Shown here: piece after piece, positions 1 to 47,971 of the stretch
How positions within the stretch are numbered: the first letter of the stretch is position 1
Layout: each line of letters opens with the position of its first letter
Origin: Candidatus Solibacter usitatus
Lineage (GTDB): Bacteria > Acidobacteriota > Terriglobia > Bryobacterales > Bryobacteraceae
Length of the DNA: 47,971 bases
Assembly (NCBI GenBank): GCA_016185465.1
Contig: JACPNO010000005.1
Coordinates: 1-47,971, forward strand
Direction of reading: 5' to 3'
Program-made: the position numbers and the translations under genes
The notes under the pieces: model-generated
What the model saw: the letters and a program-made list of their open reading frames with translations, nothing else
Databases searched by the model: none
Told to the model about the DNA's origin: nothing

Positions 1-142
1 ACAGTTGGGAAAAAATGCTGCATACTCGATTCAAGCGGAAGTCTCCGATCCTTAAGATTGGTTCTTGTCAGGGAACCCAATCCCAAGTATCCGACTTCCG
101 CCCCCAATCTAATTTGGACAAGTGTGGTTTCAAACCCGCCCT
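1..142. other. non-coding left edge
   Basis: No convincing gene is seen between the window edge and the end of the methyltransferase gene. Short frames here have no recognisable protein character. No terminator hairpin with a T tract follows the methyltransferase stop. Confidence 0.4.
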
Positions 143-697
143 CTATTTCAACACTTGGAATTCGAAGACCAGCGCCTTACCGCGCACTACGAAACAAAGA
201 TAGTATTCCCAAAAGCGCCGGTAACGCGGGAAATGGTTCACCAGGAACTCGAAGCCCAGCCATTTCCAGAACGAGAGCAGCTTGACCCGCAGATGCTTCT
301 GGCGCAGACGCGCCTGCGAGTAGTAGCCGAAGCCGCCATGGTCCTCGCCAAAATAGCGAAAAGAAAAGCTGGTGAGGTGGTGCTTGTGGGTGGGATCGCA
401 GAACGAGCTGTGGTCGCTGTAGTGCGGAGTCTCGAGGCGGATGATGCCGCCGGGGCGCACGATGCGGTGGAATTCCTCGATTGTCGCGATCACGTCAGTC
501 AGATGCTCGATGACGTGGATGGCGCGCAGCTCATCGAAAGAATCATCGCGGAACGGATAAGGCAGCCGGTCGAGCTCGCACAGGACATCGGCGCGGCTGG
601 CGGGATTCCGGTCGATGCCAATCGAGCCGGGATACTTGTTGATCCCGCAGCCGACGTCGAGGATTCTCAGTTTTCGCGACTGATCAGGTTGAGGCAC
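143..697 (-). CDS. class I SAM-dependent methyltransferase
   Basis: A 184-residue protein of the small class I methyltransferase type (Methyltransf_11-like). Residues 11-20 carry the glycine-rich SAM-binding motif I (ILDVGCGINK), followed by an acidic residue at the end of strand beta-2 (GIDRNP). A later IHVIEHL segment is typical of methyltransferases acting on lipids, quinones or sugars. The substrate cannot be told from sequence. The start is a GTG at 697 inside the end of the upstream aminotransferase gene, giving a 31-bp overlap in a different frame, so the two are probably co-translated. The length is short for the family, but the core fold appears complete. The second half is rich in aromatic and basic residues. 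Confidence 0.8.
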   Translation of the reverse strand: MPQPDQSRKLRILDVGCGINKYPGSIGIDRNPASRADVLCELDRLPYPFRDDSFDELRAIHVIEHLTDVIATIEEFHRIVRPGGIIRLETPHYSDHSSFCDPTHKHHLTSFSFRYFGEDHGGFGYYSQARLRQKHLRVKLLSFWKWLGFEFLVNHFPRYRRFWEYYLCFVVRGKALVFEFQVLK

Positions 698-2025
698 TCT
701 TCGAGAACGTCCATGGCGAAATCCGCCTGGTCGCGCGTGATGGTGAGCGGCGGACTCAGCCGGATGCTGTTTTCACCGGCGCCCAAAATCAGCAGTCCTT
801 TCTCAAACGCCATTTGTACCAGCCGCTCGCGCTCGGCCGTGGCCCGTTCGCGGGTTTCCTTATTGCGCACCAGCTCCACGCCCAGCATCAGGCCCAGGCC
901 GCGCACATCGCCCACCAGCGGGAATTTTTTTTTCCACTCACGCAGACGATCCATCATATACGCGCCGACGCTGCGCGAATTTTCGATCAGCTCGTTTTCG
1001 AGCAATTCCAGCGTCACCAGACCCGCGGCGCAGGCCACGGGATTGCCGCCAAAAGTCGACGCATGCGCCCCCGGAGGCCACGACATCAACTCCGCGCGCG
1101 CGACCGTAGCGCCCAGCGGAAGGCCGCTCGCAATTCCCTTAGCCACCGCCAAAATATCCGGCGCGGCGTGGAAGTGCTCCGCCGCCCACAGTTTGCCGGA
1201 GCGGCCCATCCCGGATTGCACTTCGTCGAAAATGAGCAGCATACCAAAACGTTTGGCGATGCGCGCCAGCTCATCCATGAATTTCTGCGGCGGAACGATG
1301 TATCCGCCCTCACCCTGCACAGGCTCAAGCACGATGGCGGCGACTTCGTCGGCGGGGGCAATGGTTTTGACCAACTGCTCTTCGATCACCTTGGCGCACT
1401 CGACGCCGCACGTGTCGGGCGTCTTGCCGTAGGCGCAGCGATAACAGTAAGCGTAGGGAATGTGAAACACGCCGGGCATGAGCGGGCCGAACCCGCGGCG
1501 CTGAACGTACTTGCTGGCGGTAAGCGCGAGACTCCCCATGGTGCGGCCGTGGAATGCGCCGGTGAAGGCGATGAACTTATCGCGGCCGGTGGAGTAACGC
1601 GCCAGCTTGAGCGCCGCTTCCATGGCCTCGGTGCCGGAGTTGCCGAAGTACACGCGCCGCTCGAAGCCGCCAGGGGCAAGCTTAGCCAGCTTTTCGGCGA
1701 GAGCCACCATGTTCTCGTAATAGAAATCCGTGCCCGACATGTGGATGAGTTTCGCGGCCTGCTTCTGGATCGCGTCCACCACTTGGGGATGGCAGTGGCC
1801 GGTGGCAACTACGGCGATGCCGGCGTTGAAATCCAGAAAGCGATTGCCATCGACGTCTTCGACCATCGCGCCGTAGCCGCGTTCAGCAACAAGCGGATAG
1901 CCGCGCGTGTAGGAGGGAGATAGTACTTTGCGATCGCGTTCGATAATTTGCTGGGCGCGCGGGCCAGGCACGGGTCCGCGGAGTTGTGGCAGGTCGGGAC
2001 GTGCGACGTCCACCAATGTCTTCAT
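667..2025 (-). CDS. class III PLP-dependent aminotransferase (acetylornithine/4-aminobutyrate aminotransferase family)
   Basis: A 452-residue PLP enzyme of aminotransferase class III. It shows GNSGTE (128-133) for phosphate binding, the FHGRTMG segment near 159, Asp268 in IFDEVQ for the pyridine nitrogen, and the Schiff-base lysine at 296 (AVAKGIASG). Enzymes with this plan move an amino group from 4-aminobutyrate, acetylornithine or similar omega-amines to 2-oxoglutarate; some relatives are broad amino-acid racemases, so the substrate is left open. Residues 194-210 hold four cysteines (C194, C197, C206, C210), an insert seen in one branch of the family. The ATG at 2025 is preceded by AGGAG seven bases upstream, a good ribosome site. 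The methyltransferase gene overlaps its 3' end. Confidence 0.88.
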   Translation of the reverse strand: MKTLVDVARPDLPQLRGPVPGPRAQQIIERDRKVLSPSYTRGYPLVAERGYGAMVEDVDGNRFLDFNAGIAVVATGHCHPQVVDAIQKQAAKLIHMSGTDFYYENMVALAEKLAKLAPGGFERRVYFGNSGTEAMEAALKLARYSTGRDKFIAFTGAFHGRTMGSLALTASKYVQRRGFGPLMPGVFHIPYAYCYRCAYGKTPDTCGVECAKVIEEQLVKTIAPADEVAAIVLEPVQGEGGYIVPPQKFMDELARIAKRFGMLLIFDEVQSGMGRSGKLWAAEHFHAAPDILAVAKGIASGLPLGATVARAELMSWPPGAHASTFGGNPVACAAGLVTLELLENELIENSRSVGAYMMDRLREWKKKFPLVGDVRGLGLMLGVELVRNKETRERATAERERLVQMAFEKGLLILGAGENSIRLSPPLTITRDQADFAMDVLEECLNLISREN

Positions 2026-2162
2026 ATGATTTCTCCTTTTCTTTCCGACTTACGGGATAACTAGGGTTACAGGCGGGGAATTAGTCGGAACCGAAGAGAC
2101 TGGGACGGGCTGAGGATGGCCTGCACATCACTACTATCTTACTCCAATTGGGAAGGCCTGGA

Positions 2163-2885
2163 CTACTTGAAGACGTTCTTCTCGGGAACCCCGAAGTTAG
2201 GGGCTCTGGGCGCGCAGGTATCGATCGATCGTAAGACGATGTTGTCTCCTTCGCCAATGGCCTGTCCGGAAATAATGTACGGGCGATATTGCTCCTTCGG
2301 CGTGTGGTTGTCCAGATATTTTTTGACGAATGGGGAGCAGTTGACCATCAGCGCTGTTTTGTCATCGGTCCACCAAACCGCTTTGAAGCTGAAGGGGCGG
2401 CCGCTTACGGCTACACCGGAAATGATCGAGTACGATCCATCTTTGCTGGTCGCGATGGTTTTGAATTCATCGACCTTGTATACGAGCCAGCGGCTTGTCT
2501 GTCCCTCATCGAGAAACTTGCAAGCCTCGGCATCGCAGGTCCGGTCGACGCGATAAACGTTAATGGTAACGGGCTGGCTGGAAACGTTCTTGTATTCGAC
2601 CGAAATCTTGCCCGACACCGGCGTGTATTTCTGCGTTGCGCCAAGGGAAGTAGCGATGGCTTCGTGGATGCCGCCGGTCAGCTCGGTGGCCTGGACGCAG
2701 TTAGTGGTGCAGGGCGGTGACTGCACGGCTTTCCAACCAATTTCCGTCGCTTCGGAAGCGTCGATTGTCATGCGGTAAGCCTCGTTGGGTTTCAGCACAA
2801 CGCTCGATTTGATCGGAACCTGTACAACTGCTCCATAAACGGCGCCAGCGCAAAAGATAAAACCAGGCAGAATTGAGTAGCGCAT
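2163..2885 (-). CDS. secreted protein of unknown function
   Basis: A 240-residue protein with a short hydrophobic N-terminus ending near AVYGA, read as a Sec signal peptide, so it is probably periplasmic or outside the cell. The mature part is beta-rich and carries two close cysteine pairs (CTTNC near 58-62 and CDAEAC near 112-117) that could form disulfides. I do not recognise a family. The gene begins 2 bp after the alpha/beta hydrolase stop, so it is the last gene of an operon with that hydrolase and the cNMP/DUF1003 protein. Confidence 0.65.
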   Translation of the reverse strand: MRYSILPGFIFCAGAVYGAVVQVPIKSSVVLKPNEAYRMTIDASEATEIGWKAVQSPPCTTNCVQATELTGGIHEAIATSLGATQKYTPVSGKISVEYKNVSSQPVTINVYRVDRTCDAEACKFLDEGQTSRWLVYKVDEFKTIATSKDGSYSIISGVAVSGRPFSFKAVWWTDDKTALMVNCSPFVKKYLDNHTPKEQYRPYIISGQAIGEGDNIVLRSIDTCAPRAPNFGVPEKNVFK

Positions 2886-2887
2886 AT

Positions 2888-3727
2888 TTAGTTACCCAAA
2901 AATTCCACCAGCTTGGGGATCACCTGGCCGGGCGCTTCGTCGATGAGCCAGTGCCCGGAGCCGCGCACCACCACGCCTTCCACCTTCTTGGCGACCAGCC
3001 GGCCCTGTTGAATCAGGAAATCGCCGGAGGCTTTTTCGCCAGTTAGCACCAGCATCGGCATCGCCAGGGGCTTTTGCGCCAGGCGGGCAAAATCCTCGGC
3101 GTCCTTTTCAAACGCGCGAAAGTATTCGAAGCCAGCGCGCATGCCGCCGGGACGGGCGTACGCCTTGGCATAAATGCGGCGGTCGCGTTCAGAGACGGAA
3201 TGCTTGGGGTTGGCGGCAAAATCGTTCCAGAAATGCTCGAAGTAGATGCGCTCGCGGCCCTTGACCAGCGCGAGCGGCGTCTTGCCATAAAAATGAAAGT
3301 GCCACAGATCGCGCATCAGCCACACGTCGCGCCACTTTCCGATGCCCGGCAGGAAGGCGTCGAGCAGCGCGATACGCTCTACTTCGTTTGGATATTGCGC
3401 CGCGCAAGCATACGCCACCATCAGCCCGATGTCGTGACCGGCGATGCGAATGCGTTCGTAGCCCAGTTTGCGAACCAGCGCGTGGATGTCTTGCGCCATC
3501 TCGACCTTGGTGTAGCCCGCCGCCGGCGTGGACGATTGACCGGCTCCGCGCAAATCGACGGCAATCACGGTGTGAGTGGCCGCAAGCTGCGGGATCAGCG
3601 GGCGCCACATGTGGCTGGTTTGCGCGTAGCCATGCAGGAGCACCACCGGGTCGCCCGAGCCCGCCGCGAGATAGTGCAGCCGTACGCCGTTCACATTGGC
3701 GAAGTGGCTTTGGATGACAGGTTTCAT
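2888..3727 (-). CDS. alpha/beta hydrolase, epoxide hydrolase-like
   Basis: A 279-residue alpha/beta hydrolase. The oxyanion HG motif is at 32-33 (LLHGYAQ). The nucleophile elbow is GHDIG with Asp99, and the catalytic histidine is probably His259 (GSGHWLIDE). An aspartate nucleophile is the mark of epoxide hydrolases, haloalkane dehalogenases and fluoroacetate dehalogenases rather than of esterases. The region from about 130 to 215 is the variable cap domain that sets substrate choice. No signal peptide is seen, so it should be cytoplasmic. The start overlaps the stop of the upstream cNMP/DUF1003 gene in an ATGA junction, indicating translational coupling. The natural substrate is unknown. Confidence 0.85.
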   Translation of the reverse strand: MKPVIQSHFANVNGVRLHYLAAGSGDPVVLLHGYAQTSHMWRPLIPQLAATHTVIAVDLRGAGQSSTPAAGYTKVEMAQDIHALVRKLGYERIRIAGHDIGLMVAYACAAQYPNEVERIALLDAFLPGIGKWRDVWLMRDLWHFHFYGKTPLALVKGRERIYFEHFWNDFAANPKHSVSERDRRIYAKAYARPGGMRAGFEYFRAFEKDAEDFARLAQKPLAMPMLVLTGEKASGDFLIQQGRLVAKKVEGVVVRGSGHWLIDEAPGQVIPKLVEFLGN

Positions 3728-4572
3728 GAGGCCGCGCCGTCGAAGGATCTTTTCCGCAGCAAACTCCCGACGTCGTCGATTTTTTCATCCAGCATGTTCA
3801 GCTTGCGGGCCAGATTCTGAATTTCGGATTCGGCACGGCGATTCACGTCATAATCGAGCTCGCCGCGCAGGCGGTCCTTCGTGTCCTGGCGATTTTGGCT
3901 CATCATGATTACCGGAGCCTGGATGGCCGCCAGCATGGAGAGAAACAGATTGAGCAGAATAAAAGGATAGGGATCCCACGCGTGTTTGTTCAGCGCGACG
4001 TTGATCGTGGTGTAGACCACCAGCAGAATTCCGAATGAAATAATAAAAGCCCACGATCCGCCAAAGCGGGCGACTTCGTCGGCGACACGCTCTCCCACGG
4101 TGGCTTCCTTTTCGATCACTTCATTCGGATTGCGATTGGCGCGAACCCGCACTAATTCCTGCGAGGCGTGAAACTGGCGGCCCAGGGTCCTGAGCAGATC
4201 CATTCCCGCGTGCGGCTTGCGCTGGATGAGAACGGCAATGTCATCCTGGGAGACTTCGATGCAAGTAGTCTCCTCGAGCGCAATCGCAGCGGTTTGATGG
4301 GGCGTCTGCTCGAGCATGGAAGCAAACCCGAAGAACTCGCCTTCGGCGGGCTCATCGACAATCACCTCTTGCTGGTCTTCGTCCACCGTTGTCACGCGGA
4401 CTCTTCCGGAGACCATGACATAGGCTAGCCCGCCCGGATCTCCGATCTTGTAAATGCGTTCTCTCGATGCAAATGTCTTGAGTTCGACCTGGCCCGCCAG
4501 CACGGCCGCTTCATCGTCGTCCAGCAAAGCAAAAAGGGAAACATTTTTTAAGACTTCCGGGTTGCACGTCAC
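3724..4572 (-). CDS. cyclic-nucleotide-binding-fold / DUF1003 membrane protein
   Basis: A 282-residue protein with an N-terminal cNMP-binding beta-roll (about 8-130) joined to a DUF1003 domain (about 150-275) with two membrane helices (about 173-193 and 202-224) and a coiled, charged tail. The phosphate-binding cassette is degenerate. After GEFFG the expected Glu is replaced by Phe, and the position of the phosphate-binding Arg is Gln (PHQTAA), so binding of cAMP or cGMP is doubtful. DUF1003 proteins are inner-membrane proteins of unclear role. The start is a GTG at 4572 preceded by AAGGAG six bases upstream. It heads a three-gene operon with the hydrolase and a secreted protein. Confidence 0.82.
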   Translation of the reverse strand: MTCNPEVLKNVSLFALLDDDEAAVLAGQVELKTFASRERIYKIGDPGGLAYVMVSGRVRVTTVDEDQQEVIVDEPAEGEFFGFASMLEQTPHQTAAIALEETTCIEVSQDDIAVLIQRKPHAGMDLLRTLGRQFHASQELVRVRANRNPNEVIEKEATVGERVADEVARFGGSWAFIISFGILLVVYTTINVALNKHAWDPYPFILLNLFLSMLAAIQAPVIMMSQNRQDTKDRLRGELDYDVNRRAESEIQNLARKLNMLDEKIDDVGSLLRKRSFDGAAS

Positions 4573-4623
4573 GGGTGACTCCTTTTCAACAGAAAGTAGA
4601 TCCTACCAGAACCGTTTGAACGC

Positions 4624-5433
4624 TTAATGAACAGGACGATAGAGATCGGGGAAATCGAGAGAAAACCCCACCTGGGCGCCAACCCTTGGGCTGGCGACGT
4701 ACTTGCCTCCGAGCAATCCGAAATCCAGGGCCATGCCCCGGCGAAGCGCGAATTGGCCGCCGATCATGGCTTGCAGCTGGCTCCTGCCCAGGCTCCCCCG
4801 GCTGGAAAACGCGCCGTAGACCTCGACGCCGAGCGTGAGACGCGCATTGAAATCGTGAAGAGCCGAGAGGCCGCCCGTGAAAACATGTCCGTGGCTGGAT
4901 TGAATGCCGAGCGCGCCGGTAGAGGTGTTGCCGGCAAGCACGTAGCCGAGATTGGAGTTGATGCGGGTGTGGCTGGTAATCGGCTTTTGCGCGATGACGG
5001 TGAACACGTAGTCGACCAATCCGGAGCCGAGCTGTTGGCGGGCATCTCCCGTGGGAAATTCGATGTACAGGCTGGCGGATAGCGCGGGAACGCGGGAGCT
5101 TGAGGATGCTTTGTGGAAGTTCCACTTCACGCCCAGGTTGACGTCGCCGGCGCCGTGGGAATCCGGCGTTTCCAGGAGACGGAAGATGGCGAGATAGGGA
5201 AAATCGAGATCCAGCTCCAGATTGTGCGGCAGACCGTAGTTCAGTTTGTAGTTGGTGGTGTTCTGGCGGATGTTGGGATCTTGATGCTGCAGGGCGTCAA
5301 ATTCATTGAAGAACTCAAAGTGGAATTTGCCGCGCGCGGTGACGGCGGGATCGTCCGTGTAGAACGGAAGTTGGGCGGCAAGGGGCGCCGCGAGGCACGC
5401 GCAGAGAGCCAGCAGTTTCGCCGGTAAGGGCAT
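4624..5433 (-). CDS. outer-membrane transporter-like beta-barrel protein (phenol MetA-type)
   Basis: A 269-residue protein with a Sec signal peptide (MPLPAKLLALCACLAAPLAA) followed by FYTDDP and a series of amphipathic strands alternating polar and aromatic residues. It ends FSLDFPDLYRPVH, which suits a small outer-membrane barrel. It resembles the family called MetA-pathway of phenol degradation, often annotated simply as transporter; the transported compound is not known. The frame is open upstream to 5688, but that extension is arginine-rich and antisense-like. I therefore use the ATG at 5433, directly in front of the signal peptide. It lies downstream of the DUF4126 gene on the same strand. 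Confidence 0.7.
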   Translation of the reverse strand: MPLPAKLLALCACLAAPLAAQLPFYTDDPAVTARGKFHFEFFNEFDALQHQDPNIRQNTTNYKLNYGLPHNLELDLDFPYLAIFRLLETPDSHGAGDVNLGVKWNFHKASSSSRVPALSASLYIEFPTGDARQQLGSGLVDYVFTVIAQKPITSHTRINSNLGYVLAGNTSTGALGIQSSHGHVFTGGLSALHDFNARLTLGVEVYGAFSSRGSLGRSQLQAMIGGQFALRRGMALDFGLLGGKYVASPRVGAQVGFSLDFPDLYRPVH

Positions 5434-5489
5434 GGAACGAGAGGTTCCAGGATAACCGGATACGGTTACAATTGTGTTTCTGGCCGGGC

Positions 5490-5948
5490 CTAGCGGGAGA
5501 CGATCCAAAACGCGCCGCAGACGGCGATGGCGTCTTCGAGCAGCGCGATGGGAAAATCTTTGCCCGCGGCTTTTGCCGCGCGCGAGCGGAATTCGTAACC
5601 GCCCAGCGTTCCCGCGATTGCGCCCAGCACTCCAGCGACCAGGCCGCCGGCGAGCGCGCCGCTGGACGCAGCGAGCGCGGCTCCACACAGCGCGCCCACG
5701 ACAATACGCGCGATGAACCCCGGCGGCGCTTTGCGGCTGGGCGCTTGCGGCAGCTTGTCATAAATCAACTCGCCGAGGGCGAGCGCGCTGAGGATGTACG
5801 GCGTGATGGCCGCGCCGAGAAATGCAAGCCCGGTGTTTTCCAAATGCAGCCAGCCCAGGCGGGCGGCCCAACTGACGGCTGCGGGGGCGGTGAGCGAACG
5901 CAGCCCGCCGATTACGCCGATCAGAAAGGCTAAGAGGTAGAGAGACAT
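5490..5948 (-). CDS. DUF4126 family membrane protein
   Basis: A 152-residue, strongly hydrophobic protein with about four membrane segments (near 1-20, 40-60, 78-115 and 138-150) and the GLRSLTAPA motif at the N-terminus typical of DUF4126 proteins. The glycine/alanine-rich helices around 82-116 pack like small integral membrane proteins. Function is unknown. It sits alone between the REP-like repeat and the outer-membrane protein gene, with about 56 bp to the latter, so they may share a transcript. Confidence 0.78.
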   Translation of the reverse strand: MSLYLLAFLIGVIGGLRSLTAPAAVSWAARLGWLHLENTGLAFLGAAITPYILSALALGELIYDKLPQAPSRKAPPGFIARIVVGALCGAALAASSGALAGGLVAGVLGAIAGTLGGYEFRSRAAKAAGKDFPIALLEDAIAVCGAFWIVSR

Positions 5949-6019
5949 TGATTTCTCATTTCATCACCGCTTCAGGACACCGCATAAACGCCAGACAATT
6001 CTATCGAAGCTGGAAGGAA

Positions 6020-6110
6020 AAAACCGGGGACGGCCATTGAGCGCTGTGATGTAACGAGAGGCGCTCTGGAAACATGTAGACCGTCCCCGGTTTTGACCGT
6101 CCCCGGTTTT
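6020..6110. repeat. REP/REPIN-like inverted repeat element
   Basis: The 14-mer AAAACCGGGGACGG at 6020-6033 is matched by its exact reverse complement twice in tandem, at 6081-6094 and 6097-6110. Between them is a second nested stem (GAGCGC at 6039-6044 with GCGCTC at 6061-6066). The whole behaves as a long palindrome with a duplicated right arm. Such GC-rich nested palindromes are typical of REP elements spread by REP-associated tyrosine transposases; none of these transposases is in the window. The right arm supplies part of the promoter of the next gene. Confidence 0.72.
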
Positions 6111-6123
6111 GGCGACGTATAAT
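6093..6123 (+). promoter_or_regulatory. promoter of the secreted protein gene at 6131
   Basis: A consensus TATAAT at 6118-6123 lies seven bases before the ATG at 6131. A -35-like TTGACC at 6093-6098 is formed at the junction of the two right-arm copies of the REP-like repeat. The spacer is 19 bp, longer than ideal. If used, transcription would start at or next to the ATG, giving a leaderless message. Confidence 0.5.
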
Positions 6124-6130
6124 TGGCATT

Positions 6131-6862
6131 ATGCACCGCGGCATCTTGACACTCGCGTGTTTGGCGGTTGGTTTGCTGCACGGGCAAATTACCAGAACCG
6201 TCAAGCCGCTGAATACGCCGCGAGGGACCGTGCCCAGAGCTGCCGTTGCAGCCTATCCGGCGCGCGTCCAAGGCGATACTTTCGATATCGGAGCGGAGTA
6301 TCTGGCGCATACCTTCAAGGGCGCGGGCCAGGAATTCTTTACGCCGCATTATCTGGTGGTGGAAGTGGCGTTCTATCCCGCTCCGGGCGCGCAGGTGGAG
6401 TTCGCAGCCAGCCGCTTCACTTTGCACCTCAACGGCAAGCGCGGCATCGAGCCGCAACCACCCGGGTTCGTTGCCGCGGATCTGAAGTATCCGGATTGGG
6501 AAGAGCGCCGCGGCATCGAAGCGTCGGTAGACACGCTGGACGCTAACGGCAATCGGGGGCCCGGCGTAAGCATCGGACGTCCACAGATCGAACCGCGTTT
6601 TCCGGGCGACCCGCGGCCCGGTCAATCGCGAATTCCGCCGCTTCCCAGAGCCCCAGACCCGCGGGAGAGCGCCGGGATCGAGCACCAGCCGCAAGCGAGC
6701 GCCGACGAAGTCGCCGTGGATGCCGCGTTGGTCGAAGACCCAACTAAGAGTCCAGCCAGCGGCTACATTTACTTCCCTTACGGCGGAAAACTGAAGTCGG
6801 TCCGTTCGATCGAATTGCACTATCAGCAGGGCGAGCGGAGTTTGGTTATGCGGTTGATGTAA
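6131..6862 (+). CDS. secreted protein of unknown function
   Basis: A 243-residue protein with a clear Sec signal peptide (hydrophobic stretch about 4-18, cleavage near HGQ). The mature N-terminal half has beta-rich hydrophobic strands (HYLVVEVAFYP, SRFTLHLNG). A proline-rich low-complexity middle (about 145-190) is followed by a short structured end (GYIYFPYGGKLKSVRSIELHY). I do not recognise a family. TATAAT seven bases before the start suggests a leaderless transcript, with the upstream repeat supplying the -35. Its TAA stop directly abuts the stop of the convergent glycosylase gene with no base between. Confidence 0.68.
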   Translation: MHRGILTLACLAVGLLHGQITRTVKPLNTPRGTVPRAAVAAYPARVQGDTFDIGAEYLAHTFKGAGQEFFTPHYLVVEVAFYPAPGAQVEFAASRFTLHLNGKRGIEPQPPGFVAADLKYPDWEERRGIEASVDTLDANGNRGPGVSIGRPQIEPRFPGDPRPGQSRIPPLPRAPDPRESAGIEHQPQASADEVAVDAALVEDPTKSPASGYIYFPYGGKLKSVRSIELHYQQGERSLVMRLM

Positions 6863-7570
6863 TCAAGACGCAGGTCGGGGACCTGCGCCACTTGCGCGGC
6901 GGAAGACATCGGCTAGCATTTTCTCGGTCAATTTTCCCGTGGACGTGTTTTGCTGACTGGGATGGTAGGACGCGATTAGCTTTGGCTGTGTTCCTCCGAA
7001 GTCGTATTCCAAATTGTGCCCGAAGCGAAACGGCGCGCGGGTGGCGATCACGCCGCGATCCCGCAGAATTGCGAGATAGCCGTCGAAGGCGATTTTGCCC
7101 AGCGCCACCACTACGCGCAGATCCGGCAGCAGGTCGAGTTCGCGCTCGAGATATCCGCGGCACCGGCTAATTTCGGCGGTCGCGGGCTTATTATCCGGCG
7201 GCGCGCAGCGCACCACGGCGGTGATGTACGCGCCGGTCAGAGTCAGTCCGTCGCCGCGCGACAAACTTTCGGCTTGTGAGGCAAAGCCGGTCTGGTGCAG
7301 CACGCGGTACAAAATTTCCCCGGACTTGTCGCCGGTGAAGGGCCTGCCGGTCCGATTGGATCCGTGCGCTCCCGGCGCGAGACCGACGATGAGCACACGC
7401 GCCGCCGGATCGCCGAACGCGGGCACGGGCTTGGCCCAATAGTCCCAATCACGGTAGGCGCGCCGTTTGACGCGGGCGATTTCAGCGATATAGCGGACCA
7501 GCCGCGGGCACTTGCGGCAGGCGACGACTTCTTTCTGCAAGACCGTCAAGCTGGCGCTGCTACAATTCAC
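6863..7570 (-). CDS. uracil-DNA glycosylase, family 5 (UdgB type)
   Basis: A 235-residue iron-sulfur uracil-DNA glycosylase that removes uracil and other deaminated bases from DNA as the first step of base excision repair. The active-site motif GLAPGAHGSN lies at 63-72 and the second motif HPSQQN at 203-208. Cysteines at 18, 21, 122 and 137 fit the four ligands of the [4Fe-4S] cluster. An Ala in the first motif in place of the acidic residue of family 1 is the family-5 hallmark. The start used is a GTG at 7570, three bases from the divergent SDR start. Two in-frame TTG codons just downstream are alternatives. A perfect 8-bp palindrome lies in its last codons. Confidence 0.88.
   Translation of the reverse strand: MNCSSASLTVLQKEVVACRKCPRLVRYIAEIARVKRRAYRDWDYWAKPVPAFGDPAARVLIVGLAPGAHGSNRTGRPFTGDKSGEILYRVLHQTGFASQAESLSRGDGLTLTGAYITAVVRCAPPDNKPATAEISRCRGYLERELDLLPDLRVVVALGKIAFDGYLAILRDRGVIATRAPFRFGHNLEYDFGGTQPKLIASYHPSQQNTSTGKLTEKMLADVFRRASGAGPRPAS
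6869..6887. repeat. perfect 8-bp hairpin at a convergent gene junction
   Basis: CGCAGGTC and its exact reverse complement GACCTGCG flank a GGG loop, within the last codons of the glycosylase gene and just after the stop of the opposing gene. It lacks a T tract on either strand. It may slow or end transcription from both sides, or be a short palindromic repeat; a related GGGG-CAGGT-CCCC hairpin occurs at 47906-47918. Confidence 0.45.
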
Positions 7571-7573
7571 AGA

Positions 7574-8323
7574 ATGAGCATTCCTTTTCGATTGGACGGG
7601 CGGCGCGCGCTGGTGACCGGGGGCGCAAGCGGGATTGGCGCGGCAACGTGCCGTGCGCTGACTGCGGCGGGCGCGTCGGTGGTGATCGCCGACGTGGATC
7701 GCAACGCAGCCGAGAAGCTGGCGGGCGAGCTTGCGGGCGCAAAACCTTTGGAGCTGGATATTACCGTCGAGCGCGCCGTGCAGGATGCGTTCGCGGGATT
7801 GGACCGGCTGGATATTCTGGTGAACTGCGCCGGCATCGGCCTGGTGGGCACGGCGGAAGAAACCGAGCTCGCGGATTTCGACCGGCTATATCGCGTCAAC
7901 ATTGCCGGCATGTTTCTGGCGACCAAACACGCGCTGCCGCTTCTGGTCGCCTCCAAGGGTTCGATCGTCAACATTGGCTCGGTGGCCGGGTTGGTGGGCG
8001 TGAAGCGGCGGTTTGCATATTGCGCGACCAAAGGCGCGGTGGTGGCCATGACCCGGCAACTTTCGGTCGATTATCCCACGGTGATTCGGGTGAACTGCAT
8101 TTGTCCGGGCACCGTCGACACGCCCTTCGTCGAGGCCTACCTGGAAAAGTATCACAAGCATGAAAAAGAAAAGGTGCGAGGCGAGTTGAACCAGCGGCAG
8201 CCCATAGGCCGTTTGGGTAAGCCGGAGGAGATTGCCCACTTAGTCCTTTATTTATGTTCAACGGAGGCGGAATTCGTGACCGGATCGGTAATTGCGATCG
8301 ACGGCGGGTGGACGGCGGCGTAG
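7574..8323 (+). CDS. SDR family NAD(P)-dependent oxidoreductase
   Basis: A 249-residue classical short-chain dehydrogenase. It has the TGGASGIG cofactor motif near 16-23, NCAG (about 87-90), a catalytic serine in IGSVAG, the YCATK motif with catalytic Tyr and Lys, and a final GSVIAIDGGW typical of the tetrameric family. The acidic residue after strand 2 (ADVDRN) favours NAD over NADP. The VDTPF substrate loop resembles sugar-acid or hydroxybutyrate dehydrogenases, but the substrate cannot be assigned. The ATG at 7574 is chosen because the dehydrogenase fold begins right after it; TACAAT lies seven bases upstream with no ribosome site, again suggesting a leaderless message. Divergent from the glycosylase. 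Confidence 0.88.
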   Translation: MSIPFRLDGRRALVTGGASGIGAATCRALTAAGASVVIADVDRNAAEKLAGELAGAKPLELDITVERAVQDAFAGLDRLDILVNCAGIGLVGTAEETELADFDRLYRVNIAGMFLATKHALPLLVASKGSIVNIGSVAGLVGVKRRFAYCATKGAVVAMTRQLSVDYPTVIRVNCICPGTVDTPFVEAYLEKYHKHEKEKVRGELNQRQPIGRLGKPEEIAHLVLYLCSTEAEFVTGSVIAIDGGWTAA

Positions 8324-8459
8324 CCGGCAAAAATTGGGGTACGCCGGACAGCCACCTTAGTTCTTGACGCGACATGCTAGGATAAATTACGGATTGACTG
8401 GAGCCGGCCCTGTGCGCCACCATGGAGTGCCGGTCGTCCGCAGGAAAACTTGCGCCGCT

Positions 8460-9659
8460 ATGAATGGAAATTGCCGTTCCTCTATCGTGAAACGCATTCT
8501 GGCAATATCGATCGCTTGCGCCCTTTCCGTGGGCGCGCTCTCCGCGATTGAAACCACTAAAGCCACAAAAAAGAAAAAAGCCGCGCACGGCTCGGGCAAG
8601 ACTGCCGCGGTGAAAAAATCTCCGGCGCCTCGCGCGGGCGCCAGGCGATTGCGGCGGCCCAAGCCGACGTGGAGCCAGTGGTCGGAGCCGACGTATGCGG
8701 ATTCCACCATCGGCGATTCGGTGGACGGCGAAGACTTGCGGGTGCGGCGGGCGGCGGTAGAGGCGCTAGGCCCGTTCAACGGCTCGGTGGTCGTTGCCGA
8801 TCCGAGCAATGGCCGCATTCTCACTATCGTCAACCAGAAGCTGGCGCTGGGCAGCGGATTCACGCCTTGCTCGACTATCAAAGTTTCCGTGGCATTGGCG
8901 GCGCTGGAAGAAGGGCTCATCGATCGCGTCACGAAAGTGAAGCTGTATGGGCGGACGAAGATGAATCTTACCGACGCGCTCGCCCACTCCAACAATCCGT
9001 ACTTCGCCCGTTTGGGAGTGCAGCTCGGCTACGATCGCGTCAGCTACTACGCGCGCCTGTTCGGATACGGCGAGAAGGCCGGCCTGGACATTCCCGGCGA
9101 GCAGCCTGGCTACTTTCCGCCGGCGCCTCCCAAGAATGGCGGCATGGGAATGCTGACCAGCTTCGGCGAAGAGATTTCCCAGACGCCGCTGCAGCTTGCG
9201 GCTCTGATGACGGCCATCGCCAACGGCGGCAAGCTCTACTACCTGCAATATCCACGCACGCAGGACGACATCGAAAACTTCCAGCCGCGCATCAAGCGCC
9301 ACCTCGATTTGCAGCCCTTCATTCCGGAAGTGAGGCCGGGCATGCAAGGCGCGGTGGAATTTGGCACGGCGCGGCGCGCCAAGCAGGATGAATTGATTAT
9401 GGGCAAGACCGGGACGTGCAGCGAAGGCCGCACGCACCTGGGCTGGTTCGGATCGTTCAACGAGGTGGGCGACAACAAATTGGTGGTGGTGGTGCTGCTG
9501 ACGGGCGGCAAGCCATCCATCGGGCCGGTGGCGTCTGGCGTCGCGGGCGAAGTCTATCGCCGCTTGACGCAAGGCAACTACTTCCGGGCTTCGGCGCAAG
9601 CACCGGGCACGTCGCCCGAGAACTCGCTGGCGTCAACTCAACTCGCCGGCTCCCGCTAA
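8460..9659 (+). CDS. single-domain penicillin-binding transpeptidase
   Basis: A 399-residue exported protein carrying one transpeptidase (beta-lactamase-fold) domain. All three active-site motifs are present: S138-T-I-K141 (nucleophilic serine), S177-N-N179, and K316-T-G-T. Such enzymes cross-link peptidoglycan in the periplasm and are blocked by beta-lactams. There is no pedestal or dimerisation domain and no glycosyltransferase domain. Instead the N-terminus has a signal or anchor segment followed by a lysine/alanine-rich basic linker (about 30-62). This layout is shorter than usual class B proteins, and a relation to class D beta-lactamases is possible. The start at 8460 gives the signal peptide; a GTG nine codons on is an alternative. 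Confidence 0.82.
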   Translation: MNGNCRSSIVKRILAISIACALSVGALSAIETTKATKKKKAAHGSGKTAAVKKSPAPRAGARRLRRPKPTWSQWSEPTYADSTIGDSVDGEDLRVRRAAVEALGPFNGSVVVADPSNGRILTIVNQKLALGSGFTPCSTIKVSVALAALEEGLIDRVTKVKLYGRTKMNLTDALAHSNNPYFARLGVQLGYDRVSYYARLFGYGEKAGLDIPGEQPGYFPPAPPKNGGMGMLTSFGEEISQTPLQLAALMTAIANGGKLYYLQYPRTQDDIENFQPRIKRHLDLQPFIPEVRPGMQGAVEFGTARRAKQDELIMGKTGTCSEGRTHLGWFGSFNEVGDNKLVVVVLLTGGKPSIGPVASGVAGEVYRRLTQGNYFRASAQAPGTSPENSLASTQLAGSR

Positions 9660-10019
9660 GATCCGCTCTGAAACGCGTCGCTTGGAAATGGTTCTTGCCA
9701 ATCGTTCACCCGGCAGTATCGCGCTAGAGCGCAGCTAGACCATGCAACAAGCAACACGGAGTATGTTTATCAGCACAGCCCTGCGCTCGCTGGGAGAATA
9801 TCACGGGGCATAAACGGTCCGGCACTGGTATTGGATTTCCCCCCTTAAGAAACCAAGGTAACGCCCTGTATCAAACGCAATAGTGGGTACACGCTCATCT
9901 AGATCAGCCCTCGCGAAATAGGCTTCTTCCTGGGCATTTTGGTCTTTTGGTTTGGGTTGGGTTGGGTGGAAACGGGACGAGGGGACTTTTGGTATTGCCT
10001 GGTGTGTGCTTTAGCGGCA
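9660..10019. other. 360-bp intergenic region without a visible gene
   Basis: Between the transpeptidase stop and the end of obgE I see no convincing coding frame, tRNA fold or T-tract terminator. It includes a T/G-rich run (about 9938-9970) with repeated TTGGG units. It may be where transcripts from both sides end. Confidence 0.4.
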
Positions 10020-11036
10020 TTAAGTCGACGACTCTGATGCTCCCACCAAGATCCGCTCGGCCATGGCGTGGCGCAGGTCGGCCAGGCCTTTGCCGGTTAC
10101 GCTCGAAATTTCATAGAAATCCAGACCGCGCTCGCGGGCCAGGTTGCGGAGCGATTCGACGCGGGCCGGGTCCTGGGCAGCGTCCATTTTTGTGGCGACT
10201 ACGATCATCGGCTTGTGGGCCAGGTCTTCGCTGAAGCTGGCCAGTTCCGCCATCACGGTTTCGAAATCGTGGACTGGGTCGCGTCCGGTGGCATCGGACA
10301 CATCGACCAGGTGGGCCAGCAGGCGTGTGCGTTCGATGTGGCGCAGGAACTGAATGCCCAGGCCGTGCCCCAGATGGGCGCCTTCAATCAGGCCCGGGAT
10401 GTCGGCGATGACGAAGCTGCGCAGATCGTCCATCTGCACTACGCCCAGTTGCGGCTCAAGAGTGGTGAAGGGATAGTCGGCGATCTTCGGACGGGCTGCG
10501 GAGAGGCGGGAGATCAGCGTGGATTTGCCGGCATTGGGAAATCCCACCAGGCCGACGTCGGCGAGCAATTTCAATTCGAGCCGCAGGGTTCGCTGCTGGC
10601 CGGGAGAGCCGGGAGTGTGTTCGGTGGGCGCCTGGTGTGTGGCCGTGGCGAAGCGGGCGTTGCCTTTGCCGCCGCGGCCGCCGCGGGCTACCATGATGCG
10701 CTCGCCGGCGTGGGTGAAATCGTGAATCAGTTCGCCGGTTTCGTCGTCGTAGGCGATGGTTCCAACGGGCACTTCGAGCTCGATGGAGTGGCCTTCGGCG
10801 CCTTTGCAGTTGCTGCCTTCGCCGTGGCGGCCGCGCTGGGCGGTGTGCTCGGGATTGAAACGGAAATGGAGCAGCGTATTCTGATGGCCGGTAGCGGTCA
10901 TGTAGATATCGCCGCCACGGCCGCCATCGCCGCCGCTGGGTCCGCCCTTAGGGACGTACTTCTCGCGGCGAAAGGCCATGCAGCCATTGCCGCCATCGCC
11001 GGCTTTGAGGCGGATTTTTACTTCGTCGATGAACAC
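10020..11036 (-). CDS. obgE: GTPase Obg/CgtA
   Basis: A 338-residue Obg GTPase that binds the large ribosomal subunit and acts in late 50S assembly and stress control. The N-terminal glycine-rich Obg fold (about 1-158) shows many GG pairs ([16 protein letters not shown]). The GTPase domain follows, with G1 GFPNAGKST, the switch region [10 protein letters not shown]3 DIPGL and G4 ATKMD. The C-terminal OCT domain is absent, as in many Gram-negative forms. The GTG at 11036 gives the expected N-terminus (MFIDEVKI). It is the third gene after rplU and rpmA, the classic conserved order. Confidence 0.96.
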
Positions 11037-11103
11037 AAGATATGCCGAAAATACTAAAAGGCCGCGCCCAGGGAAGCCGGGCGGGTCTCAGATTGCGGGC
11101 GGG

Positions 11104-11358
11104 CTAGGCTACTTTGATGCTGACGAACTTGCCCATGCGGCCGCGATCGCGGAACTCGACCACGCCGGTGACTTTAGCGAACAGGGTGTCGTCCTTGCCC
11201 CAACCGACGTTCTCGCCGGGCTTCAGACGGGTACCGCGCTGGCGGATGATGATCGATCCGCCGGGGACCAATTGGCCGCCGAACACTTTAACGCCCAGGC
11301 GCTGCGCATTAGAATCGCGCCCGTTTTTCGAACTGCCTAAACCTTTTTTATGAGCCAT
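11104..11358 (-). CDS. rpmA: 50S ribosomal protein bL27
   Basis: An 84-residue ribosomal protein L27, located near the peptidyl-transferase centre of the large subunit. The N-terminus [16 protein letters not shown] is the canonical one without a leader peptide, so no protease trimming is expected as in Firmicutes. [11 protein letters not shown] and [11 protein letters not shown] are conserved. The ATG is preceded by AGGAA seven bases upstream. It starts nine bases after rplU. Confidence 0.97.
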
Positions 11359-11367
11359 GACAAATTC

Positions 11368-11679
11368 CTAAGCTACAATCTCGCCGACTTTGACTTCCGT
11401 GTAGTCCTGCCGATGCCCTTTGGTGCGCTTGTACTGCTTTTTGCGCTTGAACTTGAACACAATGATTTTCTCGCCGCGTCCGGCCGCTGTGATGGTGGCG
11501 CGGACTCTGGCGCTGCCGGCTTCGGCGCCGGCCAGTACCGGGCTGTCGTCCGGGAACACAGCTAGCACGCGGGAAAACTCAATATCGGAGCCGACGTCGC
11601 CGGCCAGTTTGGGAATGCGCAGCACGTCGCCAGGTTCGACACAGAACTGTTTTCCGCCGGTCTCAATAATGGCATGCAT
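11368..11679 (-). CDS. rplU: 50S ribosomal protein bL21
   Basis: A 103-residue ribosomal protein L21, which binds 23S rRNA next to bL20. The N-terminus ([12 protein letters not shown]) and the C-terminal [14 protein letters not shown] segment are family hallmarks. It is the first gene of rplU-rpmA-obgE. An AGAGG ribosome site lies eight bases before the ATG, and a good promoter lies about 66 bp upstream. Confidence 0.97.
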
Positions 11680-11744
11680 TGGAGAAGCCTCTTCTGGAAC
11701 CCAGACGCACCTGTCAAGGTGGGGGGCCTTTGGTGTAAACGACC

Positions 11745-11774
11745 ATTCTAGTACAGAGGGGGCACGGCTGACAA
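11745..11774 (-). promoter_or_regulatory. sigma-70-like promoter of rplU-rpmA-obgE
   Basis: On the minus strand TTGTCA (11774-11769) and TAGAAT (11750-11745) are separated by 18 bp, each one base away from consensus. Transcription would begin near 11738, leaving a leader of about 60 bases before rplU. I could not identify a defined ribosomal-protein leader structure in it. Confidence 0.7.
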
Positions 11775-11812
11775 ATGGGCCGCTAGTGCGCCCACCGGGT
11801 TTTTGTTTTTGC

Positions 11813-11843
11813 TTGAACCATAAGGCGCAATCGCCCGTAAACT
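11813..11843 (+). promoter_or_regulatory. promoter of the TolC gene pair
   Basis: TTGAAC (11813-11818) and TAAACT (11838-11843) with a 19-bp spacer lie just before the ATG at 11850. Only six bases separate the -10 from the start codon and there is no ribosome site, so the message would be leaderless. The long spacer makes the -35 uncertain. Confidence 0.45.
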
Positions 11844-11849
11844 AGACAA

Positions 11850-13715
11850 ATGAGGTTTTCATACTACTGGTGTGCGTGGGTGCTGCTGGCCGGTTGCGCC
11901 ACCGCCGAAACAGGCGTGAGAATCGATCCGGCGACGGGCGGCTGGGGCTGGTTGACGCGTCCATATCAGGCCCGATCGGTGCCGCCGATCAGCCTGAACA
12001 ATTCATCGCGCCTGGAATCGCTGGTGCGGGCGGGCGGGCTTTACTTGACGGCTCAGGACGCGGTGGCGCTCGCCATCGAGAACAATATTGACGTGGAAGT
12101 GCAGCGCTACGGGCCATTGCTGGCGCGCGAGGTGCTGAGGCGCGCACAGAGCGGCGGCGCGCTGCGTAGCGTGGGCCTGGGAGTTGCGCCGGGTCCGCAG
12201 AGCGTCAGCTTGCAGGGAGTGAGCGTAAGCGGGAGCGGCGCCAACGCCGGCGCGGCTGGAGGCGGGGTGAGCTCGGGCGGCGGCATCGTCACGCAACTTG
12301 GGCCGGCGATTCCTACGCTCGACCCCACGGTGATTTTCTTCGCCAACTTTTCGCACTCGACAATTCCCCAAAGCAACACCGTGCTGACCGGAACCACGGC
12401 GCTGGTGCAGGACACGCGCACGTATCAGGCGCAATATTCGCAAAACTGGCAATTCGGCTTGAACGCGCAGGTGACGTACGGCAGCCAATACACCAAGGTC
12501 AACAGCCAGTTTTTCACTCTGAATCCGTTCACATCGGGCAACCTGGATTTGCTGGTGACGCAAAATCTACTGCAGGGATTTGGCTCGGCGGTGAACGGCC
12601 GCAACATTCGCGTCCAGAAGAACAACCTGAAAGTGACCGACCTGCAGTTCAAGCAGCAGGTGATCACCACGGTCTCGGCGGTACTCAACCTGTATTGGGA
12701 CCTGGTGAGCTTTCATGAAGACCTGCGCGCGCGCAAACAGGAATTGGAGACGGCGCAGCAATTGTTTGAGGACAACAAGAAAAAGGTGGCCAACGGCGCG
12801 CTGGCGGAAATCGAAATTACGCGCGCCGAGGCGCAGCTTTATACAGCGAAGCAGGATCTGTTGATTTCCGAGACCAACCTGCTGCAGCAGGAAACGGTTT
12901 TGAAAAACGCCTTGAGCCGCAACGGCGTGGCCAGCCCGACTTTGATGGCCGTGCGGGTCATGCCGCTCGACAAGATCACGATTCCAGATAAAGACGACAC
13001 GCGGCCCGTGGAAGACCTGGTGGCCGAAGCGCTGGCCAAGCGGGTGGAAATTGCGCAGAGCCGCACCAACATCGAGAGCAATCAGTTGAACCTGGTCGGC
13101 ATCAAGAATTCTTTGAAGCCGACGCTGCAGGCCTTTGCGGAGCTGACCAACAACGGGCTCTCGGGTGCGCTGACGGCTCTGGGGGCCGCACAGGGAGGAT
13201 CCGGGCTGGCAGGCGGGTACGGCGAGTTGCTGGCGCAAATTGCCCGGCGAAATTATCCCAACTATTCGGCGGGCATCTCGCTGAACATTCCGCTGCGCAA
13301 TCGCGCGGCGCAGTCGGATTACGTCACCAGCCTGATCGAAATCCGGCAAAACGAACTGAACCTGCAAAAGAGCATCAATCAGGTGCGCATGGACGTGCAC
13401 AACGCGGTGATCGGATTGCAGCAGGCGCGCGCTCGTTACGAGGCGGCCGCCAAGGCGCGGACTTTGCAGAAACAGACGATTGATGCAGACCGCCGCAAGT
13501 ATGAGCTGGGCGCGATCACCGCGTATCAAGTGGTGCAGGACCAACGCGACTTGGCGAATACGGAGAGCGCGGAAGTGCAAGCCATGGCCAATTTCACTCA
13601 TGCACGGGTGGCACTTGACCAGGCATTGGGAGTGACGCTGGATGTGAATAATATTTCGTTGGATGAGGCGCTGGCGGGGCAAGTGGGCGTCAAGGCCGGA
13701 AAGGAGCGGCCATGA
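11850..13715 (+). CDS. TolC family outer-membrane efflux lipoprotein
   Basis: A 621-residue outer-membrane efflux protein. The signal sequence ends in a perfect lipobox (L-A-G-C, Cys16), so it should be a lipoprotein. Two repeats of long alpha-helical coiled segments are visible: about 235-330 with LKVTDLQFKQQV and EIEITRAEAQL, and about 490-600 with ALDQALG. These form the periplasmic tunnel of TolC trimers. A glycine/serine-rich low-complexity insert (about 105-150) is unusual. The gene overlaps the next TolC gene by 4 bp (ATGA), and the two proteins share clear blocks such as LYLTAQDA and ENNID, so they arose by tandem duplication. No inner-membrane pump or adaptor gene is next to them. 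Confidence 0.87.
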   Translation: MRFSYYWCAWVLLAGCATAETGVRIDPATGGWGWLTRPYQARSVPPISLNNSSRLESLVRAGGLYLTAQDAVALAIENNIDVEVQRYGPLLAREVLRRAQSGGALRSVGLGVAPGPQSVSLQGVSVSGSGANAGAAGGGVSSGGGIVTQLGPAIPTLDPTVIFFANFSHSTIPQSNTVLTGTTALVQDTRTYQAQYSQNWQFGLNAQVTYGSQYTKVNSQFFTLNPFTSGNLDLLVTQNLLQGFGSAVNGRNIRVQKNNLKVTDLQFKQQVITTVSAVLNLYWDLVSFHEDLRARKQELETAQQLFEDNKKKVANGALAEIEITRAEAQLYTAKQDLLISETNLLQQETVLKNALSRNGVASPTLMAVRVMPLDKITIPDKDDTRPVEDLVAEALAKRVEIAQSRTNIESNQLNLVGIKNSLKPTLQAFAELTNNGLSGALTALGAAQGGSGLAGGYGELLAQIARRNYPNYSAGISLNIPLRNRAAQSDYVTSLIEIRQNELNLQKSINQVRMDVHNAVIGLQQARARYEAAAKARTLQKQTIDADRRKYELGAITAYQVVQDQRDLANTESAEVQAMANFTHARVALDQALGVTLDVNNISLDEALAGQVGVKAGKERP

Positions 13716-15616
13716 TCCATTTCCGTAAAGCTGTTGCGTTGGGATTGTGCTTTGCGTGCCTGGCTTCATCGGTGTGGGCGCAGCAGCTTTCCATCGAACC
13801 AGTCCGGCCTTCAGTGCCGGTATTGTGGCGGCCTTATTCAACGGCGCACGTGCCGGCCATCCGTTTGGCGAATTCCGGCCGGCTGGGCGATCTGGTGCGC
13901 GCGGGCCGTCTCTATTTGACCGCGCAGGACGCGATTGCGATCGCGCTCGAAAACAATATCGATCTCGAAGTGGCGCGTTATGGCCCGTTCGCGTCGATGT
14001 GGCGGGTAACGCGCGCCGAAGCGGGCGGAGCCTTGCCTGGCGTGCCCAGCGGCGCATCGCAGGCGGGATCGGTGGCAAGCGGGCAAGGCGTGCTGGGAAG
14101 CCAGGCCGCGGCCGGCGTCAGCGGCGGAGGCGGCAGGATCACTGCGGGTGGCGGCAACGCAACCATCTCCCAGGTTGGACCGGTTACGCAGAATCTGGAT
14201 CCGGCGATTCAGGAAACCACTACGTTCAGCCACGCGACAACTCCGCAACCGAATACGGTGCAGAGTCTCACTTCCGCGCTGGTCTCCAATTCGCGCGCTT
14301 CCACTGCGTCCTACCAGCAAGGCTTCCTGACTGGCGGCGGCGTTTCGGTCACCTATAGCGGGCGCTATTTGAGCGAGAATTCGCCAACCAACCTTTTGAA
14401 CCCCTCGGTGGCGCCTAACCTTTCGGTGGCGTTCCAGCACAATCTGCTGCGCGGCTTTGGCATCGCCATGAACGCCCGCAACATTACTGTGGCCAAAATC
14501 AATCTGAAGACGTCGGATCTCAATTTCCAAACGCAGGTGACCGCGACGGTGGTGGCGGTTCTGAATGCGTACTACGCTCTGGTAGACGATTTTGAAGACG
14601 TCAAGGCCAAGCAAATCGCTCTGGACGTTGCGCAGGCGTTTTTCACCGACAACAAGAGGCGGGTGGAGCTGGGCTCGCTGGCGGAAGCGGATTTGACGAC
14701 ATCGGAATCTCAGCTCGCCACCAGCCAGCAGAACCTGGTGATTGCGCAAACCACCTTGCAGCAGCAGGAAATCAGCCTGAAAAATCTGCTGAGCCGGACC
14801 GGCGTCGCGGACCCGCTGCTGGCGAAAGTGCAAATCGTGCCAGTGGACCGGATTGTGATTCCGGACAAGGACGATATCCCTGCCCTGCCCGATCTGATTC
14901 AGAAAGCCATCGCCAACCGAACCGACCTGGCCGCGGAAAAAGCGAATCTGAGCACCGCTGAAATTTCGCTGCTGGGAACCAAGAACGGCGTGCTGCCCTC
15001 GCTGCAAGTGTTCGGAGCCCAGAGTCAACGGGGTCTGGCGGGAACTCCGCGGCAGGTGGTGTCCGGGGGAGGTATCGTGACTCCGGACCCTTACTTCGAC
15101 GGCGGAACGGGCACGGCGCTGGGGCAGATTTTCCGGCGCAATTTTCCGACCGAACGCATTGGCGCATTCTATCTGGCGCAAATCGGCAACCGGCAGGCGC
15201 AGGCAGACAACGGAATCGACTTGCTGCAGCTTCGCCAAACGCAGCTCAGCAACCAGAAGAGTCTCAACCAGGTGGGCGTGGACGTTTTGAATTCCGTGAT
15301 TGCGCTGCAGCAGGCCAGAGTGCGCTATGAGGCGGCGGTGCAAAATCGAACGCTGGCGCAACAACTGGCGGAGGCCGAGCAAAAGAAGTTCACGCTGGGA
15401 GCATCCACTCCGTACAACGTGATTCAACAGCAGCGGGATTTGACAGCGGCGGAGTCGGCCGTGATAGCAGCGCTGACGGCGTACGGCAGCGCGCGCATCA
15501 CGCTCGACCGCACGCTGGGCACGACGCTAGAGGCCAACCATATCTCGATTGTGGAAGCGCGTGAGGGCAAGGTGGCGCGAGCGTCATCGCTGCCGGCCGT
15601 TCTGCCGGAGCCGTAG
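13712..15616 (+). CDS. TolC family outer-membrane efflux protein, tandem paralogue
   Basis: A 634-residue paralogue of the upstream protein with the same domain order. It has a Sec signal peptide cleaved near VWA-QQ (about residue 23) with no lipobox, a Gly/Ser-rich insert (about 110-155), then two helical-hairpin repeats (LKTSDLNFQTQV, EADLTTSESQL and later LDRTLG). Unlike its neighbour it should be an unlipidated barrel/tunnel protein. The ATG overlaps the preceding stop, so translation is coupled and the two subunits might form a mixed trimer. The DinB-like gene begins four bases after its stop. Confidence 0.87.
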   Translation: MIHFRKAVALGLCFACLASSVWAQQLSIEPVRPSVPVLWRPYSTAHVPAIRLANSGRLGDLVRAGRLYLTAQDAIAIALENNIDLEVARYGPFASMWRVTRAEAGGALPGVPSGASQAGSVASGQGVLGSQAAAGVSGGGGRITAGGGNATISQVGPVTQNLDPAIQETTTFSHATTPQPNTVQSLTSALVSNSRASTASYQQGFLTGGGVSVTYSGRYLSENSPTNLLNPSVAPNLSVAFQHNLLRGFGIAMNARNITVAKINLKTSDLNFQTQVTATVVAVLNAYYALVDDFEDVKAKQIALDVAQAFFTDNKRRVELGSLAEADLTTSESQLATSQQNLVIAQTTLQQQEISLKNLLSRTGVADPLLAKVQIVPVDRIVIPDKDDIPALPDLIQKAIANRTDLAAEKANLSTAEISLLGTKNGVLPSLQVFGAQSQRGLAGTPRQVVSGGGIVTPDPYFDGGTGTALGQIFRRNFPTERIGAFYLAQIGNRQAQADNGIDLLQLRQTQLSNQKSLNQVGVDVLNSVIALQQARVRYEAAVQNRTLAQQLAEAEQKKFTLGASTPYNVIQQQRDLTAAESAVIAALTAYGSARITLDRTLGTTLEANHISIVEAREGKVARASSLPAVLPEP

Positions 15617-15619
15617 AAT

Positions 15620-16180
15620 ATGCCGCGTATTTTCGCAGTTGTTTTGTTCGTGATGGCGCCGCTGCTTGGCCAGTCAACATCGGTTCGCCAGGAAATCCTG
15701 ACCGTCTTCGACGGAGCTGCAAAGCGGGCGCTCGCACTCGCCGAAGCCATGCCGCAGGATAAATTCGCATGGCGGCCCATGGAAGGCGTACGGTCGTATG
15801 GCGAAGTGTGCATGCACATGGCGGGAAGCAATTTTCTGTTTCTCTCATATGCCGGGCTGAAGCCGCCGGCGGGACCGGCGCAGGAGCTGGCTGCCGCTTA
15901 TATGAAGCGCGGCTTCGAATTGCCGGAGCTGTTTGCGGTCGAGGGCGCGGTCAAGGAGAAGGCCAGGATTGTTGCCGCAATGAAGCAATCTTTCGACCAG
16001 GCACGCGAGTTCATCCTGAAAATGCCGGACGCAGATTTTGACAAACCGGTGCAATTCTTTGACCGCAAGACAACCCTGCGCGGCATTTTGATTTCCATGG
16101 GCGGTCACTTGAGTGAGCATCTTGGCCAGGCGATCGCGTATGCACGTGTCAATCACGTGGTTCCGCCCTGGTCGCGTTGA
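15620..16180 (+). CDS. secreted DinB-like protein
   Basis: A 186-residue DinB-family four-helix-bundle protein. A hydrophobic signal peptide (about 1-17, ending LLGQ) places it in the periplasm, unlike the cytoplasmic prototypes. Histidines that may form the metal site are in VCMHMAGSN (about 55) and GHLSEHLGQ near the end. Members of this superfamily include metal-dependent thiol transferases and many proteins of unknown role. It starts four bases after the second TolC gene, so it is likely the third gene of that operon. Confidence 0.8.
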   Translation: MPRIFAVVLFVMAPLLGQSTSVRQEILTVFDGAAKRALALAEAMPQDKFAWRPMEGVRSYGEVCMHMAGSNFLFLSYAGLKPPAGPAQELAAAYMKRGFELPELFAVEGAVKEKARIVAAMKQSFDQAREFILKMPDADFDKPVQFFDRKTTLRGILISMGGHLSEHLGQAIAYARVNHVVPPWSR

Positions 16181-16193
16181 ACTGAGTTGTGGC

Positions 16194-16574
16194 TTACGTC
16201 CGCCGGCGGCGCTCGGCGCGGCGCACTCGTGCTTCATCCATGCCAAAGTAGTGCGCCACTTCGTGCCACACCGTCTCGGCAACCATTTTTTCCAGATGCT
16301 CCGGACTGCGCGCCAGCCGTTCGTGCGGACCCTGGAAGATGAGAATCTGGTCGGGCATGACGAAGCCGTCGGAAACACTGCGCGCAGTAAGCGGGCGGCC
16401 GCGGTAGAGCCCCAGCAGAGTCGCGCCCGGACTTACGCGTGCCGCCCGCAGCTCTCGCGTCGACGGTTCCTGTTCCACGATCACGGCGATATTGGACAGC
16501 TTGCGGCGGAAGCGCATTGGAATCCGCGCGCAGGCTCGCTCCACCAGACGATCGAATTCGTGAGCGCTCATCAC
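16194..16574 (-). CDS. minimal metallopeptidase (zincin) family protein
   Basis: A 126-residue protein of the small zinc metallopeptidase-like family (PF06262 type). The zincin motif HEVAH is near the C-terminus (about 104-108) and is followed by GMDE, the expected third-ligand region. These are the shortest proteins with an HExxH fold; protease activity is not established for most of them. It begins with a GTG at 16574 or the next codon, ATG at 16571. TAAAAT, which overlaps the stop of the upstream aldolase gene, lies seven bases before the GTG. It may be transcribed with the aldolase or from its own start. Confidence 0.8.
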   Translation of the reverse strand: MMSAHEFDRLVERACARIPMRFRRKLSNIAVIVEQEPSTRELRAARVSPGATLLGLYRGRPLTARSVSDGFVMPDQILIFQGPHERLARSPEHLEKMVAETVWHEVAHYFGMDEARVRRAERRRRT

Positions 16575-16579
16575 TACTG

Positions 16580-17482
16580 TTATTTTACGGGGTCGCAGAG
16601 CGGCAGGACGAGATCGATCAAGCCATCCATCTCTTCGGCGTTGGTTTGCTCCAGGTGCAAATAAGGCTCGCGCAGGCGATCGTACTGGATTACTCCGCGG
16701 CGCTTCAGCATTCGTTTATCGAGCACGATTCCGGCCTCGAGATGCTGCAGGCAAAACGCCATGTACGGCAGAGTGCGATACAGCAGCGCGCGCGACTCCT
16801 CGACTTTGCCTTCGTCAAACAGACTGATGATGCGCCCGTACACCTCCGTGATTCCGGGACCGGCCATGATGGCGCCGGCGCCACGTGGCATGCCATCGGC
16901 CATGTAAATGCCCCACAGCCCGAAGATCACTTGCACCTGGCCAGCGGTGCCGCGAATGATTTCGGCGCACTTGGCTCCGGGCAGTGGATTTTCCAGTTTG
17001 GCGAAATGCAGATTTTTCACGCGCTGCGCGAGGTCGATGTATACGCTGGCCGGAATGCCGGAGCCGGTGAGGTCAAGATCCTGAATCATAATTGGAATGC
17101 CGACCGAGCCAGCCACGCGTTCATAGAAGAGCGTCAACTCCTTGATGCTGAGCGGCGCCGTGCGCGGCGGTATCACCATCAGGCAATCCGCACCCAGCCT
17201 TTCGGCGTGACGCGAAAATTCGATGGTGTTGAAAATCGATCCCGAGCCCGTGCTGATGATGGTCGGCTTGCGCTTCCGGGTTTGGTCGAGCACGGTTTCC
17301 GCCATCCAGTAACGCTCGGGGTCGGAAAGCTTATAGGCTTCGCTGCCGAGGCCGGGAGCGCAAACGGCAGCCGCGCCGCGAGCGATGGCGAAATCAACTT
17401 GCTTGCGCAAATCCGCTTCATCGATGGTTTCGTCGTCGCGAAACGGCGTCATCATTACTGGAATGGACCCTCTGAGTTTCAC
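16580..17482 (-). CDS. dihydrodipicolinate synthase family aldolase with altered active site
   Basis: A 300-residue TIM-barrel protein of the DapA/N-acetylneuraminate lyase superfamily. The Schiff-base lysine is Lys162 (HFAKLENP). The usual catalytic tyrosine in the YNVP-type motif is replaced: the aligned segment reads IPIMIQDLDLTG with Gln134 at the Tyr position. It is therefore not a standard DHDPS and probably acts on another 2-oxo-acid, or by a changed proton relay. It faces away from a 2-hydroxyacid dehydrogenase gene, which could act on a related 2-oxo-acid; this link is inferred only from position. Confidence 0.83.
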   Translation of the reverse strand: MKLRGSIPVMMTPFRDDETIDEADLRKQVDFAIARGAAAVCAPGLGSEAYKLSDPERYWMAETVLDQTRKRKPTIISTGSGSIFNTIEFSRHAERLGADCLMVIPPRTAPLSIKELTLFYERVAGSVGIPIMIQDLDLTGSGIPASVYIDLAQRVKNLHFAKLENPLPGAKCAEIIRGTAGQVQVIFGLWGIYMADGMPRGAGAIMAGPGITEVYGRIISLFDEGKVEESRALLYRTLPYMAFCLQHLEAGIVLDKRMLKRRGVIQYDRLREPYLHLEQTNAEEMDGLIDLVLPLCDPVK

Positions 17483-17557
17483 AATCCTCCTCTAGGACGT
17501 TCCCGAACATTCTCTCAAAAGCAGCTATGATTGCGGATTGAGAATGCCGACACCCTT

Positions 17558-18532
17558 ATGAAAAAAGTTGTGATTACCGATCATGGTTTCCCCTCCATTG
17601 ACTTACAGCGCAACGTGCTGAAACCCGCCGGTTTCATTTTGGAAGAGATGCAGCCGATTTGCCGGACCGAAGACGAGGTCATCGAGCGCTGCGGCGACGC
17701 CGATGCGCTGCTGGTGCAGTGGGCGCCGATCACACGGCGCGTGATGCAGGCGCTGCCGCGCGCGCGTTGCATGGTTCGCTACGGCGTCGGCGTGAACAAC
17801 ATCGATCTGGACGCGGCCGCCGACCTCGGCGTCACGGTGGTCAACGTTCCCGATTATTGCCTGGAGGAAGTTTCCAACCACGCCGTGACGATGATGATGG
17901 CGCTGGCGAAACGGATTTCTCACGACCATCACCGCATCGCGCATGGCGAGTGGGGAGTGGGGCCGCTTCTGCCCGTTCCGGCGATTATCGACCTTACGCT
18001 CGGCCTGATCGGCTTCGGCGCGATTGCGCGCCGCGTGGCCAGAAAAGCGTCGGTCTTCGGATTCCGCCGGATCATCGCGGCCGACCCATTTGTGCGCGAA
18101 GACGTGTTCCAGGAGCATGCCGTCGAATCAGTGAGCCAGAGTGCCCTTATCGAGCAGGCCGATGTCATCTCACTGCATTGTCCGCTGCTTCCCTCCACCA
18201 CCCATTTGATCAACCGCGACTCGATTGCGCGCATGAGGCCGGGCTTGATCATCGTCAACACGTCGCGCGGGCCGGTGATTTTGGAATCCGATTTGATTGA
18301 CGCGCTGAAATCGGGCCGCATCGCCGGCGCCGGACTGGACGTTTTCGAGCAAGAGCCGCTGCCCGCCGATAGTCCGCTGCGCAGTCTGCCCAACGTGCTG
18401 CTCACTAGCCATGCGGCGTCGGTGTCGGAGCGGGCAGTCGATATGCTGCAAGTTAAAGCGGCGGAATCGGCGCGGGATTTTCTGTTGGGCAAGCGTCCGG
18501 CGGCCACGCTGGTTCCGGCAGCCGCGCGTTAA
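17558..18532 (+). CDS. D-isomer-specific 2-hydroxyacid dehydrogenase (CtBP-like)
   Basis: A 324-residue NAD-dependent dehydrogenase of the D-2-hydroxyacid family. It has the Rossmann motif GLIGFGAIARR, the catalytic Arg in NTSRGPVI, a glutamate in DVFEQEPL, and the catalytic His in LLTSHAASVSE (Ala after His). The N-terminal half resembles the C-terminal-binding-protein subgroup. These enzymes reduce 2-oxo acids such as glyoxylate or hydroxypyruvate; the substrate is not clear. The start used is the ATG at 17558; an in-frame TTG nine codons earlier is possible but lacks support. The gene is convergent with a broken ABC transporter whose open frame runs into it on the other strand. Confidence 0.85.
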   Translation: MKKVVITDHGFPSIDLQRNVLKPAGFILEEMQPICRTEDEVIERCGDADALLVQWAPITRRVMQALPRARCMVRYGVGVNNIDLDAAADLGVTVVNVPDYCLEEVSNHAVTMMMALAKRISHDHHRIAHGEWGVGPLLPVPAIIDLTLGLIGFGAIARRVARKASVFGFRRIIAADPFVREDVFQEHAVESVSQSALIEQADVISLHCPLLPSTTHLINRDSIARMRPGLIIVNTSRGPVILESDLIDALKSGRIAGAGLDVFEQEPLPADSPLRSLPNVLLTSHAASVSERAVDMLQVKAAESARDFLLGKRPAATLVPAAAR

Positions 18533-20165
18533 CGACACCGGCAGCGCGACTCGTTCGCTGCCTTCGCCCACTTGCTGGCGCCACATCGCGTAGTAGAGGC
18601 CCTTGTTGTCGAGCAATTCGGCGTGGCGGCCAAATTCGACAATGCGGCCACGCTCCAGTACATAGATGCGATCGGCGTGCAGAACGGTCGATAGGCGGTG
18701 CGCGATCAGGCAAGTGATGGCGTCGCGGCTTTCGGCCACCTCGCGAATGGTCTGGCTGATTTCTTCTTCGGTGAGCGAATCGAGAGACGATGTGGCCTCG
18801 TCGAACACCAGCAATTGTGGCTTGCGCAGCAGGGCGCGCGCGATCGATAGCCGTTGTTTTTCTCCGCCTGAAATCTTGACGCCGCCTTCGCCAATCACGG
18901 TGTCGAGCCCATTGTCGGCGCGCGCAAGCAAGCTTTCGACCGATGCCTGGCGCAACACTTGCAGGCATTCTTCGTCGGTTGCATCGGGGCGCACGAAGCG
19001 CAAATTCTCGCGAATCGATCCCGAGAAGAGCTGGGCATCCTGGGTTACGAAACCGATACGCTCGCGCAACCCTTCCATGGCCGCTTCGTCTTCTGCCGTG
19101 CCGTTGTAATAAATGTGGCCTGACTTGGGCCGGTACAATCCCACCAGCAATTTCACCAGCGTGGTTTTACCCGCGCCTGACGGCCCCACAAACGCAATGG
19201 TCTCGCCGCGGTTCACGTGAAACGAAATTCCGCGCAGAGCCGGCGTGGAAGCGGACTGGTGCTGAAACGACACGTTGTCGAAGCGCAGCGTCTCCAGGAA
19301 ATCTACGGCCACCGGGTGGAGCCGACGCGGCTCCGGCGGCAGGTTGAGAATGGCCTCGAAATTTCCGAGCGAGACTTCGGTTTCGCGATAAATATTGATC
19401 ACGTTGCCGAGTTCCTGCAGCGGACCAAAGATGAAGAACGAATAGATGAACAGCGAAAAGAATTGGCCGACTGTGATTCGCTGCGTGAAAATCAGGTACA
19501 GCATCAGAAACAGAATCGACGTCCGCAGCAGGTTCACGCAGGAGCCCTGCACAAAGCTCAGACTGCGCAGGTAACGGACTTTTTTCAGTTCAAGTTTGAG
19601 GATTTTCGCCGTGGTGGAGTTGAGGCGCGCGATCTCCTGCTGGGCGAGTCCCAGGCTTTTCACCAGCTCGATATTGCGCAGAGATTCCGTAGTGGCCCCC
19701 GCCAGCGCCGTCGTCTCGCGGACGATCACCTTCTGCACTTCCTTGATTTTCCGGCTCAGTACAGAGCTCAAACCGCCCAGCAGGGCGGACTTTCTGCAGT
19801 TTGCCCAGCGTCTCACCGCTGCGCTGATCCTCGAACAAGGTGTATGGCAGTTCGAGCGAATGGCGGATGCCGTCGGCGTAGATGCGCGCGCCCACCTGCT
19901 GGGTAATCAGGTTTACGAAATAATCCTGAAAGTTCTTGGCGATGCGCGATACCAGAGCCACGCCCACCGCGGCTGCGAGCAGCACGCTGACGCCGCGCAA
20001 GAACTGAGCGCTGGTATATTCGCGATGACGAGTGGCGTAGGAATCGATGATGTGGCGGAAGATAAGCGGGTCCATCAGCGAGAAGACCTGATTGATCGCC
20101 GCCAGCGCCAGCGCCGCTGCCACCAGTTTCCAAAAATGCCGCAGGTATCGATAAAGAATGGCCAT
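18170..20165 (-). pseudogene. ABC exporter (permease-ATPase half transporter), interrupted by an internal deletion and frameshift
   Basis: A type-I ABC exporter split into two frames. The first part (20165 to about 19790) has the first membrane helices and ends in ETLGKLQKVR, then runs out of homology. The second part (about 19790 to 18560) resumes at GGLSSVLSRK and holds the remaining helices, Walker A GPSGAGKT, signature SGGEKQR, Walker B LLVFDEAT and the H-loop AHRLS. Roughly 40-50 residues expected between the halves are missing and the frame shifts there, so the membrane domain is broken. The real C-terminus should lie near 18560 (AMWRQQVGE), but the frame stays open to 18170, antisense to the dehydrogenase gene. 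An assembly error is the alternative. Confidence 0.75.
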
Positions 20166-20215
20166 GAAAACAAGCACCCCTCAGGTTATGATTCCATTGT
20201 CCTATGATGGGGTTC

Positions 20216-21187
20216 ATGTATTCACGAAGGGATTTTGGAAAGCTCGCTCTGGCCGGTTTGCCTTACCGGCTGGCGGCCGGAAAAATCAATTCAACCGTGA
20301 GCGGCGTGCGCATCGGAGTGCAGACTTACAGCTTTCGCAACGTGCTGCGGCAGCAAGGCAATCCGGTGGACGGCATCATCATGGCCATGACGCAGGTGGG
20401 CCTGGCCGAGTGCGAAATCTTCGAGCCGGAATTGCAGCCCTCGGCGCTTTCCGCCAATGCGCCCTGGGCGGTGACCGCCGAAGGAAAGGTGTCAGAAGCT
20501 TCGCTCTTTGGGAGGCCGCCGACGGGAAAGCCGTCGCCCGCGCAGCTTGCGAATCGCGAAGAGGTCCGTCAGTGGCGGATTAACACTTCAATGGACTACT
20601 TCGTGGGTGTTCGCAAGAAATTCGCGGCCGCGGGCATTGAGATCTTTGCTTTTTACTACATCCTGAAAGACGACTGCACCGATGCTGAAGTGGAGCGGGG
20701 CCTGGAGATGACTAAAGCGCTCGGCGCCAAGGTGATGACGACATCCGCCACGCTAACGCTGGCGCGGCGCATTGTCCCGCTGGTCGCCAAGCATCAAGTC
20801 TTGGTTGCGATGCACGGACATTCGAATCTCGCCGATCCGAATCAATTCGCTACGCCAGACAGCTTCGCGCAGGCGGTCGCGATGTCCAATCAATATCGCG
20901 TCAACCTGGACATCGGCCATTTTGTGGCTTCGGGATTCGACCCGGTGGCGTACATTCGCGAACACCACGATTGGATTACCAACATCCATATCAAGGATCG
21001 AAAGAAGAACGACGGCCCCAACGTGCCTTTCGGCAAGGGTGACACGCCGATCAAAGATGTCTTGCAATTGCTCAAGGCGAAGCGTTACCCGATTCCGGCG
21101 ATGATCGAGTACGAATACGATGGCGCTGGCACGCCGGTTGAGGAAGTGCGGAACAGCTACGAGTTTGTGAAGGCGGCGCTGGCTTAG
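20216..21187 (+). CDS. Tat-exported sugar phosphate isomerase/epimerase-like TIM barrel protein
   Basis: A 323-residue xylose-isomerase-like TIM barrel (AP endonuclease 2 superfamily). The N-terminus MYSRRDFGKLALAGLP holds a twin-arginine motif followed by a hydrophobic stretch, so it is probably exported folded. Metal-binding positions expected of the fold are seen in HGHSN, NLDIGHFVASG, HIKDRKK and the final MIEYEYDG. Many soil bacteria carry such exported isomerase-like proteins in sugar breakdown. I place the start at 20216, seven bases after TATGAT; an ATG at 20204 lies in frame but inside that hexamer. Confidence 0.82.
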   Translation: MYSRRDFGKLALAGLPYRLAAGKINSTVSGVRIGVQTYSFRNVLRQQGNPVDGIIMAMTQVGLAECEIFEPELQPSALSANAPWAVTAEGKVSEASLFGRPPTGKPSPAQLANREEVRQWRINTSMDYFVGVRKKFAAAGIEIFAFYYILKDDCTDAEVERGLEMTKALGAKVMTTSATLTLARRIVPLVAKHQVLVAMHGHSNLADPNQFATPDSFAQAVAMSNQYRVNLDIGHFVASGFDPVAYIREHHDWITNIHIKDRKKNDGPNVPFGKGDTPIKDVLQLLKAKRYPIPAMIEYEYDGAGTPVEEVRNSYEFVKAALA

Positions 21188-21260
21188 AGGTACAACCGCT
21201 CCCTTTGGTCACGGCTCTGTTACATAGGTTTTCGGTCGGATATTTGCGGGTGCATGAAGA

Positions 21261-22795
21261 CTAGCGCACGCGCAGATCGCGGCCGGTCATTTCCTTGGGT
21301 TGCTCGACGCCGAGAACTCCCAGCAGCGTCGGTGCAATATCGCGCAGCGCGCCGCCGGCACGCAACGCGCGGCGGGCTTCGTCCACTAGAATGAGTGGCA
21401 CCGGGTTGGTGGTGTGGTACGTGTGCGGAGCCTTGGTAACCGGATCGATCATGGTTTCGGCGTTGCCGTGATCGGCGGTGATGATCCATGCGCCGTTGCG
21501 CGCGCGCAGGGCTTTGTAAATTTCCCCAAGGCCGGCGTCGACGGCTTCCACCGCACTCACGGTCGGAGCCATTTTGCCGGAGTGGCCCACCATATCGGCG
21601 TTGGCGTAATTCATCACGATGACGTCAAAATCGCGCTTCTCGATGGCCTTTACAACGACTTCCGTGATGCCGGCGGCGTTCATTTCCGGCATCAGGTCGT
21701 AGGTGGCTACTTTGGGAGACGGCACCATCTCGCGCTCTTCGCCGGGGTAAGGCTTCTCTTTGCCGCCGTTGAAAAAGTAGGTTACGTGAGCGTATTTTTC
21801 GGTCTCGGCCACGCGCAGGTTTTTCCAATTCATTTGAGCGAAGACGTTGGCCAGAATGTTATTGGGATGCTCGGCCGGCAAAACATACGGCAGCTTGGAT
21901 GTTTTGTCGTACTGCGTCATGGTGACGTAGTGGAGATTTTTCGGGGCGAGCGATCGCGATGGCCGCTCCAGAGTTGCATCGGTGAGAGCGAGGGTGGTTT
22001 CACGGGCGCGATCGGCGCGGAAATTGAAAAAAATTACGGAATCCTCATCGCGGATGGGGCCTACTGCGTCGCCGCGCTCATCAACGACGGTAATGGGTTC
22101 GACAAACTCATCGGTGATGCCTTTTTCGTAAGAGCGCTTTACTGCGGCAACAGGATCGGCAGCTTTTTCGCCGTTGCCCAGCACCATGGCGCCGAACGCG
22201 CGCTCGATGCGCTCCCAGCGCTTGTCGCGATCCATGGCGAAGTAGCGGCCGGTGACGGAGGCGATCTTACCCACGCCGATGGTGCGTAGCTGCTGCTCGA
22301 TCTCGCGCAGGTAGCCAGCGCCGCTTTGCGGCGGTGTGTCGCGTCCGTCCAGAAAAGCGTGTATAAAAACCTGATTGACGCCTTCCTGCCGCGCCATTTT
22401 GAGCAGAGCGTAGAGATGCGTGAGCAGCGAGTGCACGCCTCCCGAGCTGCACAGGCCGAGCAAATGCAGATGGCGTCCGCGCGCGTGATGCATCGCGTCG
22501 ACAAGCGCCGCGTTGCGGAAGAACTCGCCGCCGGCAATCATCTGATCGATGCGCGTGACGTCCATCAGAATGATGCGGCCGGCGCCGATGTTGAGATGAC
22601 CCACCTCGCTATTGCCCATCTGTCCGTCCGGCAATCCGACGAAAGGTCCGGATGTATGGATGAGGGTGTTGGGAAACTCTCGCAGCAACTCGTCGTAATT
22701 GGGTTTGAGCGCGGCGGCGATGGCGTTGCCTTGAAACACCGGCGAATAACCCCACCCGTCGAGGATGGTGAGCAGCAGAGGTTTGGGTCGCGCCA

Positions 22796-22796
<1 letters not shown>
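21261..22796 (-). CDS. gpmI: 2,3-bisphosphoglycerate-independent phosphoglycerate mutase
   Basis: A 511-residue manganese-dependent mutase converting 3-phosphoglycerate to 2-phosphoglycerate. It belongs to the alkaline-phosphatase superfamily. ILDGWGY at the N-terminus and the phospho-serine in MGNSEVGH are present, as are later metal ligands in [11 protein letters not shown] and ITADHGNAE. Length is normal. Its ATG shares a base with the enolase stop (TAATG), so it is translated by reinitiation after enolase, the next enzyme of the same pathway. Confidence 0.97.
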
Positions 22797-25323
<2,527 letters not shown>

Positions 25324-25406
25324 TTAGTTGATGAACAAATCCTTTTTAATCAATCGATTAAATAACATTGCCCGCGGCAACAGAGCGGGGTTCTTAAAGA
25401 TTAGGC

Positions 25407-25434
25407 TTGACTTTATCGTTGCACCACCTATGAT
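25407..25434 (+). promoter_or_regulatory. sigma-70-like promoter of rpsU
   Basis: TTGACT (25407-25412) and TATGAT (25429-25434) are separated by 16 bp, each one base off consensus. Transcription would start near 25441, giving a leader of about 53 bases that contains a GGGGG-rich ribosome site before the TTG start. Confidence 0.68.
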
Positions 25435-25493
25435 ATCAGTACCTTGACCGCCTTGTGCGGGAAAGTTGCATTTGGATTGGGGGTGTAGTTTTT

Positions 25494-25691
25494 TTGGCTG
25501 AAGTTAAGCTGCAGGAAGGCGAAACGCTGGAGAACGCGTTACGCCGCTTTAAGAGGAAGGTCCAACAGGAAGACATCATAAAAGAAGTAAAGAGACACTC
25601 CTTCTATTTAAAGCCGGGGGAAAAGAAGCGGGCCAAGCAAGCGCTGGCTCGTAAGAGAAACCGGAAAAAGAATCGTCGGGAAGTGGAGTAG
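25494..25691 (+). CDS. rpsU: 30S ribosomal protein bS21
   Basis: A 65-residue S21 protein of the small ribosomal subunit. The chain AEVKLQEGETLENALRR followed by FKRKV and the basic KKRAKQALARKRNRKKNRR tail match the family closely. I place the start at a TTG (25494), because S21 proteins begin M-A-E-V and the upstream extension (from 25455) is not S21-like. A GGGGG run about ten bases upstream can serve as ribosome site. A rare TTG start suggests its translation is kept low or regulated. Confidence 0.93.
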   Translation: MAEVKLQEGETLENALRRFKRKVQQEDIIKEVKRHSFYLKPGEKKRAKQALARKRNRKKNRREVE

Positions 25692-25698
25692 CACAGGG

Positions 25699-25716
25699 CG
25701 GGGCTTACAAGCCCCG
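25699..25716. repeat. hairpin between rpsU and the zinc-ribbon gene
   Basis: CGGGGCTT and AAGCCCCG form a perfect 8-bp stem with a two-base loop, eight bases after the rpsU stop. There is no T tract, so it is at best a weak terminator; it could also protect the rpsU message end. Confidence 0.45.
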
Positions 25717-25773
25717 TTCCGCCGTTCCTGGTAGCGGGGAAATGTGGAATCGGGACCGGCAGGAGCCAGGGTG

Positions 25774-26079
25774 ATGCCAGAGATCGTGGACCGTATCCTC
25801 AAATGTTCAGACTGTGGGGCGGAATTCGTATTCACCGCGGGGGAGCAGCACTTCTTCCGCGACAGAAATTTCAAAAATGAGCCCAAGCGCTGCAAGGCAT
25901 GTAAGGCCAAGCGCCAGGGAGGCGCGCCCGCCGGTGCGCCGCGCACCGAAACCATGACCACCTGTTCGCAGTGCGGCCGGGAAACCACGGTGCCCTTCAA
26001 ACCCACTCAGGGAAGACCGGTATTTTGCCGGGAATGCTTCCTCAGCCGTAAAGCTGCCGCGGCTGGAGCGGGCGCGTAA
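25774..26079 (+). CDS. double zinc-ribbon protein
   Basis: A 101-residue basic protein with two treble-clef or zinc-ribbon modules. The first uses C11, C14, C40 and C43 (CSDCG ... RCKAC), like the probable zinc-ribbon family PF13451. The second uses C64, C67, C85 and C88 (CSQCG ... FCREC). Function is unknown; the pattern suits nucleic-acid or ribosome binding. The ATG at 25774 has AGGAG eight bases upstream. It follows rpsU on the same strand by 82 bp, which hints at a role linked to translation. Confidence 0.78.
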   Translation: MPEIVDRILKCSDCGAEFVFTAGEQHFFRDRNFKNEPKRCKACKAKRQGGAPAGAPRTETMTTCSQCGRETTVPFKPTQGRPVFCRECFLSRKAAAAGAGA

Positions 26080-26118
26080 AACGCGCAGCGGCACGTCCAT
26101 TTTCTAAAGCTCGATCGG

Positions 26119-27528
26119 TCAACGATTGTGGAGCGGCTCTTTGTGCGTCTTCTCGCGCCTCTTGCGCGCCCACCCCTCTTTGTTGACCTGGCGCGCGCGG
26201 CCGAGCGCGAGCGAATCGGCGGGCACGCCGTCGGTAATCACCGATCCTGCTCCCAGATACGCCCCTTCGCCGATTTCTACCGGCGCGACCAGCGTGGAGT
26301 TACTTCCGACAAAAGCCCCTTTGCCGATGCGGGTGGGATGTTTGGCAATGCCATCGTAGTTGCAAGTGATGGTGCCGGCGCCAATGTTGACGCCCGCGCC
26401 GATGGCCGCATCCCCTAAATACGCCAGATGCATGGCCTTGGCGCCGGGGCCCAGGCGGGTCTTCTTTAACTCCACAAAATTTCCGACATGGGCGCCCGCC
26501 TCCACATGGGCATCCATGCGCAGGCGCGCGTACGGGCCGACGCGCGCGCCGGAATCCAGGCGCGATGCGTCGACGATGGTGAACGCGCCCACTTCCACGT
26601 CGTCAGCCAGAGTGGAATTGCGCACAATCGAGCTTGCGCCGATGCGGCAGTTTTCCCCGATCACGGTTGCGCCCAGAATCTGCGCGAACGGCTCGATGAC
26701 GCTGTCGATCCCGATGCGCGCCTGAGCGTCCACACTGACGGTATCCGGCTTTTGAATGGTGACGCCGTCCAGCATCAGCTCACGGACCTTGCGATCCCGG
26801 AAGGCGCGATCCGCCGCGGCCAGCTCTACGCGATTGTTGATGCCCAGCAGATCAGCGGGATGCTGCGCGCGCAGAGCGCCAATCGAATGGCCGGCGCGTA
26901 CCAGCACTTCGACCATGTCGGTCAAATAATATTCATGCGCGGGATTGTTGGGCTGGAGTTCTCCGGCGTGTTTCCAGAAAGCGTCGGCGCGAAAACAATA
27001 GATGCCTACGTTGCCTTCGCGGATGGCCAGTTGTTCGGGCGTGCCGGCGCGCTGCTCGACCACCGCCTGCACACTGCCCTTGGCGTCGCGAATCACGCGG
27101 CCGTAGCCGGTGGGGTCGTCCAGCATGGCGCTGACGAGGGTGCCTGCATCCGTCGATTCGCTCTGCTGCTTGACCAGGGCATGCAGAACTTCGGCCGGGA
27201 TCAGCGGGCAATCGCCGTAGTAAATGACGAGCAGCCCGCCCAGGTGCGCAAGCGCAGCGCGGCCCGACGTTACGGCGTGACCGGTGCCTTTCTGCTCGCC
27301 TTGCTCGATGAATCCAACGCCACGCGCGCCCACCGCTTCGCGGACCTTATCCGCCTGATGGCCGACCACCACGAAGACCCGCTCGGGCGCGGCGATCTGC
27401 AGTGCGGTGTCCACCGTGTGCTCAATCAGCCTTCGCCCTCCGGCCTGATGCAGCACTTTGGCCTGGCGCGATTTCATGCGGGTGCCCAATCCGGCGGCGA
27501 GAATCACAACGGTGGCGCGACTGTCCAT
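26119..27528 (-). CDS. glmU: bifunctional UDP-N-acetylglucosamine diphosphorylase/glucosamine-1-phosphate N-acetyltransferase
   Basis: A 469-residue GlmU making UDP-GlcNAc for peptidoglycan and lipopolysaccharide. The N-terminal uridylyltransferase domain has LAAGLGTRMKS (10-20) and the linked lysine, then GDCPLI. The C-terminal left-handed beta-helix has repeated hexapeptides (IGASSIVRN, VEVGAFTIV) and the acetyltransferase signature HLAYLGDAAIG and NIGAGTITCNYDG. It is the gene after yvcK, 20 bp downstream. CATAAT lies five bases before the ATG, so a second, leaderless start inside the operon is possible. Confidence 0.96.
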   Translation of the reverse strand: MDSRATVVILAAGLGTRMKSRQAKVLHQAGGRRLIEHTVDTALQIAAPERVFVVVGHQADKVREAVGARGVGFIEQGEQKGTGHAVTSGRAALAHLGGLLVIYYGDCPLIPAEVLHALVKQQSESTDAGTLVSAMLDDPTGYGRVIRDAKGSVQAVVEQRAGTPEQLAIREGNVGIYCFRADAFWKHAGELQPNNPAHEYYLTDMVEVLVRAGHSIGALRAQHPADLLGINNRVELAAADRAFRDRKVRELMLDGVTIQKPDTVSVDAQARIGIDSVIEPFAQILGATVIGENCRIGASSIVRNSTLADDVEVGAFTIVDASRLDSGARVGPYARLRMDAHVEAGAHVGNFVELKKTRLGPGAKAMHLAYLGDAAIGAGVNIGAGTITCNYDGIAKHPTRIGKGAFVGSNSTLVAPVEIGEGAYLGAGSVITDGVPADSLALGRARQVNKEGWARKRREKTHKEPLHNR

Positions 27529-27548
27529 GCCCTATTATGGAATGCCGC

Positions 27549-28562
27549 TCAGCTTCGCGGCGACTTGCGGCGCCTGCGGCCGTCGAGCGCCAGTTTCACG
27601 GCGACGGCTGCAATTGCGTCCGGGTTATGGCGGACTTTGACGGCTTGCTGCAGCAGATCGCCGCAAATCACATTCACGCCCATGGCCGCAATACGGGCGG
27701 TGTCGTTTTCGACTGGCGCTGCCTGCTGGCTCGCATACCTGGCGATGAGGGCGCTCTTGATGGGCTTGGTGTTGAGAATGGCGTAATCAAGCAACGAACC
27801 GCGAGCGTGCTGATGCACCACGCGCAGATGATCGGATGCGGCGAAGGCGGTGGTTTCCCCCGGCTGCCACATCAGGTTGACGAAATAGGCTTTGATGGCC
27901 GGTGATTTGCGAATGGCTTCGGAAATTCCGGATACCAGCAGATTCGGCACTACGCTGGTAAAAAGCGAGCCCGGGCCGAGCGTGATCAGATCGGCCGCGG
28001 CAATCGCGGCCAGAGTCTCCGGAAGCGGCCGGCACTTGCGCGGCTGCAGGCGAACGCTGACGATCCGGCGCCGGCTGCGGCTGATGCGGGTTTCGCCCTG
28101 TACGCGCCTTCCGCCTTCAAGCGTCGCCTCCAGCACGACGTTGCGCGTGGTGGCGGGATAAATACGGCCCTGGATGGCCAGCACTTCGGCGGATTCTTTC
28201 ACGGCAGCGGGGAAATCACCGGTGATGCGCGTTAGCGCAGTCAGAAAGAGATTGCCAAAACTGTGGCCTTTGAGTCCGCGGCCGCTCTCGAAGCGGTATT
28301 GGAACAGGCGGGACAGCAATCCCTCGTCCTCTGAAAGCGCCACCATGCAGTTGCGGATATCGCCGGGGGGAAGGACGTCGAACTCGCGGCGCAACCGGCC
28401 GGAACTGCCGCCGTCATCGGTCACGGTGACCACGGCGGTGATATCCACGCGCGGATGATCCAGCTGGCCGGCGTACCGTTTCAGTCCCTTCAGCAGCACC
28501 GACAAACCGGTTCCGCCGCCGATAGCCACAATACGCAACGGATCTTTGGACAGATTGCGCAT
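27549..28562 (-). CDS. yvcK: YvcK/GlmR family UDP-GlcNAc-binding regulator
   Basis: A 337-residue protein of the YvcK (GlmR, CofD-like) family. The N-terminal IVAIGGGTGLSVLLKGLK motif and VTDDGGSSGRLRREF are diagnostic, as is the later LGPGSLFTSVVPNLL. In Firmicutes and mycobacteria these proteins bind UDP-GlcNAc and tune carbon flow into cell-wall precursors. Here the gene directly precedes glmU, whose product is UDP-GlcNAc, which supports the same role. The ATG at 28562 starts exactly at the conserved N-terminus. It follows the TPR gene by 30 bp. Confidence 0.93.
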   Translation of the reverse strand: MRNLSKDPLRIVAIGGGTGLSVLLKGLKRYAGQLDHPRVDITAVVTVTDDGGSSGRLRREFDVLPPGDIRNCMVALSEDEGLLSRLFQYRFESGRGLKGHSFGNLFLTALTRITGDFPAAVKESAEVLAIQGRIYPATTRNVVLEATLEGGRRVQGETRISRSRRRIVSVRLQPRKCRPLPETLAAIAAADLITLGPGSLFTSVVPNLLVSGISEAIRKSPAIKAYFVNLMWQPGETTAFAASDHLRVVHQHARGSLLDYAILNTKPIKSALIARYASQQAAPVENDTARIAAMGVNVICGDLLQQAVKVRHNPDAIAAVAVKLALDGRRRRKSPRS

Positions 28563-28592
28563 GGGCTTTATGAGGCTGAGAAGCGCGGATGC

Positions 28593-29231
28593 CTAGGGTT
28601 TTTCGGGAAACAAAAGTTCGCGCAGCGGAGACTGATTCGAAATCCCGCTGAAATCCGCGTCCTGGCGGGCGGCAAGGCGGTTGCGCGGGTTGAGCTCAAT
28701 GGCACGTTTCAGGTTCTCATAGGCGCCGGGCAGATCTCCACTCAGCCCGCGGCATAGTGCCAGACCGTAATGCACGTGATCGGCGCGCGGGTCGAGCCGC
28801 AGTGCGGCCTGCAACTGTTCCACGGCGGCCGGCAGGTTGCGGACATTGATCATGGCAATCGCGTAGTCATAGCGATCTTCGACGCCCTTAAACTCCAACG
28901 CCGGCTTTTCGAGACGACGATCGCACATTTTGACATGCAGATCCGCGTTATGCGCCATTTCCCGGTTCGGCCCGCCGGCGGCCTGGGCAAACAGCGGCTT
29001 GGCGTCCTTGTATTTCCCAGCGTGGAGTAATTTAATGCCTTGTTCAAAGGCCTTCAATTGGGCTTGCGCCTGCGCGCGCACGGCTGCGGCGGCGGCCGAT
29101 TCCGGCGTTTCCCGCACAGCTTCAGCCCCGCGGCGCTTGGCGCGCCCTTCCTGAATATCTTTCACCGGGGCGGGCTCGCGCGTTGATTTGCCACTACTCT
29201 TCGTCATGGCGATTTTCTTTTTCGGAGGCAT
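28593..29231 (-). CDS. tetratricopeptide repeat protein
   Basis: A 212-residue soluble protein. The first about 55 residues are basic and low in complexity (lysine, arginine and alanine rich). They are followed by TPR-like helices: about 58-85 (FEQGIKLLHAGKYKDAKPLF), 120-150 (YDYAIAMINVRNLPAAVEQL) and 153-190 (HYGLALCRGLSGDLPGAYEN). It is likely a protein-protein scaffold; no partner is known. The gene has its own strong promoter and precedes yvcK and glmU on the same transcript. Confidence 0.78.
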   Translation of the reverse strand: MPPKKKIAMTKSSGKSTREPAPVKDIQEGRAKRRGAEAVRETPESAAAAAVRAQAQAQLKAFEQGIKLLHAGKYKDAKPLFAQAAGGPNREMAHNADLHVKMCDRRLEKPALEFKGVEDRYDYAIAMINVRNLPAAVEQLQAALRLDPRADHVHYGLALCRGLSGDLPGAYENLKRAIELNPRNRLAARQDADFSGISNQSPLRELLFPEKP

Positions 29232-29257
29232 GGCGCCAACCCTAAAGTCAGCTAGAC

Positions 29258-29286
29258 CTTATACCAGACCCTTACACTGATGTCAA
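29258..29286 (-). promoter_or_regulatory. strong sigma-70-like promoter of the TPR-yvcK-glmU operon
   Basis: On the minus strand a perfect TTGACA (29286-29281) and TATAAG (29263-29258) are separated by the ideal 17 bp. Transcription would begin near 29251, about 20 bases before the TPR start codon. It is the best promoter match in the window. Confidence 0.75.
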
Positions 29287-29310
29287 AACCGGACCGGGCA
29301 GCCCGTCGAA

Positions 29311-29589
29311 TTATTCAGAAGGCTCCGCGCTCGCCAGAACTGGTTTCTGGGCCGCCGGGCTGGCTTTTGCGGGTTTGGCCGGCGGCGCCGGAGCCAGCGA
29401 TTCCAGCGCGCGATGAATCAGGAACATCACATAGAGCGCGAACGCCAATGCGACCAAGCCGCAATACAGCATCAGAAACAGCCCGTCCACTGTCGCCGCT
29501 TGACCGCTGACCAGCAGCCAGCCGCACGCTCCCAGGCACGCCACGATTACCAGAACACTGAAAATGAATGCGAACGCGCGATCCGACAT
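29311..29589 (-). CDS. small two-helix membrane protein
   Basis: A 92-residue protein with two membrane helices (about 5-27 and 34-56) separated by a short loop and followed by a proline/alanine/lysine-rich cytoplasmic or periplasmic tail. I do not recognise a family. The ATG at 29589 starts the first helix directly and has GAGGAT just upstream; a longer frame to 29628 adds an unlikely polar leader. It begins 45 bp after the aconitase stop, so it may be the last gene of argS-acnA. Confidence 0.6.
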   Translation of the reverse strand: MSDRAFAFIFSVLVIVACLGACGWLLVSGQAATVDGLFLMLYCGLVALAFALYVMFLIHRALESLAPAPPAKPAKASPAAQKPVLASAEPSE

Positions 29590-29634
29590 ATCCTCACCGA
29601 TTTTAAGCGTTCGCGCCGTCCACGGCAACTCGCG

Positions 29635-32292
29635 TCACTTTTGCGCCGCCAGTTCCCGCAGCACATACGGCAATATTCCGCCGTGACGGAAGTACTCGGC
29701 TTCCTGCGGCGTATCTACCCGCGCAATGGCTTCGAAGACGTTGCCATCCGCCCTGATCTTCACCCGCGGCGACCCCGCGAGCGCCGCAGCCACGCCCTCC
29801 ACCTGAAAAACTTCCATGCCTGTCAGCCCAAGGCTGTGCGGCGTCTCTCCCGGCAGAAACTGGAGCGGCAGCACGCCCATGCCTACCAGATTGCTGCGAT
29901 GAATCCGCTCGAAGCTCTCCGCCAGCACGGCTTTGACGCCCAACAGGAGCGCGCCCGTCGCCGCCCAATCGCGCGACGATCCCGACCCGTACTCTTTTCC
30001 GGCGATGATCAACAACCCCACGCCATCATTCTGATAGCGGACCGACGCATCGTAAATCGTCATCTGCTCGCCATCCGGGAGATGAACCGTCCAGCCGCCT
30101 TCCGTGCCTGGCGCCATCTGATTTCTCAACCGGATGTTGGCGAGGGTGCCACGCACCATGACTTCGTGATTGCCGCGGCGGGCGCCGTAGGAATTGAAAT
30201 CTCCCGGCTTGACGCCCTGCGCGATGAGGTACTTGCCGGCGGGGCTGTCTTTGGGAATGGAACCGGCCGGGGAGATGTGATCGGTGGTGACCGAATCGCC
30301 CAGCAGCGCGAGCACGCGCAGATTTTTCAGGTCCGCAATAATCGCGCCAGGGTCCGCCATTTTCTCAAAGTAAGGCGGCTTCTTGATGTAGGTTGAACCG
30401 GCGTCCCACTGGTAGGTGTTGCCGGTAGGCGTGGGCAGCGTACTCCAGGTCGCGTCGCCTTCGAAGGCTTTCTCGTATTCCTGGCGGAACATCTCGGCGT
30501 GACACGAGCGGCGAATGGTCGCTTGAATTTCTTCGGTTGTGGGCCAAATATCGCGCAGGAAAACCGGCGCGCCCGAGCGATCATTTCCCAGCGGCTCTTT
30601 GTCGAGATCGGTATCGACGCTGCCGGCCAGCGCGTAGGCCACCACCAGCGGGGGCGACGCGAGGTAATTCGCTTTCACCTGAGCGTTGATGCGTCCTTCG
30701 AAATTGCGATTGCCGCTCAACACCGCTGCCACAACCATTTTTTCGCGATCCACGGCTTCTGCCACCGGCTCAGGCAGGGGGCCGCTATTGCCGATGCACG
30801 TGGTGCAGCCGTAGCCCACCAGATGGAAGTTGAGCTTTTCCAGATACGGCATCAAGCCGGCTTCGCGCAGATAATCGGTCACCACTTTCGAGCCCGGCGC
30901 CAGGCTGGTCTTCACCCAGGGTTTGGATTCCAATCCGCGCTCGACGGCTCTCTTCGCCAGCAGGCCGGCGGCGATCATCACGGAGGGATTCGAGGTGTTG
31001 GTGCAACTGGTGATGGCGGCGATCACGACTGCGCCATTCTCGATATCCACCGGATGCCCGTTCATCTGGATGGCGACTTTCTTGGCAGGCTTGTCCGGCG
31101 CCGCCGGGAATGCGGCTTGGAAGTTGGCGCGGACGTCGGGCAGGTTCACGCGATCCTGCGGACGTTTCGGGCCAGCGAGCGACGGCACCACGGTGGCCAG
31201 ATCCAATTCCAGGGTCTCGGCGAAAACCGGATCGGGCGTAGAATCGGTGCGGAAGAGTCCCTGTTCTTTGGTGTAAGCCTCGACCAGCGCCACCAGATCC
31301 GGCGGACGGTTGGTGAAGCGCAGGTAATTCAGCGTCTCGGCGTCCACCGGGAAAAACCCCATGGTTGCGCCGTATTCCGGCGACATGTTGGCGACGGTGG
31401 CGCGATCCGCCAGGCTGAGCGCGCTCAGCCCGCTGCCATAAAATTCCACAAATTTTCCGACCACGCCTTTTTTGCGCAGAATCTGAGTGACAGTGAGAAC
31501 CAAATCCGTGGCCGTTGCGCCCTCGTGCAGCTTGCCGTACATCTTGAAACCAACCACCGGCGGCAGCAGCATCGAGATCGGCTGGCCTAGCATGCAGGCC
31601 TCGGCTTCAATACCGCCCACGCCCCAGCCCAGCACGCCGAGACCATTGATCATGGTGGTGTGCGAGTCTGTTCCGACGACCGAATCCGGATATGCCTGCC
31701 AGCCGGACGCCGTCTTATTGCGAAAAACAACCGCAGCCAGGTATTCCAGATTCACCTGATGCACGATGCCGGTGTCCGGAGGCACCACGCGAAAATTGCG
31801 GAACGCAGTTTGCCCCCAGCGCAGCAGCATGTAGCGCTCGCGATTCCGCTGGAATTCGAGCAGGGCGTTGAAGGCGAATGCGCCGGCGGTGCCGAACTGA
31901 TCCACCTGAACGGAGTGATCGATCACCAGATCGGCGGGCAGCAGCGGATTGGCGCGAGCCGGATCGGCGCCCATTTCCACCAGCGCGTCGCGCATCGCGG
32001 CCAGATCCACCACCGCCGGAACGCCGGTAAAATCCTGTAGCAGCACGCGCGCCGGCATGAAGCTGATTTCCTTCGGCTCACCGACGCCATTGGCAACGTA
32101 CTCGACATCAGCCGCCGAAACTTTGCGGCCGTCTTCCTGGCGCAGCAAATTCTCCAGCAGGACCTTGGTGGCAAACGGAAGACGGGCCACGTCGCCAACG
32201 CCGGCTTTAGCCAGCACGGACAGGCGAAATATTTCATAGGAGGCGCCGCCTACTTGCAGCGAACCATGCGCCCCGAAACTGTTCTTTCCCAT
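29635..32292 (-). CDS. acnA: aconitate hydratase
   Basis: An 885-residue aconitase A, interconverting citrate and isocitrate in the TCA cycle. The [4Fe-4S] ligands are in SCTNTSNP and [12 protein letters not shown]. The catalytic SRDW motif appears as [10 protein letters not shown], and [12 protein letters not shown] is conserved. I use the ATG at 32292 ([10 protein letters not shown]) because family members begin close to this NSFG motif; a GTG at 32310 overlapping the argS stop (GTGA) is an alternative and would couple translation. Pairing of acnA behind argS is unusual. Confidence 0.96.
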
Positions 32293-32306
32293 ATTTAATT
32301 CAATTC

Positions 32307-34259
32307 TCACATATACGCGGGGACTTCGATTCCGAGTATCCCCAGCGTGCGCTCCAATTGCGCGCGGAAGAAATCCGTCATCCAGAGCAGGAAAATTTTC
32401 TTCTCGCGATCCTCCTCGTAGATGACCGAGTACTGGTGGTAGAAATTGTTGAACGCCTGCGCGAGTTGGAAGGCGTACTTGGCAACGTGCGCCGGCTCAC
32501 CGGCGGTGACTGCGCGTTCCACCGCCGAATCGGCTTTGGATGCGGCCAGCAGCACTTGCCAGAAATCTTCCGACGCCAGCTGGCGCGCGAGTGCGTCGCC
32601 GGTCAATTGGCGCGCAAAATCCGGCAGCGCCTCGCCCTTCTCTTCCAGCTTGCGCAGAATGTTGCGCGCGCGCACCGCGGCGTACTGCACATACGGACCG
32701 GTATCGCCCTCGAAACTGAGCGCTTCCTGAAAGTCAAAAGCAATCACTGACGTCCGCGTGAACTTCAGCATGAAATAGCGCAGCGCGCCAATCGCGATTT
32801 GCGAGGCAATGCGGCGCTGCTCGGCGACAGTGGCTTCGGCGTGGCGCGACGAGACTTCTTCGAACGCCTTGTCGATCAGTTTGTCGATCAGGTCGTCCGC
32901 TTTGACGCCGAGGCCCTTGCGCCCGGAGACCTCGACGTAGGGCCGCTTGCGATCCTCTTCGGAAAGTTCAATTCCGAGCTCGACGCAGCAGCGCGGCGAA
33001 AGCGCCACCATCTCGTAGGAAAAATGGATGGACTGTTCCGCCTGCTCGCCTGCGCCCAGCGCTTTGAGCCCGGCGACGACCACGTCCTGCAGGTAGGATT
33101 GCCGCACGTCGATCACATTGTAGACGCGGGAGGCGCGGCCAAAAGCAGGCGGCTTCACACCCGAAGCGGACGGCTGATCGGCGCTTACCCACACTTCATG
33201 GCCATCCGGATAACGCTGCAATAGCCGGTAATAGAAGTCTTTTCCCAGCAGGCCAAACTTCCACATCTGATACGCGATGTCTTTGCCGACATAGGTAACC
33301 GTGCCGTTGGACCGCACGATGACTTTGTCGTCTTCCGACGCTTCCGAAAAAGCAGCCGCGCGCATCACCCAGCAGCCGGCGTTCTTGCCTTCCGTTTCCA
33401 GAGCGATGGCTTTGCGCTCTTTCAGTTGCTCGTAAGCCGCCGCCCAGAATTTCAGATGAAGGATTTCGCTCTCGCGCGGAAGCACGTCGTACGTAATGCC
33501 CAGGCGCAGCATGGTCCGCAAGTGCAGGTCGACAATGGCGTCGGCCACTATGCGAGCCAACTCGGCCTGAACGGTTGTGCCCTGCTCAATGGCGTGCAGC
33601 GTTTCACTCCGCCAGGCGAGCGAATCAGGCGAGTCTTTATAGTGCTGCGAGATGCGCGCGTAAAGATCCCAGCAGAGATAATCGAACCGGACTGCGGCAT
33701 CGCCGATGAGCGCGGTAACCTGGGCGGGCGTCTTCTGCTCCATGTAGTGGAACCCCGCCACAACGTCGGCCACCTGCACGCCGGTGTTGTCGATATAGTT
33801 CTGCACTTCCACGCGGCGGCCGCCGGCGCGCAGCATGCGCACAAAGGTATCGCCCAGCGCGGCATTGCGCAGATGGCCGATGTGGGCGGCTTTGTTGGGA
33901 TTGATATTGGTGTGCTCGACGATGATCTTTTCGCCGGTAGCGGCGGGCGCGGCCTCGGCGGGCGCGAGCAGCGCCGTCGCGTAAGCAGAGCGTTCAAAAC
34001 GGAGATTCAAATAGCCGCTGCCCGCAATTTCGGCTGCTGAAATTCCGGCGATGGGACCGATCTCCGCCGCCAGCTCAGCAGCAATCTTGCGCGGAGCCTG
34101 CTTCAGTAATTTGGCCAGCTGGAAGGCCGCCGGAACCGCCAGCTCCCCGAATTCCGCCTGCTTGGGCTGCTCAATCGCGACCGCCAGATCGACGCCGTAA
34201 CGTGCCTGAATATGGGAGTGAAACGCTTCCTGTACGCGCTTTTCGAGAAGAAGAAACAC
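32307..34259 (-). CDS. argS: arginyl-tRNA synthetase
   Basis: A 650-residue class I synthetase charging tRNA-Arg. The Arg-tRNA synthetase N-terminal additional domain (about 1-85) is followed by the HIGH motif (126-129, AAHIGHLRN). The KMSK loop is the variant [11 protein letters not shown], normal for this enzyme, and the C-terminal DALR anticodon-binding domain ends VPAYM. The start is placed at a GTG (34259), directly before LLLEKRVQ, the usual N-terminus. TATACT lies nine bases upstream and there is no ribosome site. An ATG at 34319 would add twenty residues. Divergent from the ferredoxin gene. Confidence 0.95.
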
Positions 34260-34303
34260 GAACCACTGAGTATAGCGGACGCCGAACCCGATATACTGAA
34301 GTC

Positions 34304-34708
34304 GTGCCCAAAGTAACATTCCTGCCTGAGGGGAAGACTGTCGAATTCGAGCTTGGCAAATTACCGTACCGGGAGCACGGCTTGCCCGGGTCGCTGCTCG
34401 ACATCGCCATCAATTTCGGGATCCATCTCGAGCATGCTTGCGGCGGGAATTGCGCGTGCACCACGTGTCACGTGGTGGTCAAAGACGGCAACGATGGGCA
34501 TCTCAGCGAGGCGACCGACGACGAGCTGGACCGTCTGGACATGGCGGCGGATTTAACCACGCATTCACGGCTCGGCTGCCAGGCAGTGGTGACGGGCGAT
34601 ATTGTGGTGGAGATTCCGGCGTGGAATCGCAACTACATCAGCGAGGGCGGCGCTTCGATTTTGGGCGATGCCATCCCGCCTCCGAAGAAGCCTCACTTAG
34701 TGGGCTAG
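34304..34708 (+). CDS. [2Fe-2S] ferredoxin (ISC/adrenodoxin type)
   Basis: A 134-residue ferredoxin. The cluster ligands are C46, C52, C55 and C92 in the C-x5-C-x2-C...C pattern of ISC-type ferredoxins, with an extra cysteine at C50. The usual negatively charged partner face is present (TDDELDRLDMAADL). It donates electrons in Fe-S cluster assembly or to oxygenases, but no isc genes are adjacent. The C-terminal tail of about 25 residues is longer than typical. The start is a GTG at 34304, six bases after TATACT, with no ribosome site. Its TAG stop shares the palindrome CTAG with the stop of the convergent gene. Confidence 0.9.
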   Translation: MPKVTFLPEGKTVEFELGKLPYREHGLPGSLLDIAINFGIHLEHACGGNCACTTCHVVVKDGNDGHLSEATDDELDRLDMAADLTTHSRLGCQAVVTGDIVVEIPAWNRNYISEGGASILGDAIPPPKKPHLVG

Positions 34709-35634
34709 TAGCGCCCGGCGCCGGGCCGGACGCCGCGGCCGCTCCCTACCATCTCGACTAGCTTGTCGACAAGCTCCTGCGGAATGGCGACGTTGATTTT
34801 CACGGTGCGCTGCTGCTGCTCCACTTTGATGCCATCCCACACGCGCAGCATCTGCGGCTGATTCTCGGGCACACTGAGACGGCCCAGGCCCACCATGCCG
34901 CGAGCGGCGTCGCCCAGGTTCTTAGCATCCTGATCGTTCCGGCAGAGGCCAGTGGCAAAGCCCTTGACGCCGGAGCGTACATCCACGGCGGCGGTGATAT
35001 TTTCCAGCGCACTCAGAATCTTGGTTACATTGGCGGCATTGCCGGAGTCCGGCATGGCGCGGTCCAGAATTCCGCCGAAGCCTTTCGAGACCGACCACAT
35101 CTGATTCTCGGCGCCGATGGAGCGCGCGCGAGCCAGCAGGTCCGGGTCGGCGCCGCTCCTTCCGCTCTTGAACTGATCGAGCGCGGCGCGCACGGACGCT
35201 GGTTTGCCGGCAACAGCGGTAGATTCGTCAATAATTCCAACGCCGCCTTCCTCGCGCATGAACAGTGTGTAGCCCTGGTACGCGCTCTTCTTGGCGCCTT
35301 GCGCGGCGCGAATGTGAAATGTGCCGCGTGCCAGGATGAGGGCATTGTCTTTTCCGTTCGAGGCAATCAGCAATTCACGCACGTCGGTGCGGGGATCGAA
35401 TCCGGTTTGCGCGGCCAGTTCGTCGAATTGCGTCAGCCGCTGCAGCGAAACCATTTTTTGGTAGAGCGGCGCCGCGCGGAGTTCGTCCATGCGAATGCCA
35501 ACCAGTCCGATGGTGTCCGCGGGCACCATGGCGGCGAGCCGGGAATCCACACGCGAGACGCCCATCTGCGCAAAGTTGCAGCCTACTGTGGCGAACGCAG
35601 CCAGAGCAATGAGAATACGGACGCGCGCAATCAT
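34705..35634 (-). CDS. secreted or lipid-anchored protein linked to an ABC transporter
   Basis: A 309-residue protein with an N-terminal export signal (hydrophobic stretch about 5-18). Cys19 in TVGC could be lipidated, though the lipobox is not ideal; cleavage after FAQ is the alternative. The mature protein has no family I recognise; it looks like a mixed alpha/beta fold with a glycine/arginine-rich end (GSGRGVRPGAGRY). The ATG at 35634 shares a base with the permease stop (TGATG), so the longer frame to 35718 is not used. It is the third gene of the ABC operon. Confidence 0.68.
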   Translation of the reverse strand: MIARVRILIALAAFATVGCNFAQMGVSRVDSRLAAMVPADTIGLVGIRMDELRAAPLYQKMVSLQRLTQFDELAAQTGFDPRTDVRELLIASNGKDNALILARGTFHIRAAQGAKKSAYQGYTLFMREEGGVGIIDESTAVAGKPASVRAALDQFKSGRSGADPDLLARARSIGAENQMWSVSKGFGGILDRAMPDSGNAANVTKILSALENITAAVDVRSGVKGFATGLCRNDQDAKNLGDAARGMVGLGRLSVPENQPQMLRVWDGIKVEQQQRTVKINVAIPQELVDKLVEMVGSGRGVRPGAGRY

Positions 35635-36467
35635 CAGTAATTCCGCCTTGAAAATGCAAACAATCCGCCGCTCAACACCACCACGCCGAACAGCAGCGAG
35701 CTCCACACCGGCATCCAACTCGTAATCGGATCGCCTAAAACAATTTGGCGGGCCATGTTTCCCAAATCGAACACCTTAGGCAGGACGTAGTAAAGGCCGC
35801 GAACCACATTGCGCGACCATTCCGACGTTAACAGCCGCTCGATAGTGTATTTTTGCGCCAGGATGGGACTCAGAATCAGGATGCCAAACGTCACCATTGT
35901 GGCCACTACGGCGCTCTCCCACAACACGCCAATCAGCAGCACCACGGTGAGCAGAATGGCGAAAACAAAAACCGTGAGCACGCTCGACCACAGGAAGCCA
36001 AACGTCCAGACACCGGTTTTCAGTCCGAAAATCAGCCAGACGGCGATGACCAGATAAAAAACATTGGCCGCGACCACTAGTAAGTTACCCAGATAGCGGC
36101 CCAGCAAAATGTGGTGGCGAGCCACGGGTTTTGAAAGCAGCAGCTCAATGCGCCCGGGCTCAAACACGGTGGGAATCAGCCCCGCGGAAGCGAAAACCGC
36201 GAGGAACATGCCGGCGGTGAACAGAAATGCCGCCAGACCGCCATGCACCTGGCGCACGAGGCGGGCGACATCCTGCGTGTCGCTGGTCTTGCCGAACAAA
36301 GAGACCGTGGCCACGGCTCCCTCGACCACATCGATCTTCATGATGAACAGGAAGAACAGGATCAACGCAGTCGAGCAGCCCGCGAAGCCCCAAAAAATCT
36401 TGCGCGCGAATGCCTCCCGAAACGTATCCCGCACCAACGCGCCGGTGACCCGCAGATTATTGAGCAT
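35634..36467 (-). CDS. ABC-2 type transporter permease
   Basis: A 277-residue integral membrane protein with six predicted helices and the layout of NosY/ABC-2 permeases: a large loop between helices 1 and 2 and an EPGRIELLLSKPVAR segment typical of the family. It pairs with the ATPase whose gene overlaps its start by 11 bp. The transported substrate is unknown. Confidence 0.85.
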   Translation of the reverse strand: MLNNLRVTGALVRDTFREAFARKIFWGFAGCSTALILFFLFIMKIDVVEGAVATVSLFGKTSDTQDVARLVRQVHGGLAAFLFTAGMFLAVFASAGLIPTVFEPGRIELLLSKPVARHHILLGRYLGNLLVVAANVFYLVIAVWLIFGLKTGVWTFGFLWSSVLTVFVFAILLTVVLLIGVLWESAVVATMVTFGILILSPILAQKYTIERLLTSEWSRNVVRGLYYVLPKVFDLGNMARQIVLGDPITSWMPVWSSLLFGVVVLSGGLFAFSRRNY

Positions 36468-37386
36468 TCACGGTCCTCACGAATACATCTTCCAGTGTGC
36501 TATTGGTGCGCCCTACGGTTTCGATCTCGCATTGCTCGGCGCGCAGCAGATCGACTGCGCGGTTGGCCTCCTCGCGGTTGGCAAAAAGAAATTCGACGCT
36601 GCCGTTGCGCGACGCCACCGCCTTGGCTTGCGCGCGCAATTGAGACTGCAGCTGATCGGGCACTTTTTCTGCCTCCACGCGGTATCCGCTGCCGGCAGTG
36701 AGATCCTTGACCGTCCCTTCGAGTGCCACTTTACCCTTGTGAATGATGGCCACGTCTCGGCAGAACAGCTCGACCTCCGCCAGCAAGTGCGAGTTGAGAA
36801 AAATCGTCACGCCCTTCTGCTCGAGCGTGTGGAGGATATCGCGAATCTGCCGGCGCCCGATCGGATCGACGCCGTCGGAAGGCTCATCCAAGATCAGCAG
36901 CGTTGGCTCGTGGATCAATGCCTGCGCGAGGCCAATGCGCTGCAGCATGCCCTTCGAATACTTGCCCAAGCGCACGCCGCCCCAGGTTTCGAGGCCCACC
37001 GTCACCAGCAATCCGGGAATGCGTTTGCGCCGCGTCGCCGCGTCCATGCCGGAAAGCGCTCCGTAGAAATCCAGCATGCCGGCGCCGGTCATGTAAGTGG
37101 GGAAGCGATGATTTTCCGGAAGGTACCCGATGCAGCGCCGCGCTTCCGGCTCACGCGAGTCCCGGCCAAATACCGTGGCTCGCCCCGCGGTGGGATGCGC
37201 GGAGGACAGCAGCATTTTTACGAAAGTAGTCTTGCCGGCGCCGTTGGGGCCCAGCAGTCCGAACGTGGCGCCGCGAGTCACTCGCAGCGAAATTCCTTCC
37301 ACCGCGCGGATCTCTTTGCCCGTCCACCGGTTGCGGAAGACTTTGGTTAACCCCTCAGTGGCAATGGCGAATTCCGCCGGCATCAT
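36457..37386 (-). CDS. ABC transporter ATP-binding protein
   Basis: A 309-residue ATPase subunit. Walker A GPNGAGKTT is at 46-54, the Q-loop region is GYLPEN, the signature reads YSKGMLQR (with SKG replacing SGG, common in ABC-2 exporters), Walker B is LLILDEPSDGVDP, and the H-loop is NSHLLAEVE. A C-terminal domain of about 90 residues follows. First gene of the ATPase-permease-secreted protein operon, likely an exporter or an ABC-2 type membrane regulator. Confidence 0.92.
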   Translation of the reverse strand: MMPAEFAIATEGLTKVFRNRWTGKEIRAVEGISLRVTRGATFGLLGPNGAGKTTFVKMLLSSAHPTAGRATVFGRDSREPEARRCIGYLPENHRFPTYMTGAGMLDFYGALSGMDAATRRKRIPGLLVTVGLETWGGVRLGKYSKGMLQRIGLAQALIHEPTLLILDEPSDGVDPIGRRQIRDILHTLEQKGVTIFLNSHLLAEVELFCRDVAIIHKGKVALEGTVKDLTAGSGYRVEAEKVPDQLQSQLRAQAKAVASRNGSVEFLFANREEANRAVDLLRAEQCEIETVGRTNSTLEDVFVRTVNAQ

Positions 37387-37434
37387 TGTGAGAAACGCTG
37401 GGGAGCAGCCTCCAGTTCACTTTATTATGGACGA

Positions 37435-38262
37435 ATGCGGATAGACGCGCACCAGCATTTCTGGGATATAGAGCGCTTTCAATACGCTTGGATGCCGCCT
37501 GCGCCGTCGCCGCTCCACCGCAACTTCCTGCCGGGGCAGCTTGAGCCGATCCTGACGCGCAACCGATTCGACGGCTCGGTGGTGGTGCAGGCGCATACTC
37601 AGCTGGCCGAAACGCATTGGCTGCTGGAACTGGCCGAGGCACATGCTTTCATTCGCGGCGTGGTGGGCTGGGTCGACCTGACGGACCCGCGTCTCGGCGA
37701 TGATCTGGACCGGCTGCAGCGTCATCCCAAGTTCAAGGGCGTGCGCCACCCGGTCCATGACGAAGCGGATGTGAACTGGCTGATGCGCGATGATGTGCTG
37801 CGCGGCCTCGCCGAGCTTGCGCGCCGCGATCTGCCGTACGATCTGCTGCTGCGGCCGCCCCACTTGCCGCTGGTGCCGCGCATTGCCGAGCGCGTGCCTG
37901 CGCTGCGCATGGTGATTGACCACATCGCCAAGCCTCTCATTGCCACGCAGAAACTGGATGGATGGGCGCAGGATATGGCGGCCGCCGCGCGCGTCCTGCA
38001 GGTCTGGTGCAAGGTGTCGGGGATGATTACCGAGGATGACCCGCGCCGGATAAAAGCGGAGCGGCTACGGCCCTACGTCGCGCACGTGATGAGCTTGTTC
38101 GGTCCGGAAAGGTTGATGTTCGGCAGCGATTGGCCGGTGTGCTTGAACGCCGGAAGCTGGAAAGAAGTGCTGGCAATGTTCACGCAGGCCGTGGGGCCGC
38201 TCTCGCTGGATATTCGTGAGAAATTGCTGGGTGGAACGGCGACGGAGTTTTACTCCTTGTAA
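37435..38262 (+). CDS. amidohydrolase family protein (lactonase-like)
   Basis: A 275-residue TIM-barrel amidohydrolase of the amidohydrolase-2 type. It starts with the metal motif DAHQHFW (4-10), has histidines in GVRHPVHDE and VIDHIAKP, and the terminal aspartate in FGSDWPV. Relatives include L-rhamnono- and L-fucono-lactonases and 2-pyrone-4,6-dicarboxylate lactonase; a sugar-lactone substrate is likely but not proven. TATTAT lies six bases before the ATG and no ribosome site is seen. Its 3' end overlaps the convergent DUF1080 gene by 13 bp. Confidence 0.86.
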   Translation: MRIDAHQHFWDIERFQYAWMPPAPSPLHRNFLPGQLEPILTRNRFDGSVVVQAHTQLAETHWLLELAEAHAFIRGVVGWVDLTDPRLGDDLDRLQRHPKFKGVRHPVHDEADVNWLMRDDVLRGLAELARRDLPYDLLLRPPHLPLVPRIAERVPALRMVIDHIAKPLIATQKLDGWAQDMAAAARVLQVWCKVSGMITEDDPRRIKAERLRPYVAHVMSLFGPERLMFGSDWPVCLNAGSWKEVLAMFTQAVGPLSLDIREKLLGGTATEFYSL

Positions 38263-38867
38263 CTTACTTCCTTGAAATACACCGTCGACTTCTCATCGTG
38301 ATTCTGCAAACCCATATAGCCCGCATCCGGCCGAGGTCCTCGCACCGGCTCGTACCAGGCTTTACGCTCCGGCACGCTTTGGTTGCCATCGAACTCGTTG
38401 ACCACTTCACCGTTTAACGTCACGATCGTTTTCTGGCCGCGCAGTGAAATCTCCATCGTGTTCCATTCACCGGTGGGCTTCTGCGTACGCTTGGACACTT
38501 TGCTCAGCGAGTACAGCGAGCCGGTGCAATGCCATTCGTCGCCGGCTGCGTCGATCTGCACTTCGTAGCCGTTGTGGACGGCGTACCAGGCGTCGTGCGG
38601 CTTCTCGGGAAAACGAATATACACGCCGGAATTCGATCTCGGCGAAGTGGTCTTGAACACCACACGCAGCGTCGTGTTGCCGAACTGGCGCCGCGTGTAC
38701 CAGAGCAGACCCATCCCGCCTTCGGTCTTCATGAGGCCGTTCTCAACCACGAAGCGGCCGGGCCCGACCATTTCCCAGCCATCCAGATTCTTGCCGTTGA
38801 ATATCGGCGTCCAATCGGCGGCGCACGCGGCGACACAGCACAACAGCATGGCGAGAAAAGTCTTCAT
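38250..38867 (-). CDS. secreted 3-keto-disaccharide hydrolase (DUF1080) family protein
   Basis: A 205-residue exported protein with a signal peptide (MKTFLAMLLCCVAACA) and the DUF1080 concanavalin-like fold: FNGKNLDGWE at the start, FKTTSPRSNSGVYIRFPE, YEVQIDAAGDEWHCTGSLY, and NHDEKSTVYFKEVSYKE at the end. Some members hydrolyse 3-keto-glucosides; the family is common in polysaccharide-degrading soil bacteria. I start at 38867 because the signal peptide begins there; TATATT lies seven bases upstream. A longer frame reaches 38888. Confidence 0.86.
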   Translation of the reverse strand: MKTFLAMLLCCVAACAADWTPIFNGKNLDGWEMVGPGRFVVENGLMKTEGGMGLLWYTRRQFGNTTLRVVFKTTSPRSNSGVYIRFPEKPHDAWYAVHNGYEVQIDAAGDEWHCTGSLYSLSKVSKRTQKPTGEWNTMEISLRGQKTIVTLNGEVVNEFDGNQSVPERKAWYEPVRGPRPDAGYMGLQNHDEKSTVYFKEVSYKE

Positions 38868-38949
38868 AGTCCTTAATATATTACTCACTCTGAGCCCGCT
38901 TCAGAGAACGCAAGGCGGCGGCGAAAGCCGTTAGTCTTAGAACCGGAGT

Positions 38950-39622
38950 GCGCAAGCTGGCAAAGCCAATTTCCTGGGCTCTCGCGATAGGCGTGAATAA
39001 AGCCGCAAGCCAGAATCAGCACGCCCGTGAACAGACATTATGCGGGGAATTCCGCGACGCGGATCATTACGCAAAAAAACCCTTGGGAATCGCATCGTCG
39101 CGCCACATCCCATACAGCAAGCCGTAAGCGGATCGCTGAGCGCCCATGCCCGACCCGATCGACGCCACCAGCAGCTTGGAGTTCACCAGATGGAAAAAGC
39201 CGTGTCCACGTCCACGTAACTTTGATAGTCCGACCAGATCAATTGCCCCGCGTAGATTTGCGCTGTCGCGGATAGTGGGTCCTCCGAGAGCGTTGAAATG
39301 CCGTCAAATCCGATGTATGTCAGCACGGGGTGCCAGTCGCCACGGCGCCATATTGCCTGCCGCCTTGGCGCGCCAGATAGTGCAGATCACCGGGTTACCA
39401 GACAGGTCAACCGCACGCTCCAGCCGGCGATGAAGCCCGTGGCGGGATGAATCTCGCCAGTCACGTACGTGTAAACCGACCCGGCGCTCGGTAAACGCGC
39501 GCCACCCGTCCGTAGCTCAGCGCCGTGGGCTGGATCAGCATGATTCCGTAAAACGTCAGCGCCCACAAACCCAGTTCGCGCCGCAGCCGTGGCTGTGTTT
39601 CCGGGACCGGGGGACTCGACAT
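38950..39622 (-). pseudogene. decayed APC-superfamily amino acid permease
   Basis: From the ATG at 39622 the minus strand encodes MSSPPVPE, then RRELGLWALTFYGIMLIQPTA, the start of an APC permease. It then jumps directly to LSYGRVARVY, so about 30 residues are missing. After a frameshift it continues PSAGSVYTYVTGEIHP and GFIAGWS. Further fragments in changing frames resemble GFDGISTLSE, VDTAF, LLVASIGSG and LYGMWRDDAIPKGFF. Several deletions and frame changes remove most membrane helices, so the gene is dead. It fills the otherwise empty 790 bp between the DUF1080 and DUF58 genes. Confidence 0.75.
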
Positions 39623-39657
39623 GAACGGCACATTGTGACACAACTGGAAGTGACATC

Positions 39658-40749
39658 GTGCCGGATAGATTCATCAAACTGCGCGCGGCGTTGCTGCGCC
39701 GTTTGCGCGTTCGCATCACCCGCGGAGGGCTGCTGTTTTCGCTCGCCGTGATCCTGGTGGGTGTAGCTGCTGGGGTGTCCGCCAACAATCTGCTGTTTCT
39801 CCTGCTGGCCGCCATGTTTTCCACGCTGCTGGTTTCCGGGTTCATCAATCGCTTGTGCCTGGCCGGCCTCGAAATGGAACTGGCCTTGCCTGAGCACATC
39901 TGTGCCGGACACGCCGTGATGGCCCGGCTCTCGGTGCGCAATCTCAAGAGCTGGATGCCGTCGTTTTCGATTCGTGTGACGGGCGTGGAAGAGCCGGGCG
40001 GCACGCCTGGGATCCTCACGATGCCGTTGTATTTTCCGGTGATTCCCGGCGGAGCGGTGCTCGGCGAAATGGTGGAAGTGCGTTTTCCACGGCGCGGGAC
40101 GTACCGGCAAAATACCTTCGCCTTCTCCACGCGCTTCCCTTTTGGATTTCTGGACAAGACTGCGCGCGTCACGCTGCGTCACGAAGTGCTGGTATATCCT
40201 TCGATTGATCCGCAGCCGGGCTTCGAGGACCTTTTGTTCACCATCACCGGTGAAATTGAGGCGCACCTGCTGGGGCTTGGAAGAGATTTCTATCGCATTC
40301 GGCCCTACGGCGCGTTTGAAAGCGCACGCCACCTGGATTGGAAAGCTTCGGCCCACACCGGCGACTTGCAGATTCGTGAATTCGCCCGCGATCAGGAGCG
40401 CGCGGTCGAGATTTTTCTGGACCGCGACGTCGCGCACGATCAGGAAGCCTGGTTCGAGCAGGCGATCGAATGCTGCGCCTACCTGGCCTGGAGCCTTTCG
40501 CAGCAGGGCACCGGAATCCGCTTCCGCTCCCAGCAATTCGACGTGCGCGTGCCGGAGGAAGGCGACATCTACACGATCCTGAAATATCTGGCGCTAGTGT
40601 ATCCGCAACCCGGCAGGACGATGGAGGCGCCCCCCGACGACACAACTTTTCAAATCGTGCTGACGGCCAGCCCCCAGCGCTTCGAGGAGCTGGGGTGGAC
40701 CGTGGCGCATCGCGTCGGACCGGGTGATTTACCGGGCCGTGCGGGATAA
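39658..40749 (+). CDS. DUF58 domain-containing membrane protein
   Basis: A 363-residue protein with two close N-terminal membrane helices (about 22-40 and 44-62), then a DUF58 domain with the characteristic FPRRGTY, the RPYGAFESARHLDWKASA segment and the LQIREFARDQERAVEIFLD block. DUF58 proteins often sit beside MoxR ATPases and von Willebrand domain proteins; neither is present here, so this copy is isolated. The start is a GTG at 39658. The small gene at 40757 follows by seven bases. Confidence 0.87.
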   Translation: MPDRFIKLRAALLRRLRVRITRGGLLFSLAVILVGVAAGVSANNLLFLLLAAMFSTLLVSGFINRLCLAGLEMELALPEHICAGHAVMARLSVRNLKSWMPSFSIRVTGVEEPGGTPGILTMPLYFPVIPGGAVLGEMVEVRFPRRGTYRQNTFAFSTRFPFGFLDKTARVTLRHEVLVYPSIDPQPGFEDLLFTITGEIEAHLLGLGRDFYRIRPYGAFESARHLDWKASAHTGDLQIREFARDQERAVEIFLDRDVAHDQEAWFEQAIECCAYLAWSLSQQGTGIRFRSQQFDVRVPEEGDIYTILKYLALVYPQPGRTMEAPPDDTTFQIVLTASPQRFEELGWTVAHRVGPGDLPGRAG

Positions 40750-40756
40750 TAGAAGC

Positions 40757-40897
40757 ATGAGGGTCCCGAAGGCCGGCAAGAAAGATGTGCGAGTGCTGAA
40801 GGGAATCATTCGTTCGACGAACAGCCGGGCTGTCACTGTGGAAGAAATGAATCAGGCGATTGCTGCCGGCGCGGCGCGGACTCGGGGCACGGCTTAG
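40757..40897 (+). CDS. small protein resembling the tail of an AbrB/MazE-type antitoxin
   Basis: A 46-residue reading frame starting seven bases after the DUF58 stop. The end (VTVEEMNQAIAAGAAR) resembles the C-terminal tail of AbrB/MazE-type antitoxins, which often read like S-L-E-E-M-N-x-A-I. The DNA-binding beta-barrel that should come before it is absent, and no toxin gene is adjacent. It may be a remnant or a small regulator. GATAAT ends six bases before the ATG. Its 3' end overlaps the convergent gene by 4 bp. Confidence 0.45.
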   Translation: MRVPKAGKKDVRVLKGIIRSTNSRAVTVEEMNQAIAAGAARTRGTA

Positions 40898-41436
40898 ATT
40901 GTGCCATAGCGGTCCGTAATAATTTGTGGTTCTAGAATACTAAGATCCTCCATTATCGCCGGAGTTTGGCTTGTCTCTGGAAAACCTACCTCGACGTTTC
41001 CGTGGTGGCTAATATGGGCGAAGTATCTTCCGTCAGCGGGTATGAGATAGGCATCCCACTCATAGAGGAAAGGAAGGACCGCCATCCCAATGCATTCCGC
41101 TTCTTCCGTCCGCGCAAACAGATGCCCGGGTCGCTCCAAGACATCAGATGTCTCACCGAGACCCAACCTCAACAAATTGATGTGCCGGAGACCGGTAGCG
41201 TCAAGAAATTCCTCCCCGATGCCCGTTGAATGAATCCAGAGCATCATCTCTGATGGGAACGTTTCCCGAAGCACTCGACACATGAACTTCGCCATCATCG
41301 GAATCCTGTGGGCAACTGGAAAGTCCATACGCACGCGAGAATCACTCGATTTGTAATAAGGAAAGGTGTCCTTATAAAGTGCAAGCCCGCGCTCAATACA
41401 CCATTTGTGGATTTCAGAATGATCTAGCGTCACCAT
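40894..41436 (-). CDS. protein of unknown function
   Basis: A 180-residue protein with no signal peptide, no obvious motif and a mixed alpha/beta composition; tryptophans and histidines are spread through it (IHKWCIERG, ISHHGNVEVGF). I do not recognise it. The DNA is visibly richer in A and T than the surrounding genes, which could indicate later arrival. It starts 11 bp after the stop of the RidA-repeat gene and may be co-transcribed with it. Confidence 0.6.
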   Translation of the reverse strand: MVTLDHSEIHKWCIERGLALYKDTFPYYKSSDSRVRMDFPVAHRIPMMAKFMCRVLRETFPSEMMLWIHSTGIGEEFLDATGLRHINLLRLGLGETSDVLERPGHLFARTEEAECIGMAVLPFLYEWDAYLIPADGRYFAHISHHGNVEVGFPETSQTPAIMEDLSILEPQIITDRYGTI

Positions 41437-41447
41437 TTGTAGGCGCT

Positions 41448-42659
41448 TTATTTGACCGCGACAATCGAAATCTGCTCCACCATCGGGTACGTTCCCGACG
41501 CCGCTCGCGTGCGCTCCACCGGCGGCAACGGCGAGACCGTGGTCCTGGTCGGCGGCGCAGTCTCGAAAAATTGCCCGTAAATGCCGTTCATCTTGGTGAA
41601 TTCATCCAGCGTGTCCAGATAAACGTTGCTGGCCACCACGTTGGAAAAATCCAGGCCCGCTTCTTCCAGGCCATCCAACAAGTTGCGCATCGTTTGGCGC
41701 ACCTGCGTTTCTACGTCCGGAACATAAATGCCTAAATGCGGTCCAGGGATGAACGCCGATTTCGCCGAGCAATAATACGTGTCGTCCGCCCACACGCAGG
41801 GGCTGGCAGTGGGACTGGGCGGCATATTTTTCGGACGGACCGCGCGCCGCTTGGAAAGATCGCCGATGGCCACGCCCGTGAATTCGACATTCGCCCCCAG
41901 CGGCAGGGAAGCCACTTCAATGGTGGCCCGAGCCGGCGTGTTGCCGAATTCGAAGTGCTTGGCGTAGACCCGATTCATCACTTCGGTGGGCATGTTCTTG
42001 GTCAGATACGGATTGACAAAAACCACGTTGGCGAAATCCATTCCCGCCGCCTTCAGCACCAGGCGGAAACGATCCAGCGCCAATTGCGCTTGCGCCGCCG
42101 GATCGTCGGGCACTTTGCCGGTCTCGGCATCTCGCCCCAGAAATCCCGAGATGTAGAGGCGATTGCCGGCCAATATTCCCGGCGAAACTCCCGGCCGCTC
42201 TGGGACACCCGCCGGCGCAATGACTTTCTTGCGCGCCAGATCGCGGAACGCTACCGCATTAATCTCGACCGGCGTGTCGGTGGGCATATGATGCACGCCG
42301 AGAATAGAGCGGGCCGGCGAGTTGCGCGGAAAGTATTGCGCGAGCACGCCCGTCACCGCTGTATGGTTCGCCATGTCCGCCAGGTAAACCTGCATGTAGA
42401 CCACATGCTCCATCGTCAGCCCAGCGGCTTCGACGATGGTTTTGATGTTTTCCAGCGCCCCGCGCGCCGCGCCTTCGAAATTCGCCGGCGGCTGGCCGTC
42501 AGGACCGCGCGCGCCTTGTCCGGATACGTAAAGAAAATCGCCCGCCATGATGCCGGGACTATACGGGCCGATCGGCTTAGGCCCGTTTGCGGGGACAATC
42601 ACGCGTTTCTCGGCCGGCAATACTGCCGTCAGCGCCAACAACATCCAGGCAAGTCTCAT
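41448..42659 (-). CDS. secreted protein of three tandem RidA (YjgF/Rid) domains
   Basis: A 403-residue protein with a signal peptide (about 1-16) followed by three Rid-fold domains at about 18-140, 143-267 and 272-403. Each keeps the arginine that in RidA binds the imine substrate: R117 (SPARSIL), R244 (TPARATIEV) and R372 (PPTRTTV). The glutamate that completes the RidA site is Asn in domain 1 and Thr in domain 2, so classic enamine deaminase activity is uncertain. Rid proteins form trimers; three domains on one chain could fold as a ready-made trimer. The start is an ATG with GAGGG close upstream. Divergent from the ilv leader. Confidence 0.85.
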   Translation of the reverse strand: MRLAWMLLALTAVLPAEKRVIVPANGPKPIGPYSPGIMAGDFLYVSGQGARGPDGQPPANFEGAARGALENIKTIVEAAGLTMEHVVYMQVYLADMANHTAVTGVLAQYFPRNSPARSILGVHHMPTDTPVEINAVAFRDLARKKVIAPAGVPERPGVSPGILAGNRLYISGFLGRDAETGKVPDDPAAQAQLALDRFRLVLKAAGMDFANVVFVNPYLTKNMPTEVMNRVYAKHFEFGNTPARATIEVASLPLGANVEFTGVAIGDLSKRRAVRPKNMPPSPTASPCVWADDTYYCSAKSAFIPGPHLGIYVPDVETQVRQTMRNLLDGLEEAGLDFSNVVASNVYLDTLDEFTKMNGIYGQFFETAPPTRTTVSPLPPVERTRAASGTYPMVEQISIVAVK

Positions 42660-42733
42660 AAACCCTCGCGACTAGCTAGCGTATCGCCCTTTAGCGCAAT
42701 GCCAACATAACAAAATTTAATGATAAACCCTTC

Positions 42734-42762
42734 TTGCATTTCAAATACTTTCAGGCTAAACT
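42734..42762 (+). promoter_or_regulatory. possible promoter of the ilv leader and operon
   Basis: TTGCAT (42734-42739) and TAAACT (42757-42762) are separated by 17 bp and end 11 bases before the leader-peptide ATG. The match is only moderate (3 and 4 of 6). The surrounding 100 bp are AT-rich compared with the flanking genes, as expected of a promoter region. Confidence 0.4.
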
Positions 42763-42773
42763 TTGTCTCAGTG

Positions 42774-42875
42774 ATGTTGTCAGGCTCTTCAGTTCGTTTG
42801 CAGTCCTCCGGGTCCCTCGTTCGAGTCGGAATCGTCATTCTTATTATTTTGGTCATCGTAACCGGCCCCGCTTGA
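42774..42875 (+). CDS. branched-chain amino acid leader peptide of the ilv attenuator
   Basis: A 33-codon frame between the divergent RidA-repeat gene and ilvB. Residues 15-29 read LVRVGIVILIILVIV: 13 of 15 are Leu, Val or Ile, followed by TGPA and a TGA stop at 42873-42875. This composition is what a ribosome uses to sense charged tRNA-Ile, -Leu and -Val. The stop codon sits directly in front of the antiterminator segment. It is similar in character, though not in sequence, to the ilv leader peptides of enteric bacteria. The ribosome site is weak; an in-frame GTG precedes the ATG. Confidence 0.85.
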   Translation: MLSGSSVRLQSSGSLVRVGIVILIILVIVTGPA

Positions 42876-42939
42876 GGCTGATCGGATAGTTTCCGAAGGC
42901 CATCGGCGGGGAGAAGGAAACCGGCTGATGGCCTTTTTT
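42876..42939 (+). terminator. attenuator with competing antiterminator, upstream of ilvB
   Basis: The terminator stem pairs AAGGCCATCGGC (42896-42907) with GCTGATGGCCTT (42924-42935): 12 pairs with one G-U, a 16-base loop, and a run of six T ending at 42939. An upstream copy GCTGAT (42877-42882) repeats the right arm (42924-42929) and can pair with the left arm ATCGGC (42902-42907), which would block the terminator. A small nested hairpin (CGGA/TCCG at 42883-42895) would help. A ribosome resting at the leader stop would cover GCTGAT and let the terminator form. A ribosome stalled on Ile/Val/Leu codons would leave it free. Confidence 0.85.
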
Positions 42940-42970
42940 GTTATGGGATGGTTTTCGAGGTAAAGCGAGC

Positions 42971-44698
42971 ATGTCGAATTTAATGAGCGGCGCGAAAATG
43001 CTGTTGGAATGTCTGGCCAAGGAAGGCGTGGATTGCTTCTTCGGCTACCCCGGCGGCGTGACACTGCCTTTGTACGACGCGATTTACGATCACCCTATCC
43101 GCCACATTCTGGTGCGCCACGAAGAGAATGCGTGCTTCGCCGCCGAAGGCTATGCGCGCGCCACTGGAAAAGTGGGCGTGTGCTGCGCCACATCCGGGCC
43201 CGGCGCAACCAACCTGGTGACGGGTCTGGTGGACGCGATGATGGATTCGATTCCCATCGTGGCCATTACCGGGCAAGTGCCCACCAAGCTCATCGGCAGC
43301 GACGCGTTTCAGGAAGCCGATACCTTCGGCATCACGCGCTCCTGCACCAAACACAATTTCATGGTGCAGAAATTGGACGAGCTTCAGCAGATTGTTCACG
43401 AAGCTTTCTACATTGCTTCGAGCGGCCGCCCCGGGCCGGTGCTGGTTGACATTCCGAAGGACGTTTTTCTCGCCCAGGGGCACTATGCGCCCGTGAACAC
43501 GATTCATTTGCCGGGCTACAAAGTTTTCACCGAAGGTCACGCCGGCCAAATTCGGCGCGCGGCGCAAATGATCTGGGATGCCGAGCGGCCGTGGGTTTAC
43601 GCCGGCGGCGGCATTATCGCGGCAGGCGCCTCGGAAGAATTGCGGCAGTTGGTCGAGATAGTCGACATGCCAGCGGTTTGCACGCTGATGGGTCTGGGCG
43701 CACTGAGCAGCGATCATCCGAATTTCGTCAGCATGCCGGGCATGCATGGCAGCTACGCCGCCAACATGGGGATGTCGAATTGCGATGTGATGATCGCCCT
43801 CGGCGTGCGTTTCGACGATCGCGTGACTGGGCGCATCGCGGCTTTCGCGCCTAACGCCAAAGTGATTCACGTGGACATCGACCCGGCCGAAATCGGCAAG
43901 AACCGCGCGCCCGATCTTCCCATCGTCGGCGACGTCAAGCGCGTGCTGCAAAAAATGCTGCGCAATGTTGAAGAGCTCAAGCCGGCGAACGTGGAGAAAA
44001 ATGCCGCGTCGCGCCGCGCATGGTGGAAGCAGGTGCGCGGATGGAAAGAAGAGCATCCGCTGGCGCGGCCTACCTCCGATACCGAGATCAAGCCGCAGCA
44101 TTTGATGGCCGAGATCGACCGGCTTTCCGGCGGGCAGGCCATCGTCACCTCGGACGTCGGCCAGCATCAGATGTGGGGCGCGCAGTTGATTCGCTTCAAC
44201 GAGCCGCGGCTATGGATCAACTCCGGCGGCCTGGGCGCCATGGGATTCGGCCTGCCTTCAGCGATCGGCGCGCAATTCGCTCGTCCCGACAAATTGGTTT
44301 TCACAATCGTTGGCGATGGCGGATTTCAGATGTCGATCCCCGAGCTGGCGACGGTCGCTTCCTACGGACTGCCCATCAAGATCATCGTGATGAATAACGG
44401 CTATCTGGGCATGATCCGGCAGTGGCAGGAGCTTTTCTACAACAACCGGCTGTGCTCGGCGCAGCTCGATTGTTTCCCGGACGCCGAAAAACTCGCCGGC
44501 GCCTATGGCTTCAAGGGCCGTACGATCGACAAGCCGCATGAGCTGGCGAGCGCGCTCGAAGAGGCCGTGCGTGAGCCCGGACCGTACCTGCTCAATGTGC
44601 GCGTGTCACCGAACGAGAACGTGTATCCCATGATCCCGGCAGGCTGCGCGGTTAACGAAATGGTGCTAGGGCCGCCCGAACCCGTCGGCGCGGCCTAG
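42971..44698 (+). CDS. ilvB: acetolactate synthase, large subunit
   Basis: A 575-residue ThDP-dependent enzyme that joins two pyruvates to 2-acetolactate, or pyruvate and 2-oxobutyrate to acetohydroxybutyrate. The catalytic glutamate is E51 (VRHEENACFAAEGYA), and the ThDP motif runs from GDGGFQMS to MNNGYLG. The FAD-binding middle domain is present (GVRFDDRVTG). I start at 42971 (MSNLMSGAKML), with GAGG ten bases upstream; an upstream in-frame ATG lies too close to the attenuator. First structural gene of the ilvBHC-cimA operon; expression should depend on the attenuator. Confidence 0.97.
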   Translation: MSNLMSGAKMLLECLAKEGVDCFFGYPGGVTLPLYDAIYDHPIRHILVRHEENACFAAEGYARATGKVGVCCATSGPGATNLVTGLVDAMMDSIPIVAITGQVPTKLIGSDAFQEADTFGITRSCTKHNFMVQKLDELQQIVHEAFYIASSGRPGPVLVDIPKDVFLAQGHYAPVNTIHLPGYKVFTEGHAGQIRRAAQMIWDAERPWVYAGGGIIAAGASEELRQLVEIVDMPAVCTLMGLGALSSDHPNFVSMPGMHGSYAANMGMSNCDVMIALGVRFDDRVTGRIAAFAPNAKVIHVDIDPAEIGKNRAPDLPIVGDVKRVLQKMLRNVEELKPANVEKNAASRRAWWKQVRGWKEEHPLARPTSDTEIKPQHLMAEIDRLSGGQAIVTSDVGQHQMWGAQLIRFNEPRLWINSGGLGAMGFGLPSAIGAQFARPDKLVFTIVGDGGFQMSIPELATVASYGLPIKIIVMNNGYLGMIRQWQELFYNNRLCSAQLDCFPDAEKLAGAYGFKGRTIDKPHELASALEEAVREPGPYLLNVRVSPNENVYPMIPAGCAVNEMVLGPPEPVGAA

Positions 44699-44720
44699 TA
44701 GTCAGATAAAGGAATCTTTC

Positions 44721-45275
44721 ATGCTGCAGGTAATTTCGCTATTACTCGAGAACAAACCAGGAGCCCTGCTGCGGGTTACCGGGCTGCTGAGCGCGCGCGG
44801 CTATAACATTGAAAGCTTAACCGTGGCTCGCACGCTCGACCCGGAACTTTCCCGCATGACCATCGTGGTGGACGTCGACCCCGCGTTGCGCTCGCAAGTG
44901 ATCAAGCAGATGAACAAGCTGATCAACGTGCTGCAGGCGGTCGACCTGACCGAGACGCCATCCGTATGCCGCGACATGGTGCTGGTCCGGGTACGGACGG
45001 TGCAGGAATCGAGGACGGCCGTGCTGAAGGAAGCGGAGATTTTCGGGGCGCGCGTGATCTCCTCCGCCGTGGATGGTTTCGTTCTCGAAGCCAGCGGCGC
45101 GCCGGAAAAGCTGGAAGAATTCATTCAGGTAATGCGCAGCTATGGCGAAAGCGACGTGACGCGTGCGGGTACCGTGGCCATGTCGCTCGAAACCAAGAAG
45201 CTGCGGCTGCAACCGCCGGTCCCCACCCGCGCGGACGCCAAACTGGAACAGACGAACGGAGTTTTGAATGCCTAA
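44721..45275 (+). CDS. ilvH: acetolactate synthase, small (regulatory) subunit
   Basis: A 184-residue regulatory subunit. It has an N-terminal ACT domain (about 2-75, [19 protein letters not shown]) that binds valine for feedback inhibition, followed by the C-terminal ACT-like domain ([12 protein letters not shown]). It activates IlvB and makes it valine-sensitive. The gene lies 22 bp after ilvB and overlaps ilvC by 8 bp. Length is normal; the last about 25 residues are a basic, proline-rich tail. Confidence 0.96.
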
Positions 45276-46307
45276 ACGTTTCTACGAAAAAGATGGAAAT
45301 CTGGGTTTGTTGAAGGGCCGCACCGTGGCCATTATCGGCTACGGCAGCCAGGGGCACGCGCATGCGCTGAACCTGCGCGATTCGGGCGTGGATGTGGTGG
45401 TAGGCCTCTACAGCGGCAGCTCATCGTGGGCCAAAGCTGAAGCGGCCGGCTTGAAGGTGATGACCACCGCCGACGCCGCGCGCGCCGCCAACATCATCAT
45501 GATTCTGGTGGCGGATCATATCCAGGGCGATCTCTACAACAAGGAGATTGCGCCCCACATGACCGCCGGCAAGACGCTGATGTTCGCCCACGGCTTCAAC
45601 ATTCACTTCGGGCAGATTGCCGCGCCCAAAGACGTCGACGTGTCCATGGTCGCTCCCAAGGCTCCCGGCCATCGCGTTCGCGAGCTGTTTACCGAAGGCG
45701 TGGGAGTGCCGGCGCTGGTGGCGGTTCACCAGAATCCTTCCGGACAGGGGTTGGAACGCGCGCTGGCTTATGCGCTGGCGCTCGGCTGCCTCAAGGCCGG
45801 CGTGATCGAAACCAATTTCAAGGAAGAAACCGAAAGCGATTTGTTCGGCGAGCAGGCCGTGCTGTGCGGCGGCGTGAGCGAGCTGATTCGCGCCGGATTT
45901 GAAACGCTGGTGGAAGCCGGCTACGCTCCTGAAATCGCTTACTTCGAATGCCTGCACGAGCTGAAGCTGATCGTCGACCTGATTCAGGAAGGCGGCCTGA
46001 GCTATATGCGCTTTTCGGTCTCCGATACGGCCGAGTACGGCGATTACACACGCGGTCCGCGCGTCGTCACCGCGCAGACTCGCGCTGAGATGAAGAAAAT
46101 TCTGGCCGAAGTGCAATCCGGCGAATTCGCGCGGCAATGGATCGAAGAGAACAAGACCGGCCGCAAGAAATTTCTGGCCATGCGGGAAGCCGCGCGCGAT
46201 CAGCAGATGGAAAGAGTGGGCCGCGAGCTGCGCGAGATGATGCCTTTCCTCAAGAAAAAGAAGGAAGCGGGCATACCGGAAGATCAGCCGGCGCTGACTG
46301 CCAAAAA

Positions 46308-46311
<4 letters not shown>
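45268..46311 (+). CDS. ilvC: ketol-acid reductoisomerase (class I)
   Basis: A 347-residue NADP(H)- and magnesium-dependent enzyme converting acetolactate to dihydroxyisovalerate. Visible are the Rossmann motif [13 protein letters not shown], the cofactor-specificity loop GLYSGSSSW, the [10 protein letters not shown] segment, and metal ligands in [16 protein letters not shown] and HELKLIVDL. It is the short, class I type. The end carries a lysine-rich tail. The ATG lies inside the end of ilvH, and its stop overlaps the cimA start (ATGA), showing tight coupling of the operon. Confidence 0.97.
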
Positions 46312-47903
<1,592 letters not shown>

Positions 47904-47905
47904 GT

Positions 47906-47970
47906 GGGGCAGGTCCCCGATGTCAAGAGCCAAGACATGGTGGACACTGACTGCCAGGACATCCTTGACA
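47906..47970. repeat. palindrome and inverted repeat after cimA, possible mobile-element end
   Basis: GGGG-CAGGT-CCCC (47906-47918) lies two bases after the cimA stop. It is followed by TGTCAAG (47921-47927) and its reverse complement CTTGACA (47964-47970), 36 bases apart. The segment could be a terminator-like fold without a T tract, or the edge of an insertion sequence that continues beyond the window. Too little sequence remains to decide. Confidence 0.35.
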
Positions 47971-47971
47971 C

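Follow-up and report, generated by a model that had tools for sequence, protein, structure and literature searches.

The ilvGMEDA and ilvBN operons of enteric bacteria are governed by attenuators with the leader peptides IlvL and IvbL, and it is these systems that the locus described here recalls most closely. They share with it an Ile/Leu/Val-rich leader, an intrinsic terminator, a mutually exclusive antiterminator and an acetolactate synthase operon; the present locus differs from them in belonging to another phylum, in its unrelated sequence, in the location of an antiterminator arm within the last leader codons, in a leader that is probably leaderless and in having no clear protector hairpin. 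The ilvBNC operon of Corynebacterium (ilvB-II motif) also has a short Ile/Val/Leu leader before ilvB with an overlapping terminator and antiterminator, and its transcription begins a single base away from the leader start codon (PMC10272879, PMC11857589); its 15-residue leader and three-hairpin organisation set it apart from our element. Branched-chain-rich frames before ilvB are likewise mentioned for other Actinobacteria (PMC1262725) and for the ilvB-OMG and Leptospira ilvB motifs (PMC10272879). These candidates belong to other lineages and have other structures, and their function is uncertain; for the Streptomyces ilvB leader candidate, codon changes are described as being without effect (PMC1262725, PMC10272879). 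The trpL attenuator of Sinorhizobium meliloti resembles ours in the leaderless mRNA of its leader peptide, and differs in serving a tryptophan operon and in its structure (PMC7298713).

According to a survey of 2010, leader-peptide attenuators had been described in no phyla but Proteobacteria and Actinobacteria; the survey itself added a single Firmicute case, and hardly any acidobacterial attenuator in it had an assigned function (PMC2965389). The Corynebacterium paper of 2023 widens ilvB attenuation to further motifs, and its passages on this subject do not mention Acidobacteria (PMC10272879). Our full-text literature search found no acidobacterial case, in agreement with the initial annotation of this DNA, which was aware of none in the group; the attenuation survey of Lopatovskaya et al. 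2010 may list one. As far as we have checked, a classical ribosome-mediated attenuator is new for the phylum Acidobacteriota.

The stretch analysed (the window) comprises 47,971 nucleotides of a 2.3 Mb draft genome of Candidatus Solibacter usitatus, and its relevant features are collected in Table 1. The gene order ilvB-ilvN(H)-ilvC-cimA, first read from the letters alone, is borne out by curated protein models. The divergent neighbour upstream of the operon encodes a RidA-type protein, and RidA proteins are tied to branched-chain metabolism in enteric bacteria. Since this gene points away from the operon, the terminator is not that of the neighbour and must be part of the transcript of the leader. 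From sequence and comparison we infer, with high confidence, that the region before ilvB would act as a ribosome-mediated transcription attenuator of ilvB-ilvN-ilvC-cimA. The enteric-style ilv attenuation proposed by the initial annotation is thereby supported, through the conserved leader, the co-varying stems and the promoter-like boxes upstream; the antiterminator pairing that it put forward had to be replaced, and the locus is not the single case it seemed, in view of the regulon and the phylum-wide pattern outlined below.

Table 1. Coordinates of the attenuator region, the ilv operon and the divergent neighbour in the window
Feature	Position	Strand	Basis
Three-domain RidA/L-PSP-type protein gene	41448-42659	-	Pfam PF01042
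-35-like box TTGCAT (in CTTGCATTT), 17 nt from the -10-like box	42734-42739	+	Conserved; putative promoter function
-10-like box TAAACT	42757-42762	+	TAnnCT-type box kept in relatives
Leader peptide frame, 33 codons, Ile/Leu/Val-rich, MLSGSSVRLQSSGSLVRVGIVILIILVIVTGPA	42774-42875	+	Read from the sequence and relatives
Putative control codons, ten branched-chain in a row (IVILIILVIV)	42831-42860	+	Direct reading
Antiterminator P1, 5' arm (CCCCGCU), within the last leader codons	42866-42872	+	Pairs with 42905-42911
Antiterminator inner part: 42874-42879 with 42898-42904, and hairpin 42882-42896	42874-42904	+	Fold, relatives
Terminator left arm	42896-42907	+	Direct reading, double changes, fold
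Antiterminator P1, 3' arm (GGCGGGG), overlapping the terminator left arm	42905-42911	+	Fold, co-variation
Terminator right arm (42924-42935) and U tract (42934-42939)	42924-42939	+	Direct reading, co-variation
ilvB, acetolactate synthase large subunit	42971-44698	+	TIGR00118, 798 bits
ilvN/ilvH, acetolactate synthase small subunit	44721-45275	+	NF008864 and TIGR00119, above cut-off
ilvC, ketol-acid reductoisomerase	45268-46311	+	NF004017 and TIGR00465, above cut-off
cimA, citramalate synthase	46308-47903	+	TIGR00977, 632 bits (cut-off 450)

The leader frame opens with an ATG at 42774, an in-frame GTG at 42771 being a possible alternative start, and closes with a TGA at 42873-42875. Direct reading confirms the 13 Ile/Leu/Val in 15 positions first reported for its 33 codons (residues 15-29); residues 20-29 are all branched-chain. 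A content of 13 Ile/Leu/Val in 20 codons has a frequency of 1.5e-4 in shuffles (60 coding bases, 34 relatives), and when both strands of the window were searched for any short Ile/Leu/Val-rich frame with a terminator behind it, the leader site and one weaker match came up. We located IlvB in 60 relatives and compared the DNA upstream of each, the family set consisting of the 34 readable relatives with one genome per genus. In all 34, the last 20 codons of a short frame include 7 or more Ile/Leu/Val, and this frame ends 16-31 nt before a terminator; the average per 20 codons is 9.8 Ile/Leu/Val in this frame and 0.9 and 3.9 in the two alternative ones, and none of the 34 interrupts it by an in-frame stop.

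The conservation extends through the order. Six genomes from its other families carry the element too, with a Pro-Gly leader ending in place of Pro-Ala, and a covariance model built from 39 sequences matches 218 of the 257 genomes of the order (148 of the 163 of good quality); some of the 39 genomes without a match are incomplete, but not all. In the 28 held-out genomes, which lie outside the model, every leader contains 8-14 Ile/Leu/Val in 20 codons, so that the conservation of the frame upstream of ilvB expected by the initial annotation holds in the family set and in the held-out set alike. Among 80 named ilvB loci, the sole credible match is on an Acidobacteriia contig (L058). Outside the order the model finds little: there is no credible match in 75 ilvB loci from other phyla, and the weak matches in the phylum (L169, L172, L175-L179, L181, L183) were judged to be due to chance. 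Many second matches per genome are the same terminator matched on its reverse strand, or terminators of unrelated genes (L198, L201, L202). One genome, a 5% contaminated assembly, carries the element twice, on separate contigs: L197 (G098:C72), which precedes an ilvB, and L192 (G098:C56).

The promoter-like boxes are preserved with the leader. TTGCAT is exact in 31 of the 34 family relatives and has a one-base variant in the other three, a box of this type is found in 26 of the 28 held-out genomes, the 17-nt spacer separates it from a TAnnCT-type box in 30/34 family relatives, and an in-frame start codon follows the -10-like box by 6-19 nt in 32/34. These conserved boxes place the predicted promoter upstream of the leader rather than downstream of 42880, as the attenuation reading supposed. 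Judging from the spacing, transcription would start at about 42768-42771 and the leader mRNA probably has no 5' untranslated region or a very short one; leaderless genes are predicted in Acidobacteria at an average of 13% over three genomes (PMC3160421). On one Bryobacterales contig (L059, 2740-3000) the TTGCAT promoter is kept before ilvB and the leader and terminator are lost.

Between the leader frame and the first gene sits an intrinsic terminator, predicted and co-varying. The 12-bp stem with its U tract is as originally claimed, with one G-U pair, and its fold has a z of -4.3 versus shuffles. When the arms are compared with their own and with swapped partners in the 34 family relatives, z is 9.8 (0 of 5000 permutations), and double changes occur in 8 of the 11 counted pairs. 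A consensus scanner missed both the terminator and the promoter in the window, because it allows loops of 3-8 nt only (here 16) and because the -35 box is TTGCAT. Leader translation might also act by Rho-dependent termination or by translational coupling, the hairpin being secondary, and the genus g39 of the same order lends itself to such a reading: its ilvB loci (L045, L047, L051-L054) keep the leader frame (IIPVAVACPG) and the P1 antiterminator upstream, and have no terminator with a U tract after the leader, so that this genus has possibly switched to another mode of control. The strong co-varying hairpin with a U-rich tail in the window and in 34/34 family relatives argues against this mechanism, which we regard as improbable for our locus.

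For the antiterminator, the RNA was folded up to the point just before the terminator right arm. Nearly all relatives then form one hairpin, in whose outer helix the final codons of the leader pair with the 3' part of the terminator left arm; in the window this structure (P1 and inner part) has an energy of -29.6 kcal/mol and a z of -4.7 versus shuffles. P1 has an own-versus-swapped z of 8.4 (0 of 5000 permutations, 34 family relatives) and double changes in 6 of its 7 pairs, its arms changing together from CCCCGC/GCGGGG to TTCGCC/GGCGAA in L018, to CCTGCC/GGCGGG in L029 and to GCCTGC/GCAGGC in L050. The inner part takes a varied form in relatives and its own-versus-swapped signal is weak (z 2.5-3.2). 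Co-evolution is recovered in the 28 held-out genomes, with z 4.8 for the antiterminator and 6.9 for the terminator; two mutually exclusive helices with compensatory changes in both stems, as the initial annotation foresaw, are thus present in relatives and held-out genomes. The pairing it had chosen is another one. The leader stop does lie just before a GCTGAT (42877-42882), and the same hexamer does recur in the terminator right arm (42924-42929), but the antiterminator proposed on this ground (42877-42882 with 42902-42907), a possible pairing, is not the conserved one, the hexamer being absent in relatives. The signal is weak (z about 2) for co-evolution between the terminator right arm and 42851-42857 (GGTCATC, in the control codons), and weak as well for a protector or pause hairpin (1:2, as in E. 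coli trp; z 2.1), of which no clear example was found.

The frame is conserved and the C-terminal half of the leader is hydrophobic, which might point to a functional small hydrophobic (membrane) protein with a terminator that merely ends its transcript. We consider this most improbable, for leader length (18-51 codons) and sequence vary widely in the relatives, whereas the richness in Ile/Leu/Val and the RNA pairing are retained. The Gly-Pro-Ala end, near-invariant in relatives, is accounted for by an RNA constraint, because the last codons of the leader form the antiterminator arm; L018 and L050 change both arms, and L004 keeps the P1 pairing even though its frame ends before CCCCGC. Of 34 leaders (L001-L034 and L050), 25 have GTA as the fifth codon before the stop, more than pairing accounts for. 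As to a riboswitch or T-box sensing a small molecule or a tRNA directly, with an incidental short frame, the structured region before the terminator is indeed conserved upstream of ilvB and a ppGpp riboswitch governs some ilvB genes in other bacteria (PMC10272879), but Rfam gives no match at gathering or relaxed thresholds, T-box and ppGpp/PRPP (ykkC group) riboswitches included, little RNA is conserved beyond the two competing helices, and the frame is kept in residue class and not in sequence, with a codon bias and with residues that shift with the downstream gene, so that this explanation is scarcely credible.

The ribosome-mediated attenuation that we propose would operate as follows. Transcription would begin a few bases before the leader start, and a ribosome would load on the (nearly) leaderless mRNA and trail the polymerase. 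With an ample supply of charged Ile-, Val- and Leu-tRNA, it would reach the stop at 42873 and cover 42866-42886, thereby preventing the antiterminator; 42896-42935 would fold as the terminator and the transcript would end near 42939. When the charged tRNAs are scarce, the ribosome would stall within 42831-42860, most effectively in the first part of this run, leaving 42866-42872 available to 42905-42911; with the terminator's left arm engaged in this way, the polymerase would read into ilvB. The supply of branched-chain amino acids would be sensed in this way, and the ilv genes would very probably be read only when Ile, Leu and Val run short.

Fold calculations can be set beside this scheme. 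With a ribosome at the stop codon, the predicted probability of the terminator has a mean of 1.00 in all relatives; with the ribosomal A site 14 codons upstream it falls to a mean of 0.62 in relatives and to 0.00 in the window, and scrambling the 5' antiterminator arm during the upstream stall brings the mean back to 0.93. The low value in the window is partly due to 42851-42857 being paired to the right arm of the terminator. In most relatives an early stall still leaves the terminator favoured at equilibrium; the switch must therefore depend on which structure folds first, the antiterminator being complete before the terminator right arm is made.

The element is also found before other genes of the pathway, and the residue content of the leader follows the downstream gene. 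Before leuA (L195) the leader, SIASGILNLSLLALGLLTGPA, is Leu-rich, with 7 Leu, 2 Ile and 0 Val; before cimA (L194, and similarly L196) it is Ile-rich, MLTFLSIGIIIGAGITSPA, as it is before ilvA (L199), ARLAMAIIMIASSA. The copies before leuA, cimA and ilvA are few and lineage-restricted, and general leuA attenuation was discarded, the element being present at L195 only of the 31 leuA-type loci examined. In genus g9 (L194, L196), cimA is located away from ilvB with an attenuator copy of its own. Two genomes of one genus (L207 and L209, match at about 1501-1596) combine a short Ile-rich frame (RIVI..AAIIIAAPV) with an element resembling an antiterminator and a terminator, and their nearest clear downstream gene, about 540 nt away, encodes a 266-residue protein.

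Codon choice in the leaders is biased as well. The Val codon GTA, a rare one, accounts for 37% of Val codons in leaders (the conserved position being excluded) against 6% in ilvB genes (p 2e-21), and CTG and GTG are avoided in the leaders of the relatives. Theory holds that control codons are those whose isoacceptors are early to lose their charge, and the preference for GTA fits it.

In 13 of 40 genomes from other acidobacterial families, the DNA upstream of ilvB contains a frame with 7 or more Ile/Leu/Val in 20 codons and then a terminator; 0.5% of shuffles attain this content. There the region around the leader stop pairs with the terminator left arm (own-versus-swapped z 4.5, 0 of 5000), through sequences unrelated to those of the window, for example GCGGATGATGGCC with GGCCATGATCCGC. 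Two sampled genomes of family f8, which holds most of the same-class genomes, have no such leader. The same attenuation logic is widespread in the phylum, and it is not universal. In L180 (G528:C9:56650-56732), pheA is preceded by a Val-rich leader and a terminator, and ilvB follows in the same orientation after about another 1 kb; this arrangement suggests a pheA-ilvB unit under branched-chain control.

In conclusion, our observations resolve an attenuator at single-base precision and support it by covariation in held-out genomes; the element occurs in more than 200 genomes from a single order of soil bacteria, abundant and poorly studied, and represents a ready-made reporter of branched-chain starvation for the phylum. 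We tentatively extend these observations, at somewhat less than even chances, to an undescribed phylum-wide branched-chain regulon comprising ilvB, leuA, cimA and ilvA, whose leader would be translated without a 5' untranslated region. If this is true, the ribosome would load as the RNA emerges and would keep in synchrony with the polymerase without a pause hairpin, and codons for rare isoacceptors would set the sensitivity of the response. Could attenuation have originated repeatedly, and could its control codons be chosen for the isoacceptors that are the first to lose their charge? For both questions these leaders constitute a natural data set.
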